This document shows positions 1-64,000 of a DNA stretch of 64,000 nucleotides, in pieces. Where the stretch lies: the NCBI RefSeq assembly GCF_024653915.1, contig NZ_JANLGY010000006.1, positions 1-64,000 on the forward strand. The letters are read 5' to 3'. A program made the position numbers and the translations under genes. Source of the stretch: Sulfuricaulis sp. Lineage in GTDB: Bacteria > Pseudomonadota > Gammaproteobacteria > Acidiferrobacterales > Sulfurifustaceae. Position 1 is the stretch's first letter; each line of letters starts with the position of its first letter. The notes beneath the pieces are model-generated. The model had not been told where the DNA came from. It ran no database searches and worked only from the letters and a program-made list of their open reading frames with translations.

Positions 1-212
1 CCCAACATGCCGGCTAACCCGCCCGCGCCGGGGCCGGCGATCGGCAAGCCGCACGGTCCGGCGCTCGCGAGCATTTTGTCAATCTGTCCTTCGACGAAGT
101 TTCTGACGATGTTCTTCACGAGGTCTTTGGCCAGGAACGCGAACGGCCCGATGGCCTGTGCAGGCAGGGAGAGCAAGGTGACCAACAGGAAGTATCCGGC
201 TATGCGCTTCAT
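1..212 (-). CDS. Putative secreted protein, C-terminus beyond the left edge
   Basis: About 70 codons of a gene reading leftwards out of the window. The start at 212 is preceded by a good ribosome binding site (GAGGAG on the minus strand). The first 20 residues look like a signal peptide, with a basic MKR start, a hydrophobic stretch and an A-Q-A cleavage region. The visible mature part has an amphipathic segment (FLAKDLVKNIVRNF) followed by a glycine/proline-rich stretch that contains a cysteine. I do not recognise the family. A periplasmic or outer-membrane location is inferred from the signal peptide only. Confidence 0.6.
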   Translation of the reverse strand, partial: MKRIAGYFLLVTLLSLPAQAIGPFAFLAKDLVKNIVRNFVEGQIDKMLASAGPCGLPIAGPGAGGLAGML

Positions 213-407
213 AGTTACTCCTCACCGTATTTTGTGCAGGATGCGGAATTAGTTGTTAGTTGGGATGGCGCGTCGAATTTCCCAGTATACAGAGCGACAG
301 AAAAAAAGCGGTGGATAGTTGAATTACCGTGAATTAGGTCGGCATCCCAATGAAAAAAACTGAATCAAGAGGCCTGAGGAACTGCTTTGATGGGGACGAA
401 CAAGAAG

Positions 408-977
408 TTAGCCGATCTCGCCCTTTTTGACTTTCAGCCGCAGCGCTTTGACACCCATCTTCTGCAACTGTTGGGCCGCGCCTTCTAATTGCTCGATATT
501 ATCGTAGGGGCCGAGGCGCACGCGGTGGTACTCGCCCTTGCCCTCGATAATGATTTTCTGGATATGCGCGACCAGGCCCGCGAGCGCGAGTTTGGCCTTC
601 ATCTGGTCAGCCTCTTCGAAGCCCGCAAAGGAACCTGCCTGCAGAATGTAACTCACTCCCTCCTCCGGTTTGGCTTTGACCGGTTTGGCGCGGGCCCGCC
701 GCTCGGGTAGCACGGTCTCGGTTTCCGGCAGGATGGTATAGAAATCGAATTTCGGCTTGGGGGTTTTCGCGGGTTCCAGTTCTTTCCTGGCGGGCTTTTC
801 CGCCGGCTTGCTGATACTGGAAAAGAAATTCCCGAGGCCGCTGCGGCCGTCTCCGCGGTGGGAGTACATCTGCCACAGCATCACCCCGGCCACGCCGATG
901 CCGATGCCGACCACGAGCAGCAGCCAGCCGGGTTTGCGGAAACGGCGTGCCGAAAATCTTTTGCGTCTGCGCACCAT
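408..977 (-). CDS. SPOR-domain membrane protein (FtsN-like)
   Basis: A 189-residue protein with a basic N-terminus (MVRRRKRFSARRF), one transmembrane helix at about residues 17-36, a proline/lysine-rich linker and a C-terminal SPOR domain (about residues 108-185, beginning YILQAGSFAGFEEAD). SPOR domains bind denuded peptidoglycan at the division septum, so a role in cell division or envelope maintenance is likely. It starts 9 bp after argS, the arrangement seen for FtsN-like genes in many gammaproteobacteria, and is probably cotranscribed with it. Whether it is the true FtsN cannot be decided, because the N-terminal FtsA/FtsI-interaction region is not diagnostic here. Confidence 0.8.
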   Translation of the reverse strand: MVRRRKRFSARRFRKPGWLLLVVGIGIGVAGVMLWQMYSHRGDGRSGLGNFFSSISKPAEKPARKELEPAKTPKPKFDFYTILPETETVLPERRARAKPVKAKPEEGVSYILQAGSFAGFEEADQMKAKLALAGLVAHIQKIIIEGKGEYHRVRLGPYDNIEQLEGAAQQLQKMGVKALRLKVKKGEIG

Positions 978-986
978 GCGGCTACT

Positions 987-2747
987 TTACATTGCCTCGG
1001 GCGCTGACACACCCAGAAGCTTCAGCCCGTTGGCAATTACCTGACGCGTGGCCACGATCAGATTGAGGCGTACATCGCGTACCGCCGCGTCCTCGACCAG
1101 AAAGGTATGCGCACCGTAATAGGTGTGAAAGTCATGGGAGAGTTCGCGCAGGTAATAGGCAAGCTGATGCGGTTCGTGGTCCCGCGCCGCCGCTTCCAGC
1201 ACCTCCGGGTAGCGCGCCAGCCGCTGGATCAGCGCCACTTCATGGGCCTGTGTCAGGCGCGCGAGGTTGCGGTCGCCGTTCGCCGGATCGTGACTGAAGC
1301 CCTTTTCCTTCATCTGCCGGAACACGCTGTAAATGCGCGCGTGCGCATACTGCACGTAATACACCGGATTGTCGTTGGACTGCGACTTGGCCAAATCGAG
1401 GTCGAAATCCATGTGCTGTTCGCACTTGCGTAGCACGTAGAAAAAACGCGCGGCGTCATTGCCGACCTCGTCGCGCAGTTCACGCAGCGTGACAAACTCG
1501 CCACTGCGGGTGGACATCTGCATGCGCTCGCCGCCTTTGTAGAGGATGGCGAACTGCACCAGCAGCACGTGCAGCCGCTCAGGATTGTCGCCGATGGCAG
1601 ACAATGCTGCTTTGACACGTGGGACGTAGCCGTGGTGGTCCGCGCCCCAGATGTCGATAACCTGGTCGTAGCCGCGCTCTAGCTTGTCCATGTGGTAGGC
1701 GATGTCGTGGGCGAAATAGGTCATCTGACCGTTCTCGCGCACCACCACGCGGTCTTTCTCGTCGCCGTAGTCGGTGGAGCGAAACCACAGCGCACCCTCT
1801 TTTTCGTAAACATGTCCTGATTTCTTGAGGCGTTCGATGGCGCGCTCGGCGGCGCCTTCTTCGACCAGCGCGCGCTCGGAAAACCATTGATCATAGGTGA
1901 CGCCGAACTCTTCCAGATCCTGACGGATGTCGTCGAGGATAATCTGTAACCCGAGGTCAAATACCTTGCGATAGGCCGTGGGACCAAGCAGGGATTTCGC
2001 GCGCTCAATCAGCGCGTCGATATGGGTTTCCTTGTCACCGCCTTTAGGTTCGTCGGGCGGGATGTTTTCAAATATTTTCGCGGACGCGTGCCGGTACTTG
2101 TCGGCGTTTTCGCGGTGCAGGGTGGCGCCGATGTCGTAGACATAATCGCCCTTGTAACCGTTGACGGGGAAGTCGAATTTTTCGTCGCACAGTTCGAGAT
2201 AGCGCAGCCACACGCTGGTGGCGAGGATGTCCATTTGGCGGCCGGCGTCGTTGATGTAGTACTCGCGATGGACCTGGTAGCCCACGGCATCAAGCAGATT
2301 CGCCAGCGTGGCGCCATAGGCCGCGCCGCGCCCGTGGCCGACATGCAGCGGGCCGGTGGGATTGGCCGAGACAAATTCCACCTGTACCTTGCGACCGGCG
2401 CCCATCTGGCTGCGGCCGTAGGTCTCGTGCTTTTCCAGAATTTCGCGCACCACGATGTGATAGGCATCGGCGCTCAGGAAAAAATTAATGAATCCCGGAC
2501 CGGCAATTTCGACCTTGACGATTTTTTCGGACGCGGGCAAAGCCTTGACGATTTTTTCGGCCAGCTCACGCGGTTTAACGCGCGCTTGTTTGGCCAGCAC
2601 CAAGGCAATGTTGCAGGCGAAGTCACCGTGTTCCTGGGACTTGGTGTGGTCCACCGTGATCGCCGCGCCGTGAGCTGGTGGCAGCGCGCCGGTAGCCTCC
2701 AGGCCTGCGAGTGCCGAGGCGATGAGATTTTCGATGTGGTGCTTCAA
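987..2747 (-). CDS. argS: Arginyl-tRNA synthetase
   Basis: A full-length (586 aa) class I aminoacyl-tRNA synthetase that charges tRNA-Arg in the cytoplasm. The N-terminal Arg-tRNA-synthetase domain is at about residues 1-90. The HIGH signature appears as HVGHGRG near residue 131 (context [16 protein letters not shown]), and the KMSKS-equivalent loop as [13 protein letters not shown] near residue 407, which is typical of ArgRS. The C-terminal DALR anticodon-binding domain contains [15 protein letters not shown] and ends [18 protein letters not shown]. The SPOR gene follows after 9 bp. No defects seen. Confidence 0.97.
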
Positions 2748-2803
2748 GAGATGTCCGAGATTGTTTGTAGTCTCTGCGTCTGGCGCTTAGCCCTCACCCC
2801 TTG

Positions 2804-2876
2804 CCCTCTCCCGCTCGCGCGGGAGAGGGGGAGTCGGTTGGCTTCAAGCCGGAAATCTTATTTCGGCTTGAAGCCA
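2804..2876. repeat. Two intergenic hairpins upstream of argS
   Basis: Two back-to-back inverted repeats lie between the hypothetical gene and argS. The first has 11-bp arms CCCTCTCCCGC / GCGGGAGAGGG (2804-2829), a sequence type widely dispersed in proteobacterial intergenic DNA and found again near 14.75 kb. The second (2839-2876) has 17-bp arms, TGGCTTCAAGCC... with ...GGCTTGAAGCCA, and one bulged base. Neither is followed by a clear T-run, so a terminator role for the upstream minus-strand operon is possible but unproven. Confidence 0.7.
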
Positions 2877-2949
2877 GAGACATTGACTGGACGTCGATTC
2901 TACCGGCCCGGCGGGGGCGCGAAAAGCGTGATCGTGGCTCGAAAGTCGG

Positions 2950-3606
2950 TTATGGCTCAGCCTCCTCAGTCATGAGGTTTTCCACTTCGCGCAGATTGGC
3001 ACGTTTCATCGGTTTGCCGTCCACCGGGCTCAAGGGCGATTCGCGCGCCTCGCGCCGGTCGAATATGCACAGTTCAATCGGAACGTTGTCGGCGGTGAAG
3101 CGGTAAGCCGGGAACGTCTCCTGACGGTCGCCGCCGAAACGCAGACGACGGTCGGCCTGTTCGTAGGGGATACTGTGTTCCTGCAGCCAGAATCCGATTT
3201 CCTCCGGGGTATCGGCGGTGAGGTGAATCTCGATCTCGGTGGCCGAGGTGACGGTGCCGCTCAATACCGGCCCCACCAGGCGTGGATCGAATTTGGACAA
3301 AAAGCGCATGGCCTCGGCGGCGAGTTCGCGCAACCGGCGCACACTTTGATTAAGGTGGCCTCCGTGAAACAAGCGCAGGTATTCCTGCAGCGCGGCATCC
3401 ACTTCGTCGTTGCCCGGCAGGTTTTTGGTCTCGGGCAAGCCCAGACGCGCCGCGGCCTTGCGCTTGGCGGTATGGAAATCGCGCACGCCCTCCTCCGCCA
3501 TGATGCGCGCGGCATCGGTCGCAATGTGCGTGCGCAGCTGATCCTCGCCCAGTGAGTTTGGTTTGGCCCTGTGCCCGTTCTGAGAAGAGCGGGGCTTGTG
3601 GCGCAT
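2950..3606 (-). CDS. Conserved hypothetical, coupled to mrcA
   Basis: A 218-aa soluble protein without a signal peptide. Its start codon shares one base with the mrcA stop (TGATG), implying translational coupling. The N-terminal third is helical and basic (LRTHIATDAARIMAEEGVRD). The C-terminal part (about residues 110-200) has alternating strands (SGTVTSATEIEIHLTADTPE, AYRFTADNVPIELCIFDRRE) that resemble a nucleotidyltransferase-like fold, but I see no certain catalytic motif. Its function is unknown. The operon position suggests, but does not show, a link to envelope growth or to argS. Confidence 0.75.
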   Translation of the reverse strand: MRHKPRSSQNGHRAKPNSLGEDQLRTHIATDAARIMAEEGVRDFHTAKRKAAARLGLPETKNLPGNDEVDAALQEYLRLFHGGHLNQSVRRLRELAAEAMRFLSKFDPRLVGPVLSGTVTSATEIEIHLTADTPEEIGFWLQEHSIPYEQADRRLRFGGDRQETFPAYRFTADNVPIELCIFDRREARESPLSPVDGKPMKRANLREVENLMTEEAEP

Positions 3607-6137
3607 CAGAAGAGTTTCTCGCGCACGTTTTCCGGCACCTTTTCCGGCACGGTCTCGGGAGAGGTTTCTCCTTCAAGCCCGGGAAGAGTCTGGGGGGTTT
3701 CCGTGCCCTGGACGAAATATTCCTCGATGGCCAACGGATTGTCGGGCGAGGTGGGTTTCCCGGTCTCGCTATCGATGGTGATGCGCACCATGGTTTCCGG
3801 CGGGATCAGCGGCTTTTCGGGAACACCCTCGAGCGCCGTGCGCATGAAATCAATCCACACCGGGAGTGCCGTGCGCCCGCCGGTTTCCGCCCGGCCGAGC
3901 GAGACCGGCTGATCGAAACCAATCCAGGCTGTCGTCACCACTTCACTGTTGAAGCCCGAAAACCAGGCGTCGCGATAGTCATTGGTGGTACCGGTCTTTC
4001 CGGACAGGTCTTTGCGTCCCAGAACCAGCGCGGCCCGACCGGTGCCGGCGCGAATGACATCCTGCATCATGCTGGCCATGAGAAAGCTGGTTTCGGGACT
4101 CAGTGCGCTCGGTGCGTACACCGGTTTGTTCTGATCCTTGCCTGGACCGGCGGCGGGTGCAGTGGCCGGATTGGGTGCAGCCTGACCGGAATTTAAAGGC
4201 ATGTCGAGCGCCGGTGTTTTACATTCCCGGCAAATAACCGCCGGTCTGGCCTGTTCCAGTATTGTGTGGTTGGCATCCTCCACGCGCGCGATGAAGTATG
4301 GTGTGATCCGGTAACCGCCGTTGGCAAATACGGCAAACGCGCTCACCATCTGCATGGGAGTCGCCGAGGCGCTGCCGAGCGCGAGCGACAGGTTGCGTGG
4401 AATTTTGGCCGGGTCAAAACCAAAGCGTTCCATGTATTCGACGGTGTAGGAAACGCCGATGGCGCGCAGCAGCCGAACCGCAACCAGATTGAGCGATAGC
4501 GTTAGTGCCTTGCGCAGGCGTGTCGGACCGAAGAATTTTTTGCTGTAATCCTCGGGCCGCCATTCCTCCTCGGGGGAGTCGCCGCCATCCATCACGATCG
4601 GTGCGCCGCTGACCGTGGTCGCGGCGGTGAAGCCTTTGTCCAGCGCCGCGCTGAAAATAAAAGGCTTGATGCTCGATCCGGGTTGGCGCTCTGCCTGGGT
4701 GACACGGTTGAAACTGCTTTGTTGAAAGTCAAAACCGCCTGTAAGTGCGAGCACGGCACCGTCGCTGGGGCGCAAGGCCACTAGCGCGCCGGCCACTTTC
4801 GGAATCTGCGCCAGGCGCCACGAGCCGGTTTCCTGCATCTGTTGCGGATCTTCGACGGCTTCAAGATAAATAATGTCACCCGGCTTGACCACGTCGGCGG
4901 CATTTTTGGGGGCGTTACTCAGGCTGTTCTCATCAATATAACGTCGGGCCCACGACAAGCCCTCCCAGCCGAGCTCGACCGTGGCACCGTCCTGGGTATA
5001 GACCTGTGCGTTTTTTTCCTCAACCTTGAACACCACACCCGGCAACAATCCGCCCACGATGCGGAAATCCTTGAGGGCGTCGTCGAGATATTCGGCCTCG
5101 GGTTTTTCACGGATCGTCACGTGACCGGCTGGTCCGCGGTAACCGTGGCGGCGCTCGTAATCCAGCAGGCCGGTACGAAGCGCCTTGACCGCCGCCTGCT
5201 GGTGTTTGGCGTTGAGAGTGGTGTAGACGTGAAAGCCGCCGGCGTAGGTTTTTTCGTCGTACGTCTGGATCATGTACTGCCGAACCAGTTCGGCCACGTA
5301 GGGTGCCGCGGTGTCCGATTGGAGCGAGTGCTTGGCCGCCGCCAGCGGTGAATCGATTGCTGCCGTGAAAGCCGTTTCATCGATGAAATCGAGATTCAGC
5401 ATCTGCTTCAGAATGGCGTTGCGCCGCTCGAGGGCGTTCTCGGGATTGGTCAGGGGGTTGTCCCGTGACGGTGCTTTCGGCAGGCCGGCGAGCATCGCCA
5501 TCTCCGGCAGCGTCAGCTGCTGGAGATTCTTGCCGTAATAAATCTGGGCGGCGGCGGCGAAGCCGTAGGAGCGGTGCCCGAGAAATATCTTGTTGAAGTA
5601 GAGTTCAAGTATTTGCTGTTTGCTTAATTCACGCTCGATCTTGAAGGCGAGCAGAACCTCCTTGATTTTGCGCGTGTAGGTTTTTTCGGGACTGAGAAAA
5701 AAATTGCGCGCCACTTGCATGGTGATGGTGCTGGCGCCCTGTCCAGTCGACTGGGTGCGGAAGTTGTGCCACGCGGCCCGCAGAATGCCGACGAAGTCGA
5801 CGCCATGGTGATAAAAGAAAGAACGATCTTCGGCCGCCAGTACTGACTTGATAAGCATGTCCGGCACCTCCTCAATTTTTACCGGAATGCGTTTTTCTTC
5901 GCCGAACTCGGCGATCAATTCTCCGTCAGCGGTGTAGACCCGCATGGGCACTTTCAGCTGTGCCCCCGAAAGATCATCCAGGGAGGGAAGTGTGGGCGTG
6001 AGAATAAGTGCGATCAGGGTGAGTAGCACCACCCCGCTCGCGAACAGACCAAAAAGCCCGATCAGCGCCAGTTGCCAACGCTGTGTGGGCAAGTGCTGGC
6101 GGGTCCATCGGGAGAAAAAACTCCCAGAATCATTCAT
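3606..6137 (-). CDS. mrcA: Penicillin-binding protein 1A, bifunctional peptidoglycan synthase
   Basis: An 843-aa class A PBP anchored in the inner membrane, which polymerises glycan strands and cross-links peptides in the periplasm. One transmembrane helix lies at about residues 20-48. The glycosyltransferase domain carries EDRSFFYHHGVDF near residue 100 and GASTITMQVARNFFL. The transpeptidase domain has the SxxK motif in GSSIKPFIFSAAL (about residue 488), SLN in TLSLNLVAV and KTG in LSGKTGTTNDYRDAWF (about residue 713). An OB-like insertion between the domains fits the PBP1A rather than the PBP1B subfamily. It is divergent from pilM, as in Pseudomonas and many relatives. Confidence 0.95.
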   Translation of the reverse strand: MNDSGSFFSRWTRQHLPTQRWQLALIGLFGLFASGVVLLTLIALILTPTLPSLDDLSGAQLKVPMRVYTADGELIAEFGEEKRIPVKIEEVPDMLIKSVLAAEDRSFFYHHGVDFVGILRAAWHNFRTQSTGQGASTITMQVARNFFLSPEKTYTRKIKEVLLAFKIERELSKQQILELYFNKIFLGHRSYGFAAAAQIYYGKNLQQLTLPEMAMLAGLPKAPSRDNPLTNPENALERRNAILKQMLNLDFIDETAFTAAIDSPLAAAKHSLQSDTAAPYVAELVRQYMIQTYDEKTYAGGFHVYTTLNAKHQQAAVKALRTGLLDYERRHGYRGPAGHVTIREKPEAEYLDDALKDFRIVGGLLPGVVFKVEEKNAQVYTQDGATVELGWEGLSWARRYIDENSLSNAPKNAADVVKPGDIIYLEAVEDPQQMQETGSWRLAQIPKVAGALVALRPSDGAVLALTGGFDFQQSSFNRVTQAERQPGSSIKPFIFSAALDKGFTAATTVSGAPIVMDGGDSPEEEWRPEDYSKKFFGPTRLRKALTLSLNLVAVRLLRAIGVSYTVEYMERFGFDPAKIPRNLSLALGSASATPMQMVSAFAVFANGGYRITPYFIARVEDANHTILEQARPAVICRECKTPALDMPLNSGQAAPNPATAPAAGPGKDQNKPVYAPSALSPETSFLMASMMQDVIRAGTGRAALVLGRKDLSGKTGTTNDYRDAWFSGFNSEVVTTAWIGFDQPVSLGRAETGGRTALPVWIDFMRTALEGVPEKPLIPPETMVRITIDSETGKPTSPDNPLAIEEYFVQGTETPQTLPGLEGETSPETVPEKVPENVREKLF

Positions 6138-6396
6138 GTTGGGAAAGGGATGTGGAAACCTGTGTCAGGGAACGTCCGAAGCCCGGCGTGCCAGGGATTA
6201 TAAACCACTGCTTGCCGGACACGGTATTTCTGAACAAAACGCCTTTGTTCCCTGGGAAAATCTGTTGAAAAACCCATAAATCCCGGCTAATTCAATGATT
6301 TGTCATTATTGAATTCTATGGTCTATATTTGGTTCTAGCATTTAATCTACATTAGATGTATCAATCATAACTCATGGATTTAGAGAGGAAAATAAA

Positions 6397-7473
6397 GTGA
6401 GCGCCCTTGCGGGATTATTTTCCAAAAAGAAGCCGCCACTGATAGGGATCGACATCAGTTCCTCCGCCGTCAAGGTGCTCGAACTGAGCAGAAACGGCGA
6501 GCATTATCGCGTCGAGCGCTATGCGGTGGAGCCCCTACCCCAGAATGCGGTGGTGGAGCACGCGATTACGGAAGTCGAGCAGGTAGCGCAGGTGGTAGAG
6601 CGCGCCGTCAAGAAATCCGGAACGAAGGTCAGGCACGCCGCCGTCGCGGTGCCGGCGGCGCATGTCATCACCAAAACCATCAAGATGGCAGCCAACCTGA
6701 GCGATCAGGATCGCCAGACACAGGTGGAGATGGAAGCGGATCATTACATCCCCTATCCGCTGAATGAAATCAATCTCGATTTCCAGGTTCTGGGCCCGTC
6801 GGAGAGCAACCCGGAAGAAGTGGACGTATTGATGGCCGCCTGTCGCAAGGAAATCGTGGATGACTATCTCGCCGTCATCCAGGCGCCAGGCCTGACGCCC
6901 ATGGTGGTGGATGTCGAAACCTATGCCATGGAAAATGCCTTTTCGCTAATCACCAGCCACATGCCCGGTGGCGGCATGGAAAAAACCATCGCCGTGCTGG
7001 ATATCGGCGCCACCGCAACCACCATCAACGTGGTGCATAACAATCGCTCGGTTTATACCCGCGATCACGCCTTCGGCGGTCGGCAGTTGACGGAAGAAAT
7101 TCAGCGTCGCTACGGCCTGTCTTATGAGGAAGCGGGGCTGGCCAAGAAACAGGGTGGCCTGCCTGACAACTATCAGACGGATGTGTTGCGGCCATTCATG
7201 GAAGCCATGTGCCAGGAAATCATGCGTGCGCTGCAGTTCTTTTACTCCTCCACGCCGTTCAATAGCGTGGATCAGTTACTGCTGGCCGGCGGTTGTGGGC
7301 AAATCTCGGGTATTGATGAACTGGTGGCGGCGCGCATAGGCGTGCCGGCGATGGTGGCCAATCCCTTCGCAAGCATGTCGCTGGCCTCACGCATCAAGCC
7401 GCAGCACCTGTCGAATGACGCCCCCTCGCTCATGATCAGCTGTGGGCTTGCCATGCGAAGCTTCGACCTGTGA
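6397..7473 (+). CDS. pilM: Type IV pilus inner-membrane platform protein PilM
   Basis: A 358-aa actin-like cytoplasmic ATPase-fold protein that binds the N-terminal tail of PilN and assembles the pilus alignment complex. The phosphate-binding motifs IGIDISSSAVKVLEL (about residue 16) and VLDIGATATTINVV (about residue 200), and the late motif LLLAGGCGQISGIDEL, fit the FtsA/PilM family. The start is GTG at 6397, preceded by AGAGAGG. The stop overlaps pilN by four bases (GTGA). It is the first gene of a pilMNOPQ operon divergent from mrcA; the 259-bp gap between them holds an A+T-rich promoter region. Confidence 0.95.
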   Translation: MSALAGLFSKKKPPLIGIDISSSAVKVLELSRNGEHYRVERYAVEPLPQNAVVEHAITEVEQVAQVVERAVKKSGTKVRHAAVAVPAAHVITKTIKMAANLSDQDRQTQVEMEADHYIPYPLNEINLDFQVLGPSESNPEEVDVLMAACRKEIVDDYLAVIQAPGLTPMVVDVETYAMENAFSLITSHMPGGGMEKTIAVLDIGATATTINVVHNNRSVYTRDHAFGGRQLTEEIQRRYGLSYEEAGLAKKQGGLPDNYQTDVLRPFMEAMCQEIMRALQFFYSSTPFNSVDQLLLAGGCGQISGIDELVAARIGVPAMVANPFASMSLASRIKPQHLSNDAPSLMISCGLAMRSFDL

Positions 7474-8045
7474 CCACGCGGGTTAATCTTCTTCCCTGGC
7501 GTGAGATGCACCGCAAGGAGCAGGATCGTCAGTTGCTGACGATCGCTGTGGGCGCATGGATTCTGATGGCTGTGATCATTTTCTATGCTCACGTGCACGT
7601 GACTGCTCTGATAGAAAACCAGACCAAACGCAACGATTTTCTTAATCAGGAAATTGCCAAGGTCGAGCTGGAGATCAAGGAAATCGCTGAGCTGAAAAAG
7701 AAGCGGGCAGATCTGATCGCGCGCATGAACGTGATCTATCAATTGCAGGGGGACCGCACCCGAGTGGTGCATCTTTTCGACGAACTGGCACGCAAGCTGC
7801 CGGACGGTGTCTATCTGGCGTCACTGGTTCACTCGGGTAGCAGCATCGCGCTCAAGGGTGTGGCCCAATCGAATGCCCGCGTTTCGGCGCTCATGCGTAA
7901 CCTGGCTGCTTCGGACTGGTTCGCCGAGCCGGAACTCGAACTGATTACCGTCAAGGCCCAGGGAAGCGAGCGCGTTAGTGATTTTTCTCTCAAGGTCAAG
8001 CAAGCCGCCAAGCAGCAGAAAAAGATCGAGGATACCGGCACATGA
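7470..8045 (+). CDS. pilN: Type IV pilus assembly protein PilN
   Basis: A 191-aa bitopic inner-membrane protein. The conserved N-terminal PilM-binding sequence VNLLPWRE is at residues 5-12, followed by one transmembrane helix (about residues 28-48), a coiled coil (ENQTKRNDFLNQEIAKVELE) and a periplasmic ferredoxin-like domain containing PDGVYLASLV. It heterodimerises with PilO and links PilM to the secretin complex. It starts with GTG and overlaps pilM by 4 nt and pilO by 4 nt (ATGA). Confidence 0.95.
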   Translation: MTTRVNLLPWREMHRKEQDRQLLTIAVGAWILMAVIIFYAHVHVTALIENQTKRNDFLNQEIAKVELEIKEIAELKKKRADLIARMNVIYQLQGDRTRVVHLFDELARKLPDGVYLASLVHSGSSIALKGVAQSNARVSALMRNLAASDWFAEPELELITVKAQGSERVSDFSLKVKQAAKQQKKIEDTGT

Positions 8046-8665
8046 CGCTGGACGATCTAAAAAATATTGACTTCAATAATCTCGGTTCTTGGCCAGTACC
8101 GATCAAGATCGGCAGCATTCTGGTCATATGCATTGTCATTCTATTCGCCGGTTTCTGGTTTTTAATCCAGGGCGAACTCGATGAGTATGCCGGAGCGCAG
8201 AAAAAGGAAGAAGGTTTGCGCGAGACCTACATGAACAAGAAAGGCCTGGCGATCAATTTGCCGGCCTACCAGCAGCAGATGGATGAAATGGAGCAGACCT
8301 TTGGTAGCCTGCTGCGACAACTCCCTAATACGACAGAAGTTCCGGACCTGTTGGTGGATATCACTCAGGCCGGTCTGGGCCGTGGCCTGGAATTCACGCT
8401 ATTCCGCCCGGAGAAGGAACTGCCCAAGGATTTCTACGCTGAAATGCCGATCAGCGTTCAGGTCCGTGGCAGCTATCATGAGCTGGCGCAGTTTGTCAGC
8501 GACGTCGCCGCGCTTCCCCGCATCGTAACTTTTGGCGACATCAATATCAGTTCATCTGGGAAGGACAACAAGCTGACCATGTCGGCCAAGGCCAGGACCT
8601 ATCGCTATCTCGAGGAAGGGGGCGTTGCCAAACCGGTCAAAGCCAAGCCTCGGGGGCGGAAGTGA
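8042..8665 (+). CDS. pilO: Type IV pilus assembly protein PilO
   Basis: A 207-aa inner-membrane protein with a short cytoplasmic N-terminus containing the characteristic NLGSWPVPIKI, one transmembrane helix at about residues 24-44, a coiled coil (QQQMDEMEQTFGSLLRQLP) and a periplasmic domain with FRPEKELPKDFYAEMPI and VRGSYHELAQFVSDVAALPR. It pairs with PilN and contacts PilP. Four-base overlaps with pilN (ATGA) and pilP (GTGA) indicate translational coupling. Confidence 0.95.
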   Translation: MTLDDLKNIDFNNLGSWPVPIKIGSILVICIVILFAGFWFLIQGELDEYAGAQKKEEGLRETYMNKKGLAINLPAYQQQMDEMEQTFGSLLRQLPNTTEVPDLLVDITQAGLGRGLEFTLFRPEKELPKDFYAEMPISVQVRGSYHELAQFVSDVAALPRIVTFGDINISSSGKDNKLTMSAKARTYRYLEEGGVAKPVKAKPRGRK

Positions 8666-9189
8666 TAGCCATGAAACCGGTAATACCACTGCTCATGGCG
8701 AGCTTGTTTTGCGTGACGCTGACGGGTTGCAGCAGCGATGGCTTGGAAGACCTGCGCGATTTTGTCAAGAACGCCTATGCCGACAAAAAGCCTAAGGTAG
8801 AACCACTGCCGGAAATCAAAATGCAGGAAACATTTATTTATAATTCGGCAAACCTGGCGGATCCCTTCGCTGCTTTCAATCTCAAGCCACAAGGTCAAAA
8901 GAGCGCCAGCGGACCGCGGCCGGATCCCAATCGTCGCAAGGAGCCGCTCGAAGACTATCCGCTGGATTCGCTGAAGATGGTGGGTACCCTTTCGCGGGGC
9001 AAGCAGGCGTGGGCTGTGATTCAAGCGCCAGACGGGACCGTTCACCGTGCGCAAGTTGGAGAACACCTGGGGCAGAACTCCGGCATGATCAACAAAATCA
9101 CCGAGGAAAAAATCGATCTGATTGAGCTGATACAGGGCACCATGGGCGACTGGGTCGAGCGTGAAGCGAACCTGACATTGTTGGAATGA
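8662..9189 (+). CDS. pilP: Type IV pilus lipoprotein PilP
   Basis: A 175-aa inner-membrane lipoprotein that bridges PilN/PilO to the secretin PilQ. It has a short signal sequence with the lipobox LTGC (Cys at about residue 23), a disordered linker, the conserved YNSANLADPFAAF and a C-terminal beta-domain with LKMVGTLSRGKQAWAVIQAP. The GTG at 8662 keeps the four-base overlap with pilO that every junction of this operon shows. An internal ATG at 8671 would remove only three residues and cannot be excluded. Confidence 0.93.
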   Translation: MIAMKPVIPLLMASLFCVTLTGCSSDGLEDLRDFVKNAYADKKPKVEPLPEIKMQETFIYNSANLADPFAAFNLKPQGQKSASGPRPDPNRRKEPLEDYPLDSLKMVGTLSRGKQAWAVIQAPDGTVHRAQVGEHLGQNSGMINKITEEKIDLIELIQGTMGDWVEREANLTLLE

Positions 9190-11858
9190 ACTGGAAAAAC
9201 AGAGGCGGGAAGATCATGAAACAGAAAATTCGAATCTTGCGCACCGTGGCGCTCGCGGCCGGCCGATCACTGGTGCTTCTGGTTGCCATGGTCGGGATAT
9301 CCGCCAACGCGTTCAGCGCGGAAATCCAGTCCATCGTTTGGGAGCCGGGCAGCGAATCACCGGTGCTGCAAGTGCGCGCGGCCGGAGAGAGTACGTTTAC
9401 CACCCAGGTGCTGGAAGAAGGCCAGCGTTTGCGTATCAGTTTTCCAGACAGCAGTATGGGACCGTCGCTTGCCGAGCTTCAGGGTTTGGACAAGGTGAAG
9501 GGTGCGTATCCCTATCTTGCCGATAATGGCACGACCGTTGTGGTGGATTTGCTGATGAACGAACCCGGCCAGCTCGATGTACAAAAGGCCGAATACGGAT
9601 ACCGCGTAGTAGCCTCCACGACAGCACCTGCACCCGTTACACCGGCCGTGAGCGTTGCCGAGACCCCGTCAGTGGCGCTTGCACCGCCTGCTGCGATGGA
9701 AACGCCGATTAAAGCCGAAGAGCCCATTACGGAAAAACCTGCCACCGCCGAGCCGGCGCAAGCTGTCGCCCCGGTCGCGGATGAGAAAAATTCCATTAAT
9801 GAGATTGTCTACGCCAAGTTGCCCGGCGATCGTATTCAGATCACCTTCAGAATGACGAAGGCGCCTACCGAGCCGAACGCTTTCACCATCACTAATCCGG
9901 CGCGTATCTCGCTGGATTTTCCGAATACCCGTGTCGGACTCGAAAAGAAGAATCTCTCGATCAAGGAAGCGGCTGTCACCAACGTGACCGCCATCGAGGC
10001 GGAGGACCGCTCACGCGTAGTGCTGAGCCTGATCAAGCCGGTTGCTTATTCCACGAATATTGAAGGTAACAATTTTATTGTGACCGTGGAGGCGCCCGTC
10101 AGCGCCATTGCCGGGGCGGTCGAACCCAAGACCACGCATTTTGCCAGCACCCGCAAGACCGGTAAGTACAGTGTGAAGGGCATTGATTTTCGTCGTGGGC
10201 CGCAGGGCGACGGCAAGATCATCATCGATCTCTCCGATCCCACCGTGGGCATCGATATCCGTGAACAGGCCGGTGAGATCATGCTCGATTTCCTGAATAC
10301 CTCGGCGTCCGCCGAGTTACAGCGCCGACTCGACGTGGTTGATTTCGCGACCCCGGTGCAAACGATTGATACCTTCACACAAGGCAAAAACACGCGCATG
10401 ATCATCACGCCCAAGGGCAAGTACGAGCACCTGGCGTACCAGACCGGTAATGTCTTTACCGTCAGCGTCAAACCGGTGATTGAAAAGCCGGATGAAAAAA
10501 AGGTGGATGAGTTCGGTTATTCCGGCGAGAAACTGTCGCTCAATTTCCAGAATATCGAGGCGCGTGCGGCACTGCAGGTGCTGGCGGATTTTACCGGCCT
10601 CAATTTCGTCGTGGGCGACACGGTCAAGGGATCCCTTACGCTGCGCCTGAAAGACGTGCCGTGGGATCAGGCGCTTGATCTTATTCTTGACAGCAAGAAC
10701 CTCGCGATGCGCCGCAAGGGCAATGTTGTGACAGTGGCGCCCGCGCCCGAGGTGGCGGCCAAAGAAAAGGCCAATCTGGAGGCCACCAAGGCGGTGATCG
10801 AACTCGAGCCGCTGATTTCGGAACTCATCCAGATCAACTATGCCAAAGCCGATGACATTGCGAGCCTGCTAAAGTCCATCAAAGCCGTGACCACTGCCAG
10901 TTCGCAAGAGCATCCGGTATTTGGCAGCTCGGCCACGGGCGCCACCATAGAGAAATCGAGCGCGTCCAATACGCTGCTGTCACCCCGTGGGCAGGTGACG
11001 GTTGATCAACGGACCAACTCTCTCCTCGTTCAGGACACGCCAGGCAAGATCCGGGAAATTCGCCGACTGATTGCCCAGCTGGACCAGCCTGTGCGTCAGG
11101 TGATGATTGAATCCCGTCTGGTGGAGGCCAGTCAGAATTACAGCAGGACCCTTGGTTCCCGTCTCGGTCATAAAACTGACAGGACCAAAGGTTCTACGCG
11201 CACTATTAGCTCGGGCAAATTAGATGTATTTGAAGACTACGTTAACAGTGGGACATTCGAATATATGCCAGGGGGTCTTAACGTTAACCTTCCTTCGGCA
11301 GGTATCGGTAGCTCAGCTCCTGGTGTGATTTCGGTTATCCTGTTTAAGGGCGCTAACATACTGGATTTGGAGTTATCCGCGCTCGAACAGGAAGGTGGAG
11401 GTAAAGTCATTTCCAGTCCACGCGTCATTACGGCTAACCAGAAAGTAGCGCGTATCGAGCAGGGTCAGGAGAGGGTATTCACTACCAACGTGCTGGGTGT
11501 GGGCTCCGTAGTTACAAAGAAGGCGACTCTGAAACTGGAAGTTACGCCCCAGATCACGCCAGATGACCGCATTAATATGGATGTGCATATCACCAAGGAC
11601 AACTTTGCCGACGCCGCCACCGGCATATTGAACATCAAGGAGATAAAGACCCAGGTGCTGCTCGACAACGGTGAGACCGTTGTGATTGGCGGTATTTACG
11701 AGCAGGACAAGGTTGATACTGTCACCAAGGTTCCGTTCTTTGGAGATATTCCTCTGCTGGGCTGGCTGTTCAAGAGCAAGGAAGTCAAGGACAACAAGAC
11801 CGAGCTACTGATTTTCCTTACCCCCCGGATCCTCGCGGATAACCTGAGCCTGCGCTAA
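9186..11858 (+). CDS. pilQ: Type IV pilus secretin PilQ
   Basis: An 890-aa outer-membrane secretin through which the pilus exits. In order it has a signal peptide ending near NAFSA, three AMIN-type peptidoglycan-binding regions (about residues 48-120, 205-300 and 325-395), an STN/N0 domain starting KLSLNFQNIEARAALQVLAD, a secretin N1 domain and the C-terminal secretin pore (GGGKVISSPRVITANQ, TQVLLDNGETVVIGGIYE, TVTKVPFFGDIPLLGWLF). The start at 9186 overlaps the pilP stop by four bases. An ATG at 9216 with a GGCGGGAAG site upstream would give a more compact signal peptide, so the true start is uncertain. Confidence 0.95.
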   Translation: MNWKNRGGKIMKQKIRILRTVALAAGRSLVLLVAMVGISANAFSAEIQSIVWEPGSESPVLQVRAAGESTFTTQVLEEGQRLRISFPDSSMGPSLAELQGLDKVKGAYPYLADNGTTVVVDLLMNEPGQLDVQKAEYGYRVVASTTAPAPVTPAVSVAETPSVALAPPAAMETPIKAEEPITEKPATAEPAQAVAPVADEKNSINEIVYAKLPGDRIQITFRMTKAPTEPNAFTITNPARISLDFPNTRVGLEKKNLSIKEAAVTNVTAIEAEDRSRVVLSLIKPVAYSTNIEGNNFIVTVEAPVSAIAGAVEPKTTHFASTRKTGKYSVKGIDFRRGPQGDGKIIIDLSDPTVGIDIREQAGEIMLDFLNTSASAELQRRLDVVDFATPVQTIDTFTQGKNTRMIITPKGKYEHLAYQTGNVFTVSVKPVIEKPDEKKVDEFGYSGEKLSLNFQNIEARAALQVLADFTGLNFVVGDTVKGSLTLRLKDVPWDQALDLILDSKNLAMRRKGNVVTVAPAPEVAAKEKANLEATKAVIELEPLISELIQINYAKADDIASLLKSIKAVTTASSQEHPVFGSSATGATIEKSSASNTLLSPRGQVTVDQRTNSLLVQDTPGKIREIRRLIAQLDQPVRQVMIESRLVEASQNYSRTLGSRLGHKTDRTKGSTRTISSGKLDVFEDYVNSGTFEYMPGGLNVNLPSAGIGSSAPGVISVILFKGANILDLELSALEQEGGGKVISSPRVITANQKVARIEQGQERVFTTNVLGVGSVVTKKATLKLEVTPQITPDDRINMDVHITKDNFADAATGILNIKEIKTQVLLDNGETVVIGGIYEQDKVDTVTKVPFFGDIPLLGWLFKSKEVKDNKTELLIFLTPRILADNLSLR

Positions 11859-11867
11859 CCATCTCGA

Positions 11868-11905
11868 CAAGCGGGACGGCTGTCTTACGGCGGCCGTCCC
11901 GCTTG
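11868..11905 (+). terminator. Hairpin after pilQ
   Basis: Perfect 13-bp arms (11868-11880 and 11893-11905, core GCGGGACGGC / GCCGTCCCGC) around a 12-nt loop, ten bases after the pilQ stop. There is no run of T after the stem, so it may be an attenuating or mRNA-stabilising hairpin between pilQ and aroK rather than a full intrinsic terminator. Confidence 0.55.
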
Positions 11906-11938
11906 CTATATGGTCGGGATGCTGGCATACCTGCGGCC

Positions 11939-12481
11939 ATGAGCCGAGCGGACAATGTCTTTCTGATTGGCCCCATGGGGGCGGGTAAATCCACCATTGG
12001 GCGCCATCTGGCTGAACTCCTGAACAAGGATTTTCAGGATTCCGACCACGAGATCGAGAAACGCACCGGTGCCAACATCCCCCTGATCTTTGAAATCGAA
12101 GGCGAGGTCGGCTTTCGCAGCCGCGAGTCTTCTGTCATCGATGACCTCTCCCGTAAATCCAATCTAGTGCTCGCTACTGGCGGCGGTGTTATTCTGTCGG
12201 CGGATAACCGTCTTGCGTTACACAGCCGCGGCGTGGTGGTTTATCTGCATGCGCCGCTGGATACTCTCCTGCAACGCACGCGCCGCGACCGCCAGCGTCC
12301 GCTGCTGCAAACAAAGGATCGCCGCGGCACGCTGGAAGAGATCGTCAAGGCACGTGAACCGATTTACCGGCAAACGGCGGATATCGTGGTCGAAACGGCG
12401 CATCGCTCACCGGTGAGCGTGGCGCGCGAGATTGCGCGTAAACTGGAAGCCCTGCAATCCAATGAAAACGCTGGATCTTGA
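11939..12481 (+). CDS. aroK: Shikimate kinase
   Basis: A 180-aa P-loop kinase that phosphorylates shikimate with ATP in the chorismate pathway. It shows Walker [12 protein letters not shown] at about residues 10-20, [15 protein letters not shown] (shikimate binding), FRSRES, the glycine-rich LATGGGVIL and the lid [11 protein letters not shown] 11939 is chosen because the family motif begins shortly after it; a TTG further upstream would lie inside the preceding hairpin. It overlaps aroB by 20 bp. The pilQ-aroK-aroB order is classical for gammaproteobacteria. Confidence 0.95.
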
Positions 12482-13547
12482 TCTCGCGGCAAGGAGTTAC
12501 CCGATTTATATCGGGGCGGGTCTGCTCGGCCAGGCCGAGTTGTTGACGCGGCATGTCGCGGGCACGAGGGTTGCCATTGTAACCAACGAGACAGTGGCCC
12601 CGCTGTATCTTGCCAAGCTTCGCGCCCACGTTGCCTCCCTCCAACCGGTCGAGGTGGTGTTGCCGGATGGCGAGCAGTACAAGTCGCTCGAGGTGCTGAA
12701 TCGCATATTTGATGCATTGCTCTCAGCGCGCTGCGACCGGCGCACCACCTTGATCGCGCTTGGTGGCGGTGTCGTTGGGGACATGGCCGGCTTTGCCGCG
12801 GCGAGTTACCAGCGCGGTATCCCCTTCATCCAGGTACCGACCACATTATTGTCGCAGGTGGATTCCTCGGTTGGCGGCAAGACCGGCGTTAATCATGCGC
12901 TCGGCAAGAACATGATCGGCGCGTTCTATCAGCCACACGCGGTCATCATCGACACTGACACGCTCATCACCCTGCCGGACCGCGAGCTCTCCTCCGGGCT
13001 GGCCGAGGTGATCAAATATGGACTGATCCGTGACCCCGAGTTTTTCGTCTGGCTCGAGGCCAATCTGGACAAACTGCTGGCGCGCGATGCCGAAGCACTG
13101 GCCTTCGCCATCCACCGTTGTTGCCGCAACAAGGCGGAGGTGGTGGCCGCGGACGAGCTCGAATCCGGCGTGCGCGCCACGCTCAATCTGGGTCACACTT
13201 TTGGACATGCGATCGAGACCGGTATGGGTTACGGCGCGTGGTTGCACGGCGAGGCCATCGCCGCGGGCATGGCCATGGCGGCGGATTTGTCGCAACGGCT
13301 TGAGTGGCTCACCACGGCGGAGACGGCGCGCATTGAAAAACTGATAAGGCGCGCACGCCTACCGGTGCGTGCGCCCGGCTCGCTGTCGCCTGCGCGGTTT
13401 CTCGAGCTCATGGCCGTGGACAAGAAGGTGCAGGACGGTCGTTCGCGGCTGGTGCTGCTCAAGCATCTTGGCGAGGCCGTGGTGACCGACGAATGTCCAC
13501 GCACGGCGCTTGAGGCGACATTGGCGAGCATGCGGGAAGCGGCGTAA
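12462..13547 (+). CDS. aroB: 3-dehydroquinate synthase
   Basis: A 361-aa NAD- and metal-dependent enzyme converting DAHP to 3-dehydroquinate, the second step of the shikimate pathway. NAD-binding motifs [15 protein letters not shown] and [17 protein letters not shown] are clear. The metal and active-site segments include [22 protein letters not shown] and the late histidine in [15 protein letters not shown] 12462 lies inside the end of aroK, giving [18 protein letters not shown], the usual N-terminus. The stop overlaps the start of dgt by one base. Confidence 0.96.
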
Positions 13548-14674
13548 TGCTGGTCCCTTATGCCGCGCACGATGCTACTTCGCGCGGACGACGATATCCC
13601 GAACCCTCGCCCGCGAATCGTTCCGAATATCAGCGCGATCGCGACCGCATTATCCACAGTGCTGCTTTTCGCCGCCTGGAATATAAAACCCAGGTATTCA
13701 TCAACCACGAAGGCGATCTGTTCCGCACGCGTCTGACGCATTCGATCGAAGTAGCGCAGATCGCGCGTTCCATCGGCCGTGCGCTGGGACTCAACGAAGA
13801 CCTGACCGAAGCGATTGCGTTGGCACACGATCTCGGGCACACGCCTTTCGGCCATTCGGGTCAGGACGCGCTGAACGAATGCCTGCGCGATTACGGCGGT
13901 TTCGAACACAACCTGCAATCCTTGCGCGTCGTGGATGTGTTGGAAGAGCGCTACGCCGAATTTCCCGGGCTTAATCTTACCTTCGAGACGCGGGAGGGCA
14001 TACTCAAGCACTGCTCGCTCAAGAACGCCCGCGAGCTGGGCGAACTGGGACAACGATTTCTGGAAAAAACCCAACCCGGCCTGGAGGCGCAGCTGGTCAA
14101 CATCGCCGATGAAATCGCCTACAACAATCACGACGTGGACGATGGATTGCGTTCCGGATTGCTGACATTGGACCAACTGAAACCGATCGACCTGTTTGCC
14201 GGGCAATACGATGAAGTGATGCGACGCTACGCGGATATTCCCCCGCGCCGGGCCATTTACGAAACCATTCGCCGCATGATCAACCAGGTGGTCACCGACC
14301 TCATCGAAAACAGCCGGCATCGGATCGCGCAATCCGGGATCAAGGACATCGAGGGTGTGCGTCGCCACCCCGAGGCCTTGATCAGTTACACTCGCGAAGT
14401 GGCCGAAAAGTCACGCGAACTCAAGCGTTTTTTGAGACAGAATCTGTACGCGCATGAACGTGTGACCCACATGATGGGTGAGGCCATGAAGATCGTGCGC
14501 GAGTTGTTCGAGGCCTTCATGAAAGATCCGGCATTACTGCCAGATCAATACCAGGACAAACTCAGACAGCAGAACGGGGCGGGCGAGCAGGCCCGAATCG
14601 TGGCGGATTACATCGCGGGTATGACGGACCGTTATGCCGTGCGCGAGCATGAGCGGCTGTTTCCGGGTATTTAA
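13547..14674 (+). CDS. dgt: Deoxyguanosinetriphosphate triphosphohydrolase-like HD protein
   Basis: A 375-aa HD-superfamily enzyme predicted to hydrolyse dNTPs to deoxynucleosides and triphosphate. It carries [24 protein letters not shown], the HD metal ligands in [11 protein letters not shown] and [14 protein letters not shown], and the distal aspartate in [14 protein letters not shown]. Its length matches the shorter Dgt-like type rather than the 505-aa E. coli enzyme. The ATG shares its A with the aroB stop, so it is likely translated from the pil-aro mRNA. Confidence 0.9.
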
Positions 14675-14715
14675 CCGGATAAAAGCCGTTTCCGCTCAAT
14701 CCAACCTAATTGATC

Positions 14716-14858
14716 GCGACCGAAGGTCGCATCGGCTCGCTCCCTTCTCCCCAGCGGGAGAAAGGATGGGGATGAGGGGTGATCCCCCTCTCCCGCGAGG
14801 GGAGAGGGGATGTAGGTGAGAATCTCCCTTTGGATTGAACCGGCCCCGGTGGGCCGGT
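14716..14858. repeat. Intergenic hairpin cluster between dgt and gltB
   Basis: The 354-bp gap between dgt and gltB holds no convincing gene. It contains four inverted repeats: GCGACC/GGTCGC (14716-14730), a CCTTCTCCC/GGGAGAAAGG hairpin (about 14742-14765), a CCCCTCTCCC/GGGGAGAGGGG hairpin (about 14783-14808, the same family as the one near 2.8 kb) and ACCGGCCC/GGGCCGGT (14839-14858). The last is a good candidate for a transcription boundary ahead of gltB. The gltB promoter must lie in 14860-15028, but no certain -35/-10 pair is seen. Confidence 0.6.
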
Positions 14859-15028
14859 ATACTTTTCGCCCCTTTTGCTCCTGTTTTTTCGAGGTTTTCG
14901 CGAGCAGAAGAACGAATATCCCCGATCCGGGCAAAGTCCCCGCTGGCGAGTTCGATAATGCAAACGGCAGATCGACGCATCAGAATGTCTGGTGCCGAGT
15001 CGCCACCGGCGGTAAATGAGAGCGGTGA

Positions 15029-18000
15029 ATGAATTTGGGACAACATAAGACACATCAGGGTCTCTATGATCCGGCCTACGAGCACGACGCCTGCGGTGTC
15101 GGTTTCGTGGTGGACATGAAGGGTCGCCGTTCGCACAACATTGTCGAACAGGCGCTGACCGTTCTGCGCAATCTCATGCATCGTGGCGCCTGTGGCTGCG
15201 AGGAGAACACCGGTGATGGCGCCGGGATTCTGATTCAGATGCCGCACGCATTCCTGAAGCGCGAGTGCGGAAAGCTTGGCATCAAATTGCCCGAACCTGG
15301 CCATTACGGTGCCGGTTTGATTTTTCTCCCGCGCGAAGCCGCCGAAGCACGTCGCTGTCAGGATATGTTCGCCGATATCGTGCGCGAAGAGGGACAGACC
15401 CTGCTCGGCTGGCGCGATGTTCCGGTGGATCACGCATCGCTCGGTCCGACGGCCTGTTCAGCCGAGCCCGGCTTTAAACAGATTTTCATCGGCCGCGTAC
15501 CCGGCATCGCCGACGACCAGGCCTTCGAGCGCAAACTCTATGTAATCCGCAAACGCATCGAGCATGCGATCTGGAATTCAGGCCTTAAGGAACATTCGCT
15601 GTTTTACATCCCGAGCCTGTCGGCGCGCACCCTGATCTACAAGGGCATGCTCACACCGACCCAGGTGGAGCCGATGTTCCCCGACCTGGCCGATCCCGCC
15701 GTGGAGTCGGCATTGGCGCTGGTGCATTCGCGTTTCTCGACCAACACCTTTCCGTCGTGGCCGCTGGCGCACCCGTATCGCTACATCGCCCACAACGGCG
15801 AAATCAACACCTTGCGCGGCAACATCAACTGGATGCGCGCACGTGAGGCCCTGTGCCAGTCACCGCTGTTCGGCGATGACCTGAAGAAAATCCTGCCCAT
15901 CGTAATGGAGGGCGGCTCGGACTCAGCCACCTTCGACAACGTGCTCGAATTCTTGCACATGGCTGGACGTGAATTGCCACACGCCGTGTTGATGATGATT
16001 CCGGAGGCGTGGAGCGGGCACGAGATGATGGACGAGGACCGCAAGGCCTTCTACGAATACCATGGTTGTCTGATGGAACCGTGGGATGGTCCGGCCTCGA
16101 TCGCCTTCACCGATGGCAACGTCATTGGCGCCATTCTCGACCGCAACGGTTTGCGCCCGTCGCGTTACTACGTGACGAAGGACGGACTGGTGGTCATGGC
16201 CTCCGAGGTCGGTGTGCTCGATATTCCGCCGGAGAACGTGCTTATAAAGGGGCGACTGCATCCGGGCCGGATTTTCCTGGTAGACACGCGCGAAGGCCGC
16301 ATCATCGATGATGCCGAGTTGAAAAAGCGCTACACCTCGGCGCATCCGTACCGGGAATGGCTGAAGCAAAATCTGATCTCGCTCGATCAATTGCCGCAGC
16401 CTCCGCAGGTGCCAGAGCCGGACCGCGCGACCGTGCTGCAGCGCCAGCAGGCGTTTGGCTACACCCACGAAGATCTGCGTATCCTCATGGCGCCGATGGC
16501 ACAAAAGGGCGAGGAACCGGTGGGTTCGATGGGCAACGACGCGGCGCTGGCGGTGCTATCGGACAAGCCGCGTCTGCTCTATGACTATTTCAAGCAGTTG
16601 TTTGCGCAGGTGACCAACCCGCCGCTGGATGCTATCCGCGAGGAACTGGTGACGCAGATCGAAACCCCGCTGGGTCCCGAGAGCAACCTGCTTCAGCCCG
16701 GTCCGGAGTCCTGCCGCATGCTCAAGCTCAAGACGCCGATCCTGAGTAACGAAGATCTGGCAAAGATCCGTGCCCTACAGGGACGTAGTAATGCCGCGGG
16801 AGACAGGATGTCGGGAGCGGCTCATCTCGATCGCCCCGGTTTCAAGACCGTCACGCTGCCCATGCTGTTCCCCGCCGGTTCCGATGGGCAAGGGCTGGCA
16901 CGCGCGCTGGAAGAATTGTGCCGCCAGGCCAGCGACGCCATTGCCCAAGGCAGCACCTTCATCATCCTGTCGGATCGCGGCGTGGATGTGCAGCACATGC
17001 CAATGCCGGCACTGCTGGCCACGGCCGGGGTACACCATCATCTCGTGCGTGCCGGCACGCGTGTGAAGGTTGGGCTCATCGTTGAATCCGGTGAGGCGCG
17101 CGAGACGCACCACATGGCGCTGCTGCTGGGTTACGGCGCGGGCGCGGTGAATCCCTATCTGGCCTTCGAATCATTGGACGACCTGATCCGCCAGAAGCTG
17201 CTGAGCGGCGTGGATCACGCGCAGGCGGTCAAGAATTACATCAAGGCGCTGAACAAGGGCGTAGTGAAGATCATCTCCAAGATGGGCATCTCCACCATTC
17301 AGTCTTATCGTGGCGCGCAGATATTCGAGGCCATCGGTCTCGACAAGAAGTTTATCGATCAATACTTCACCTGGACCGCCTCGCGTGTCGGCGGTATCGG
17401 TCTCGACGTGGTAGCGCAGGAAACTTCCTTGCGCCATCACCGCGCCTATCCCGAGCGGCCGGTGGGCCCGCCCGAACTCGACTGGGGCGGACACTACCAG
17501 TGGCGCCGCGACGGCGAGTATCACATGCTCAATCCCGACACGGTAGCCAAGCTGCAGCACGCCACGCGCGCCAATTCCTACGAGATGTTCAAGGAATTCT
17601 CCCGTGCCTGCGATGACAGTGCGGAGCATCTGGCGACGCTGCGCGGGTTGATGGAACTGAAGCTTGCTGACCGGCCGATCCCGATCGGGGAGGTCGAGCC
17701 GGTGGAAGCCATCATGCAGCGTTTCGCCACCGGCGCCATGTCTTATGGCTCGATCAGCCTGGAAGCGCATGAGGCGCTCGCCATCGCCATGAACCAGATC
17801 GGTGGCCGTTCCAATTGTGGCGAGGGTGGCGAGGACCCCGAGCGTTACGGCACGGTGCGCAATTCGCGCGTCAAGCAGGTGGCCTCGGGCCGTTTTGGCG
17901 TCACCAGCCATTACCTGGTCAACGCCACCGATCTGCAGATCAAGATGGCACAGGGTGCCAAGCCCGGCGAGGGCGGCCAGTTGCCCGGTCAAAAGGTGTA

Positions 18001-19630
18001 TCCGTGGATCGCCAAGGTACGCTTTTCGACGCCCGGCGTCGGCCTGATCTCGCCGCCGCCGCATCACGACATTTATTCGATTGAGGACTTGGCGCAACTG
18101 ATCCATGACCTCAAGAACGCCAACCGCGAGGCGCGCATCCACGTGAAGCTGGTCTCCGAGATCGGCGTGGGCACGATCGCCGCCGGTGTGGCCAAGGCAC
18201 ACGCCGACGTGGTGCTCATTTCCGGACATGACGGCGGCACCGGCGCTAGTCCGCTGTCCTCGCTCAAGCACGCCGGCCTGCCGTGGGAACTCGGCGTGGC
18301 CGAGACCCAGCAGGTGCTGGTGATGAACAAGCTGCGTGACCGCATCACGGTGCAAACCGATGGCCAGATGAAGACCGGTCGCGACGTTGTCATCGCCGCG
18401 TTGCTCGGCGCGGAGGAATACGGCTTTTCGATTGCGCCGCTCGTGGTGCTCGGCTGCATCATGATGCGCGTGTGCCATCTGAACACCTGCCCGGTCGGTA
18501 TCGCCACCCAGGACCCGGAGCTGCGCAAGAAATTCGCGGGTAATCCGGAGCACGTGATGAATTTCTTTCGCTTCGTGGCGCAGGAGACACGCGAGTGGAT
18601 GGCGCGACTTGGATTTCGCTCGCTGGACGAAATGATCGGGCGCGTGGACCGCCTGAACGTGAAAAAGGCGGTGGATCACTGGAAGGCGCGCGGCCTCGAC
18701 TTCTCGCAGATACTGCACCAGCCCGACGCGGGACCCGAGGTGGCGACCCGCCGCGTGCGCGATCAGGATCACGGCCTCGACAAGGCGCTGGACGTGGTGA
18801 CCATCCTGCCGCTGTGCCGCGATGCGCTGGAATCAAAAAAACCGGTAGACATTATTTTGCCCATCCGTAACGTCAATCGCACCGTGGGCACCATTCTGGG
18901 CGCAGAGGTTTCGCGTCGTTATGGAGCCGAAGGGTTGCCCGAGGACACGATCCGTATTCACTTCAACGGCTCCGCTGGCCAGAGCTTCGGTGCGTTCCTG
19001 CCGCGCGGCCTCACCTTCACGCTTGAGGGTGACGCCAACGACTACGTCGGCAAGGGCCTCTCCGGCGGTAAACTCTTTGTCTATCCGCCGCGTCAGGCGA
19101 GTTTCGTCCCGGAGGAAAATATCCTCATCGGCAACGTCGCGCTGTACGGTGCTACCAATGGTGAAGCCTATTTCCGCGGTGTTGCCGGCGAACGCTTTGC
19201 CGTGCGCAACTCCGGCGCGCACACGGTGGTCGAGGGCGTGGGCGACCACGGCTGCGAGTACATGACCGGCGGCCGTGTGGTCGTGATCGGTTCCACCGGG
19301 CGCAACTTCGCGGCCGGCATGTCCGGCGGTGTGGCCTACGTGCTCGACGCGGTCGGCGACTTCAAGCGCCATTGCAACCTCGCCATGGTCGATATCGATC
19401 CCCTGGCTACCGGCGAGGACGTTGATCTGGTGAAGGACTTGCTCAAGCGCCATGTGCACCATACCGGCAGTACGGTAGCGGGAAAGATTCTTGCCAACTG
19501 GAAGTCCATGCAGGCGAAATTCGTGAAGATTACGCCCAAGGATTACAAGCGCGTGCTCGCGGCCATTTCCAACGCACGCCAAAATGGTATTTCGGAAGAA
19601 CAGGCGGTGATGGAAGCAGCGCATGGGTAA
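15029..19630 (+). CDS. gltB: Glutamate synthase (GOGAT) large subunit
   Basis: A 1533-aa alpha subunit that uses glutamine and 2-oxoglutarate to make two glutamates. After a 21-residue propeptide the catalytic nucleophile Cys22 begins the class II glutaminase domain ([16 protein letters not shown]). The central domain and FMN-binding synthase domain follow, including [34 protein letters not shown] and the 3Fe-4S cysteines of [19 protein letters not shown]. The C-terminal beta-helix GXGXG domain contains [20 protein letters not shown]. It overlaps gltD by 8 bp. Together with the nitrate cluster at 37-46 kb this completes nitrogen assimilation into glutamate. Confidence 0.97.
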
Positions 19631-21068
19631 GATCACCGGCTTCATCGAGTTTCACCGCGCCAAGCAAACCTACCGTCCCGTCACCGAACGGGTGCGCGAC
19701 TGGAAGCAGGTCATGCGCCCGCTCCCCGAAGAGGAGCTCAAAAAGCAGGGCGCGCGCTGCATGGATTGTGGCATCCCGTTCTGCCATCAGGGCTGCCCGC
19801 TGGGCAACCTCATCCCCGATTGGAACGACCTGGTTTACCGCAGCCAGTGGCAAGATGCGATCGATCGCCTGCACGCGACCAACAACTTCCCCGATTTCAC
19901 TGGCACGCTCTGCCCCGCCCCGTGCGAGGGCGCCTGCGTGCTCAGCATCAACGACGATCCGGTGACGATCAAGGCGATTGAACTCGCCATCATCGACCGT
20001 GCCTTCCAGGAAGGCTGGATCAAGCCCGAGCCACCGAAAGTGCTGACGGGCAAGAAGGTCGCCATCGTCGGTTCCGGCCCCGCGGGCCTGGCCGGGGCGC
20101 AGCAATTGCGGCGTGCGGGTCATGATGTCACCGTATTCGAGCGTGACGATCGCATCGGCGGCCTGCTGCGCTATGGCATCCCCGAATTCAAGATGGAAAA
20201 AAAAGTACTCGACCGGCGCCTGGAGCAAATGCAGATCGAAGGCGTGGTGTTTAAGGCGAATGCGCACATCGGTGTGAACGTCACGGTTGGGGAGCTGAAG
20301 AAAAAATTCGATGCGATACTGCTCGCCGGCGGCGCTTGCGCGCCGCGCGACCTCCCGGTACCGGGACGTGAACTCCAGGGCGTGCACTTCGCCATGGAAT
20401 ATCTCACCCAGCAGAACCGCCGTTGTGAGGGTGAAAAAGTCCCGATGAATCAGGAGATCACTGCCAAGGGCAAGCATGTCGTGATCATCGGCGGCGGCGA
20501 CACCGGCGCCGATTGTCTGGGTACTTCTAATCGTCAGGGCGCCAAGAGTGTGCACCAGCTGGAAATCATGCCGCGCCCGCCCGAGCACCGGGCCGCGAAC
20601 AATCCCTGGCCTGAATATCCCCACGTCTACCGCGTTTCCTCGGCGCACGAGGAAGGCGTGGAACGGGTCTACTCGGTTTCGACCAAACGTTTTATCGGCG
20701 ATGATCAAGGTCGCGTCAAAGCGCTCGAACTGGTGAAAGTCGAGCTGGTCCACGAAGGCGGCCGCGCCAGCTTCAGGGAAATTCCGGGTAGCGAGTTCAC
20801 CCTGCCCACGGAGCTGGTGTTGCTGGCCATGGGATTCGTCGGACCCGAGAAGCCGGGCCTGCTGGAAAACCTGGGCGTGAAACTCACCGAGCGCGGCAAT
20901 GTCTGGCGCGACGGCAACTGGATGACGAGCGTGCCCGGTGTGTTCACTGCCGGCGACATGCAGCGCGGCCAGTCACTCATCGTCTGGGCCATTGCCGAGG
21001 CGCGCTCGGCCGCGCGCGGCATCGACAAATATCTCACGGGCGCCTCTGACCTTCCGGCGCCTTTGTAA
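19623..21068 (+). CDS. gltD: Glutamate synthase small subunit
   Basis: A 481-aa beta subunit that passes electrons from NAD(P)H to GltB. N-terminal 4Fe-4S cysteines appear in [20 protein letters not shown] and [11 protein letters not shown]. The FAD-binding motif is [20 protein letters not shown] (about residues 149-168), with [17 protein letters not shown], and the NAD(P)-binding motif is [15 protein letters not shown]-terminal FAD segment [16 protein letters not shown] closes the protein. The length is normal. The start overlaps the end of gltB by 8 bp. Confidence 0.97.
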
Positions 21069-21080
21069 AAAGAAAATCCA

Positions 21081-21153
21081 CCGCCAAGACGCCAAGGGCG
21101 CCAAGATTTTCAGATTGAAATTGCTTTTCTTGGCGTTCTTGGCGCCTTGGCGG
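21081..21153. repeat. Inverted repeat of the CCGCCAAG family before hemE
   Basis: Two 26-nt arms (21081-21106 and 21128-21153) pair with three mismatches. Each arm consists of roughly three 9-nt units of the type CGCCAAGRC. It ends 12 bp before the hemE start and would fold into a long stem. Single-arm relatives occur at 46018-46043 and 48305-48330. Confidence 0.75.
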
Positions 21154-21164
21154 TTCAAACTCAT

Positions 21165-22232
21165 ATGGTAGAACTCAAGAACGACCGATTACTTCGTGCG
21201 CTGCTGCGGCAGCCGGTGGACGTGACGCCCGTGTGGATCATGCGCCAGGCGGGGCGCTATCTGCCCGAGTATCGCGCGGTGCGCGAGAAGGCCGGCGACT
21301 TCCGGACGCTCTGCACCACGCCGGAGCTGGCCTGCGAAGTGACGCTGCAACCGCTGCATCGTTTTGCGCTGGATGCCGCGATTTTGTTCTCCGACATTCT
21401 CACGATTCCGGATGCCATGGGTCTCGGGCTGTATTTCACTGAGGGTGAAGGCCCGCGTTTCCAGAGGCCGGTGCGTACGGCCGCCGATGTCGAGGCGCTG
21501 TCAGTGCCGGACCCCGAGGTCGAGCTGCGTTATGTCATGGACGCGGTGCGCCTGGTCCGGCGCGAGCTGAACGGCAAAGTCCCGCTCATTGGTTTCGCCG
21601 GAAGCCCGTGGACGCTCGCCACCTACATGGTGGAAGGTGGTGGCAGCAAGGATTTCGGTCTCGTTAAAGCCATGATGTTCGATCAGCCCGCGCTCATGCA
21701 CCGGCTGCTGGATGTGCTGGCAGACGCCGTGACGGCCTATCTCAACGCGCAGGTGGCCGCCGGTGCGCAGGCGTTAATGGTTTTTGATACCTGGGGGGGT
21801 GTGCTCAGTCCGCGCGACTATCGCGCGTTCTCGCTGGAGTACATGGAACGCATCGTGCGCGGTCTGACGCGCGAACACGAAGGCCGGCGGGTGCCGGTGA
21901 TCCTCTTCACCAAGAACGGCGGTCAGTGGCTGGAAGCCATGGCCGCTACCGGCTGCGATGCGCTGGGCATCGACTGGACTACCGATCTCGCAGACGCCCG
22001 TACGCGCGTCGGAAACAGCGTGGCCTTGCAAGGCAATATGGACCCGTCTGTACTGTATGCGTCGGCCGAGCGCATCCGCCACGAGGTTGGCGTCGTTCTC
22101 GAAAGCTATGGAAATGGTCATGGACATGTTTTCAACCTTGGGCACGGCATTCATCAGCACATTGAACCGGAAAAAGTCGCGGTGGCCGTGGACGCCGTGC
22201 ACGAGCTGAGCCGTCCCTATCATCAGGCCTGA
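21165..22232 (+). CDS. hemE: Uroporphyrinogen III decarboxylase
   Basis: A 355-aa cytosolic enzyme that decarboxylates uroporphyrinogen III to coproporphyrinogen III in heme synthesis. The signature [16 protein letters not shown] is at about residues 20-35, followed by [17 protein letters not shown] and [16 protein letters not shown]. The C-terminal part includes [19 protein letters not shown] 21165 gives the usual N-terminus MVELKND; an upstream TTG lies inside the inverted repeat. No strong ribosome binding site is visible, so the hairpin could affect translation. Confidence 0.95.
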
Positions 22233-22237
22233 TACGG

Positions 22238-22663
22238 ATGGATCAAGGCCGGTGCCCGTTCGAGAAGGCCATTCTGAGCGTGCAGTGTGACTGTGAGCTG
22301 GCCACCCGGTTTTCCATCGCGGAACAGATAGGGGTGAATTGCCGCTCCGGCATCGCCCGCAACAATTGCACCATGCTGCTGGCCTTGATGCGCGAACGCG
22401 CGCGCTTTGCGCTCAAGGTGACGAACACTTCTGACAGCCTTCCCTTCGGCAAGGAAATGAAAGTCATGGTCGGCGGCCTCATCGGCCTGCAAGGCCTGCT
22501 GATGACGGAGCCGGGCGTCACGCGGGTGAGCAATATCCACGCGCTGGTGCAGCAGGCGCAGGAAAAATACACCTCGCTGGAGTCGCTGCCTTATCAGGAG
22601 ATCATCAAATCCATTACGACGTTCCAGAACAAGCGCCGTGGTCACGCGCACCCCAAGCCCTGA
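22238..22663 (+). CDS. Cysteine-rich conserved hypothetical downstream of hemE
   Basis: A 141-aa soluble protein starting 5 bp after hemE, so probably cotranscribed. Five cysteines cluster in the N-terminal third (residues 6, 17, 19, 35 and 44), in the pattern C-x10-C-x-C-x15-C-x8-C. That spacing could bind a metal or Fe-S cluster, but no known motif matches. The rest is mixed alpha/beta (KEMKVMVGGLIGLQGLL) with a basic tail (NKRRGHAHPKP). Function unknown; the heme-gene context invites a redox or metal role, which is inference. Confidence 0.75.
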   Translation: MDQGRCPFEKAILSVQCDCELATRFSIAEQIGVNCRSGIARNNCTMLLALMRERARFALKVTNTSDSLPFGKEMKVMVGGLIGLQGLLMTEPGVTRVSNIHALVQQAQEKYTSLESLPYQEIIKSITTFQNKRRGHAHPKP

Positions 22664-22934
22664 TCCCGGATCTAAGCCGGGTTCTCCGGTATCGGTGGTA
22701 AGTCTTTGATGCGCGTTGCATGCGCCTGTTTCATCTTATGAAACGTTGTTATTTGGAATGGGCGCGGGTAAATTGACGTCTATTCCGCAAATATACGGAT
22801 GTCTTGTTTCGGTAAGAAAAACAAGAAAAACATAATAATCGTTCTGCGACAGCTCCACAGGGATAGGGCGCCCGTGTCGCATCACGCCGGCGGCTTGCGG
22901 ATAGTACCGCCGTCCAGGCAGGAGGTGGGGTCAA

Positions 22935-24299
22935 TTGGTGCAGGATGAATCCGAGGCGAGTGGTGCATCGTCCTCGAAAAAGTTGCTTGGATTGCTGGAA
23001 GGTCTGAAACGCACACCGGTCGGTGCCGTTATCTACGACCAGGTGGCGCGTGTCGTGGAAGAACAGGAAGGCGTCCAGGCCAAGGTGGACCATGCCTATG
23101 CCTCGTTGCTGCATCTGCTCCTGAATGCCTATGCGCGCGATCCGAGCGCGGATCACATTACCCGCATCAACGCGCGCCTGATCCAGTTGCGCCGTGGCCC
23201 GATCGCCCCCCGGATCGGCAGCAAAGTCCCGGAAGACAGCATCGAAGAGAAACTCCATAAGGCGGCTGAATCGCAGGTTCCCGGACGCGCGGCTACCGCG
23301 GACACGAAGACCGAACCCGAGCCGGCCACGCGGATGAAAGCGGCCCCTCCGCCGGCGCCAAGTTCTCCTCCGGCCTCGACGCCCCCGCCGAATGCCGGAA
23401 AGGGCATGACGGAGGCGGAACGCCGTGTCGACGCCGCTTACCGCCAGCACCTCGATCAGCAGCGCAACGAAATCGAAAAATTGCAGGAGACGCTTGCCAA
23501 GACCGTGGCCGATGCCATCACACAGAACCGTGAATTCGGCGCGTTGCTGCAAATCGAATTGCGCGCCTTGCAGCAGGCCAATGGCGACAAGGAAATCGAA
23601 CAGCTGCGGCAGATTCTGGTCGGCGGTCTGGAAGAGCTGATCCAGGGACAGAATTCGCTCGAAACCAAGCTGCACAAAACCGGAGGTTATCTCCGGCTCG
23701 TCAAAGCCGACAGTGAGCGCTTGCACGATGAGCTCAACAAGGTACGGTTGCTGTCACTGACCGACGAGTTCACTGGCTTGCCCAACCGACGTGCGTTCAT
23801 GCGCCGGCTCCAGGATGAGATCAGTCGCTCACATCGTTACGGTTCGTCGCTCGCACTCGCCATGATCGACCTGGACGAGTTCAAGGCCATCAACGATATC
23901 CATGGCCACGCCGCCGGCGATGCGATTCTGCGCTGTTACGCCACCGAGGTGCTGACGGTGTTGCGCCACCACGATTTGGTCGCGCGTTACGGTGGTGAGG
24001 AATTCGCGGTTCTCCTGCCCAACACCACTCGCGAGGGCGCGGTGGCCGCCATCCAGAAAGTAAGGAATCTCGCGCTGCAGGTAGTGTGTGAGTTCCAGGG
24101 CCGGGATTTCAAACTGCCCACGTTTTCCACCGGGGTCGCCCTGTATTCGCCCGGCGAATCTCACACCGATCTCATCGACCGCGCCGACCGCGCCCTGTAC
24201 CGTGCCAAACGGCTGGGTCGTAACCGCATCGAGATGGAGCAGGGGCTGCCCCCGGCGACGACCCCGGCCCGAGACAAGAATAACGGCCACAGCGGCTGA
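22935..24299 (+). CDS. Diguanylate cyclase with novel N-terminal domain
   Basis: A 454-aa cytoplasmic protein without membrane segments. Residues about 10-85 form a helical domain shared with the next gene (LLGLLEGLKRTPVGAVIYDQ). A proline/alanine-rich linker, a coiled coil (about 165-265) and a C-terminal GGDEF domain follow. The catalytic site is intact, with RYGGEEFAVLLP near residue 354 and the substrate motif DLDEFKAINDIHGHAAGDAI, so c-di-GMP synthesis is predicted. The TTG at 22935 is preferred because AGGAGG (22920-22925) sits nine bases upstream; the next codon, GTG, is an alternative. No RxxD inhibitory site is seen before GGEEF. Confidence 0.85.
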   Translation: MVQDESEASGASSSKKLLGLLEGLKRTPVGAVIYDQVARVVEEQEGVQAKVDHAYASLLHLLLNAYARDPSADHITRINARLIQLRRGPIAPRIGSKVPEDSIEEKLHKAAESQVPGRAATADTKTEPEPATRMKAAPPPAPSSPPASTPPPNAGKGMTEAERRVDAAYRQHLDQQRNEIEKLQETLAKTVADAITQNREFGALLQIELRALQQANGDKEIEQLRQILVGGLEELIQGQNSLETKLHKTGGYLRLVKADSERLHDELNKVRLLSLTDEFTGLPNRRAFMRRLQDEISRSHRYGSSLALAMIDLDEFKAINDIHGHAAGDAILRCYATEVLTVLRHHDLVARYGGEEFAVLLPNTTREGAVAAIQKVRNLALQVVCEFQGRDFKLPTFSTGVALYSPGESHTDLIDRADRALYRAKRLGRNRIEMEQGLPPATTPARDKNNGHSG

Positions 24300-24403
24300 T
24301 CCGGCCTTCCCTACCGATCCGCTTTTTTTGAGTTGTGAACCGGATGTTTGCCGACTAATCTCCTTAAAGGCAGGTCTTTCACGCCTGCACAAAGGAGATG
24401 GCT

Positions 24404-25738
24404 TTGGCGGATTCCAGCACACCCATGTCGGCGGATCCGTCGCTGTTGCAAAGCCTCAAGCTCCATCTCGAGGGCCTCAAGCGCACCCAGCATGGGCAAA
24501 TTCTCTACAACCAGATTCAGCGTGGCCTGCAGCAATACGGCAGCGAGGACGGGCGCATCGAGTTTGTCTTCGTTACTTTCCTGCATGCCCTGCTCGGCAA
24601 GTACGCCATGAGTCCGGCCTGTGATCCGGCCACGCGTGTAAAGGCGCGCCTCATCCAGCAGCGGCTCACGCTTTACCTGCCCAAGGCGCCGCCGGCGCCG
24701 AAACCCGCTGTCACGCCGCCCCGGACAGCCACGCCCGTGGAGGCAAAGCCCGTAATAGCTCCACCAGCAAAACCCAAACCTTCCGCTCCCCCCGTGCCCG
24801 TGGTTGTGGCGAAACCGGAGCCGGCACCAGTAATAAAGCCAGAGCCGGTTGTGGAAACAGCCACGCCTCCAATGGTGGCCAGCAAGCCAACGCCAGTCGA
24901 GGCGGAACCGGTACCACCCGCCGAGCCGATGCCACCGTCGCGGCAGGAGAAGATTGAGGCGCTGGAGGACACGCTCGCCGGGCAGGTGACGGAGAGTATC
25001 GCTGTCGACGAAAAATTCGGAGAGTTGCTGGAGAAAGAACGCGAGACCCTGAAAAATCTCGACAGCCCGTTGGGCGAGTTCGCTGACCTCAAGCAGATCC
25101 TGGTCAAGGGATTGAACGAACTGATCGAGGAACGCGAGTCGCTGATTGATAAGCTTTCCAGCGCCGGCGATTATCTCAAGGCGGTAGAAACGGATCGCGA
25201 GCGTCTGCGTCAGGAGCTCGGCCACGCGCGCAAACACAGCATGGCGGACGAGCTCACCGGCCTGCCCAAGCGCGACGTGTTCGTGAAACAGCTCGAGGCC
25301 GAGATCGGGCGCGTGAAGCGCTATGGCTTTGCGCTGGCTGTGGCAGTCATCGATGTGGACAACCTGGAGTCCGTCAACAAGCGCTATGGCCGGGACGCGG
25401 GTGATGCGGTGCTGCGTTGCTACGCCAGCCAGATTCTTGCCAAGTTTCGCACCTACGATCTGGTGGCGCGCTATGGCGACGATGAATTCGCCGTGCTGTT
25501 CCCGAATACGCAAAAGGACGGCGCCATGCACGCGCTGGAAAAGGCGCGCAAAAACGCCGCCAGCACCTTCATCCAGCTGGCTGGAAAAAATGTCCCGCTC
25601 CCGAGCTTTTCGAGCGTGCTCACCCAGTATTCTCCGGGTGAGCCGGCGACCATGTTGCTCCTGCGCGCCGACCAGACGCTGAGCCAGGCCAAGATCGGCG
25701 GCTATAACAGAATGGTGGTGGCGCTCCCGGCTTCCTGA
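24404..25738 (+). CDS. Degenerate GGDEF paralogue of the preceding gene
   Basis: About 444 aa with the same layout as the upstream gene: an N-terminal helical domain (LKLHLEGLKRTQHGQILYNQ), a long proline/valine-rich linker, a coiled coil and a GGDEF-like domain. The active-site loop reads RYGDDEFAVLFP, so the second glycine is replaced by Asp, and the substrate region reads DVDNLESVNKRYGRDAGDAV, losing the usual FK, ND and GH residues. It is probably not a cyclase and may be a GTP-binding or regulatory partner. TTG 24404 has AAAGGAG 7 nt upstream; ATG 24398 would have no spacer. It is most likely a tandem duplicate. Confidence 0.8.
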   Translation: MADSSTPMSADPSLLQSLKLHLEGLKRTQHGQILYNQIQRGLQQYGSEDGRIEFVFVTFLHALLGKYAMSPACDPATRVKARLIQQRLTLYLPKAPPAPKPAVTPPRTATPVEAKPVIAPPAKPKPSAPPVPVVVAKPEPAPVIKPEPVVETATPPMVASKPTPVEAEPVPPAEPMPPSRQEKIEALEDTLAGQVTESIAVDEKFGELLEKERETLKNLDSPLGEFADLKQILVKGLNELIEERESLIDKLSSAGDYLKAVETDRERLRQELGHARKHSMADELTGLPKRDVFVKQLEAEIGRVKRYGFALAVAVIDVDNLESVNKRYGRDAGDAVLRCYASQILAKFRTYDLVARYGDDEFAVLFPNTQKDGAMHALEKARKNAASTFIQLAGKNVPLPSFSSVLTQYSPGEPATMLLLRADQTLSQAKIGGYNRMVVALPAS

Positions 25739-25826
25739 CGGGCAAATTAAACCGCCCGAGTTCTGGCCCACGATTCCTCGATACGTTAGTATCACGCCGC
25801 CACGTTCACATGGAGGAGAGGAATAC

Positions 25827-26378
25827 ATGCGTTTTCGTATCATTCTGGCCGCCCTGGCGGCAGGCTTTAGCAGCGCGGTTTCGGCCGATTCCCTCGACAT
25901 CAACCTCAACGACGACAGCATTCAGGCGATTTACGCCACCAACTGGCGTACCGCTGAATTCAACGCGGGCCTTTTGTCCAACAGCGACCAGAACGACTGG
26001 GCGGCCAGCATCGGCCTGCTTGCCCTGGGCGAACAACAGACCGGTGAAACCCGGATTGAAGGCGGCCTCGGCGGTAAAATTTACCTGGCCGATGTCGCCA
26101 ATCAGGACGTGCTGGCGCTTGGCTTGGGCGGCCAGTTCCGGACGTTCCCGAACAACGGCCCGATTGGTCTGAGCGGTTTCTTGTATTACGCCCCGGATAT
26201 CGTGACGGCAATGGACGGCGAAAAATTCTGGGAATGGGGCGCCCGCGCCGAGTTCGAGGTGGTCAAGAAAACCGCCAATATTTACCTCGGCTACCGCAAG
26301 GTGCGCGCTGACCTCGACAATGGCCAGAACGTAACCGTGGATTCCGGCCTCCACGCGGGAATCAAGATTACCTTTTAA
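25827..26378 (+). CDS. YfaZ-family outer membrane protein
   Basis: A 183-aa protein with a clear signal peptide (MRFRIILAALAAGFSSAVSA). The mature part is all amphipathic beta strands (LDINLNDDSIQAIYATNWRT, WEWGARAEFEVVKKTANIYL) ending in an aromatic residue (AGIKITF), as expected for a small beta-barrel of the YfaZ family. GGAGGAGAGG precedes the ATG. The family's function is not established; a channel or envelope role is inferred. The next gene starts 33 bp downstream on the same strand. Confidence 0.8.
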   Translation: MRFRIILAALAAGFSSAVSADSLDINLNDDSIQAIYATNWRTAEFNAGLLSNSDQNDWAASIGLLALGEQQTGETRIEGGLGGKIYLADVANQDVLALGLGGQFRTFPNNGPIGLSGFLYYAPDIVTAMDGEKFWEWGARAEFEVVKKTANIYLGYRKVRADLDNGQNVTVDSGLHAGIKITF

Positions 26379-26411
26379 TTTCGATATCTTCTCGTCCGCC
26401 GGCAGGCCAGC

Positions 26412-28385
26412 GTGAACAGCCTCTGGAGTGACAGTGAAGCCGGGAAATTCCCGGGCGATCTGGGGCAGCGCATTTACACCTCGCGCCTGCTCGGATGTGA
26501 CAAGTCGTTGGTGCTGCACGGCGGCGGCAACACCTCGGTCAAGATCACGGAAAAAAACCTCCTCGGCGAAGACGAAACCCGGCTGTACGTGAAAGGCAGC
26601 GGCTGGGACCTGGAACATATCGAGGCCGCCGGCTTCTCGCCCGTGCGCATCGACCACCTGCTCAAGCTCGCCAAGCTCAAGCAGCTGTCCGATCCGCAGA
26701 TGGTCAACGAGCTGCGCACGCACATGACACTGGCCTCGGCGCCCACGCCTTCGGTCGAAGCGATTCTGCACGCCATCCTCCCGTACCAGTACGTCGATCA
26801 CACCCATGCCGATGCCGTCATCACCATCACCAACACTGCCGATGGGCTCGCACGCATCCGCGAAATCTACGGCGACAATGTCGTGGTCGTGCCCTACGTC
26901 ATGCCGGGCTTCGACTTGGCGCGCCGCTGTGCCGAGCAGTTCGCCGCCGATGTACGCAAGAACACCATCGGCATGGTGCTCATGAACCACGGCATTTTTT
27001 CCTTCGGCAAGACCGCGCAGGAATCCTACGAGCGCATGATCGATCTCGTGACGTGGGCGGAAAATTATCTGGCGAAGTGCAAGGCTTGGGTGCTGCCGGA
27101 AGCCAGCGAAAAACCGGAAGCAAAATCCCTGCGACGGGAACTGGCCGCGCTGCGACGCGAGTTGTCCGTCACCGCCGGATTTCCGGTCATTCTTGCTGCG
27201 CACGAAGATCCAGCTAGCCTCGCCTTCGCGCGCCGTGACGACATCGCCACGATCTCGCAGCAAGGCCCGGCCACACCGGACCACGTGATCCGCACCAAGC
27301 GCCTGCCCATGGTGGGGCGCGATGTGAAGGCTTATGCCGAGGCGTACCAGAAATATTTCAACGAGCTTGCCCCCAAGGTGCGCGAGCCCAAGACCATGCT
27401 CGACCCGGCCCCGCGTATCGTTCTGGATCGCGAATTCGGCGTGGCCACCGTCGGACGCAGCGTGAAAGACGCCGCCGTCGCCCACGACATCTATGTTCAT
27501 ACGCTGGAGATCATCCAGCGCGCGACCCTCTTGGACCGTTATAAGGCCTTGCCGGCAAAGGATATTTTCGACGTGGAGTACTGGGACCTGGAGCAGGCCA
27601 AGCTCAAGGGCGGCGGCAAACCGCCGGTGTTCACCGGCGAAATCGCGCTGGTGACGGGCGCCGCCTCCGGCATCGGCAAGGCCTGCGTGGATTCACTGCT
27701 CGCGCGCGGCGCGGCCGTGGTTGGGCTCGATATCAATCCATCCATCACGGGTCTGTACAACCGCCCGGATTATCTCGGCCTCGTTTGTGACGTGACGGAC
27801 GAGAAGCAGTTGGCCAACGCACTGGAAAAAACCGCGCGCGCCTTCGGCGGGCTCGACATGCTGATCCTGAACGCCGGGATTTTCCCCGCCGGCTGTCGCA
27901 TCGAGGCGCTGACCACCACCGAATGGCAGAAAGTCCTGCGCATCAACCTGGACTCCAATCTGGTGCTGATGCGCGAGGCGCATGCGCTGCTCAAGCTCGC
28001 ACCCGGTGGCGGGCGTGTGGTGGTGATCGGTTCGAAGAATGTTCCCGCGCCCGGACCCGGCGCCGCGGCTTATTCGGCTTCGAAAGCGGCGCTCAATCAG
28101 CTCGCGCGCGTGGCCGCGCTCGAATGGGGCGCGGACAACATCCGCATCAACTCGTTGCACCCGAACGCGGTGTTCGACACCGGCATCTGGACCGAGGAGG
28201 TATTACAGGCGCGCGCGAAGCACTATGGGTTGACGGTCGAGCAGTACAAGAAGAACAACGTGCTCAAGATCGAAGTCACCAGCCGCGACGTCGCCGAACT
28301 CGCCGCCGAGATGTGCGGCCCGCTGTTCGCCAAGACCACCGCCGCGCAGGTGCCGGTGGATGGCGGGAACGAGCGGGTGATTTAG
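26412..28385 (+). CDS. Bifunctional class II aldolase / short-chain dehydrogenase
   Basis: A 657-aa fusion of the RhaD-type aldolase/SDR family. The N-terminal class II aldolase/adducin domain (about residues 20-370) has LHGGGNTSVK and the zinc-binding VDHTHADAVIT. The C-terminal SDR domain (about 410-657) has the NAD-binding VTGAASGIGKAC, NAG in LILNAGIFPAG, and the catalytic YSASKAALNQ. It probably cleaves a sugar-phosphate and oxidises the aldehyde product; the exact substrate is unknown. The start is GTG. The last 80 bp, encoding CGPLFAKTTAAQVPVDGGNE and the terminal RVI, recur three times in the downstream accessory region. Confidence 0.88.
   Translation: MNSLWSDSEAGKFPGDLGQRIYTSRLLGCDKSLVLHGGGNTSVKITEKNLLGEDETRLYVKGSGWDLEHIEAAGFSPVRIDHLLKLAKLKQLSDPQMVNELRTHMTLASAPTPSVEAILHAILPYQYVDHTHADAVITITNTADGLARIREIYGDNVVVVPYVMPGFDLARRCAEQFAADVRKNTIGMVLMNHGIFSFGKTAQESYERMIDLVTWAENYLAKCKAWVLPEASEKPEAKSLRRELAALRRELSVTAGFPVILAAHEDPASLAFARRDDIATISQQGPATPDHVIRTKRLPMVGRDVKAYAEAYQKYFNELAPKVREPKTMLDPAPRIVLDREFGVATVGRSVKDAAVAHDIYVHTLEIIQRATLLDRYKALPAKDIFDVEYWDLEQAKLKGGGKPPVFTGEIALVTGAASGIGKACVDSLLARGAAVVGLDINPSITGLYNRPDYLGLVCDVTDEKQLANALEKTARAFGGLDMLILNAGIFPAGCRIEALTTTEWQKVLRINLDSNLVLMREAHALLKLAPGGGRVVVIGSKNVPAPGPGAAAYSASKAALNQLARVAALEWGADNIRINSLHPNAVFDTGIWTEEVLQARAKHYGLTVEQYKKNNVLKIEVTSRDVAELAAEMCGPLFAKTTAAQVPVDGGNERVI
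28306..28385 (+). repeat. SDR 3'-end repeat, copy 1 (intact gene end)
   Basis: The final 80 bp of the aldolase/dehydrogenase gene. It is about 92% identical (6 differences by eye) to 29022-29101 and clearly related to 46676-46743. A shorter, diverged match lies at 45977-46010. This copy is the functional gene end and defines the left boundary of the accessory region. Confidence 0.9.
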
Positions 28386-28392
28386 CTGCGGT

Positions 28393-28438
28393 TTGACATA
28401 CTTAATACGTAACCTATAATAGTACTAATTCAAGTACT
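28393..28438 (+). promoter_or_regulatory. Sigma-70 promoter and likely operator of the Phd/RelE-like module
   Basis: A perfect -35 TTGACA (28393-28398), a 16-bp spacer and a perfect -10 TATAAT (28415-28420). Two copies of the palindrome AGTACT (28421-28426 and 28433-28438), separated by AATTCA, directly follow the -10. That places a dyad over the expected transcription start, where an autorepressing antitoxin would bind. The operator role is inferred from the known autoregulation of Phd/YefM modules. Confidence 0.8.
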
Positions 28439-28452
28439 GAATAGGGTTCACC

Positions 28453-28716
28453 ATGAAAACGATTCCGGCCCAGGAAATTAAGCGTTGCGGATTATCCGCC
28501 CTCGACAAAGACCTGAAAGAAGGCGCGGTGCATGTCATCAAGAACAACCGCCCGCAATATGTCGTGCTCTCGCAGGAGCGATATCAGGAATTCCTCGCCG
28601 CCGAGGAAGAGGCACATTACGCCCGCGTCCGCGAATCGCTGGAAGACGTGAAGGCGGGGCGCGTGCGCCGCGGCAGTGCGAAGGATCTGATCAAGGAACT
28701 CGGTCTGGAAGACTGA
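28453..28716 (+). CDS. Phd/YefM-family antitoxin
   Basis: An 87-aa antitoxin. The N-terminal DNA-binding fold carries MKTIPAQEIKRCGLSALDKD and the conserved NRPQYVVLSQERYQEFLAAE. The C-terminal helix (VRESLEDVKAGRVRRGSAKD) is the likely toxin-neutralising tail. It precedes the toxin and shares one base with its start (TGATG). A near-consensus promoter with a dyad lies immediately upstream, as expected for autoregulation. Confidence 0.88.
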   Translation: MKTIPAQEIKRCGLSALDKDLKEGAVHVIKNNRPQYVVLSQERYQEFLAAEEEAHYARVRESLEDVKAGRVRRGSAKDLIKELGLED

Positions 28717-28991
28717 TGTACCGGTTAGTCTGGACCGCCCGGTTTACGCGCGCCGCCAAAAAGTTTGCGCAAACCCACCCCGACCTCCGCCCACGCCTCG
28801 CGCAGATTCTGCGCGATCTCGAAAGCGATCCATTGCAGTCACATCTCCGGCTGCATCCCCTCAAAGGCAAATTGCAGGGACTGCATGCTGTCAGCGTTAC
28901 CTACAGTTACCGTATCACCCTGACGCTCAAGGTGACGAAAAAGGAAATTATTCTGCTCGATGTCGGCAGCCATGATGAGGTATATGGGTAA
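28716..28991 (+). CDS. RelE/YafQ-family toxin
   Basis: A 91-aa toxin of the RelE/ParE superfamily. It has the typical N-terminus MYRLVWTARFTRAAKKFAQT, a helix with LAQILRDLESDPLQSHLRLH, a basic LHPLKGKLQGLHAVSV and a C-terminal YSYRITLTLK ... LLDVGSHDEVYG. The arrangement, with a histidine/aspartate-bearing C-terminus, resembles YafQ-type ribosome-dependent mRNA interferases. The start overlaps the antitoxin stop by one base. It appears intact. Confidence 0.87.
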   Translation: MYRLVWTARFTRAAKKFAQTHPDLRPRLAQILRDLESDPLQSHLRLHPLKGKLQGLHAVSVTYSYRITLTLKVTKKEIILLDVGSHDEVYG

Positions 28992-29021
28992 AAAACAGGG
29001 GTGATTGTCGCCTGTTGATTT

Positions 29022-29101
29022 CCGAGATGTGCGGCCCGTTGTTCGCCAAGACCACTGCCGCGCAGGTGCCGGTGGTTGGCGGAAATGAGCGGGTGATATA
29101 G
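29022..29101 (+). repeat. SDR 3'-end repeat, copy 2
   Basis: An 80-bp fragment that still reads in frame as MCGPLFAKTTAAQVPVVGG followed by NERVI and a stop, thirty bases after the toxin stop. It differs from the intact end at 28306-28385 at six positions. There is no start codon or upstream dehydrogenase sequence, so it is a gene-end remnant, not a gene. Confidence 0.9.
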
Positions 29102-29190
29102 AAAAATGGATAAGTCATGGGTTTTCGGTCCGAGGAAATTTGCTTCTATCGTTATGACGAGTCATACGAAAGGGAATACGGGTGGACGAG

Positions 29191-29460
29191 ATGGTAAAGA
29201 AGAAAGGGTCTTCGAAAAACGGGTGCTCAGTGGCTGCTCGCGGAAGCGGGAAGGGCAAAAGTCGCGACACCAGCGCGAAATCGACGATCGGTGTACACGC
29301 CGGTGATCTACCGGATACTGAGTTTATTCTCGAGGCGCAAACGGCGGCCGAGGACGGTGGCTCGCGCCGGGCGCATGGACAACGCGTACTACCTCTGGAT
29401 ACAGCTCTTCTTTTCGGCGCTCAACGACAAGGTCCGCGCCGGCTTTGCCATGGCCAAGCC
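29191..29460 (+). pseudogene. Remnant of a type I restriction methylase (hsdM-like)
   Basis: No intact gene fits 29102-29528. A possible N-terminus at 29191 ([20 protein letters not shown]) resembles the lysine-rich start of some HsdM proteins. In another frame, about 29374-29457, the sequence encodes [19 protein letters not shown] followed by VRAGFAMAK, which closely resembles the conserved stretch after the catalytic NPPF of N6-adenine HsdM methylases. The reading frame changes between the two and most of the protein is missing. I call a deleted and frameshifted hsdM; the N-terminal part is the weaker assignment. Confidence 0.5.
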
Positions 29461-29528
29461 GATTTTCAGTAACTTCGCTACGAGCCCATGTGCAATTCCA
29501 CAATTCCTCCAATAAACTGACCACATCC

Positions 29529-32500
29529 ATGGCCACACCGCGCGAAAAATTTCAAGAGCTGCTGAAAAAGTTGTTCCAGTTCGACAACGCCGAACTGGAC
29601 TTCGGCATCTACCGCATAATGAATCATAAGCGGGCGGTCATTGAGCAATTCATCGAAACGGATTTGGTCAAAGGCATCGCGACGGAGCTGGCTTCCGGCG
29701 CGCTGGCACAGGAAGCGGGACTCGCACAGCAACTCGCGGAAGTCACCGCGCAGATCAAGGAGAACATTGGGGACGAAGTGCTCGACGCCGAGGGAAATTT
29801 GGCGGCGGAATATCACGGCAGCAAACTCGGCAAACAATATCTCGCCTTGCGCGAGCGCGCTGGGAAATCAAAAGCTACTCCCGAACTCGAAGCCGACATC
29901 TTCAATCACCTCTACGCTTTTTTCAGCCGCTACTACGACGAGGGCGATTTCATGTCGCTGCGGCGTTATTCCAAGCGCGACAAATACGCCATCCCCTACA
30001 ACGGCGAGGAAGTCCACCTCCACTGGGCCAACGCCGACCAGTATTACATCAAGACCGGCGAAAACTTTACCGATTACAGCTACAAGCATGGCGGCTGGAC
30101 CGTCCATTTCAAACTACGCAATGCCGACGTGGAGCAGAACAACGTCAAAGGCGCGAAACGCTTCTTCGTCCCGCGCGCGGCGGAAGTTTCGCTGGACGAA
30201 AAAAGCTCAACGCTGACAATTCCGTTTGAATTCCGCCCGCTCAATGCCTCCGAGGAAATCAGCTACGGCAAAGGCAACGGCACGGAGGAAAACGGCAACG
30301 GCAAGACTAAGACGAAAAAGAAGAAAGGTCAGGAAGGAATTCTCGCCGACGCCAGCGCTGCCATTCAAAACGCGGCGAAGAAAAACGCCAATGCGCTGGC
30401 CGCGCTCTTGCACGAGAAGCGCAGGGACGCCGACGGCAACCCAGTGAGCCTGCTCGAACATCACCTGCGCACCTACACGCGCGTGAACAGCACCGACTTT
30501 TTCATCCACAAGGACCTCAAAGGCTTTCTGGAGCGCGAACTGGATTTCTACCTCAAGAACGAAGTGCTCAACCTCGACGAACTGGAAGCGGGCGGCGAGG
30601 CGCGGTCGGAAAGTTGGTTTCAAACGCTCCGCGCCATCAAGGGCATCGGGCACAAAATTATCGCGTTCGTGGCTCAGATTGAGAATTTCCAGAAGCGGCT
30701 GTTCGAGAAAAAGAAATTCGTCACCGAAGTCCACTACTGCGTCACGCTTGACCGCGTGTCGGAGGAACTGTATCCCGAAATCGCGAAGAACAAGGCACAG
30801 ATTGGGGAATGGAAACGCCTGTTCTACATCCACGAAATTAAAGGCGATCTGGCAACGCAGGGTTTCAAAGAGCCGGTAAAGGTGGAATTCCTCAAAGCGA
30901 ACCCGTTTCTCGTGTTGGATACACAATTCTTTTCTGCCGAATTCAAGGCGAAGTTGCTCGCTTCCGGCGAAATTCTGAGCGGAGCGAAAACGCTCGAAGA
31001 GGCAATCGACGGCTTATTGATTCACAGTGAGAATTTCCAAGCACTCAATTTGGTAATTCCGCGTTATGCCGGACAGGCAAATTGCATATACATCGATCCT
31101 CCATACAATACTAATTCGTCTGAGATTCTCTACAAGAATGGCTACAAGTCGTCTACCTGGATCACACTGATAAACAACTCCCTTCCTTTAGCTAGAGCCA
31201 TGCTTAGGTATGACGGAATCCTCTGTGCAACCATTGACGATGAGCAACAAAAAGAACTAGCTACGCTGCTATCACGGGTGTTTGGAAGCGATAATATTCT
31301 TGGCACGGTATGCATCCGAATGAATCCCTCGGGAAGAATCACGCTCAAGGGATTTGCACAGGCACATGAATACGCAATCTTTGCCGGTCAATCGCATGAG
31401 TCCGCGATTGCGAAGCTGCCCAGGACCGACGCTCAGTTACAGCGTTTTAACCAGTCCGACGGTAAGGGTTCTTTTGAATGGCGAAACTTCCGTAGAGAGG
31501 GATCAAGCTCAGAACGGGGAAGTCGCCCGCGGCGCTATTTTCCAATCTACGTTAAGGGAGCGGCCATACGCATACCGAAGCTTCGATGGCAGGAGAATAC
31601 ACGATCCTACGACATTTTGGAAAAACCGAACCGTGACGAGGTAGTGATTTACCCAATCGACGCGAAGAGCAGTGAACGCGTTTGGCGCTGGGGACTGGAA
31701 AGGGTGCAACGCGAGCTTTCAGAGGTCGTCCCCAAAAAGAATCCTCAAGGAGAACTGCAACTGTATTACAAATACCGACCAAACGAAGAAGGAGTTCTGC
31801 CAACCACCGTATGGGTCGATAAAAAATACTCGGCCACAGAATACGGAACAGCAACACTCAAAGACCTTTTTGGCAGCCGGAACGAGTTCAGCTTTCCGAA
31901 GTCGATTCATGCTGTTGAAGATTGCGTAAAGATTTCTGTTCCAGACAACGATGACGCTCTAATCGTTGACTATTTCGGCGGGTCTGGTACGACGGGGCAT
32001 GCTGCAATAAATCTAAACCGGGAGGACGGCGGTAAACGCAAATACGTCCTAGTCGAAGTGGGCGACTATTTTAACACGGTCACCAAACCACGCATTCAGA
32101 AAGTCATTTACTCCGAGGATTGGAAGGACGGCAAACCAGTGTCGCGGCAAGGCTCAAGCCACGCGTTCAAATACCTTCGCCTCGAATCCTACGAAGACGC
32201 GCTGAACAACATCACGTTCGAGGCGGCGGACGCGCAGACGATATTCCAACTGGAGGATTACATCTTGAGCTACATGCTCGATTTCGAGACGAAGGCGAGC
32301 GAGACGCTGCTGAACGTGGCCAAGCTGGATGCACCGTTCGATTACAAGCTGCGCTGTCACGGTAAGGACGAGCCGATGCCGGTGGATTTGCCGGAGACGT
32401 TCAACTATCTCATCGGCCTACACGTCGCGTGGCGCCGCGTGTATGAGAACAAAGGCACGCGCTATCTCGTCTATCGCGGCACAGCCGACGGGCGGGAGAC

Positions 32501-32678
32501 GGCCATCCTCTGGCGCACCACGCGCGGCTGGAAGCAGGAGCAATTCGAGGCCGACCGCGATTTCGTGGCGAAGCAAAAATTGACGGAAGGCGCGGAGGAC
32601 ATTTTAGTGAATACGGACAGCTTCATCGAAGGCGCGCGTTCGCTCGACCCGGTTTTCAAACGCCGCATGTTCAACTAG
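29529..32678 (+). CDS. Type III-like DNA methyltransferase (Mod), long form
   Basis: A 1049-aa predicted adenine methyltransferase of the beta class. Motif IV DPPYNTNSSEILYKNGY is near residue 521, and motif I DYFGGSGTTGHAAI near residue 815, in the order expected for type III Mod. About 500 N-terminal residues precede the catalytic domain, including a lysine-rich segment (KTKTKKKKGQEG), which makes it much longer than classical Mod. ATG 29529 is chosen because MATPREKFQELLKKLFQF fits the family start. The central 1 kb (about 31.0-32.1 kb), which includes the target-recognition part, is visibly more A+T-rich than both ends, suggesting recombination. The res gene starts 10 bp downstream. Confidence 0.88.
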   Translation: MATPREKFQELLKKLFQFDNAELDFGIYRIMNHKRAVIEQFIETDLVKGIATELASGALAQEAGLAQQLAEVTAQIKENIGDEVLDAEGNLAAEYHGSKLGKQYLALRERAGKSKATPELEADIFNHLYAFFSRYYDEGDFMSLRRYSKRDKYAIPYNGEEVHLHWANADQYYIKTGENFTDYSYKHGGWTVHFKLRNADVEQNNVKGAKRFFVPRAAEVSLDEKSSTLTIPFEFRPLNASEEISYGKGNGTEENGNGKTKTKKKKGQEGILADASAAIQNAAKKNANALAALLHEKRRDADGNPVSLLEHHLRTYTRVNSTDFFIHKDLKGFLERELDFYLKNEVLNLDELEAGGEARSESWFQTLRAIKGIGHKIIAFVAQIENFQKRLFEKKKFVTEVHYCVTLDRVSEELYPEIAKNKAQIGEWKRLFYIHEIKGDLATQGFKEPVKVEFLKANPFLVLDTQFFSAEFKAKLLASGEILSGAKTLEEAIDGLLIHSENFQALNLVIPRYAGQANCIYIDPPYNTNSSEILYKNGYKSSTWITLINNSLPLARAMLRYDGILCATIDDEQQKELATLLSRVFGSDNILGTVCIRMNPSGRITLKGFAQAHEYAIFAGQSHESAIAKLPRTDAQLQRFNQSDGKGSFEWRNFRREGSSSERGSRPRRYFPIYVKGAAIRIPKLRWQENTRSYDILEKPNRDEVVIYPIDAKSSERVWRWGLERVQRELSEVVPKKNPQGELQLYYKYRPNEEGVLPTTVWVDKKYSATEYGTATLKDLFGSRNEFSFPKSIHAVEDCVKISVPDNDDALIVDYFGGSGTTGHAAINLNREDGGKRKYVLVEVGDYFNTVTKPRIQKVIYSEDWKDGKPVSRQGSSHAFKYLRLESYEDALNNITFEAADAQTIFQLEDYILSYMLDFETKASETLLNVAKLDAPFDYKLRCHGKDEPMPVDLPETFNYLIGLHVAWRRVYENKGTRYLVYRGTADGRETAILWRTTRGWKQEQFEADRDFVAKQKLTEGAEDILVNTDSFIEGARSLDPVFKRRMFN

Positions 32679-32688
32679 GAATAAGCCG

Positions 32689-35600
32689 ATGCCCGCGAGC
32701 GATTACGTCAAACTGGAGCAACGGCTGGTGCTGGCGGATTGGGCGTGCCACCAGCTTGGCTATGAATCAAACAAGGCGATGCTCCAAAATCTGCGCGAAG
32801 TGGAAGAAGGCTTCGACGGCAAGGGCAATTCGTATCTCGTGCAGGCCATTGCTGCACGCGGCTCAAAATGCAAAGTTGCCCGTGAGGATCTGGATCGTTA
32901 TGACGCGAACATCCGGGCGCACTTGAATTACTTCAACAAACATCGGAAGGAGCGTCTGACGCTGCGCTATTTCCAACTTCTTTCGCTGATTATCGCAGAG
33001 TTTTTTCTCGACCGCCGCTTCAATCACGAGGCAGCGTTGCGAAAGGAGTTGAACCAGTTTGTCTCCCAACGGAACAGCAAGCGCGGGCTGGGAGATTTTC
33101 AAGACCCGGAATTTGCTAAAGCGGATTTGAACAAGCTGGCGTTTCTCATGGCGACGGGAAGCGGCAAGACCATTTTGATGCACTTCCATTACCGGCAGTT
33201 CCTCCACTACAACCCGAAGCCGCTGGACAACATTTTGCTCGTCACGCCGGACGAGGGGCTTTCGCAACAGCATTTGGAGAACATGGAGGATGCGGGCATC
33301 CCGTGCGCGCGTTTTTCGCTCGAGGACAGCGGCTTTGAGGCGGTGAAGAAAAACACGATGCGCGTGATCGAAATCACAAAGCTGGTGGAGGAAAAGAAAG
33401 GTTCGGGCGTGAGCGTGCCGGTGGAAGCGTTCGAGGGGAACAATCTCATCTTCGTGGACGAAGGTCACAAGGGCGCGAGCAGCGAGGCGGGCAAGTGGAT
33501 TGGCAACCGCGACAAGCTGGCGGAAAACGGCTTCACTTTTGAATACAGCGCGACGTTTGTTCAGGCAATGACCGCCGCGAGAGACGACGAGATGACCAAG
33601 GAATATGGCAAGGCGATTCTCGTTGATTACGGCTACAAGTATTTTTACGGCGACGGCTTCGGGAAGGATTTTGAACTGTTGAACCTGACGCACGAAACGA
33701 ACGAGGAACAGACTCGGATGCTTCTGCTGGCGAACCTGCTGGCGTTTCACGAGCAGAAGCGGGCATTTCACTCGAAGTCGGAAGCGATGGCGCGCTATCA
33801 CCTAGCCGATCCGCTGTGGATTTTCGTGGGCAGCACGGTCAACAAATCAAAAGACAACAAGCAGGCGAAGGAATCAGACGTTTTGACCATCGTTAAGTTC
33901 CTCGATTCGTTTCTGCGCAACAAACGCGGCTGGGTGCAAAAGGACATCAAACGGATTCTGAACGGCGAAAGCGGAATCGAAGCCGACGGCGGGCATGATG
34001 TTTTTGCTCCACGTTTCAAGAGGTTGAAAGCGTGGAGCAAGGATGCGGACGCGATTCATCGCGATTTGCTCAAGCGCGTTTTCCATGCGACCGGCAACGG
34101 GCGATTGCACGTCGGGGACATCAAGGGCAAGGCGGGAGAGCTTGGTTTGAAAGTCAGCGGAGCGGAGAATTATTTCGGCCTCGTTTACATCGGCGACACG
34201 GCGGCTTTCAAGACGCTCACAGAGGAACAATGCCCTGATGTAGAAGTTGAGGATGACGAGATAGCGGAGGGTTTGTTCGAGAACATCAAGAAGCCGGATT
34301 CACGCATCAACATCCTCATCGGCGCGAAGAAGTTCATGCAGGGTTGGGATAGCTGGCGCGTGTCGAACATGGGCCTGCTGAACATCGGACGCAGCGAAGG
34401 TTCGGAAATCATTCAGCTATTTGGGCGCGGCGTGCGCTTGCAGGGGCTGAACCGGAGTTTGAAGCGCAGTTCGGCGCTATCCGGCATCGAACATCCGGCT
34501 GGGATTGATTTATTGGAACGGCTAAACATCTTCGCCATCCGCGCGAATTACATGACGCAGTTCCGCGACTACCTGGAACGTGAAGGCGTGGAACCGTTTG
34601 GCGAAGTCGAATTACACCTGCCTATCAAGCGCAACGATGACTTTCTCAAGAAGGGCTTGATTGCCCCGCGTTTGCCAAAGGAGAGCCGTTTTGCGACCAG
34701 TGAGCGCATCGTGCTCGAACCAGATTCAGCGGCCCGAGTGACTTTGGATATGTCGGTGCGAGTGGAGAGCATCGGCAGCGCAGACGGAGAATTTCAGACA
34801 TCAGCGTTCGTTGGAGGAACTGAGCGATGGCTAAAACCGGAGCAATTCCGCTGGCTCGATTGGGAGCTCCTGTACCTTGCGATGCTCGAATTCAAAGAGG
34901 AGCGCGGCTTTCACAATCTACTCATCCTTCCAGAACATCCACGGCAAATTCTACAAGCGAACGATCCAAAACTATATGGGCTAATTTGCGACGAGCAGCT
35001 TTTGAATCCCACGCGAGTAGAGCAAGCCGTACAGTTGCAAGCTGCCGTGTCAAGCGTTCTGAACAAGTATGTCGAAAGCTTTTACCGCAAACGGCAACAG
35101 CGATGGGATTCGTCTAAGATGATTTATGGGCCGTTGAAAAAGGACGACGCAAACTTCCAGAACTACGTCGTCAAAGTGCCGCGAAGCGATAAAGATTTGT
35201 TGCATACAATTCACGAAGCCATCGAGGAATGGAAGAAATACAAGAAATGTCTCTCATCGGAATTGCCGAACATCCACTTTGACCGACACCTTTACCAACC
35301 TCTCCTGGTTGCCAAGGGAAACAAGGCGCGTTCTGTTCCGCCCCCGCTGAATGACGGCGAATGTAAATTTGTAGAAGACTTGAAACTCTTCTGCAAATCC
35401 GAACCTGCGTTGTTGAAGGGTAAAGAGCTTTTTCTGCTTCGTAACTTGAGCCGAGGGAAAGGAATCGGGTTCTTTGCGGATAGCGGCTTTTATCCCGACT
35501 TCATTCTGTGGATTACGGAGGGAGATAAACAGCGCCTCGTCTTCATTGAACCGCATGGAATGCTCAACGAAGATCATCCCGACAATAACTCGAAGATTGA

Positions 35601-35835
35601 TCTACACAAGAAGCTTCAAACGCAAATTGCTGACGCCCGCAAGAAATCCAAGAACAAGCATCTTCTGCTCGACGCGTTCATCATCTCGCGAACTCCTTTC
35701 GATGACTTGCGAAAGAAGCACGGCGCGGCGTGGGACAGAGACAAATATGCAGAGGCGCACGTGCTCTTTGGTGATGAACCGAACAACGGGCACATTGAAG
35801 CCATTGTGAGTGGCTCCGCGAAAAATATGATCTGA
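32689..35835 (+). CDS. Type III-like restriction helicase-endonuclease (Res)
   Basis: A 1048-aa superfamily 2 helicase-nuclease. Walker A MATGSGKTILM lies near residue 157, DEAD-box motif II appears as FVDEGHKGASS near residue 255, and motif VI as QLFGRGVRLQG near residue 580. A C-terminal PD-(D/E)xK-like nuclease is suggested by FYPDFILWITEGDKQRLVFI near residue 930. It is 10 bp downstream of mod, so the two form one operon. Together they would methylate and restrict DNA. The 3' third (about 34.7-35.8 kb) is more A+T-rich than the rest, again suggesting a mosaic. Confidence 0.88.
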   Translation: MPASDYVKLEQRLVLADWACHQLGYESNKAMLQNLREVEEGFDGKGNSYLVQAIAARGSKCKVAREDLDRYDANIRAHLNYFNKHRKERLTLRYFQLLSLIIAEFFLDRRFNHEAALRKELNQFVSQRNSKRGLGDFQDPEFAKADLNKLAFLMATGSGKTILMHFHYRQFLHYNPKPLDNILLVTPDEGLSQQHLENMEDAGIPCARFSLEDSGFEAVKKNTMRVIEITKLVEEKKGSGVSVPVEAFEGNNLIFVDEGHKGASSEAGKWIGNRDKLAENGFTFEYSATFVQAMTAARDDEMTKEYGKAILVDYGYKYFYGDGFGKDFELLNLTHETNEEQTRMLLLANLLAFHEQKRAFHSKSEAMARYHLADPLWIFVGSTVNKSKDNKQAKESDVLTIVKFLDSFLRNKRGWVQKDIKRILNGESGIEADGGHDVFAPRFKRLKAWSKDADAIHRDLLKRVFHATGNGRLHVGDIKGKAGELGLKVSGAENYFGLVYIGDTAAFKTLTEEQCPDVEVEDDEIAEGLFENIKKPDSRINILIGAKKFMQGWDSWRVSNMGLLNIGRSEGSEIIQLFGRGVRLQGLNRSLKRSSALSGIEHPAGIDLLERLNIFAIRANYMTQFRDYLEREGVEPFGEVELHLPIKRNDDFLKKGLIAPRLPKESRFATSERIVLEPDSAARVTLDMSVRVESIGSADGEFQTSAFVGGTERWLKPEQFRWLDWELLYLAMLEFKEERGFHNLLILPEHPRQILQANDPKLYGLICDEQLLNPTRVEQAVQLQAAVSSVLNKYVESFYRKRQQRWDSSKMIYGPLKKDDANFQNYVVKVPRSDKDLLHTIHEAIEEWKKYKKCLSSELPNIHFDRHLYQPLLVAKGNKARSVPPPLNDGECKFVEDLKLFCKSEPALLKGKELFLLRNLSRGKGIGFFADSGFYPDFILWITEGDKQRLVFIEPHGMLNEDHPDNNSKIDLHKKLQTQIADARKKSKNKHLLLDAFIISRTPFDDLRKKHGAAWDRDKYAEAHVLFGDEPNNGHIEAIVSGSAKNMI

Positions 35836-35939
35836 TCCTGAGGTATCCCCACATCTACCCGCACTCATGCGCCCTCATGCAACATGGGCAAGCGCCGGAT
35901 GCGTAAAAGGGGACGGATTAAAATAAGACTTAAACGCTA

Positions 35940-36278
35940 ATGATGATTCCTGCACAGAAGCTTGAGATTATTGTGGCTTTGTCTGATTTTGTTGGCATTC
36001 TTAAAGCCGCTAAATATGGCGCCAAGCTTGGCAAGCGCAATATTGCTCGTGAAAATGTTGAGTTTCATTTCGATGGGGCCCATCTCATAGTCACTATTGT
36101 TGGAGTTAATCGAACCATACCAGCTAGCGGCTCATGGGTAGGTAAGGTCGCAGTAGCGCTATCATTCATGGGAGGTCTAAATAAGTTCCCACCCACACAA
36201 AGTCCTCTGACTATCAGTTACGAAAATTCAAAGCTAAAAATTGGTACAACATCATTTCCAGCCGAATGGACACAGTGA
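35940..36278 (+). CDS. Small orphan protein after the restriction system
   Basis: A 112-aa protein of low-GC composition, unlike its chromosomal neighbours. Two ATGs occur in tandem at 35940. The N-terminal half is helical and basic (AAKYGAKLGKRNIARENVEF). The second half is strand-rich (HFDGAHLIVTIVGVNRTIPA, LTISYENSKLKIGTTSFPAE) and faintly recalls a sliding-clamp-like beta fold, which is speculation. No signal peptide or membrane helix. The 100-bp gap after res and the composition suggest it arrived with the restriction system. Function unknown. Confidence 0.55.
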   Translation: MMIPAQKLEIIVALSDFVGILKAAKYGAKLGKRNIARENVEFHFDGAHLIVTIVGVNRTIPASGSWVGKVAVALSFMGGLNKFPPTQSPLTISYENSKLKIGTTSFPAEWTQ

Positions 36279-36378
36279 TAATAGAGAACAACCGGTAGCA
36301 GGGAACTAGGTAATTGGGGACGCTACCCTTAAATAGCAAATCACCAGCCAACCCTTACCCAACCCAACATGTTTAATG

Positions 36379-36933
36379 GCCATGCGAAAACTGCCGCGCG
36401 CGTTCTATGACCGCGACACGGTCGCCGTGGCCCGGGATTTGCTCGGCAAATATCTGGTGCACAAGGCGCGCGCGGTGGAGCGCGTGGGCCGGATCGTGGA
36501 AGTCGAGGCCTATCTCGGGCCGCACGATCTCGCGGCCCATTCCGCGCGCGGGCTGACCGAGCGCACCAAGGTCATGTTCGGGCCGCCGGGCCATGCCTAC
36601 GTGTACATGATCTACGGCATGTATTTTTGCGTGAACGTCGTGACCGAGCGCGAAGGCCATGCTTCCGCGGTGCTGTTGCGCGCGGTCGAGCCGGTGAAAA
36701 ATATCGCCGAACGAACCCAGGGCCCCGGTTTGCTGTGCCGCGCCATGCGCATCGACCGGCGGCTCAACGGGCACGACCTGATCAGTAAAAATTTTTACCT
36801 CGCCGCGCCCGAGAAATCCGAGCCCGTGACCATCGTCAAACGGCCCCGGGTGGGCGTGGACTATGCGGGGCACTGGGCCAGACGGCACCTGCGTTTTTAC
36901 ATCAAGGACAATCCCTTCGTATCGAAACGCTGA
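36379..36933 (+). CDS. 3-methyladenine DNA glycosylase (MPG family)
   Basis: A protein of about 184 aa of the AAG/MPG family that excises alkylated purines. It has FYDRDTVAVARDLLGKYLV, the catalytic region GRIVEVEAYLGPHDLAAHSA, the intercalating-tyrosine segment HAYVYMIYGMYFCVNVV and GPGLLCRAMRID. Two in-frame ATGs (36376 or, as used here, ATG 36379 starting MRKLPRAFYD) are close together. It is G+C-rich like the core genome, unlike the preceding restriction genes, so the acquired segment probably ends between about 36.28 and 36.37 kb. Confidence 0.88.
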   Translation, partial: AMRKLPRAFYDRDTVAVARDLLGKYLVHKARAVERVGRIVEVEAYLGPHDLAAHSARGLTERTKVMFGPPGHAYVYMIYGMYFCVNVVTEREGHASAVLLRAVEPVKNIAERTQGPGLLCRAMRIDRRLNGHDLISKNFYLAAPEKSEPVTIVKRPRVGVDYAGHWARRHLRFYIKDNPFVSKR

Positions 36934-36999
36934 CGCGCGATTCCTCTCGCGCCTGTCGTCAGCTTGCCTGCACCATTTCAGGTCAGTGTCCGTGCGCGC

Positions 37000-37016
37000 T
37001 TCACGGAATTGGTGCA
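37000..37016 (+). promoter_or_regulatory. NtrC-like site upstream of the nitrate transporter gene
   Basis: TTCACGGAATTGGTGCA matches 11 of 14 defined positions of the NtrC dyad TGCACC-A-N3-T-GGTGCA. A second half site, TGCACCA, is at 36969-36975. Both lie 60-110 bp upstream of the sigma-54 promoter at 37080, a normal enhancer distance. Binding is inferred. Confidence 0.5.
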
Positions 37017-37079
37017 TCTTGTTTTCCCGTCGTAGCGCCAAATCCTTCCAGTTGCCTGATTTCAAATGAAACCTTGAGG

Positions 37080-37095
37080 TGGCACACCGGTTGCA
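37080..37095 (+). promoter_or_regulatory. Sigma-54 promoter of the nitrate transporter gene
   Basis: TGGCACACCGGTTGCA matches 11 of the 12 defined positions of the RpoN consensus TGGCACG-N4-TTGCW, with the required 10 bases between the GG (-24) and GC (-12). Transcription would start near 37106, so translation must begin after that, which supports ATG 37148 over the upstream GTG at 37079. Confidence 0.8.
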
Positions 37096-37147
37096 ATGGC
37101 GTTGGCAGCACGCACGTGCACTCGCAACACAATCGGGAGAACAGTAT

Positions 37148-38422
37148 ATGAATTGGCGGGAGTTCAAACAGGCAGGCCACTGGCCGACATTGTTGGCGGC
37201 GTTTCTGTATTTCGATGTCAGCTTCATGGTCTGGGTGGTGCTGGGGCCGTTGTCTCTGTATCTCACTCAGGACCTCGGGCTTACGATTGAGGAAAAATTC
37301 AGCGTAGTGGCGATTCCGATTCTGGCCGGCGCGCTGCTGCGCGTGCCGCTCGGCATGTTGGCGGATCATATTGGCCCCAAGCTCACCGGCAGTCTGGCGC
37401 AAATGATTGTGATCGTCGGTATGGCCTATGTCTGGATTTTCGGTTTGCACTCCAAACTGGAAGTCGAACTGCTCGGCGTGGTGCTCGGTCTCGCCGGCGC
37501 CAGTTTCGCGGTTGCGCTGCCGCAGGCCTCGCGCTGGTATCCGCCAAAATACCAGGGCGTGGTCCTGGGCATCGCTGGTGCCGGCAACATGGGCGTGGTG
37601 CTTGATTCCCTGTTCGTGCCGTGGATGGCCGAGCACTGGGGCTGGCAGTCGGTGTTCGGCGTGTTGCTGATTCCACTGGGCATCGTACTGGTGCTGTACA
37701 TGCTGATGGCCAAAGATGCACCGGAAACGCGTGCGCCGGTGACATGGGTGAACTATGCGAATGTATTGCGCGACCGCGATACCTGGTGGTTCATGTTCTT
37801 CTACTCCATCACCTTCGGTGGCTTCGTGGGTCTCGGCAATGCGTTGCCGCTGTATTTCACCAACTGGTATCACACCTCCGGTATCGCCGCCGGCCTGATG
37901 GCGGCGCTGGTGGTGATGGCCGGATCGATGGCACGTCCCATCGGTGGCATATTGGCCGACCGGTTTGGCGGTATCCGTACCCTGGAGTTGTTGTTTGTGG
38001 TGGTCGCGCTCGCTTACATGACGGTGGCCATGTTGCCGCAGGGACCGGCGCCCGTGGTGGTGGGCGATGCCAAGGTGGCCGGTTGGTCACTTGCCGAGCT
38101 GCCGGGCATGGCATGGCTGGCCGTGGCGGTGTTTTTTCTCGGCGCGACCGCGCTCGGTGCGGGCAACGGCTCGGTGTTTCAGTTGGTACCGCTGCGGTTC
38201 CGTAATGAAATTGGCGTCATGACCGGGCTCGTCGGCGCTGCCGGCGGACTCGGCGGATTCTTTCTCGCCAAGGCGCTCGGCATTTCCAAGGGCATGACCG
38301 GCAGTTTCATGGGCGGATTCACGGTGTTCGCCGGCCTGGCGGTCATCGGCCTGTTCGGCCTCATGGCGGTCAAGACGCGCTGGCGCACAACGTGGGGCGC
38401 TGTGTCAGGAGCACAAGTATGA
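37148..38422 (+). CDS. nasA: MFS nitrate/nitrite transporter (NarK/NasA type)
   Basis: A 424-aa inner-membrane protein with about twelve hydrophobic segments. The major-facilitator signature LRVPLGMLADHIGPKLTG is in loop 2-3. Nitrate-signature-like glycine-rich helices occur in GLAGASFAVALPQASRWYP and GAGNMGVVLDSLFVPW, with the second at GLVGAAGGLGGFFL. It imports nitrate for the assimilatory pathway encoded downstream. ATG 37148 has GGGAGA upstream and lies after the predicted sigma-54 transcription start. The order transporter-kinase-nirB-nirD-nasC matches that in Pseudomonas aeruginosa. Confidence 0.9.
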   Translation: MNWREFKQAGHWPTLLAAFLYFDVSFMVWVVLGPLSLYLTQDLGLTIEEKFSVVAIPILAGALLRVPLGMLADHIGPKLTGSLAQMIVIVGMAYVWIFGLHSKLEVELLGVVLGLAGASFAVALPQASRWYPPKYQGVVLGIAGAGNMGVVLDSLFVPWMAEHWGWQSVFGVLLIPLGIVLVLYMLMAKDAPETRAPVTWVNYANVLRDRDTWWFMFFYSITFGGFVGLGNALPLYFTNWYHTSGIAAGLMAALVVMAGSMARPIGGILADRFGGIRTLELLFVVVALAYMTVAMLPQGPAPVVVGDAKVAGWSLAELPGMAWLAVAVFFLGATALGAGNGSVFQLVPLRFRNEIGVMTGLVGAAGGLGGFFLAKALGISKGMTGSFMGGFTVFAGLAVIGLFGLMAVKTRWRTTWGAVSGAQV

Positions 38423-38466
38423 ATCTGTGCTTGTGGGCTGACCCGGCGCACCGCTAATCTCACAGC

Positions 38467-40152
38467 ATGAGCGAGAACCAGCTCGAAGTCCGGTTCGGCC
38501 AGGCGAGCGAGCAGGGACGGCGCGAAACCAACGACGATTTTGCCTCCATCCGCGTGTACAACGGCAGTGTCCACACTGTTGTGGCCGCGATTGCTGACGG
38601 CGTGAGCGGCGCCGGTGGCAGGCCAGCCGCTGAAACTACAGTGCGCGGTTTTCTCGACGGCTTTCAGGGCGAACCGGCCACGCTTACGGTGGAGCGTGCC
38701 GCCAGCCGTGTGCTCGCCGCGTTGAACCGCTGGGTGCATGCCCAAGGCCAGCAGGATGTCCTGCGACGCGGCATGTTGACTACTTTTACTGCCGCCATTC
38801 TGCGCGGCCGGCGTCTGCACTCCGTGCATGTCGGCGACACACGCACTTACCGATTACGCGATGGCGTGCTCACGCTCCTGACCCGCGACCACACCCGTGA
38901 CCATCCGGATATGCGGCACGTGCTGGTGCGTGCCGTGGGGTTGGAGGAAAGCGTGCGTGCCGATTACAGCGCCTGGGATTTGATCCCGCACGATCGCTAT
39001 CTGCTGTGCTGTGACGGTGTTCATGCCACGCTCAAGAACGACCGCTTGCAGCAATTGCTGGTGGAGCGCACCGCGCCGGACGAAGTGGCGAGCCGCATTG
39101 TGACCGCGGCGCTTGAGGCCGGCAGTCACGACAACGCCACGGCCGTGGTGCTCGATGTCCTCGCGGTGCCGGCCGCTGACCGGCTCGACCTCGAAGCGCT
39201 GGTAGCCGATCTGCCAATTCTGGAGTTGCCCAAGGTGGGGGAGACGGTGGACGGGTTCCAACTCGAGGAGCAGGTATCGGACGGCCGCTACAGCCGGCTG
39301 TTCCGCGCCGAGGACACCGTGAGCCAGCGCGAAGTGATCGTGAAGTTTCCGCACCCGCGCGTGATCGCGGAGGCCGCCTACCGCAACGCCTTTGTGCGCG
39401 AGGCTTGGGTGGCCTCGCAGGTGCGCAGCCCCTATATCAGCGAGGTGATCGAGCTTCCCATCGGACGCCAAACACGACTGTATTCGGTGATGCCGTTTTA
39501 CAAGGGGGAGACGCTCGAACAACGTCTCAAGCGCGCACCGCGCGTGGCGCTCGAAGAGGGTGTGCGCATCGGCATATTGCTGGCCAAGGCGGTGTATGCG
39601 CTTAACCGGCGTTACATCGTACACCGCGATATCAAACCGGATAATGTCATGCTCGCGACCGATGGCAGTCTGCGATTGCTGGATCTGGGTGTGGCGCGCC
39701 TGCCGGGACTGGAGGCAGCACCGGACGAAGCCATCCCCGGCACGCCGAGTTACATGGCGCCGGAATTGTTCGACGGCCAGGCGGGTGACGAGCGCTCCGA
39801 TCTCTACGCGCTCGGCGTCACGCTCTATCGCCTGTTCAGCGGTCACTATCCGTATGGCGAGGTCGAGCCCTTCTCGCGCCCGCGTTTCACGAAGCGCATA
39901 CCACTCAGTCAGTATCGCCCCGACCTGCCGGCTTGGCTGGATGCGTTGCTGGAGCGCGCCACCGCCGTCGATCCGGCGCAGCGACTGGGCGATGCCATGG
40001 AACTCGCCATTGAGCTCGAGCACAGCCTGGCGCACGCGCCGCGTGTCGTGGTACAGCGCCAGTCATTTTACGAACGCAATCCACTGCGCTTCTGGAAGAT
40101 TGTTTCGCTGTTGCTTCTTTTGGCATTGCTGATTTCGCTCGCGTTGAATTAA
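38467..40152 (+). CDS. PP2C phosphatase - Ser/Thr kinase fusion of the nitrate cluster
   Basis: A 561-aa membrane-anchored signalling protein. The N-terminal PP2C phosphatase (residues about 1-240) keeps its metal ligands in RRETNDDF, AIADGVSGAGG, HVGDTRTYRL, LLCCDGVHATL and GSHDNATAVV. A Hanks-type kinase (about 255-530) follows, with VIVKFPHPRV (lysine), YIVHRDIKPDNVML (catalytic loop), RLLDLGVARL (DLG variant of DFG) and GTPSYMAPELF. One C-terminal transmembrane helix (FWKIVSLLLLLALLISLAL) anchors it with both domains in the cytoplasm. It lies between transporter and nitrite reductase, as in P. aeruginosa; its substrate is unknown. Confidence 0.92.
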   Translation: MSENQLEVRFGQASEQGRRETNDDFASIRVYNGSVHTVVAAIADGVSGAGGRPAAETTVRGFLDGFQGEPATLTVERAASRVLAALNRWVHAQGQQDVLRRGMLTTFTAAILRGRRLHSVHVGDTRTYRLRDGVLTLLTRDHTRDHPDMRHVLVRAVGLEESVRADYSAWDLIPHDRYLLCCDGVHATLKNDRLQQLLVERTAPDEVASRIVTAALEAGSHDNATAVVLDVLAVPAADRLDLEALVADLPILELPKVGETVDGFQLEEQVSDGRYSRLFRAEDTVSQREVIVKFPHPRVIAEAAYRNAFVREAWVASQVRSPYISEVIELPIGRQTRLYSVMPFYKGETLEQRLKRAPRVALEEGVRIGILLAKAVYALNRRYIVHRDIKPDNVMLATDGSLRLLDLGVARLPGLEAAPDEAIPGTPSYMAPELFDGQAGDERSDLYALGVTLYRLFSGHYPYGEVEPFSRPRFTKRIPLSQYRPDLPAWLDALLERATAVDPAQRLGDAMELAIELEHSLAHAPRVVVQRQSFYERNPLRFWKIVSLLLLLALLISLALN

Positions 40153-40164
40153 CACACTCGGTTT

Positions 40165-40201
40165 TGGTGCAGGGAAAAATGCTTTGCACCACGATGGTTC
40201 T
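40165..40201 (+). promoter_or_regulatory. NtrC-like enhancer site upstream of nirB
   Basis: TGGTGCA (40165-40171) and TGCACCA (40185-40191) form a 7-bp inverted repeat. The second continues as TGCACCACGATGGTTCT (40185-40201), which resembles the NtrC dyad TGCACCA-N3-TGGTGCA at 12 of 14 defined positions. It lies about 70-110 bp upstream of the sigma-54 promoter at 40274. NtrC binding is inferred; the inverted repeat could also act as a weak hairpin after the kinase gene. Confidence 0.5.
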
Positions 40202-40273
40202 TTGCATCCCGTCTGCTGCCTCTATCCCGTATTATTTACTATACATATCAGCAACTTAATAAAATGCTGATAC

Positions 40274-40289
40274 TGGCACATCGATTGCT
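40274..40289 (+). promoter_or_regulatory. Sigma-54 promoter of nirB
   Basis: TGGCACATCGATTGCT matches 11 of the 12 defined positions of the RpoN consensus, with GG and GC ten bases apart. The start of transcription is expected near 40300. An ATG at 40297 would fall at or before it, so the start at 40327 is preferred for nirB. Confidence 0.8.
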
Positions 40290-40326
40290 CTAGAGCATGG
40301 ATGAATCTGTGTCTCTGGAGAAGCTG

Positions 40327-42765
40327 ATGAAAGAAAAACTGGTCGTGGTCGGCAACGGCATGGCCGGCATGCGTGCGGTCGAGGAGTTGCTCAAGCTCGC
40401 GCCGGACAAGTACGCCATCACCGTGTTCGGCGCCGAACCGCACCCGAACTACAATCGCATCCTGCTCTCGCCGGTGCTGACCGGCGAAAAGCAGTTCGGC
40501 GAAATCCTGCTTAACGAAGATGCCTGGTACGCCGAGCACGGCATCGCCCTGCACAAGGGCAAGACCGTGGTCGAGATCAACCGTCGCCAGCGGCAAGTAA
40601 AAGCGTCCGATGGCACCACGGCCGTTTACGATCGGTTGCTGCTCGCAACCGGTTCCAATCCGTTCATGTTGCCGGTGCCGGGCAAGGATTTGCCGGGCGT
40701 GATCGGCTTCCGCGATTTCGCTGATGTTGAAATTATGCTCACGGCGGCGAAGGCATACCGCCATGCGGTGGTCATCGGCGGCGGGTTGCTCGGGCTCGAG
40801 GCTGCCAATGGTCTGATGAAGCAGGGCATGAAGGTCACGGTGGTGCACCTGCCGGATGTGCTCATGGAGCGCCAGCTGGATGCGCCGGCCGCGAAGATGC
40901 TCAAGAAATCGCTTGAAGACCGCGGGCTGGAATTCGTGCTCCAGGGCGTGACGCAGGAGATCATCGGCAAGAATCGGGTGCAGGGTGTGCGTCTGAAAGA
41001 TGGCCGTGAATTGACCGCCGACTTGGTAGTGATGGCAGTCGGTATCCGTCCGAATATCGAGCTGGCCAAAAAGTCCGGTCTCTATTGCGAGCGCGGCGTG
41101 GTGGTGAGCGATACCATGCAGACTTATGACCCGGCGGTGTACGCGGTCGGCGAATGCGTGCAGCACCGCGGCCAGACCTACGGGCTGGTGGCGCCACTGT
41201 TCGAGCAGGCCAAGGTCTGCGCCAATCATCTCGCCCACTTCGGCATCTCGCGCTACGAGGGTTCGATTACCTCGACCAAGCTCAAGGTCACCGGCATCGA
41301 CCTGTTCTCGGCCGGCAATTTCTCCGGCGGCGCCGATACCGAAGAGATCGTGCTGCAGGACGCCGGCGCCGGCATGTACAAGAAGGTGGTGCTCAAGGAC
41401 AACCGCATCCAGGGCGCCGTGATGTACGGCGACACCATGGACGGCGCCTGGTATTTCCAGCTGATGCGCGATGGCACCGATGTCTCGAACCTGCGCGACA
41501 AGCTGCTGTTCGGCCAGGCGCACTTGGGCAATGCCGGTCACGGCGATATCAAGAGCCGCGTGGCGGCGATGGCCGACAGCACCGAGATCTGCGGCTGCAA
41601 CGGCGTGTGCAAGGGCACGATCGTCAAGACGATTGTCGATAAGAAACTCTTCACTCTCGAAGAAGTGCGCGCCCACACCAAGGCCTCCAGCTCCTGCGGT
41701 TCGTGCACCGGCCTGGTCGAGAACCTGCTGGCCGCGACGCTCGGCGGCGATTATTCCACCGCGCCGAAAAAGAAACCGATGTGTCCGTGTACCGAACACA
41801 CGCACGACGACGTGCGTCAGGCGATCCGCGCTCAGAACCTGAAAACCATACCGGCGTTGTTCAAGGCGCTGGAATGGAAAACGCCGGATGGTTGCAACAA
41901 GTGTCGCCCGGCGCTGAATTTCTATCTGCTGGTGGCGTGGCCCGGTGAATACGTGGACGACAACCAGTCGCGCTTCATCAACGAGCGTGCGCATGCCAAC
42001 ATCCAGAAGGACGGTACCTATTCGGTGATTCCGCGCATATGGGGCGGCGAGACCACACCGGCCGAGTTGCGCGCGCTGGCCGAAATTGCCGAGAAATATG
42101 AAGTCCCGACGGTGCACATCACCGGCGGCCAGCGTATCGATTTTCTCGGCGTGCCGAAGGAAACGTTGCCGGCCATGTGGGGCGACCTGAGCCGGGCCGG
42201 GTTTGTTTCCGGCCACGCCTATGGCAAGGCGATTCGCACCGTGAAGACCTGTGTCGGCAAGACCTGGTGCCGCTTCGGCACCCAGGATTCGACCAGCATG
42301 GGCATCGATCTGGAAAAGATGGCCTGGGGTTCGTGGACGCCACACAAGTTCAAGCTCGCCGTGTCCGGCTGCCCGCGCAACTGTGCCGAGGCCACGATTA
42401 AAGATTTTGGCGTGGTGTGCGTGGATTCCGGTTACGAGCTGCATGTCGGCGGTAACGGCGGCGTGAAAGTGCGCGCCACCGATTTCCTGTGCGCGGTGAA
42501 AACCCCGGAAGAGGTGAAGGAGTATTGCGCCGCCTTCCTGCAGGTGTATCGCGAGGAGGGACATTATCTGGAACGCACCGCGCCGTGGGTGGAGCGCGTT
42601 GGACTCAGCTATATCAAGCAGCGTGTGGTGGAAGATACCGTGGGGCGTAAGGCGCTCACCGGGCGTTTCCTGCACTCGCAGAAATTCGCGCAGATCGATC
42701 CGTGGGCGCAACGCGCCAAGGGTGCGGACAAGCACGAGTTCATCCCGCTCAAGATGGTGGGTTAA
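40327..42765 (+). CDS. nirB: NAD(P)H-dependent nitrite reductase large subunit
   Basis: An 812-aa cytoplasmic enzyme reducing nitrite to ammonium. FAD-binding VVVGNGMAGMRAVEEL is at the N-terminus, and NAD(P)H-binding VVIGGGLLGLEAANGL near residue 150. The BFD-type 2Fe-2S cysteines are in CGCNGVCKG and SCGSCTGLVENLL. The sulfite/nitrite reductase domain binds siroheme and 4Fe-4S through CVGKTWCRFG and GCPRNCAEATIKDFG. ATG 40327 has a GGAG site and follows the predicted transcription start. It acts with NirD. Confidence 0.95.
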   Translation: MKEKLVVVGNGMAGMRAVEELLKLAPDKYAITVFGAEPHPNYNRILLSPVLTGEKQFGEILLNEDAWYAEHGIALHKGKTVVEINRRQRQVKASDGTTAVYDRLLLATGSNPFMLPVPGKDLPGVIGFRDFADVEIMLTAAKAYRHAVVIGGGLLGLEAANGLMKQGMKVTVVHLPDVLMERQLDAPAAKMLKKSLEDRGLEFVLQGVTQEIIGKNRVQGVRLKDGRELTADLVVMAVGIRPNIELAKKSGLYCERGVVVSDTMQTYDPAVYAVGECVQHRGQTYGLVAPLFEQAKVCANHLAHFGISRYEGSITSTKLKVTGIDLFSAGNFSGGADTEEIVLQDAGAGMYKKVVLKDNRIQGAVMYGDTMDGAWYFQLMRDGTDVSNLRDKLLFGQAHLGNAGHGDIKSRVAAMADSTEICGCNGVCKGTIVKTIVDKKLFTLEEVRAHTKASSSCGSCTGLVENLLAATLGGDYSTAPKKKPMCPCTEHTHDDVRQAIRAQNLKTIPALFKALEWKTPDGCNKCRPALNFYLLVAWPGEYVDDNQSRFINERAHANIQKDGTYSVIPRIWGGETTPAELRALAEIAEKYEVPTVHITGGQRIDFLGVPKETLPAMWGDLSRAGFVSGHAYGKAIRTVKTCVGKTWCRFGTQDSTSMGIDLEKMAWGSWTPHKFKLAVSGCPRNCAEATIKDFGVVCVDSGYELHVGGNGGVKVRATDFLCAVKTPEEVKEYCAAFLQVYREEGHYLERTAPWVERVGLSYIKQRVVEDTVGRKALTGRFLHSQKFAQIDPWAQRAKGADKHEFIPLKMVG

Positions 42766-42770
42766 TAAAT

Positions 42771-42848
42771 GTAGGGTGGGTTAGGCCCGCAGGGCCGTAA
42801 CCCGCCGATCAAGTTGTGTAGCCCGGATGAAGCGAAGCGCAATCCGGG
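42771..42848. repeat. Dispersed intergenic repeat between nirB and nirD
   Basis: Two hairpin elements stand side by side. The first (42771-42807) contains GTAGGGTGGGTTAGGCCCGC and its return arm GGGCCGTAACCCGCC. The second (about 42818-42848) is TAGCCCGGATGAAGCGAAGC followed by GCAATCCGGG. Both belong to sequence types often found between genes of environmental proteobacteria. A related element lies at 48226-48296. Confidence 0.75.
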
Positions 42849-42862
42849 AATCCGAGGACGAC

Positions 42863-43219
42863 ATGCAGACAACGGCAAAGAAACAAATGAACGACTGGAT
42901 CCAAATCGGAATCCTCGATGACATTCCGCGCCAGGGTGCGCGCGTGGTGCGGCGGGTGGACGGCGACATCGCCGTGTTCCGCACGCTCAACGATGAAGTG
43001 TTCGCGCTGCGCGACAAGTGCCCGCACAAGGGCGGGCCGCTGTCGCAGGGCATCGTGCACGGCAACAAGGTCGCCTGCCCGCTGCACGACTGGAAAATCA
43101 ATCTCGACACCGGGCTGGCGGTGGCGCCGGACGCAGGCTGCGCCGCGCGCTTTCCGGTGCGCATCGATGGCGGCAAGGTGTTCCTCTCGCTGATCCCTGT
43201 GGAAGGCAGTGATAAGTGA
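42863..43219 (+). CDS. nirD: Nitrite reductase small subunit (Rieske type)
   Basis: A 118-aa protein with an intact Rieske 2Fe-2S site: CPHKGGPLSQG (about residues 52-62) and CPLHDWKINLDTG (about 71-83), i.e. C-x-H and C-x2-H. It is the electron-transfer partner of NirB. ATG 42863 (MQTTAKKQMNDWIQIG) is preferred because GAGGACG precedes it; an upstream in-frame ATG at 42827 would lie within the repeat element. An ATG at 42887 is also possible. Confidence 0.92.
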   Translation: MQTTAKKQMNDWIQIGILDDIPRQGARVVRRVDGDIAVFRTLNDEVFALRDKCPHKGGPLSQGIVHGNKVACPLHDWKINLDTGLAVAPDAGCAARFPVRIDGGKVFLSLIPVEGSDK

Positions 43220-43273
43220 TTAGTGGTAAGTGCTTAGTTGTGGTGCGCGTAACGCGCTCATTTACTTATCACT
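43208..43273. repeat. Long inverted repeat between nirD and nasC
   Basis: Perfect 10-bp outer arms AGTGATAAGT (43208-43217) and ACTTATCACT (43264-43273) enclose an inner dyad GCGCGT/ACGCGC around 43250. The left arm overlaps the nirD stop codon. It looks like a mobile hairpin-type repeat inserted in the operon; it could attenuate expression of the reductase gene downstream. Confidence 0.65.
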
Positions 43274-43299
43274 CAACACTCATAACTTAGAACTGGCTA

Positions 43300-45966
43300 A
43301 TGAATGAGACCCGCACCACCTGTCCCTACTGCGGCGTCGGCTGCGGCGTACTGGCGCGGGTGGCGGACGACGGCGCGGTCAGCGTCGCCGGTGATTCGCA
43401 GCATCCGGCTAACTTCGGACGTTTGTGCTCCAAGGGCGTGGCGCTGGCCGATACCCTCGACCCGGCGACGCGCCTGCTGCACCCGCAAGTCAACAGCGAG
43501 CGGGTGAGTTGGGACACGGCGCTCGATACCGTCGCTGCCGGCATCCGCACCGCCGTGCAAAAGCATGGCCCGGACTCGGTGGCGTTCTACGTCTCGGGAC
43601 AATTGCTCACGGAAGATTATTATGTCGCCAACAAGCTGATGAAGGGCTTCCTCGGCAGCGCCAATATCGACACCAATTCGCGCCTGTGCATGGCCTCGGC
43701 GGTGGCCGGCCACAAGCGCGCCTTCGGCTCCGACACCGTGCCCGGGTGTTACGAAGATCTGGAACGCGCCAAGCTGGTGGTGCTGGTGGGTTCGAACGTC
43801 GCCTGGTGCCACCCGGTGCTGTACCAGCGGCTGGTGCAGGCGCGTGAGAAACATCCGGAGCTGCGCGTGGTGCTGATCGACCCGCGCCGCACCGCCAGCG
43901 CCGATCTCGCCGATCAGCATCTGGCATTGTGTCCCGGCACCGATGGCGTGTTGTTCAATGGCCTGCTGGTTTATCTCCGCGATCACGACGAAACGCATTC
44001 ACTGTTCGTCGCCAACCATACCGAGGGCGCGGATGAAGCACTGGCCGCTGCGCGCGTCAGCAGCCCGGATGTCGCCAGCGTGGCCGAACAATGCGGGCTC
44101 AGCGCCACGCAGGTTACGGAGTTCTTCGATCTGTTCGCGCGTACCGAACGGGTGGTGACGCTGTTCTCGCAGGGCGTGAACCAGTCAACGAGCGGCACCG
44201 ACAAGGTCAATGCCATCATCAACTGCCATTTACTCACTGGCCGCATCGGCCGCCCCGGCATGGGCCCGTTCTCGCTCACCGGCCAGCCGAATGCCATGGG
44301 CGGGCGCGAGGTCGGCGGGCTGGCCAACCAGTTGGCCGCGCACTTTGATCTTGAGTCCCGGGAACATCGCGCCCAGGTGCAGGAATTCTGGAAGGCCCCG
44401 ACCATCGCAGCACTTCCCGGCCTCAAGGCCGTGGACCTGTTCCACGCCGTGGAGCAGGGCAAGATCAAGGTGCTGTGGATCATGGCCACCAACCCGGCAG
44501 TGAGCCTGCCGGATGCGCAACAGGTACGGCGCGCGCTGGAACACTGCGAGCTGGTGGTCGTTTCCGACTGCGTGCGACACACCGACACCACGCGCTATGC
44601 GCATGTGCTATTGCCGGCCGCGGCCTGGGGCGAGAAGGAAGGCACGGTCACCAATTCCGAGCGGCGCATCTCGCGCCAGCGCGCATTCCTGAAACCGTTG
44701 GGCGAGGCGCAGCCGGACTGGTGGATGGTGGCGCAGGTGGCCAAACGCCTCGGGCATGGCGCCGCCTTCGACTACCCGAATGCCGCCGCCATCTTCCGCG
44801 AACATGCGGCGCTCTCGGCGCTGGCCAATGACGGCTCGCGCGATTTCGATCTCTCCGGTCTCGCCGATGTGAGCGACGCGGACTATGCGCAACTGGCACC
44901 GGTGCAGTGGCCGGTGACGCGCGCCACACCGAAAGGCACGGCGCGCCTGTTCGGCGACGGCGCGTTTTTCACACCCAGCCGACGTGCGCGCTTCTTGGCC
45001 ATCACGCCGCGACCACCGGCGCACCCGACAGATACGCAGTATCCGCTGGTGCTCAACACCGGCCGGGTGCGCGATCACTGGCACACGCTTACACGCACCG
45101 GCCTGGCAGCGCGGTTGTCGGCGCATACCATCGAACCCTGTATGGAGATCCACCCGCAGGACGCCGTGAGCTTTGGCGTGGCCGACGGCGCGCTGGCGCG
45201 GGTGGCATCGAAATGGGGCCAGTCGACAGTGCGCGTGCGCGTGACGGACACGCAACGGCGCGGATCGGTATTCGTGCCCATGCACTGGAACGACCAGTTC
45301 GGCAGCAGCGGTTGCATCGACGCGGTGGTAAACCCGGCCACCGACCCGGTCTCCGGTGAACCAGAATTCAAGCACACGCCAGTGCGTGTCGAGCCATTGA
45401 ATCCAAAGTGGTACGGTTTTCTGCTATCCCGCCGCCAGCTGATCCCGGGTACGGCGACGTACTGGACCGCCGCGCGCGGGGCGAATCTCTGGCGCTACGA
45501 GCTCGCCGGCGACGAACTACCGCAAGACTGGGCCACGGCGGCCCGCACCGTGTTATGCGCGCAGGATGAGAAGGTTGAATGGAGCGAATATTTCGACAAG
45601 ACCGCGCGTCGCTACCGCGCCGCGCGTCTGACCCAAGGGAAACTCGAAAGCTGCATCTTCATTGGTCCGAACCCGGAACTCCCACCACGCGACTGGCTCG
45701 CCGGCCTGTTCGCGCTGGAGGCGCTCGACACCCCCACCCGCGCCGGACTTCTGGCCGGCCTCCCGCCCAAGGGCAGCCGCGAGAGTGGCCGTCAGGTGTG
45801 CGCTTGCTTTGGCGTTGGTGAGGTCGCGATTCTAGAAGCCATTCAGTCCGGGTGTGCGACCGCCGCGGATATCGGCGCACGCCTCAAGGCCGGCACAAAC
45901 TGCGGTTCCTGCCTGCCGGAACTCAAGGCGCTGCTGGCGCAGCAAGATGCCAGAAAGACAGCCTGA
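43300..45966 (+). CDS. nasC: Assimilatory nitrate reductase catalytic subunit
   Basis: An 888-aa cytoplasmic molybdoenzyme reducing nitrate to nitrite. The N-terminal 4Fe-4S ligands are CPYCGVGCG and the later cysteine of GRLCSKGVAL. Molybdopterin-guanine-dinucleotide binding regions include DTNSRLCMASAVAGHKRAFG and VGSNVAWCHPVLYQRL. A C-terminal BFD-like 2Fe-2S domain, CACFGVGEVAILEAI ... GTNCGSCLPELKALL, is typical of the NasA/NarB type with its own electron-entry module. No TAT signal, as expected. ATG 43300 follows a repeat element. A diverged dehydrogenase gene end follows the stop after 10 bp. Confidence 0.95.
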   Translation: MNETRTTCPYCGVGCGVLARVADDGAVSVAGDSQHPANFGRLCSKGVALADTLDPATRLLHPQVNSERVSWDTALDTVAAGIRTAVQKHGPDSVAFYVSGQLLTEDYYVANKLMKGFLGSANIDTNSRLCMASAVAGHKRAFGSDTVPGCYEDLERAKLVVLVGSNVAWCHPVLYQRLVQAREKHPELRVVLIDPRRTASADLADQHLALCPGTDGVLFNGLLVYLRDHDETHSLFVANHTEGADEALAAARVSSPDVASVAEQCGLSATQVTEFFDLFARTERVVTLFSQGVNQSTSGTDKVNAIINCHLLTGRIGRPGMGPFSLTGQPNAMGGREVGGLANQLAAHFDLESREHRAQVQEFWKAPTIAALPGLKAVDLFHAVEQGKIKVLWIMATNPAVSLPDAQQVRRALEHCELVVVSDCVRHTDTTRYAHVLLPAAAWGEKEGTVTNSERRISRQRAFLKPLGEAQPDWWMVAQVAKRLGHGAAFDYPNAAAIFREHAALSALANDGSRDFDLSGLADVSDADYAQLAPVQWPVTRATPKGTARLFGDGAFFTPSRRARFLAITPRPPAHPTDTQYPLVLNTGRVRDHWHTLTRTGLAARLSAHTIEPCMEIHPQDAVSFGVADGALARVASKWGQSTVRVRVTDTQRRGSVFVPMHWNDQFGSSGCIDAVVNPATDPVSGEPEFKHTPVRVEPLNPKWYGFLLSRRQLIPGTATYWTAARGANLWRYELAGDELPQDWATAARTVLCAQDEKVEWSEYFDKTARRYRAARLTQGKLESCIFIGPNPELPPRDWLAGLFALEALDTPTRAGLLAGLPPKGSRESGRQVCACFGVGEVAILEAIQSGCATAADIGARLKAGTNCGSCLPELKALLAQQDARKTA

Positions 45967-45976
45967 AAAGCACTGT

Positions 45977-46010
45977 GTCGGTGGATGGCGGGGATGAAAG
46001 AGTTATATGA
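45977..46010 (+). repeat. SDR 3'-end repeat, diverged copy 4
   Basis: The 34 bp read in frame as VDGGDERVI and a stop, matching the VDGGNERVI end of the aldolase/dehydrogenase. About two thirds of the bases agree with the last 34 bp of copy 1, mostly in the first half. It sits just after the nitrate reductase gene and before the second toxin-antitoxin module. The assignment rests on a short match and on the symmetric position. Confidence 0.55.
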
Positions 46011-46017
46011 GTTTTCA

Positions 46018-46043
46018 ACGCAAAGACGCAAAGGGCGCAAAGA
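46018..46043. repeat. CGCAAAG-type short repeat
   Basis: ACGCAAAGACGCAAAGGGCG followed by CAAAGA: three 8-9-nt units. It resembles one arm of the inverted repeat at 21081-21153, with A for C at the variable position. No second arm is seen nearby. Confidence 0.6.
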
Positions 46044-46165
46044 AAAACATTGGGTAGTTTATGTAGTGCAGATTAGCGCCGGTTTCAGGCGCGTAACCCG
46101 CCGGAAACCAAACGTGTTTTGGCGGTGTGTTATAGTTTGTACTTGGCCGAAAGCGAGAGTTCGAT

Positions 46166-46378
46166 ATGGCTGCCCCCAAAGACGTCATCGAAAAAGCTTT
46201 ATCCCTAAAGCCGCTTGAAAAAGCGGACTTGGTGGATCGGCTGCTGTCGAGCCTGGATCAGCCTGACGAAGCGATCACCGAGCTGTGGGCCAAGGAAGCA
46301 GAAAGCCGCCTCGATGCCTACGAAAAAGGAAAACTGAAAGCCGTTTCCCTCGAAAAAGTCTTGTCCAAATATAAATAA
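46166..46378 (+). CDS. Antitoxin of the putative addiction module component family
   Basis: A 70-aa protein with the family pattern VIEKALSLKPLEKADLVDRL, LLSSLDQPDEAITELWAKEA and ESRLDAYEKGKLKAVSLEKV, as in antitoxins paired with RelE/ParE-type toxins. Its stop TAA is immediately followed by the toxin start. Its toxin partner is interrupted, so the antitoxin may now be an orphan that still binds its own promoter or other toxins. Confidence 0.82.
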   Translation: MAAPKDVIEKALSLKPLEKADLVDRLLSSLDQPDEAITELWAKEAESRLDAYEKGKLKAVSLEKVLSKYK

Positions 46379-46672
46379 ATGAGAATTCGATTTCTCGAAA
46401 TAGCAGAAATCGAATTGGACGACGCCGTCAAGTTCTACAACCACGAATCGCCAGGATTAGGCGATGAATTCCTCACCGAATTAATGCACGCGCTGGATCG
46501 GATCGCCCGGTTTCCGGAGGCGTGGCATCCTTGCTCGAAAAGAACGCGGTGATGCCAGACCCGTCGCTTTCCTTACGGTGTCATTTATCGGCACAAGGAA
46601 GACGAAATACTGGTTGTTGCCATCGCCAATCTCCACCGCAAGCCGGATTATTGGCAGGACAGGTTGGCGTAA
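46379..46672 (+). pseudogene. RelE/ParE-family toxin gene with a premature stop
   Basis: A 97-codon reading frame is broken by TGA at 46550-46552 (codon 58). Before it reads MRIRFLEIAEIELDDAVKFY ... PEAWHPCSKRTR; after it, in the same frame, CQTRRFPYGVIYRHKEDEIL ... NLHRKPDYWQDRLA. The two halves together form a complete ParE/RelE-like toxin. The family usually has an arginine at the stop position, so a single CGA to TGA change explains it. The lost part includes the conserved RFPYGVIY and HRKPDYW motifs, so the toxin should be inactive. Confidence 0.85.
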
Positions 46673-46675
46673 AAC

Positions 46676-46743
46676 GCGGTCCGCTGTTCGCCAAGACTAC
46701 TGCCGCGCAGGCGCCGGTGGATGGGGGAATGAGCGGGTGATCT
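46676..46743 (+). repeat. SDR 3'-end repeat, copy 3
   Basis: A 68-bp fragment matching the last part of the aldolase/dehydrogenase gene (RGPLFAKTTAAQAPVDGG), with a one-base deletion near 46726 that shifts the frame. It starts three bases after the stop of the broken toxin. It is the right-hand counterpart of copy 2, which also follows a toxin gene. Confidence 0.88.
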
Positions 46744-46872
46744 GAGTCCTTTCAGTGCATCGGCTGCCAGATTTGGCTGTCTTGAAACTCCCCATCATGT
46801 CGTGTTTGTCTTTTTGTATTATTGCGCACTACAATGAACAAATATGAATGTTTTTAACCACTTACAACAGAC

Positions 46873-46892
46873 TACTGTAAATATATACAGTA
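46873..46892. promoter_or_regulatory. LexA (SOS) box
   Basis: TACTGTAAATATATACAGTA matches 19 of 20 bases of the E. coli LexA consensus TACTGTATATATATACAGTA, including both CTGT/ACAG half sites at the correct spacing. It overlaps a perfect TATAAT (46891-46896) reading towards the first cassette gene. It lies 43 bp upstream of the cassette boundary at 46935/46936. Confidence 0.85.
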
Positions 46893-46893
46893 T

Positions 46894-46917
46894 AATGTCG
46901 TTTTATAAAACGACATT
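46894..46917. promoter_or_regulatory. Perfect 24-bp palindrome next to the LexA box
   Basis: The arms AATGTCGTTTTA and TAAAACGACATT are exact reverse complements with no spacer. It begins two bases after the LexA box and spans the expected transcription start of the TATAAT at 46891. It could be an operator for a dimeric regulator or a 5' hairpin. The protein that binds it is unknown. Confidence 0.6.
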
Positions 46918-46935
46918 TAGGCCGTCTACTTCTAG

Positions 46936-47353
46936 TTAGGGTGCTGAGGAAATATGGTACCAAAACCTATAGTTGGTTTTCTTGTCAGTCCGTTGGCCGT
47001 TCCACTCGTAATCGCTCTGTATATGTTGTGGAACGGCAGTAATAATTTACCGTTGGCAAGTTTGCTGGTAACAGCTGCCTTTAGCTACTTTGTAATGTTG
47101 GTCGCTGGTCTTCCGATTCACTTCGCCCTAAAAGCAATTAAGTTTCAGGGGTGGTGGCTCTATACTCTTTGTGGCGCTCTCCTCGGAGGGTTTATCTCGT
47201 GGTATGTCGATATCGAGCTTTTCAGTCCAGGTTTTGCGTTGCTTCCCGTTGCAGCATCGCTGTCGGCTTTAGTTTGGTGGGTGCTGGCGTGTCCGCACCC
47301 TAACTCGGCGCTCCACCGGACGCGCAAAGACGGCGCGCCGGTGAGCTAGTTCG
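46936..47353 (+). mobile_element. Integron gene cassette 1
   Basis: The boundary G/TTAGGGTGC (G at 46935) is the exact reverse complement of GCACCCTAAC at 47295-47304, the inner end of the cassette's attC site. Pairing of the two cassette ends is the hallmark of an integron cassette that circularises by attC recombination. The 418-bp unit carries one gene in the forward direction and ends at the G of the next core site GTTGGGC (47353-47359). No integrase is in the window. Confidence 0.85.
46954..47349 (+). CDS. Cassette-encoded small membrane protein
   Basis: A 131-aa protein with four predicted hydrophobic helices (VGFLVSPLAVPLVIALYMLW, ASLLVTAAFSYFVMLVAG, WWLYTLCGALLGGFISWYV, FALLPVAASLSALVWWVLA) and a short polar tail. 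The tail NSALHRTRKDGAPVS is encoded by the attC site itself, as often in cassette genes. GAGGA lies 5 bp before the ATG. Composition is clearly lower in G+C than the chromosome. The family is unknown. The upstream LexA box makes DNA-damage control possible. Confidence 0.7.
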   Translation: MVPKPIVGFLVSPLAVPLVIALYMLWNGSNNLPLASLLVTAAFSYFVMLVAGLPIHFALKAIKFQGWWLYTLCGALLGGFISWYVDIELFSPGFALLPVAASLSALVWWVLACPHPNSALHRTRKDGAPVS

Positions 47354-47359
47354 TTGGGC
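47295..47359 (+). repeat. attC site of cassette 1
   Basis: The outer site is GCACCCTAAC (47295-47304) and the core is GTTGGGC (47353-47359, fits GTTRRRY). Inner arms CACCGG-A-CGCGC and GCGCGCCGGTG pair with one extrahelical base, around an AAAGACG loop region. Unpaired bases in an otherwise perfect stem are typical of attC. Length 65 bp, within the known range. Confidence 0.85.
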
Positions 47360-47780
47360 ATCAAAATCACCGAGCTTCGTAAGTGAGGAAATATGGAACT
47401 AAGACAATTTGTATCTCGGGCTCTTTGCGACATCGTGAACGGCATCAAGGATGCGCAACAAGAAACTGACAAAGGAACAATTGTTCCCAAAGTCGCCAGT
47501 AGTTTCAAAGCAGTTGAGACGGGTATCAGTGATCTGACAGCCATAGAGTTTGAGGTAACTGTAAAGACCGATGAGCGCGCTGGGAGTGAAGCCAAGTTGA
47601 GTGTCGTAGCCGCCATTGTTGGTGGCAGCGTGAAAGGCGAAAGCGGTAACAGCAGTGGACATGCAGCAAAGTTGTCTTTCAGAGTTCCGGTCAAACTTCC
47701 GCGGGCTGAATAGCTATCGTGATGCCCAACCCGTCGTTCAAGCGGGACTGCGCAAAAGCGCGCAGCCCCTTAACTTTACG
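47354..47780 (+). mobile_element. Integron gene cassette 2
   Basis: It starts TTGGGCATC after the crossover G at 47353; GTTGGGCATC is the exact reverse complement of GATGCCCAAC at 47721-47730. The 427-bp unit has one forward gene (47393-47713) and ends at the degenerate core GTTACGG (47780-47786). Beyond it the chromosome resumes with a minus-strand Nudix gene. Confidence 0.85.
47393..47713 (+). CDS. Cassette-encoded hypothetical, Trypco2-like
   Basis: A 106-aa soluble protein. It has an N-terminal helix (MELRQFVSRALCDIVNGIKD) and then strands (TAIEFEVTVKTDERAGSEAK, LSVVAAIVGGSVKGESGNSS, AKLSFRVPVKLPRA). The pattern resembles the small trypsin-co-occurring (Trypco2-like) domains known from bacterial conflict and signalling loci, but the match is from memory of the pattern only. 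GTGAGGAAAT precedes the ATG, much as in cassette 1. The stop lies seven bases before its attC site. Confidence 0.65.
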   Translation: MELRQFVSRALCDIVNGIKDAQQETDKGTIVPKVASSFKAVETGISDLTAIEFEVTVKTDERAGSEAKLSVVAAIVGGSVKGESGNSSGHAAKLSFRVPVKLPRAE

Positions 47781-47787
47781 TTACGGC
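47721..47787 (+). repeat. attC site of cassette 2
   Basis: GATGCCCAAC begins the site. The inner stem GGG-A-CTGCGC / GCGCAG-CCC encloses the loop AAAA plus two bases, again with an extrahelical A. The 3' core is degenerate (GTTACGG instead of GTTRRRY), suggesting this end is no longer a good recombination site. Confidence 0.82.
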
Positions 47788-48200
47788 TAAATTATTTTCC
47801 CGGCCCAATCCAATACCGCCAGCACCCGCGGCACCAGCAATCCAAAGGCGGCGTCGTATTCCATCCAGCGGAATTCCTCGTGTTCCGGTTTGCCGAGTTC
47901 TTCGGTGACGGGGAGAAACACTTCACCTTCGGCTGATTCCGCAACGTAGTAACGCGCAATCTTGTTTTTGCCGTAAGGCTCGGTTTCCGTGAACGCATGT
48001 CCCCAACGGAAATCGAGCTGGATCAGCGTGGTTTCCTCTTCCACTTCGCGGATGGCGGCGGCCAGCGGGTCTTCGCCGGGCTCGACCATACCCTTGGAAA
48101 AATCCCAATAATCACGGATGCGCAATAGCAGGTAACGATATTGATCGTCGAAGTGTCGGACGATCACGACACCGGCAGAGAGTGTTGGTTTGATGTTCAT
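47787..48200 (-). CDS. Nudix hydrolase, Ap4A hydrolase-like
   Basis: A 137-aa enzyme with the complete Nudix box GMVEPGEDPLAAAIREVEEE followed by T (G-x5-E-x7-RE-U-x-EE). The surrounding sequence (SAGVVIVRHFDDQYRYLLLR, DYWDFSKGMVEPGE) is like asymmetric bis(5'-nucleosyl)-tetraphosphatases that clear Ap4A. It runs opposite to the cassettes and its stop abuts the last cassette core site. ATG 48200 is used; a GTG at 48215 would add five residues. No clear ribosome binding site. Confidence 0.83.
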   Translation of the reverse strand: MNIKPTLSAGVVIVRHFDDQYRYLLLRIRDYWDFSKGMVEPGEDPLAAAIREVEEETTLIQLDFRWGHAFTETEPYGKNKIARYYVAESAEGEVFLPVTEELGKPEHEEFRWMEYDAAFGLLVPRVLAVLDWAGKII

Positions 48201-48225
48201 TTGTACATAGAGCACATAGCAATTT

Positions 48226-48296
48226 GTAGGGTGTGCTGAGCGGCAGCGAAGCGCACCAGCTGACGGTGCGCAACGCTTCGCTTTTGCGTACCCTAC
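48226..48296. repeat. Hairpin repeat of the GTAGGGTG type
   Basis: The outer arms GTAGGGT and ACCCTAC pair at the ends. Inside, AGCGAAGCG/CGCTTCGCT and GCGCACC/GGTGCGC also pair, so the whole unit can fold as one long stem. It is related to the element at 42771-42848. It lies just upstream of the Nudix gene. Confidence 0.7.
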
Positions 48297-48304
48297 GATT
48301 GTAT

Positions 48305-48330
48305 CTTGGCGTCCTTAGCGTTCTTGGCGG
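48305..48330. repeat. Single arm of the CCGCCAAG repeat family
   Basis: CTTGGCGTCCTTAGCGTTCT followed by TGGCGG resembles the right arm of the inverted repeat at 21128-21153. It stands between the Nudix gene and the fccB terminator, without an opposite arm. Confidence 0.6.
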
Positions 48331-48341
48331 TTTAAGACCAT

Positions 48342-48367
48342 AAAAAAGGGCGGCTTGCGCCGCCCTT
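48342..48367 (-). terminator. Intrinsic terminator of fccAB
   Basis: A 9-bp stem AAGGGCGGC (48346-48354) / GCCGCCCTT (48359-48367) with the loop TTGC. On the minus strand it is followed by a T-run (A-run at 48342-48347). It lies 27 bp after the fccB stop. Confidence 0.88.
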
Positions 48368-48394
48368 GATACATCTTTGGAGGAGAAACCGCGA

Positions 48395-49687
48395 TCAGCC
48401 CCAGATATCGGCAGTGATGCTCTGGTACCAGCCGACGGTGTACTTGGCCTCTTCCTCGCGGAAGGAGTCCGGCGCGTCCTTGGGGCTCACGCCGCCCGAG
48501 CCTTCCACTTCCGTGATGCCTTTCTCCGTGTTGCGGTACACGCCCGCGACCGAGATGCCGTACTTCGGCGCGATCAGGCTGTAGCAGGTGTTGACGAACG
48601 AGTTGGCCGCCGGCGATTCACCCTTGAACATGGCCACAATCGCGGCGGCGCACATCTTGGCCTCGCTGCTGGCGGCGAAGCCGGACTTCGGCAGCGCGCC
48701 GGCGATCGAGGAATCGCCCACCACGTGGATGCCAGGGTGCAGTTTCGACTCGAAGGTTACCGGATTCACCGGGCACCAGCCCTTGTCGTCGGCGAGGCCA
48801 GAGGCCAGCGCGATTTTGCCCGCGGTCTGTGCCGGGATGAAGTTCACGACATCGGCCTTGTGCTTGGCGAGTTCGGCGTCGAGAACCATCTTCTTCACGT
48901 CCACCGCTTTCACTGTGCCGCCCTTCGCACCCGACACCCATTCGATCATGCCGGGATAGAGCTTGTCCCAGCCAGCCTGGAACAGACCCTGTTTCGAGAA
49001 CTTGTCCTTGGCGTCCAGGATGATGATCTTGGACTTGGGCTTATGCTCCTTGAAATAATGAGCGACCATGCTGGCGCGTTCGTACGGTCCGGGTGGGCAG
49101 CGGAACGGGTTGGGCGGCGCGACCATCACAAAAGTGCCACCGTCCTTCATGGCCTTGAGCTTCTTCTGCAACAGCAGCGTCTGCGGCCCGGCCTTCCAGG
49201 CATGCGGCATCACTTCCGCCGCCTTTTCGCTGTAGCCCGGGATGGCGTCGTACTTGAAGTCGATGCCCGGCGATACCACCAACCGGTCGTAACTCAGCGT
49301 CTTGCCGCTCTTGAGCGTGACCTTCTTGCCGGCCGCGTCAATCGTGGTCACGGTGTCGTGCACGACATTGACGCCGTGTTTCTTTTTCAGTGCATCAAAG
49401 TTTTGTGTGATGGAGTCCATGGTGCGCAGGCCGCCCAGCACCAGATTGCTGAACGGGCAGGTGATGAATTTCGTGCTCGGCTCCACCAGTGTCACGGCGA
49501 TGCCGGGGTCGAGACGACGCAAATACTTGGCGCAAGTGGCGCCGCCAAATCCACCGCCCACCACGACCACACGGGCGCTGCCCATGCCGTGCTTGGCGGC
49601 TTGCGCCAGCGAGGCCTGACCGAGCGCACCGGCCGCGGAGGCCGCGCCGGCGATTTTGAGAAAATCTCTGCGAGTAATTTTGCTCAT
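48395..49687 (-). CDS. fccB: Flavocytochrome c sulfide dehydrogenase, flavoprotein subunit
   Basis: A 430-aa periplasmic FAD protein that oxidises sulfide and passes electrons to the cytochrome FccA. A TAT signal (SKITRRDFLKIAGAASAAGA) is followed by the FAD-binding VVVVGGGFGGATCAKYL. Characteristic regions are KFITCPFSNLVLGGLR, the redox-cysteine candidates in NPFRCPPGPYERASMV and SFVNTCYSLIAPKYG, and a second FAD contact GIHVVGDSSIAGALPKSG. The C-terminal FCSD flavin-binding domain ends WYQSITADIWG. fccA is encoded just upstream. Confidence 0.95.
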   Translation of the reverse strand: MSKITRRDFLKIAGAASAAGALGQASLAQAAKHGMGSARVVVVGGGFGGATCAKYLRRLDPGIAVTLVEPSTKFITCPFSNLVLGGLRTMDSITQNFDALKKKHGVNVVHDTVTTIDAAGKKVTLKSGKTLSYDRLVVSPGIDFKYDAIPGYSEKAAEVMPHAWKAGPQTLLLQKKLKAMKDGGTFVMVAPPNPFRCPPGPYERASMVAHYFKEHKPKSKIIILDAKDKFSKQGLFQAGWDKLYPGMIEWVSGAKGGTVKAVDVKKMVLDAELAKHKADVVNFIPAQTAGKIALASGLADDKGWCPVNPVTFESKLHPGIHVVGDSSIAGALPKSGFAASSEAKMCAAAIVAMFKGESPAANSFVNTCYSLIAPKYGISVAGVYRNTEKGITEVEGSGGVSPKDAPDSFREEEAKYTVGWYQSITADIWG

Positions 49688-49696
49688 GTCATTCCC

Positions 49697-50086
49697 CTAT
49701 TTAAGATTGCTGCCGATGTAGTTGGCGAGCGCCTCGATCTCGAGGTCGGTGTAGCCCTTGGCGTGGCGCGTCATGACCGTGGCCGAACGCGCACCGGATT
49801 TGAATTCCTTCAGCACCAGCAACGCCTGCTGCGAATTCATGCCGGTGAGGCTCGGAATGGCGCCGGGGCTGCGGCCGTCGGTGCCGTGGCAGGAGAAACA
49901 GTTGGTGATCATGTTTTTCACCGCGGCGGCACTGGGCGGTGACGCGGGCGGTGCAACAACCGCCGGTGCGGGGGCCGCCGCTGGGGCCGGCGTGGCTGCT
50001 TTGGCGGTTGGTGGTGGAGATTGCGTGGCGCAGCCGACCAGGGCGGCCCCCAGCAACAGTGTCAGGGTGTGATTTTTGAAACGCAT
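49697..50086 (-). CDS. fccA: Flavocytochrome c sulfide dehydrogenase, cytochrome subunit (lipoprotein)
   Basis: A 129-aa mono-heme class I cytochrome c with the heme site CFSCHG and a distal methionine candidate in VMTRHAKGYTDLE. The start at 50086 has a strong AGGAGGT on the minus strand. The N-terminus is a lipoprotein signal with lipobox LVGC at about residue 18, then a proline/alanine-rich linker of about 40 residues. A membrane-tethered FccA differs from the soluble form in purple sulfur bacteria. The gap to fccB is 9 bp. Confidence 0.9.
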   Translation of the reverse strand: MRFKNHTLTLLLGAALVGCATQSPPPTAKAATPAPAAAPAPAVVAPPASPPSAAAVKNMITNCFSCHGTDGRSPGAIPSLTGMNSQQALLVLKEFKSGARSATVMTRHAKGYTDLEIEALANYIGSNLK

Positions 50087-50212
50087 CAGGCACCTCCTCA
50101 GGTGGTTACATGTTTTGAATAATAATAATGACTGCTTTTGTGTTCTTCGAATGTTCAGCTGAGCGCACATGTAATGAGAGGATGAGTTCGACACAGCGGA
50201 TTGATCTCATCC

Positions 50213-50226
50213 TTGATATAAGTCAA
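50213..50226. promoter_or_regulatory. FNR/ANR-like box upstream of fccA
   Basis: TTGATATAAGTCAA matches nine of ten defined bases of the FNR consensus TTGAT-N4-ATCAA. It is about 127 bp upstream of the fccA start on the minus strand. The region 50087-50371 has no gene. Redox control of sulfide oxidation would make sense, but no linked FNR-type gene is seen. Confidence 0.5.
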
Positions 50227-50371
50227 ACGCAATTTACAGATTCACTTCGACCCTCAGTTAATTCCTTTTGGCTATCTAACTCTTCTGCAACGGCCCTTGC
50301 AAGTCGCCGGAATTTCACTTGCGGCAAAATGCCGCAAATTTGGCCTCACGATTGAAAAAACGCGCGCGGCG

Positions 50372-51781
50372 TCAGCGGATTTCGGAGTGTGAGGAAAGAA
50401 GATTCAGCCGCTCACCGGGTTTTGGCATCAGCACCGGCGCGCGCAGGGCTTCCAGGTATTGCGCCAGTGTTTGCATTGGCTCGGTTTCCCCATGCACCAG
50501 CGCCACGGTAGGGCGGCTGGAAAAATTCCGGTACCACTCGAGCAGACCCGACTGGCCCGCATGCGCCGACAGGCCGCCGACAGTGTGAATGCGCGCGCCG
50601 ACACGGATGGTTTCGCTCCAGAGTTTGACGGTTTTGGCGCCATCCACGATTTTCCTCCCGAGTGTACCCCGTGCCTGGAAGCCGGCGAAGATGACGTGGC
50701 ACTGCTCACGCCAGAGGTTGTGCTTCAAATGATGCCGGATGCGCCCGCCGTCGCACATGCCGCTACCGGCGATGATAATGGCGCCGCCGCGCACGCGATT
50801 GATGGCCATGGATTGCGTGGGCGTGCGGCTGAAATGGAGGTTGGGCATGGCAAAGGGGTCGCCGTCTTTTTTGCGACGGCGGTGGGCCTCGGCATCGAAC
50901 AGCTTCCAGTGCTTGCCATAGACTTCCGTGGCTTCAATTGCCATCGGGCTATCGAGGAAGACCGTCCAGTGATCGATGCCCCATTCCCGATTATGGTGTT
51001 TAAGAAAGTAGAGCAACTCCTGGCTGCGGCCGATGGCGAAGGCGGGGATGAGGATGTTGCCCTGGCTTTGCCGCGCCTCGCGGAACACCTCGCCCAGTTC
51101 CGTGAGCGTCTCGTCCCAGGAGCGGTGTTCGCGGTCGCCGTAGGTGCTCTCCATCACCACCAAATCGGCCTCGCGCACGGATTCCGGATTGCGCAGGATC
51201 GGCGCGCCGGCATGCCCCAGGTCACCGCTGAAGACGAGCTTGCGCCGGTGGCCGTTCTCCGTGAGCCACAATTCCACGATGGCCGAGCCGAGGATGTGGC
51301 CCGCGTCCTGCAGGCGTACGCGTACACCCGGCAGTAGTTCCCGTTCCTGACCGTAATCGAGGGCCTGAAACTGGCGCATGGCCTTCTCGGCGTCCGTGCG
51401 TGTATAGAGTGGTTCGACGGGGCGCTTACCCCGGCGCAGGCGGCGCCGGTTTTCGTGTTCGGCATCCTTCTCGTTCAACGAGGCCGCGTCCTTGAGCATG
51501 ATCTGGCACAGGTCGCGCGTGGCGCGGTGAGTGTAAACCGGTCCGCGAAAACCGGCCTTGACCAGCAGCGGCAGGCGGCCGGAATGGTCGAGATGGGCGT
51601 GGGTGAGAATCACGGCATCGATCGCGCGCGGGTCGAAAGCGAAGGCGGCGCGGTTGCGCGCTTCGTCCGCGGCAGCGCCCTGTATCAAGCCGCAGTCGAT
51701 AAGTAGCTGCCGCTCACCGCAGCGCACCAGAAAACAGGAACCGGTGACTTCGCGTGCCGCCCCCAGAAACTGGATATCCAT
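50372..51781 (-). CDS. Beta-CASP metallo-beta-lactamase fold hydrolase
   Basis: A 469-aa protein of the MBL/beta-CASP RNA-processing type. The zinc motif is LTHAHLDHSGRLPLLVKAGF, followed by the aspartate/histidine segments DAGHILGSAIVEL and VFSGDLGHAGAP. The beta-CASP cap has STYGDREH, IPAFAIGRSQELLYFL and IIAGSGMCDGGRIRHHLKHN. The RNA-specificity C-terminus contains HTVGGLSAHAGQSGLLEW. It may act as a ribonuclease; no substrate can be named. Seven bases separate it from the kinase-like gene upstream. Confidence 0.9.
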   Translation of the reverse strand: MDIQFLGAAREVTGSCFLVRCGERQLLIDCGLIQGAAADEARNRAAFAFDPRAIDAVILTHAHLDHSGRLPLLVKAGFRGPVYTHRATRDLCQIMLKDAASLNEKDAEHENRRRLRRGKRPVEPLYTRTDAEKAMRQFQALDYGQERELLPGVRVRLQDAGHILGSAIVELWLTENGHRRKLVFSGDLGHAGAPILRNPESVREADLVVMESTYGDREHRSWDETLTELGEVFREARQSQGNILIPAFAIGRSQELLYFLKHHNREWGIDHWTVFLDSPMAIEATEVYGKHWKLFDAEAHRRRKKDGDPFAMPNLHFSRTPTQSMAINRVRGGAIIIAGSGMCDGGRIRHHLKHNLWREQCHVIFAGFQARGTLGRKIVDGAKTVKLWSETIRVGARIHTVGGLSAHAGQSGLLEWYRNFSSRPTVALVHGETEPMQTLAQYLEALRAPVLMPKPGERLNLLSSHSEIR

Positions 51782-51788
51782 ATCTTGA

Positions 51789-52667
51789 TTATCGCAATTC
51801 GCTTAGCAGTGAATCTATCATGTGTTCCGCCTGGGAAGCGTAACCACCGCCGAACAGGTTGAGGTGGTTGAGGACGTGATAGAGGTTGTACAGCGTCTTG
51901 CGTATCTTGTAACCCGGATCGAGCGGCCACGCCTCCTGATAGCTTTGGTAAAATCGCGCGGGAAATCCCCCGAATAATTCCGTCATGGCCAGGTCCGCTT
52001 CGCGATCGCCGTAATAAACCGCCGGGTCGAAAATCACCGGCTGCTCTCCGGTAGCACTGACATTGCCGCCCCACAGATCGCCGTGCAGCAGCGAAGGGGC
52101 GGGGTGGTAACTGTGGAAAAATTTTTCCATGTTTGCCATCAGGCGCTCGCCCTTTTTCATCATATTGCGACCGTTTTGTGTGGCCAGCTCGAGCTGAAAA
52201 CCGAGACGGTGCTCGCGCCAGAACTCCACCCAGTCGGCGCCGGGCGTGTTGATCTGTGGAGTCGAGCCGATGGTATTGTCGAGATGCCAGCCGAATCGTT
52301 TCTGAGTGCTGCGGTGCATCTGTGCCAGCTCCCGCCCGAGCTGTTCGAGGCCGCGTGCGTCAGCGCCTTCCAGTTCGAGATGTTCGAGCACCAGAAAGGC
52401 GGAGTCCTCGACTTCGCCGGAACATATCGGCCGCGGCACACGCACGCTGCGTGTCTGTGCGATTTCCTTCAGGCCTTCGGCTTCGGCCTCAAACATGGAA
52501 AGGCGTGCAGCGTCGTTGAGTTTGACAAAGAATTTCCTGCTCGTGTCCTGCAGGACCGTGGCGGAGTTGATGCACCCGCCACCGACGGAATGCTGTGACC
52601 GGACAGCAAAGGGCGCGCCGGTGGCTGCGGAAATGTGCTGTGCGATGGTTACCCAGGCTGACTCCAT
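51789..52667 (-). CDS. Fructosamine kinase family protein
   Basis: A 292-aa member of the ketosamine-3-kinase family, with an aminoglycoside-phosphotransferase-like fold. N-lobe VGGGCINSATVL and KFFVKLNDAARLSMFEAEAE, then FLVLEHLELEG. The catalytic loop is LLHGDLWGGNVSATGEQP and the metal-binding region is FDPAVYYGDREADLAMTELF. Start ATG 52667 has GGAGACGGAGGA just upstream; the family length (about 290 aa) supports it over more distant starts. It may repair glycated proteins. Confidence 0.9.
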   Translation of the reverse strand: MESAWVTIAQHISAATGAPFAVRSQHSVGGGCINSATVLQDTSRKFFVKLNDAARLSMFEAEAEGLKEIAQTRSVRVPRPICSGEVEDSAFLVLEHLELEGADARGLEQLGRELAQMHRSTQKRFGWHLDNTIGSTPQINTPGADWVEFWREHRLGFQLELATQNGRNMMKKGERLMANMEKFFHSYHPAPSLLHGDLWGGNVSATGEQPVIFDPAVYYGDREADLAMTELFGGFPARFYQSYQEAWPLDPGYKIRKTLYNLYHVLNHLNLFGGGYASQAEHMIDSLLSELR

Positions 52668-52883
52668 TCCTCCGTCTCCCCAATGTGAGACGGGTAATGT
52701 AGGGGCAATTCCGGAAGGCGAGAAGCACGTGTTGGTCCGAAACCCGCCGAAAAATGACACCTGAACCGACCGAAAAACTGCCAAACCCCGCCGCATGTCC
52801 CGCCGCCAGCCAAAAATCGCCAAAAACGCCTTATTTTCCGCCGTTATTTTCCGCAAGCCACTGATTTTATGGATGCCGATAAG

Positions 52884-52899
52884 TGGCACTGGAATTGCA
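52884..52899 (+). promoter_or_regulatory. Sigma-54 promoter of the GGDEF-EAL gene
   Basis: TGGCACTGGAATTGCA matches 11 of the 12 defined positions of the RpoN consensus, with ten bases between GG and GC. Transcription would start near 52910 and leave an 80-90 nt leader. The rest of the 326-bp divergent gap (52668-52993) shows no gene; a GCC/CCG-rich stretch at about 52770-52850 might hold an activator site, but no dyad is obvious. Confidence 0.75.
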
Positions 52900-52993
52900 G
52901 GATTTACAGGCCGCCAGCGCGTTTGCGCCTAAGGATTGGTCTGCGTCGGGCGCTTTAGGGACAGGGACATTACAGGAGGTAACAAGAGTTCCA

Positions 52994-55435
52994 ATGGAAC
53001 GGGAACATCAACGAACGGATTCGCATCGGCGTTTATTCGTCTTAAGTCGGTTTTGGCGATTAAGAATAACGATGTTGTTTAATCAGCTATCGATGCGTAC
53101 GAGCCTCACCTTCGCTGTGACCGCGGTGGGATTGCTCGGCGTTTTTTTTGTGTTCACCAGCGGTGATATCTACCGCGACGTCAGCTTGGCACAACAGCGT
53201 ACTGCTCTTGGCGAGCAGGTCAAGACGCGGATCAGTGATCTGCGCCGGGAATTGGATGCGGAATCGCAACGCCTTGTGCTGCTGTCCCGTCAGGAGTCTG
53301 GTTTCGTCACGGCGGTGGCGGGCGGCAAAGTGGCGGCTTCTGTCCGTCATCTGGACCAATTGTTTGAGAAACCCGGCTTCATCTCTGGCCGCACCACGCT
53401 GGCCAAGCTTCAGGTGCTGAAAGCAGATATGAATGTGCTGGCCTCCTCCAGCAAGGGCTTGCCCGAGAATGTTTTGAGTCAACCCGCCTGCGCGAACCTG
53501 CGTTCCCTGGCCGCGAAGCGCATGGGCGCGGATATTCAAAAGCCGGTAACCGGCTTTTGCGTGGCGGAAAAAAATATTTATCATCTACTGATCCAGGCGT
53601 TGAGTGAACGCCCAGCGTCCGGTTTTCTGCTGGTCGCCACGGACGTGACCCCGCGGCTGACCGGGTCTGACAACATTTTCAGTCTGCCTGTGCGCCTGAC
53701 CTTCCCGGACGGGGCCTTGTTGTTTCGTTCCGTCAACTGGCCGAGCGACGATGAATGGAAGAATTATCTGGTGGTGGAGCAACCCTACGGTGTGGCATCC
53801 CGCCCGTTGTTTAATATCGGTGTCAGCCAGGATATACGGCTGTTCAGCGAGGGACTGACGTTTACCGGCTACTACACCGTGGCTGTGGCCGCTTCGGCGA
53901 TTCTGCTGGTGGCTCTGCTTGTGTGGTTTGTGTTGCAAAAAACCACCGCCATGCCACTGCGTAGACTGGTGACGCAGCTGCGCAAGGCCCGTTCTGACAA
54001 GAGTCATCTCGGCGAGCACGTGGTGTTGAGCGGTTGTGCCGAAGCTGTCGAGTTAGGCGCCGCTTTCAACAGCATGACGACGCGGCTCAAGGAGCTTTAC
54101 GAAAGCCTGGAAAGCCTCGCTTTCACCGATCCGCTGACGAAGTTGCCGAATCGCACCTTGTTCCACGAACGCCTGGAACACGCCATCGTGGACGCCAAGC
54201 GCGATTACAAGCCATTCGCTCTGATGCTGATGGATCTCGATCGCTTCAAGGACATCAACGACACCCTGGGTCACCAGATTGGCGACAAACTGCTGCAACA
54301 GGTTGCGGCACGCCTGCGCAGCAAGCTGCGCGATATCGACACGGTGGCGCGCATGGGTGGCGACGAATTCGCCATCCTGCTGCCGGCGGTGAATGACAAA
54401 CACGCGACCATGGCCGCGCGCATGCTGCTCCAGGCCTTGCGCGCCCCGTTCCGTATCGAGGAACAGAGCCTCGATATCGGGGCCAGCATCGGTATCGCGC
54501 TCTATCCCGATCACGGGGTGGACGCCAATATCCTGATTCAGCGCTCGGACGTGGCCATGTACTCCGCCAAGAACAGCAACAGCGGACACGCCTTCTACGA
54601 CGGCAAGAACGACCAGCACAACTCGACACGCCTGACATTGCTCGGTGAGCTGCGCCATGCTGTGGAGCAGGAGCAGTTTGTGTTGTATTACCAGCCGAAG
54701 GTGGATCTCAAGAATTTCCAGGTCAATGGGGTCGAGGCGCTGATACGCTGGAATCACCCGCGCGAGGACCTGTTGTTGCCGGACACTTTCATTCCACTGC
54801 TCGAGCAGACCGGCATGATCCGCAGCCTCACGCCGTGGGTGCTGAACGAATCCCTGCGGCAGGGCCAGCTGCTTCAGCATCAGGGCTTGCCCATTACCAT
54901 TTCCATGAACCTGTCGGTGCGCGACCTGCAGGACCCGTACTTGGCGGAAGCCTTTGCCGAGCAGTTGGAGGCGCTGCAAATTTCGCCGCGCTGGCTGGAA
55001 CTGGAAATAACCGAAAGTGCGGTGATGACCGAGCCCGAGCGCGCCCTTGAGGTGCTGACGCGTCTGTCCAAGATGGGGCTGCGAATCGCGATTGACGATT
55101 TCGGTACCGGCTATTCTTCACTCTCTTATCTGAAGAAGCTGCCGGTCAACACCATCAAAATCGACAAGTCCTTTGTCATCGGCATGGTGCGCGATGAAAA
55201 CGATGCCGCTATCGTGCGCACCAGTATTGATCTCGCGCACAATCTCAAGCTCGAAGTGGTGGCGGAAGGCGTTGAGAACGAGGAAACACTGAAACGTCTC
55301 GCCGAACTGGGATGCGACACCGCGCAGGGCCACTACATCAGCCGTCCGCTGTCGGCGGATGACCTGTCCACCTGGCTCAAGCAGTCTTCCTGGGCTCTCA
55401 AGCGCAATTCCAAACTGATCCGGTTGCACAAGTAA
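52994..55435 (+). CDS. Membrane GGDEF-EAL protein
   Basis: An 813-aa c-di-GMP enzyme. TM1 is near residue 35 (LTFAVTAVGLLGVFFVFTS), followed by a periplasmic sensor of about 240 residues, TM2 (TVAVAASAILLVALLVWFVL) and a HAMP-like segment. GGDEF is intact (RMGGDEFAILLP near residue 454), and EAL is intact (VEALIRWNHPRED near 581; ELEITESAVM; IDDFGTGYSSLSYLKKLPV; IKIDKSFV). It may make or degrade c-di-GMP. ATG 52994 is chosen because it follows AGGAGGT and the predicted sigma-54 start site; upstream codons would fall in the promoter. Confidence 0.9.
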   Translation: MEREHQRTDSHRRLFVLSRFWRLRITMLFNQLSMRTSLTFAVTAVGLLGVFFVFTSGDIYRDVSLAQQRTALGEQVKTRISDLRRELDAESQRLVLLSRQESGFVTAVAGGKVAASVRHLDQLFEKPGFISGRTTLAKLQVLKADMNVLASSSKGLPENVLSQPACANLRSLAAKRMGADIQKPVTGFCVAEKNIYHLLIQALSERPASGFLLVATDVTPRLTGSDNIFSLPVRLTFPDGALLFRSVNWPSDDEWKNYLVVEQPYGVASRPLFNIGVSQDIRLFSEGLTFTGYYTVAVAASAILLVALLVWFVLQKTTAMPLRRLVTQLRKARSDKSHLGEHVVLSGCAEAVELGAAFNSMTTRLKELYESLESLAFTDPLTKLPNRTLFHERLEHAIVDAKRDYKPFALMLMDLDRFKDINDTLGHQIGDKLLQQVAARLRSKLRDIDTVARMGGDEFAILLPAVNDKHATMAARMLLQALRAPFRIEEQSLDIGASIGIALYPDHGVDANILIQRSDVAMYSAKNSNSGHAFYDGKNDQHNSTRLTLLGELRHAVEQEQFVLYYQPKVDLKNFQVNGVEALIRWNHPREDLLLPDTFIPLLEQTGMIRSLTPWVLNESLRQGQLLQHQGLPITISMNLSVRDLQDPYLAEAFAEQLEALQISPRWLELEITESAVMTEPERALEVLTRLSKMGLRIAIDDFGTGYSSLSYLKKLPVNTIKIDKSFVIGMVRDENDAAIVRTSIDLAHNLKLEVVAEGVENEETLKRLAELGCDTAQGHYISRPLSADDLSTWLKQSSWALKRNSKLIRLHK

Positions 55436-55491
55436 GCTGTTTTCTCCTGCCGCGCGGAAATTGAATCTGCGCGTGCAAGTCGTATCCGCTG

Positions 55492-55923
55492 CTATTTACA
55501 GTTATCCCTTCCCAAGCTGTATGGACCGGTGCCTTGGGCGACGATAAGCAGCAGGGCGCCCATGATCGCCAGGTTTTTCTGGAACTGGATGAACTGCATC
55601 TGCATCTGATCCGGCGGCAACCCCCAGTAGGCGTGAAACAAATACGTCACCGGGATCATCCACAGGAAAATAATCGTGGCGGCCCAGCGCGCCTGCCAGC
55701 CGACCAGTATCATCAGGCCGCCGCCCAGTTCGATGGCGATGGTCAGCACCAGCATGATTTTGATCAAATTGGGATCAAGGCTCGGCATTTTGGCGGCCAT
55801 GTAGCCAGCGGTGCCAGCGAAACCGGTTATTTTCTTGAAGCCGGCCACGATGAACAGGTTCGCCAGTAACAACCGCCCAATCAGCGGCCCGTATTGTTGG
55901 ACCCACTTGCATGCACCCTTCAT
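55492..55923 (-). CDS. DoxX family membrane protein
   Basis: A 143-aa integral membrane protein with four hydrophobic helices (IGRLLLANLFIVAGFKKITG, IKIMLVLTIAIELGGGLMIL, WAATIIFLWMIPVTYLFHAY, LAIMGALLLIVAQGTGPY). This is the DoxX/TQO-small-subunit type arrangement. The start at 55923 has AAGGAGG at good spacing; the ATG at 55929 would have none. The family includes thiosulfate:quinone oxidoreductase partners and many proteins of unknown role, so a sulfur-related function is only a possibility. Confidence 0.82.
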   Translation of the reverse strand: MKGACKWVQQYGPLIGRLLLANLFIVAGFKKITGFAGTAGYMAAKMPSLDPNLIKIMLVLTIAIELGGGLMILVGWQARWAATIIFLWMIPVTYLFHAYWGLPPDQMQMQFIQFQKNLAIMGALLLIVAQGTGPYSLGRDNCK

Positions 55924-56396
55924 AGTCATCCTCCTTTTCCAGTGGTTTACGGCATCCTAAGCTTTGTCTTTCAGGCTTGCCAGCACAGACCTGTATGGAA
56001 AAAACAGATGAATTCCCGCTAAAGAGGGTCGTCAGCTGTTTACTTTATGCACAGCTAAAATAGTCCTGAAATTATATTCGGCATGCCCGAAAATAATTGC
56101 TCGATAAAACGCGGGTGTTTTTACTTAACTTGTTGATCCAAAGAAACTTAATGCCTCAGTTTATTTTTTAATCAAACTAACAAAATCCTCGGAAATTGCC
56201 GTGCGACTGATTGCGCGCCACGACTTCATCAACACTGTTATCCACAGATTCTGTGAGTAAGGTTTGCACCGTTTAGATACAAGCGCTTAGAGGCATGTCA
56301 TAACAAAATAGTGAGCGTGGAGCACGGTTGTTTCACGCGTTGCACAGAAAATGCGCAAAAAAATTCGTTCAATGGCCATGTGATAGAGTCGCCGCC

Positions 56397-58595
56397 ATGT
56401 CCGCCGCGTCGCGAATTTACCAAGTGGCTGTACCGACTCCCCTGTATCACGCGTTTGATTATCTGGCCACCGTGCCACTGGTGCCGGGCGCGCGCGTGCG
56501 GGTGCCGTTCGGTCGCCGGGAAATGATCGGCGTCGTGCTGGGCGAGGTTGCGCAAAGCGAGCTGCCAGCCAGCCGGTTGAGGGCTATCACACAATCGCTG
56601 GATGCCAGCGCCATTCTCCCGCCGTCGATACTGGGGCTGCTTCGGTGGGCGGCGGATTATTACCATCATCCTCTCGGCGAAGTCATTCACACGGCGCTGC
56701 CGGTGCGCTTACGACAAGGCCGCGCGCCGGTCGTGAGCGGGGCAAAGGTGTGGATGCTTACGCCTGAAGGCCGCTCCGTGGACCCGCAGACGCTGAAACG
56801 CGCCCCGGCGCAAAGGCATGTGCTCGAGGCGTTGACCGTCGCCGCGGAAGGGCTCGATGCGGAGCAGCTTGCTCAAATTTCGCAGCGCTCGGCCGCTGCG
56901 CTCAAGGCGCTGCATGCCAAAGGGTGGGTGAGCAGTCACCAACGTGACCCACGGCCTGTGTTAAACGGGGAGTTGCAGTCTGCGCCGGATCTCAATTCGG
57001 ACCAGAAGTCCTCTGTGACCGCCATCGTTGCCAGGCTGGATGGCTTCCACCCCTTCCTGTTGCACGGAGTCACCGGCAGCGGGAAAACTGAGGTTTACCT
57101 GAGTGTGATTAAAGAAGTGCTGGCGCAGGGAAAGCAGTCGTTGGTGCTGGTGCCGGAAATCAGCCTGACACCGCAACTGGTTGGTCGTTTCGAGAGGCGC
57201 TTCCGCACACCAATTGCAGTGTTGCATTCCGGACTCAATGAGCAGGAGCGCCTGAGTGCCTGGGTGAGGGCCAGTGAAGGCAAGGCGCCCATTGTCCTCG
57301 GTACGCGCTCGGCCGTTTTTACGCCGCTCAAAAATCCCGGCGTCATCGTGGTGGACGAGGAACACGATGGCTCGTACAAGCAGCAAGACGGCTTTCGTTA
57401 TTCGGCGCGCGATGTGGCTGTCATGCGCGCGTCGCGCGAAAAAATTCCCATCATTCTGGGCTCGGCCACACCGTCGCTGGAGAGTCTCAAAAATGCGCGG
57501 CAGGGTACTTATGCCCTGATCGAGTTGCCGGAGCGTACCGGCAGCGCTGTCATGCCGCAGGTGCGGCTGCTCGATATGCGCCGGCTCAAGCCGAGCGAAG
57601 GGCTTTCACTGCCCTTGCGCGAAGTGCTCGCGGCCAAACTCGAAAAGGGCGAGCAGAGCATCCTGTTTCTGAACCGCCGCGGATTCTCGCCGGTGTGGAT
57701 GTGTTTTGACTGCGGCTGGGTGGCCCCCTGCAAGCGCTGCGATGCTCAACTTACCCTGCATCACAAAAGACAGAAACTGCTTTGTCATCATTGCGGCGCG
57801 GAACAGGAAGTCGCTCAGCGTTGTCCGTCTTGCCAAGGCGAGAAACTGCATCCCCTCGGCGAGGGCACGGAGCGGGTGGAAGGCGCGCTGCAAAAGTTTT
57901 TCCCGCAGGCGCGCATAGAGCGCATCGATCGCGACAGCACCAGCCGCAAGGGCGCGCTTGAAGAAAAACTGCGGCGTGTCCATGAGGGCGAGGCCGATAT
58001 CCTGGTCGGGACCCAGATGCTCTCCAAGGGGCATGATTTCCCCAATGTCACGCTGGTTGGCATCCTGAACGCCGATCAGGGACTGTACGGAACCGATTTT
58101 CGTTCGAGCGAACGACTGTTCCAGCTGATCATGCAGGTAAGCGGGCGCGCCGGACGCGCGGACAAGCCCGGCGAGGTGCTGATCCAGACCTGGCATCCGG
58201 ATCACCCCCTGTTCGCCGCGTTGCAGCGACACGACTTCCATGGCTTCGCCGAGTTTGCTCTCAATGAACGCCAGGAGACGAACTATCCGCCCTACAGCCA
58301 TCTCGCCTTGCTGCGTGCCGAGTCGCCCACACCGGACGCGGCACTCAAATTTCTGCATGAAGCGCGCACCCTGGCGCTCCCACTGTCGCCCGGAAAGGAG
58401 GTGCAGGTTTTGGTGCCGGTGGCAGCGCCCATGGAGCGGCGTGCCGGCCGCTATCGTGCGCAGTTACTGGTGCAATCCAGTCAGCGTGCGCCGCTGCACG
58501 AATTTCTCTCTCAATGGGTGGCGCAGCTGGCGGAGGCAAAATTCGCCAAAAAAACGCGCTGGTCGCTGGATGTCGATCCTGCGGATATGTATTAG
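56397..58595 (+). CDS. priA: Primosomal helicase PriA
   Basis: A 732-aa superfamily 2 helicase that reloads the replicative helicase at stalled forks. The N-terminal DNA-binding domain carries YQVAVPTPLYHAFDYLATVP. Walker A is GVTGSGKTEVYL near residue 228 and motif II is DEEHDGSYKQ near residue 320. The zinc-binding cysteines lie in CFDCGWVAPCKRCDAQL and CHHCGAEQEVAQRCPSCQ (about residues 436-480). Motif VI region is MQVSGRAGRADKPGEVLIQT. Start ATG 56397 gives MSAASRIYQVAV. About 470 bp upstream (55924-56396) hold no other gene; 55.95-56.3 kb is A+T-rich and may hold divergent promoters. Confidence 0.96.
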   Translation: MSAASRIYQVAVPTPLYHAFDYLATVPLVPGARVRVPFGRREMIGVVLGEVAQSELPASRLRAITQSLDASAILPPSILGLLRWAADYYHHPLGEVIHTALPVRLRQGRAPVVSGAKVWMLTPEGRSVDPQTLKRAPAQRHVLEALTVAAEGLDAEQLAQISQRSAAALKALHAKGWVSSHQRDPRPVLNGELQSAPDLNSDQKSSVTAIVARLDGFHPFLLHGVTGSGKTEVYLSVIKEVLAQGKQSLVLVPEISLTPQLVGRFERRFRTPIAVLHSGLNEQERLSAWVRASEGKAPIVLGTRSAVFTPLKNPGVIVVDEEHDGSYKQQDGFRYSARDVAVMRASREKIPIILGSATPSLESLKNARQGTYALIELPERTGSAVMPQVRLLDMRRLKPSEGLSLPLREVLAAKLEKGEQSILFLNRRGFSPVWMCFDCGWVAPCKRCDAQLTLHHKRQKLLCHHCGAEQEVAQRCPSCQGEKLHPLGEGTERVEGALQKFFPQARIERIDRDSTSRKGALEEKLRRVHEGEADILVGTQMLSKGHDFPNVTLVGILNADQGLYGTDFRSSERLFQLIMQVSGRAGRADKPGEVLIQTWHPDHPLFAALQRHDFHGFAEFALNERQETNYPPYSHLALLRAESPTPDAALKFLHEARTLALPLSPGKEVQVLVPVAAPMERRAGRYRAQLLVQSSQRAPLHEFLSQWVAQLAEAKFAKKTRWSLDVDPADMY

Positions 58596-58614
58596 AACCT
58601 CTAACAAAATGAAA

Positions 58615-58714
58615 TGGACAGGATTAACAGGATTTCTCAGGATTTACAGGATTAAAGATTTTTAGATTTATAAAATCCTGTTAATCGTGTTTTTTAATCC
58701 TGTAAATCCTGTCT
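58615..58714. repeat. ACAGGATT inverted repeats after priA
   Basis: The left half carries GGACAGGATTAACAGGATTT and then CAGGATTTACAGGATT (58617-58653). The right half has the complementary AATCCTGTTAATC and AATCCTGTAAATCCTGTC (58675-58713). The halves pair into a long stem, and the right arm ends in a T-rich stretch. It may terminate both priA and the convergent membrane gene. The sequence type is common between bacterial genes. Confidence 0.75.
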
Positions 58715-58740
58715 ATTTTTCTTTTTGTTGGCATCTTTAC

Positions 58741-59814
58741 TTAATGTGGAATGGCTTCGAAGATTTCCTCGCCGTTGTCGTCGTTGAATAGCCGGTAAAT
58801 GCGCCACACTGGATCTTTTTTGCTCTGACACGCGCCGTAACGGAACGGCATGTTTCTCCCCGCCAGGGCAAAACGCAGATCATTGAACCACAGGCATAGC
58901 CTGCCCTGGATACGGTCTACGCCATACAGCGCCGGGAACAGGGTGAAGTTCCGATAGGCCGCCAGGGTTTCCGAATACCAGAGTTGTTCCGCCAGTTTGG
59001 CGTCCTTGCCCGAACCGAAACGTGGAACCTGTTTCCACAGGGCATCTCTCGCCGGATAGTACGAGGCGTACACCTGCCGCAACCAATTGGCATCGGTGGG
59101 AGGAAACTCCGGCATCTCTTTGCGCCACAGGCTCACGTAGGTCATGTGGTAGACATCTTTTTGCGGGATGACGATCATCCAGTGGAATGGCGAGAAGGGT
59201 TGTGGAATGGCTTCGACCTTGGCCGCTTCAATCCCGTGCCGGGTGACGTAGGCCTCTCCGACTGCCACGGCGCGCTGCTGCAGGATTCCCTGAAACCCCA
59301 CGTAAGCGGCGAGCACGGTCAGACCGATGACGGCCGGCTTGCGTGTGAGATTCCATACCGCCGAGGCGATCAGCCCCGCAATGATGATCGCGGTGAAATA
59401 CGGATCGATGATGAACGTGGTTGGCATCTGCGCGCGCCAGTGGGAAAACGGCGCGAAGACCATGGTGCCGAAAGCCGTGATCACGTCGCCGAGGATATGG
59501 ATACCGATGCCCAGCGCCACCACACCCACGAACGCGCGCCAGGAATATTTTCCGCGCACGAGCAGCATGAACAACAGCGACAGGCCCAGCGCCCACAATG
59601 GCAGCATGATCACGGAATGGGTGATGCCGCGGTGCACAGTGAGATAGGTCAGGGGATCGATGAAGCGTGTGATGAAATCGCTGTCGGGGAATGCCGCGGC
59701 CCAGAAACCGATCCACATGCGCGCGCGCTGCGGCAATTGATTCGGCCGCGGAGCTTTCGGTTCCGTCGCGCGCGCCAGCAGTGCGCCGCTCAGGGCGTGG
59801 GTGAGTGTGTCCAT
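58741..59814 (-). CDS. YdjM/DUF457-type membrane-bound metal-dependent hydrolase
   Basis: A 357-aa protein with the family start MDTLTHALSGALLARA, the metal-binding HRGITHSVIMLPLWALGL and GIHILGDVITAFGTMVFAPF. Several hydrophobic helices lie in the first 200 residues and a soluble domain at the C-terminus (FTLFPALYGVDRIQGRLC). The homologues include the SOS-regulated YdjM of E. coli, but no LexA box is seen here. Function unknown. Confidence 0.85.
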   Translation of the reverse strand: MDTLTHALSGALLARATEPKAPRPNQLPQRARMWIGFWAAAFPDSDFITRFIDPLTYLTVHRGITHSVIMLPLWALGLSLLFMLLVRGKYSWRAFVGVVALGIGIHILGDVITAFGTMVFAPFSHWRAQMPTTFIIDPYFTAIIIAGLIASAVWNLTRKPAVIGLTVLAAYVGFQGILQQRAVAVGEAYVTRHGIEAAKVEAIPQPFSPFHWMIVIPQKDVYHMTYVSLWRKEMPEFPPTDANWLRQVYASYYPARDALWKQVPRFGSGKDAKLAEQLWYSETLAAYRNFTLFPALYGVDRIQGRLCLWFNDLRFALAGRNMPFRYGACQSKKDPVWRIYRLFNDDNGEEIFEAIPH

Positions 59815-59953
59815 GCTATCGATTCAGTATATCGCGGTGTAACTCGTCAAAACCGCTAACGGCGATCGCGACGGGGTAGGTGTCAAACCGGCACAGCTGG
59901 TACAGCGATGTAACAAAAATTTCTCGCTTTTCCGTGCGCCGGAAAATATTTTC

Positions 59954-59982
59954 TTGACAGCTGTATATAAGCAATCCATAAT
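59954..59982 (+). promoter_or_regulatory. Sigma-70 promoter of the TetR-epimerase operon
   Basis: A perfect -35 TTGACA (59954-59959), a 17-bp spacer and -10 CATAAT (59977-59982). An imperfect dyad, TTAGTCAGGTAACTTACTTA, at about 59983-60003 overlaps the expected start and may be the TetR operator. The operator is inferred. Confidence 0.7.
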
Positions 59983-60024
59983 TTAGTCAGGTAACTTACT
60001 TAATACTTTAAATAATTGATTTAA

Positions 60025-60588
60025 ATGGAAATAAAAGAAACCAACAAGCGCTTTCGCCTGCTCGAAGCGGCGAACAAGCTGGTCCATGCGCAAGGATTCA
60101 ATCAGACCACGCTGGCCGATATCTCCCGCGAGGCCGAGGTGCCCTTGGGTAACGTTTATTACTACTTCAAAACCAAGGAAGACATCGGCCATGCGCTGAT
60201 CGAGCACCGCGCGAATTTTTATGCTGGTCTCATCGCTGCGTGGGACAAGCTCCCGGACCCGAAAAAACGCCTGCATGCATTGATTGGAGAAGTGGAGGGA
60301 CAGCGCGAGGCGCTGGCCTCCAGCGGTTGCCCCATTGGCAGTCTTTGCCAGGAACTCCACAAAGACGGGGGCGTGCTCGCGGAAAAGGCCGCGAGCCTGA
60401 TGGCCGCCATCCTGGGGTGGACCGAGCAACAGTTTCGCGAGCTTGGCAAGGGAAAGGAGTCTGCCGATCTCTCCTTGCATCTGGTGTCAGTGTTGCAGGG
60501 CGCCAGTTTGCTCACGCATACCTTCAACAAGCCGGATTTGGTCCTGCGGGAAACGGCCCGGCTCAAGAAATGGGTGGACAGCTTGTGA
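60025..60588 (+). CDS. TetR/AcrR family regulator
   Basis: A 187-aa repressor with the N-terminal helix-turn-helix FNQTTLADISREAEVPLGNV followed by YYYFKTKEDI, the TetR signature. The C-terminal ligand domain has a conserved-looking SSGCPIGSLCQELHKDGG, with cysteines that could sense thiols or metals. It starts 43 bp after the -10 box and probably controls its own operon, including the epimerase gene 38 bp downstream. Confidence 0.9.
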   Translation: MEIKETNKRFRLLEAANKLVHAQGFNQTTLADISREAEVPLGNVYYYFKTKEDIGHALIEHRANFYAGLIAAWDKLPDPKKRLHALIGEVEGQREALASSGCPIGSLCQELHKDGGVLAEKAASLMAAILGWTEQQFRELGKGKESADLSLHLVSVLQGASLLTHTFNKPDLVLRETARLKKWVDSL

Positions 60589-60626
60589 AGGGACGCGAAA
60601 TCAATTCTGGATAACCGGGAGAAATC

Positions 60627-61658
60627 ATGGGCACAAATAAAAAGATTCGGGTGTTGGTTACAGGCGCCACGGGTTTTCTGGGCGGCAACATACTCAGGGC
60701 CGTGGTAGCGCAACCCGGGGTTGAACCGATTGCTGCTTGTCGACAGCGCGAGAAACTACCGCGAAATTTCAAGGGCGAAGTTCGGATCGGTAATTTGATG
60801 GATGCGAATTACCGACGCGAGGTGGTGAAGGAGGTCGATGTCATCTGCAGCGCCGGTAACTGGGCGTCCATGTGGAACCACAAGGCGCTGGAACGTGAGC
60901 GTTTTTTCGAACCGACTCGCGATCTCGTCGAGCAGGCGATTCGTCAGGGCGTCAAACGTTTTATTCAGACCAGCACAGTCGTGATCGGCGCCGTCGCGAA
61001 AGGCAACAAACCCCTGGATGATTTCTCGGAAACAAAATATACCGGTTTCTGGCCGCATCTCGACTGCCTGATCGATCTCGACCATTACATGCGCGTAAAC
61101 AGCAACCGTGGCACGCAGATGGTTACGATGCGTCTGGGCCATTTTATCGGTACTGGCAATCGCCTGGGCATGCTGCCGGCGCTGGTGCCACGACTGAAAA
61201 CCTATCTGGTGCCATGGTTGGCGGGAGGGCGCAAACGTCTGCCATTGGTGGCCGATACCGATCTCGGCGTGGCCTTTGCTTTGGCAACCATCGCCGATGG
61301 TTTGAACGATTATGAATCGTTCAATATTTGCGGAACGGAATTTCCGACGCTGCGCGAGGTGGTTCAATTCATCGCGGAGGAAGCCGGTGTTCCCAAACCG
61401 CTTTACAGCGTTCCCTATCCCGCCGGTTATGCTTTCGGCTGGCTGATGGAAACGCTCAAGCCGGTCATGCCCGGTTCCTCGCCGTTTCTCACCCGGTCCA
61501 TTGTGCGCCTGTGCGAGAACTGGTATTGCCCTAATGATTATGCCCGGCGAAAACTGGGCTACACGCCCGCCAAGGACTGGCGTACGGCGGTGCGTGAACA
61601 TCTCGCCGACCTCAAGTCGGATGGATATCCCTGGCCGCGTCTGTGCCAGCCGGCCTGA
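60627..61658 (+). CDS. NAD(P)-dependent epimerase/dehydratase family protein
   Basis: A 343-aa extended SDR. Rossmann motif VLVTGATGFLGGNILRAVV is at residues 9-27, then VKRFIQTSTVVIGAVAKG. The usual catalytic YxxxK is not found at the expected place: the region reads PHLDCLIDLDHYMRVNS, where the lysine is replaced by Asn. The protein may therefore use another chemistry or be a binding protein. The C-terminal NmrA/epimerase-like region (FNICGTEFPTLREVVQFIAE) is complete. Cotranscribed with tetR. Confidence 0.82.
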   Translation: MGTNKKIRVLVTGATGFLGGNILRAVVAQPGVEPIAACRQREKLPRNFKGEVRIGNLMDANYRREVVKEVDVICSAGNWASMWNHKALERERFFEPTRDLVEQAIRQGVKRFIQTSTVVIGAVAKGNKPLDDFSETKYTGFWPHLDCLIDLDHYMRVNSNRGTQMVTMRLGHFIGTGNRLGMLPALVPRLKTYLVPWLAGGRKRLPLVADTDLGVAFALATIADGLNDYESFNICGTEFPTLREVVQFIAEEAGVPKPLYSVPYPAGYAFGWLMETLKPVMPGSSPFLTRSIVRLCENWYCPNDYARRKLGYTPAKDWRTAVREHLADLKSDGYPWPRLCQPA

Positions 61659-61768
61659 CTGATATGTTTGTTAGCGAAACTAATTAAATTATCTGATTTG
61701 TGCTTCGCCCAACCGGGATATTTAATCTATTCAGATAAAGACTCCCTCAACCCAAACAGGAGATATTC

Positions 61769-61999
61769 ATGTCTGCTACAGCACAGGAACTCGATGCACG
61801 TGGATTGAACTGCCCGCTGCCCATTCTGCGTGCGAAAAAGGCACTTAATGGTTTACAGCAAGGAGAAGTTTTATCCGTGCGCGCCACCGACCCAGGTTCA
61901 GTCAAGGATTTCGACGCCTTTTGCAAGGCGACCGGTAATGAACTGGTTTCGTCCGAACAAAGCAGTGACGAGTATGTTTTCCAGATACGCAAGAACTGA
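61769..61999 (+). CDS. tusA: Sulfur carrier protein TusA
   Basis: A 76-aa persulfide carrier with the CPxP motif LDARGLNCPLPILRAKKAL (Cys15). The rest follows the family (LSVRATDPGSVKDFDAFCKA) with a second cysteine. In sulfur oxidisers TusA carries sulfane sulfur to the Dsr or sHdr pathway together with DsrE2. A good ribosome binding site (AACAGGAG) is present. The linked dsrE2 starts 49 bp downstream. No hdr or rhodanese gene is visible in this window. Confidence 0.93.
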   Translation: MSATAQELDARGLNCPLPILRAKKALNGLQQGEVLSVRATDPGSVKDFDAFCKATGNELVSSEQSSDEYVFQIRKN

Positions 62000-62048
62000 C
62001 GGATATCCCTCCACCAGTCAAACCCTCAGCCTTTGAAAGGAGGCAACC

Positions 62049-62678
62049 ATGTCTAACCTAGCTGAAAAGTCATCCATCAGTTTGCCCGGCGACTTGCAGA
62101 AACACGGCGCCGCGCTCGATGCCTGGTTCGATGAGCGTTTCTCGAAAAAACTGAAAGAGGTCGAGGAGAACAAGACCCCTTCGCTTTCGATCATCGCCAC
62201 CAAGGGAACCATGGACTGGGCCTATCCACCGTTCATTCTCGCCTCCACGGCGTCGGCGCTGGGCTGGGACGTGAACGTATTTTTCACTTTTTACGGTTTG
62301 GAATTATTGAAAAAGGAATTGCACCTCGAGGTCAGCGCGTTGGGCAATCCGAGCATGCCCATGAAAATGCCCTTTGGCCCGAAATGGTTCAAAGGTATTA
62401 ATTGGAAGGTCCCGAATCTGGTAATGGCCGGCGTCCCGGGATTCGAGAAGGTGGCCACGGGACTGATGAAGAAAACCGTGAAAAATTGCGGTGTCGCCTC
62501 GGTTCAGGAATTACGCGATGTCTGTATCGAGGCTGGCGTTAACCTGGTGGCTTGCCAGATGACAGTCGACCTGTTCGGCTACAAGCGCGAAGACTTCATT
62601 CCCGAGGTCAAGGACTGGATCGGCGCGGCCACTTTCCTGCCGATTGCGCAACAGTCGGACGTCTGTCTGTTCATCTAG
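62049..62678 (+). CDS. dsrE2: DsrE2-like sulfur transferase
   Basis: A 209-aa DsrE/F/H-like protein of the DsrE2A type. The core is SIIATKGTMDWAYPPFILAS and ASALGWDVNVFFTFYGLELL. The candidate sulfur-carrying cysteines are in KNCGVASVQELRDVCIEAGV, in VNLVACQMTVDLFGYK and near the C-terminus (SDVCLFI). In characterised sulfur oxidisers DsrE2 exchanges sulfane sulfur with TusA. AAAGGAGG precedes the start. Confidence 0.92.
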   Translation: MSNLAEKSSISLPGDLQKHGAALDAWFDERFSKKLKEVEENKTPSLSIIATKGTMDWAYPPFILASTASALGWDVNVFFTFYGLELLKKELHLEVSALGNPSMPMKMPFGPKWFKGINWKVPNLVMAGVPGFEKVATGLMKKTVKNCGVASVQELRDVCIEAGVNLVACQMTVDLFGYKREDFIPEVKDWIGAATFLPIAQQSDVCLFI

Positions 62679-62739
62679 CCAGATCAGGCGAGGCGTGAAA
62701 AAATAATCTCATGAAAAAAAATCCGCGGAGATAAAGCGC

Positions 62740-63189
62740 ATGCCATCTGCTGCTAACGTAAAAGAAGAACCGTTCCTGTCGGCGTTCCGTGGCAATTTCA
62801 CTGGTGTGCTGAGCTGGGAGGACCTTGACGCCTTCTGGGGAGTGGTAAGGAGCAATGCCGCCTCCGGCTGGTACTTGTATGCTCTCGGCGAAACTCCTCC
62901 GGCCGCGCGGGCCAGCGCGGAGCAGGTCAACCTGTTCATTTCAGAAATTGATGCGTTGCTGCGCAAGGAACACCAGGAGGACTATTGCGGCATCGTCTAT
63001 GCCGACAACAAGACCGATCCGGCGTTGATCAAGATTTTTGATCCCAACAACCTTGGAGTTCAGTGCGGTTTCAGCGATAACCCGCCGCTGCCGGGCTGGG
63101 TCCTGAGCCTGTTACCACCTGTGGCGCTATACGATCGCGCGCACCACCCGGAGAATCGTAAGCGCTGGTGGCGGAAGTTGTGGGATTGA
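62740..63189 (+). CDS. Conserved hypothetical in the tusA-dsrE2 operon
   Basis: A 149-aa soluble protein with CG in VQCGFSDNPPLPGWVLSLLP and a tryptophan-rich tail (KRWWRKLWD). The central part (SGWYLYALGETPPAARASAE, VNLFISEIDALLRKEHQEDY) is helical/mixed. It follows dsrE2 by 61 bp on the same strand, suggesting a role near sulfur transfer, which is inference. No known domain recognised. Confidence 0.75.
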   Translation: MPSAANVKEEPFLSAFRGNFTGVLSWEDLDAFWGVVRSNAASGWYLYALGETPPAARASAEQVNLFISEIDALLRKEHQEDYCGIVYADNKTDPALIKIFDPNNLGVQCGFSDNPPLPGWVLSLLPPVALYDRAHHPENRKRWWRKLWD

Positions 63190-63213
63190 GCCAAGTCTAA
63201 CTATTGGGCGATA

Positions 63214-63633
63214 TCAGAACGGTTTGACCACGGCCAGGATAACCCCAGCAATGAGAATCACGGTCGGGAATTCGTTGAACCAGCGGTACCACACGTGATC
63301 ATGGCGGTTGCGGTCGTATTTAAAGTCGATCATCAGCTTGGCGCAGTAAATGTGGTAGGCGATCAATATGAGGACGAGTGCGAGCTTGGCGTGCAGCCAG
63401 CCGCCGGCGAATCCGTAACCCAGCCACAACCACAGCCCAAATACGATGGTGAGAATGCCGCCCGGCGTCATGATGCCGAAGAAGAGTTTGCGCTCCATCA
63501 CCTTGAAGCGCTCGACGCCTTCGCGGTCGGTGGCCGACACCATGCTGTGATACACAAACAGGCGCGGAAGATAGAAGAGCCCGGCGAACCAGGTGACCAT
63601 GAAAATGATGTGCAGGGATTTTATCCAGAGCAT
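63214..63633 (-). CDS. hemJ: Protoporphyrinogen oxidase HemJ / CopD-like membrane protein
   Basis: A 139-aa membrane protein with four helices. The N-terminal histidine in KSLHIIFMVTWFAGLFYLPR, with RLFVYH, fits HemJ, which oxidises protoporphyrinogen IX to protoporphyrin IX. Helix 3 (LHAKLALVLILIAYHIYCAK) carries another conserved histidine and lysine. CopD-like proteins share this fold. HemJ is preferred because of the WFAGLFYLPRLFVYH pattern. Confidence 0.8.
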   Translation of the reverse strand: MLWIKSLHIIFMVTWFAGLFYLPRLFVYHSMVSATDREGVERFKVMERKLFFGIMTPGGILTIVFGLWLWLGYGFAGGWLHAKLALVLILIAYHIYCAKLMIDFKYDRNRHDHVWYRWFNEFPTVILIAGVILAVVKPF

Positions 63634-63665
63634 GATGGTTTGTAATTTTTTGGCGGCGATGCAGA

Positions 63666-64000
63666 TCAGGCGCCGGGAGCTTTCAGGTAGCGCGAGATGA
63701 TACGCCGGGCCTTGGCGATATCCAAACGGCCGGTGTAGTTCAGTTCGGTTTTTCCATTCGGGTCGATGATAAAGGCGGTTGGGACAAAAGGCACGCCGCC
63801 GAAGGCGCTGGTCACGACGCCTTGCACGTCGAGCGCGACGGGATAAGGAACATTATGGCGCTGCACGAATTCCTGCACCCTGATCGGCGGATCGTAGGGC
63901 ATGGCCACGGCGATCATTTCGAGCCCCTGTGGATGCCAGTCTTTGTAGAGCTGGATCAGATCGGGCAGTTCTTCCACACAGGGCGGGCAGGTGGTGGCCC
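63666..64000 (-). CDS. TlpA/ResA-like thiol-disulfide oxidoreductase, N-terminus beyond the right edge
   Basis: The visible C-terminal ~110 residues include the active-site CPPC at the edge (ATTCPPCVEELPDLIQLY), the AhpC/TSA-type LEMIAVAMPYDPPIRVQEFV, the cis-proline segment FGGVPFVPTAFIIDPNG and the end RIISRYLKAPGA. This is the membrane-anchored or periplasmic TlpA type that keeps apocytochrome or other thiols reduced. The N-terminal signal is not seen. Confidence 0.85.
   Translation of the reverse strand, partial: ATTCPPCVEELPDLIQLYKDWHPQGLEMIAVAMPYDPPIRVQEFVQRHNVPYPVALDVQGVVTSAFGGVPFVPTAFIIDPNGKTELNYTGRLDIAKARRIISRYLKAPGA

Follow-up and report, generated by a model that had tools for sequence, protein, structure and literature searches.

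The window, a 64 kb stretch of a Sulfuricaulis sp. genome (G000; 2.73 Mb in 31 contigs, 99.8% complete), contains two consecutive gene cassettes of integron type. Cassette spans were set with the cut between G and TT; position 46936, given as the start in a preliminary description of this DNA, is the first base 3' of that cut.

46936..47353, + strand: cassette 1 (418 bp; 10/10 end pairing, attC model)
46954..47349, + strand: ORF of cassette 1 (131 aa; small hydrophobic predicted membrane protein)
47295..47359, + strand: attC of cassette 1 (model match 47298-47359, 70.2 bits, E 1.8e-16)
47354..47780, + strand: cassette 2 (427 bp; 10/10 end pairing, attC model)
47393..47713, + strand: ORF of cassette 2 (106 aa; weak likeness to trypsin-co-occurring domain 2)
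47721..47786, + strand: attC of cassette 2, the last of the array (model match 47724-47787, 46.7 bits, E 4.3e-10)

The preliminary description had proposed that the two ends of each cassette pair exactly, that each cassette carries an attC-type stem and that each holds one forward gene, and we found all of this to be so. At 10/10 positions, GTTAGGGTGC (46935-46944) at the start of cassette 1 is complementary to GCACCCTAAC (47295-47304) at its end, and so is GTTGGGCATC (47353-47362) at the start of cassette 2 to GATGCCCAAC (47721-47730) at its end; end pairs crossed between the cassettes matched at 6/10 positions only. Because each cassette end adjoins the start of the next cassette in the chromosome, pairing of a cassette end with its own start is the signature of an excised circle.

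The pattern RYYYAAC...GTTRRRY was unselective as an attC finder, the reversed control giving more matches, and we therefore turned to a covariance model whose 11 input attC sites all came from sister species and none from the window. A covariance search, to which the preliminary description had looked for confirmation, recovered both sites, and the next best match in the 64 kb window scored 16.1 bits. Stem covariation in the model was strong (23 double-changed cells vs 7.8 in shuffles, 0/500), and the bottom strands of the two sites fold with z = -3.25 and -3.02. Over 48 bp, the attC of cassette 1 shares 92% identity with one of the attC sites in the intI-bearing array of a congener, G001. The right half of the last attC, GTTACGG, is chromosomal, and this core departs from GTTRRRY. 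An Rfam search of the region gave no match to an attC family.

Each cassette contains one forward ORF, and a common leader, TGAGGAAATATGG, lies 5' of both. The stop codon of the first ORF falls within its attC, an arrangement that is frequent among cassettes. The protein of cassette 1 matched TauE at 18.9 bits, under the cut-off. That of cassette 2 matched PF19631 at 20.3 bits (E 6.6e-4), under the cut-off of 24.2, and had no relatives among 56 other genomes of the order. We rejected a defence role for the cassette genes, neither of which gave a useful match in NCBIfam or PADLOC. Carriage by a plasmid was likewise discarded, as the array, the attI unit described below and the cassette proteins had no match in plasmids, and so was carriage by a phage, the attI unit having no match in phage records and the cassette 2 protein none in viral contigs.

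Immediately 5' of cassette 1 lies a region of ~140 bp with the following features.

46795..46935, + strand: attI region (~140 bp, from ATGTCGTGTTTG to the cut between G and TT; congener search and alignment)
46873..46892, no strand assigned: LexA-type box TACTGTAAATATATACAGTA (19/20 to TACTGTATATATATACAGTA), overlapping the presumed leftward, gene-less intI promoter
46880..46909, - strand: presumed Pint whose gene is missing (TTTATA-18-TATATT, reading left; from a consensus scan alone, 9/12)
46894..46917, no strand assigned: palindrome AATGTCGTTTTATAAAACGACATT (24 bp, perfect), belonging to the conserved attI unit
46918..46941, + strand: attI core, TTAGGCCGTCTACTTCTA followed by GTTAGGG, with the cut between 46935 and 46936

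By homology, these ~140 bp are an attI. They share 90% identity over 70 bp with the stretch between intI and the first cassette in G001, and the last ~20 bp resemble the sequences next to three distinct intI genes found in the genus, with a clear likeness in G001 and G003 and a partial one in G006. After the palindrome, the sequence up to cassette 1 reads TTTAGGCCGTCTACTTCTA followed by GTTAGGG. In the scan for LexA-type boxes, the next best site in the window scored 13 and shuffles gave 13-14, and an intact box is also present beside intI in two congeners. The motif CTGTN8ACAG occurs once in the 64 kb window, at 46875-46890, within the box. At the LexA homologue of G000 (L178, G000:C27:30432), no CTG-N10-CAG box was found anywhere in the 3.2 kb locus, and SOS control is therefore unproven. 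A Pc-like match for the cassettes (46806-46835, TTGTCT-18-TACAAT) is weak, and the count of such matches is not clearly above chance. We also considered the palindrome as a selected hairpin and rejected this: the dyad is largely kept in all copies of the unit and its covariation does not go beyond shuffles, so the palindrome appears to be a DNA site.

The attI region belongs to a unit of ~140-165 bp that has ATGTCGTGTTTG as its left edge and the cut as its right edge. A second unit is found in G000 at C5:41236; G001 has three, one of them beside intI; further copies occur in G002, G005, G006, G007 and G008, and one in another genus of the same family. Elsewhere among 57 genomes of the order, nothing matched the unit above 18.5 bits. 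A weaker attI-like match was noted at G000:C6:129196-129243 (21.8 bits). Across 10 copies, mean pairwise identity was 89% in the 60-bp core, 56% in the left part and 22% farther left, and the 60 bp before cassette 1 recur at 83-98% identity before other arrays and beside an intI. Nine of the 11 full-length units lacking intI have a correctly oriented attC within about 1 kb downstream. Left of the cut, all three G001 copies (L010, L015, L020) have CTACTTTTAG and most others CTACTTCTAG, the common variant hinting that copies may be homogenised inside one genome. The constant left edge raises a MITE-like origin of the unit, which is neither shown nor excluded; a clean empty site was not found for the unit, and G002 carries a repeat there.

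A NUDIX gene (47787-48215) adjoins the array. Its locus carries the attI unit in G000, G006, G007 and G008 and a decayed unit in G005; the unit is absent from this locus in G002, and other genes are found in G001 and G003. We detected no DNA of the window cassettes at the NUDIX loci of congeners, and no counterpart of the two genes there in 7 congeners. The right junction is GTTATCTG at the NUDIX locus in G005, G006 and G008, and this is apparently the ancestral right side of the attI. The left junction aligns continuously between G000 and G007, with no gap big enough for intI; because of this continuity, and because intI is missing in both, the unit, without intI, was probably in place at this locus in their ancestor. 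Behind a hemolysin-III gene, G000 and G006 have a second attI locus in common, of which G005 retains a decayed version, and a third is common to G001, G008 and, in truncated form, G007. Three attI loci are thus conserved between species while differing in cassette content, and these differences at orthologous loci suggest that an attI without intI can accept cassettes.

Several other elements lie left of the array. The interval 46166-46672 holds an Unstab_antitox gene (PF09720, 60 bits) and, after it, a ParE-like toxin frame with a stop near 46550, so that the toxin-antitoxin pair just 5' of the array is probably broken. A short-chain-dehydrogenase-like gene (family assigned by eye) has its 3' tail at 46676-46743, and seemingly only this tail is left in G000; in other congeners a gene of this kind neighbours the NUDIX gene. 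A dispersed repeat, TTTTCAACGCAAAGACGCAAAGGGCGCAAAGAAAAAC, at 45975-46048 is also present in G002, next to that genome's NUDIX gene and with no attI unit at the locus.

The preliminary description had portrayed the array as a cluster of attC sites lacking an integrase, or else as the remnant of a larger chromosomal integron, and had pointed to the rest of the genome for intI and related cassettes. The first part is borne out: no integron integrase scored above the family cut-off of 265 bits in the window or anywhere in G000. The best recombinase matches in G000 (80 and 68 bits) are full-length frames of 304-308 aa, which we infer to be XerC and XerD. The genome does hold many related attC sites, with 28 matches at E<=0.1 spread over many loci. 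Clusters of attC without a recognisable attI were seen on C13, C16, C20, C23, C30 and others, and could be attG-type insertions or arrays that have decayed. The notion of a remnant was right in part, in that an attI with an integrase-promoter signature heads the array; the relict of intI itself sits elsewhere. It comprises 37 codons at G000:C4:29820-29930, with 51-59% identity to the IntI of congeners, and 3' of it are an attI-like core, TGTCTATTTTTAGTTAGACC, and then an attC. A possible N-terminal scrap, QPPKQID, lies between the relict and this attI-like core and attC. We take the C4 relict to be what is left of the species' intI platform after decay. Among the congeners, 3/8 have IntI at 455-486 bits; some of their MAGs are incomplete, and lack of intI in these is weak evidence. 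Neither the attI region nor the several attI-headed arrays at conserved loci of the genus had appeared in the preliminary description.

Traffic of cassettes is visible in G001, a complete genome in a single contig. The first and second cassettes of its intI array (405 and 628 bp) recur in full, at 100% identity, as cassettes four and six of an attI-headed array that lacks intI, 1.54 Mb away, and the identity begins and ends at the GTT cores. Such identity, as far as sequence can tell, shows that cassettes have recently passed from one array to the other, presumably through IntI acting in trans; it demonstrates traffic between arrays and is not proof of an orphan attI as acceptor.

The array pairs two attC model matches and circle-like end pairing with the absence of an integron integrase nearby. 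Measured against a complete integron, the window locus lacks an intact intI, and an attI, as identified by homology, is present beside the first cassette. We reasoned that the array is very probably an attI-headed CALIN, whose cassettes were inserted by an IntI that worked in trans or has since been lost, and were then fixed. The cassettes would have entered singly, as circles, by recombination of the attC bottom strand with the window attI, and the IntI would have been encoded at another chromosomal position or, in the past, next to the site. Decay of the species' intI would then have fixed the array, with change possible only if IntI were reacquired; the window array is probably frozen now. 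In sister species that have an integrase, the attI loci without intI are probably live ports, and the comparison suggests that one integrase can serve many of them.

A different history is that the locus had intI until recently and that a deletion left the promoter, the LexA box and the attI, so that the unit never stood alone. We give this in situ loss a substantial minority chance. It would account for the intact LexA-type box of the window, where other copies lacking intI have one box half degenerate, and it fits the closeness of the whole window unit to the intI-adjacent copy of G001 (78% vs 60-67% for other copies), as well as a similarity between the DNA to the left of the unit and the first part of the G001 intI leader. 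However, the left junction shared with G007, where intI is also missing, leaves no room for a gene of that size, and the intI relict of G000 lies on another contig, C4. The cassettes might instead have landed at a random core-like genomic site with no true attI. Insertion at such attG sites has been described (PMC12901181, PMC12444791), and several other attC clusters of G000 have no recognisable attI; but the 60 bp upstream of cassette 1 are repeated, with the high identity given above, which is not expected of random targets, and we consider this origin very improbable. That the two genes are normal chromosomal genes whose inverted repeats arose by chance is scarcely credible, given the attC model matches, the 10/10 end pairing, the stem covariation and the finding that in none of 7 congeners does either gene have a counterpart next to the NUDIX gene.

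Beyond the attI-headed CALIN itself, the integrons of the genus may be multi-port, the attI unit having spread, been kept across species and been served in trans by one integrase. We put this forward tentatively and think it rather unlikely. If true, cassettes would be captured and expressed at many places on the chromosome, and the spread of the unit would mean that attI is copied by a mechanism not yet described.

The standard picture of an integron is one intI and one attI in cis. The attI loci of Sulfuricaulis make the filling of several ports by an integrase in trans directly testable, as is the question of whether attI-bearing CALINs are more than dead remnants, and the attI unit offers a means of separating attI-headed CALINs from random attG insertions. 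Like a sedentary chromosomal integron (e.g. that of G001), the window array has a LexA-type box, and its attC type and attI region are the same; it differs in having no intI and two cassettes only.

CALINs have two or more attC sites with cassettes, lack an intI in their vicinity and have been proposed to be degraded integrons (PMC9024848). The window array resembles them in its two attC cassettes and lack of a nearby intI, but retains an attI with an integrase-promoter signature, of a type that recurs at other conserved loci. In the Shewanella prophage M16-3, an integron and a CALIN are each headed by the same attI (PMC9892861), a likeness in that a second, intI-less but attI-headed array shares a replicon with a complete integron; M16-3 is a single prophage case, whereas Sulfuricaulis has several chromosomal loci that are orthologous across species. 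In Xanthomonas, CALINs occupy conserved loci away from the ilvD integron and loss of intI is widespread (PMC12444791). Arrays without integrase at positions conserved across species are common to both genera, but attI units heading the CALINs are not reported in the passages of that source consulted. In a literature search, with most subscription papers outside it, we found no account of a genus in which several attI ports are conserved on the chromosome. Overall, precedents exist for attI-headed CALINs and for conserved CALIN loci, and the conserved multi-port organisation in one genus appears, as far as that search reached, to be a new form.
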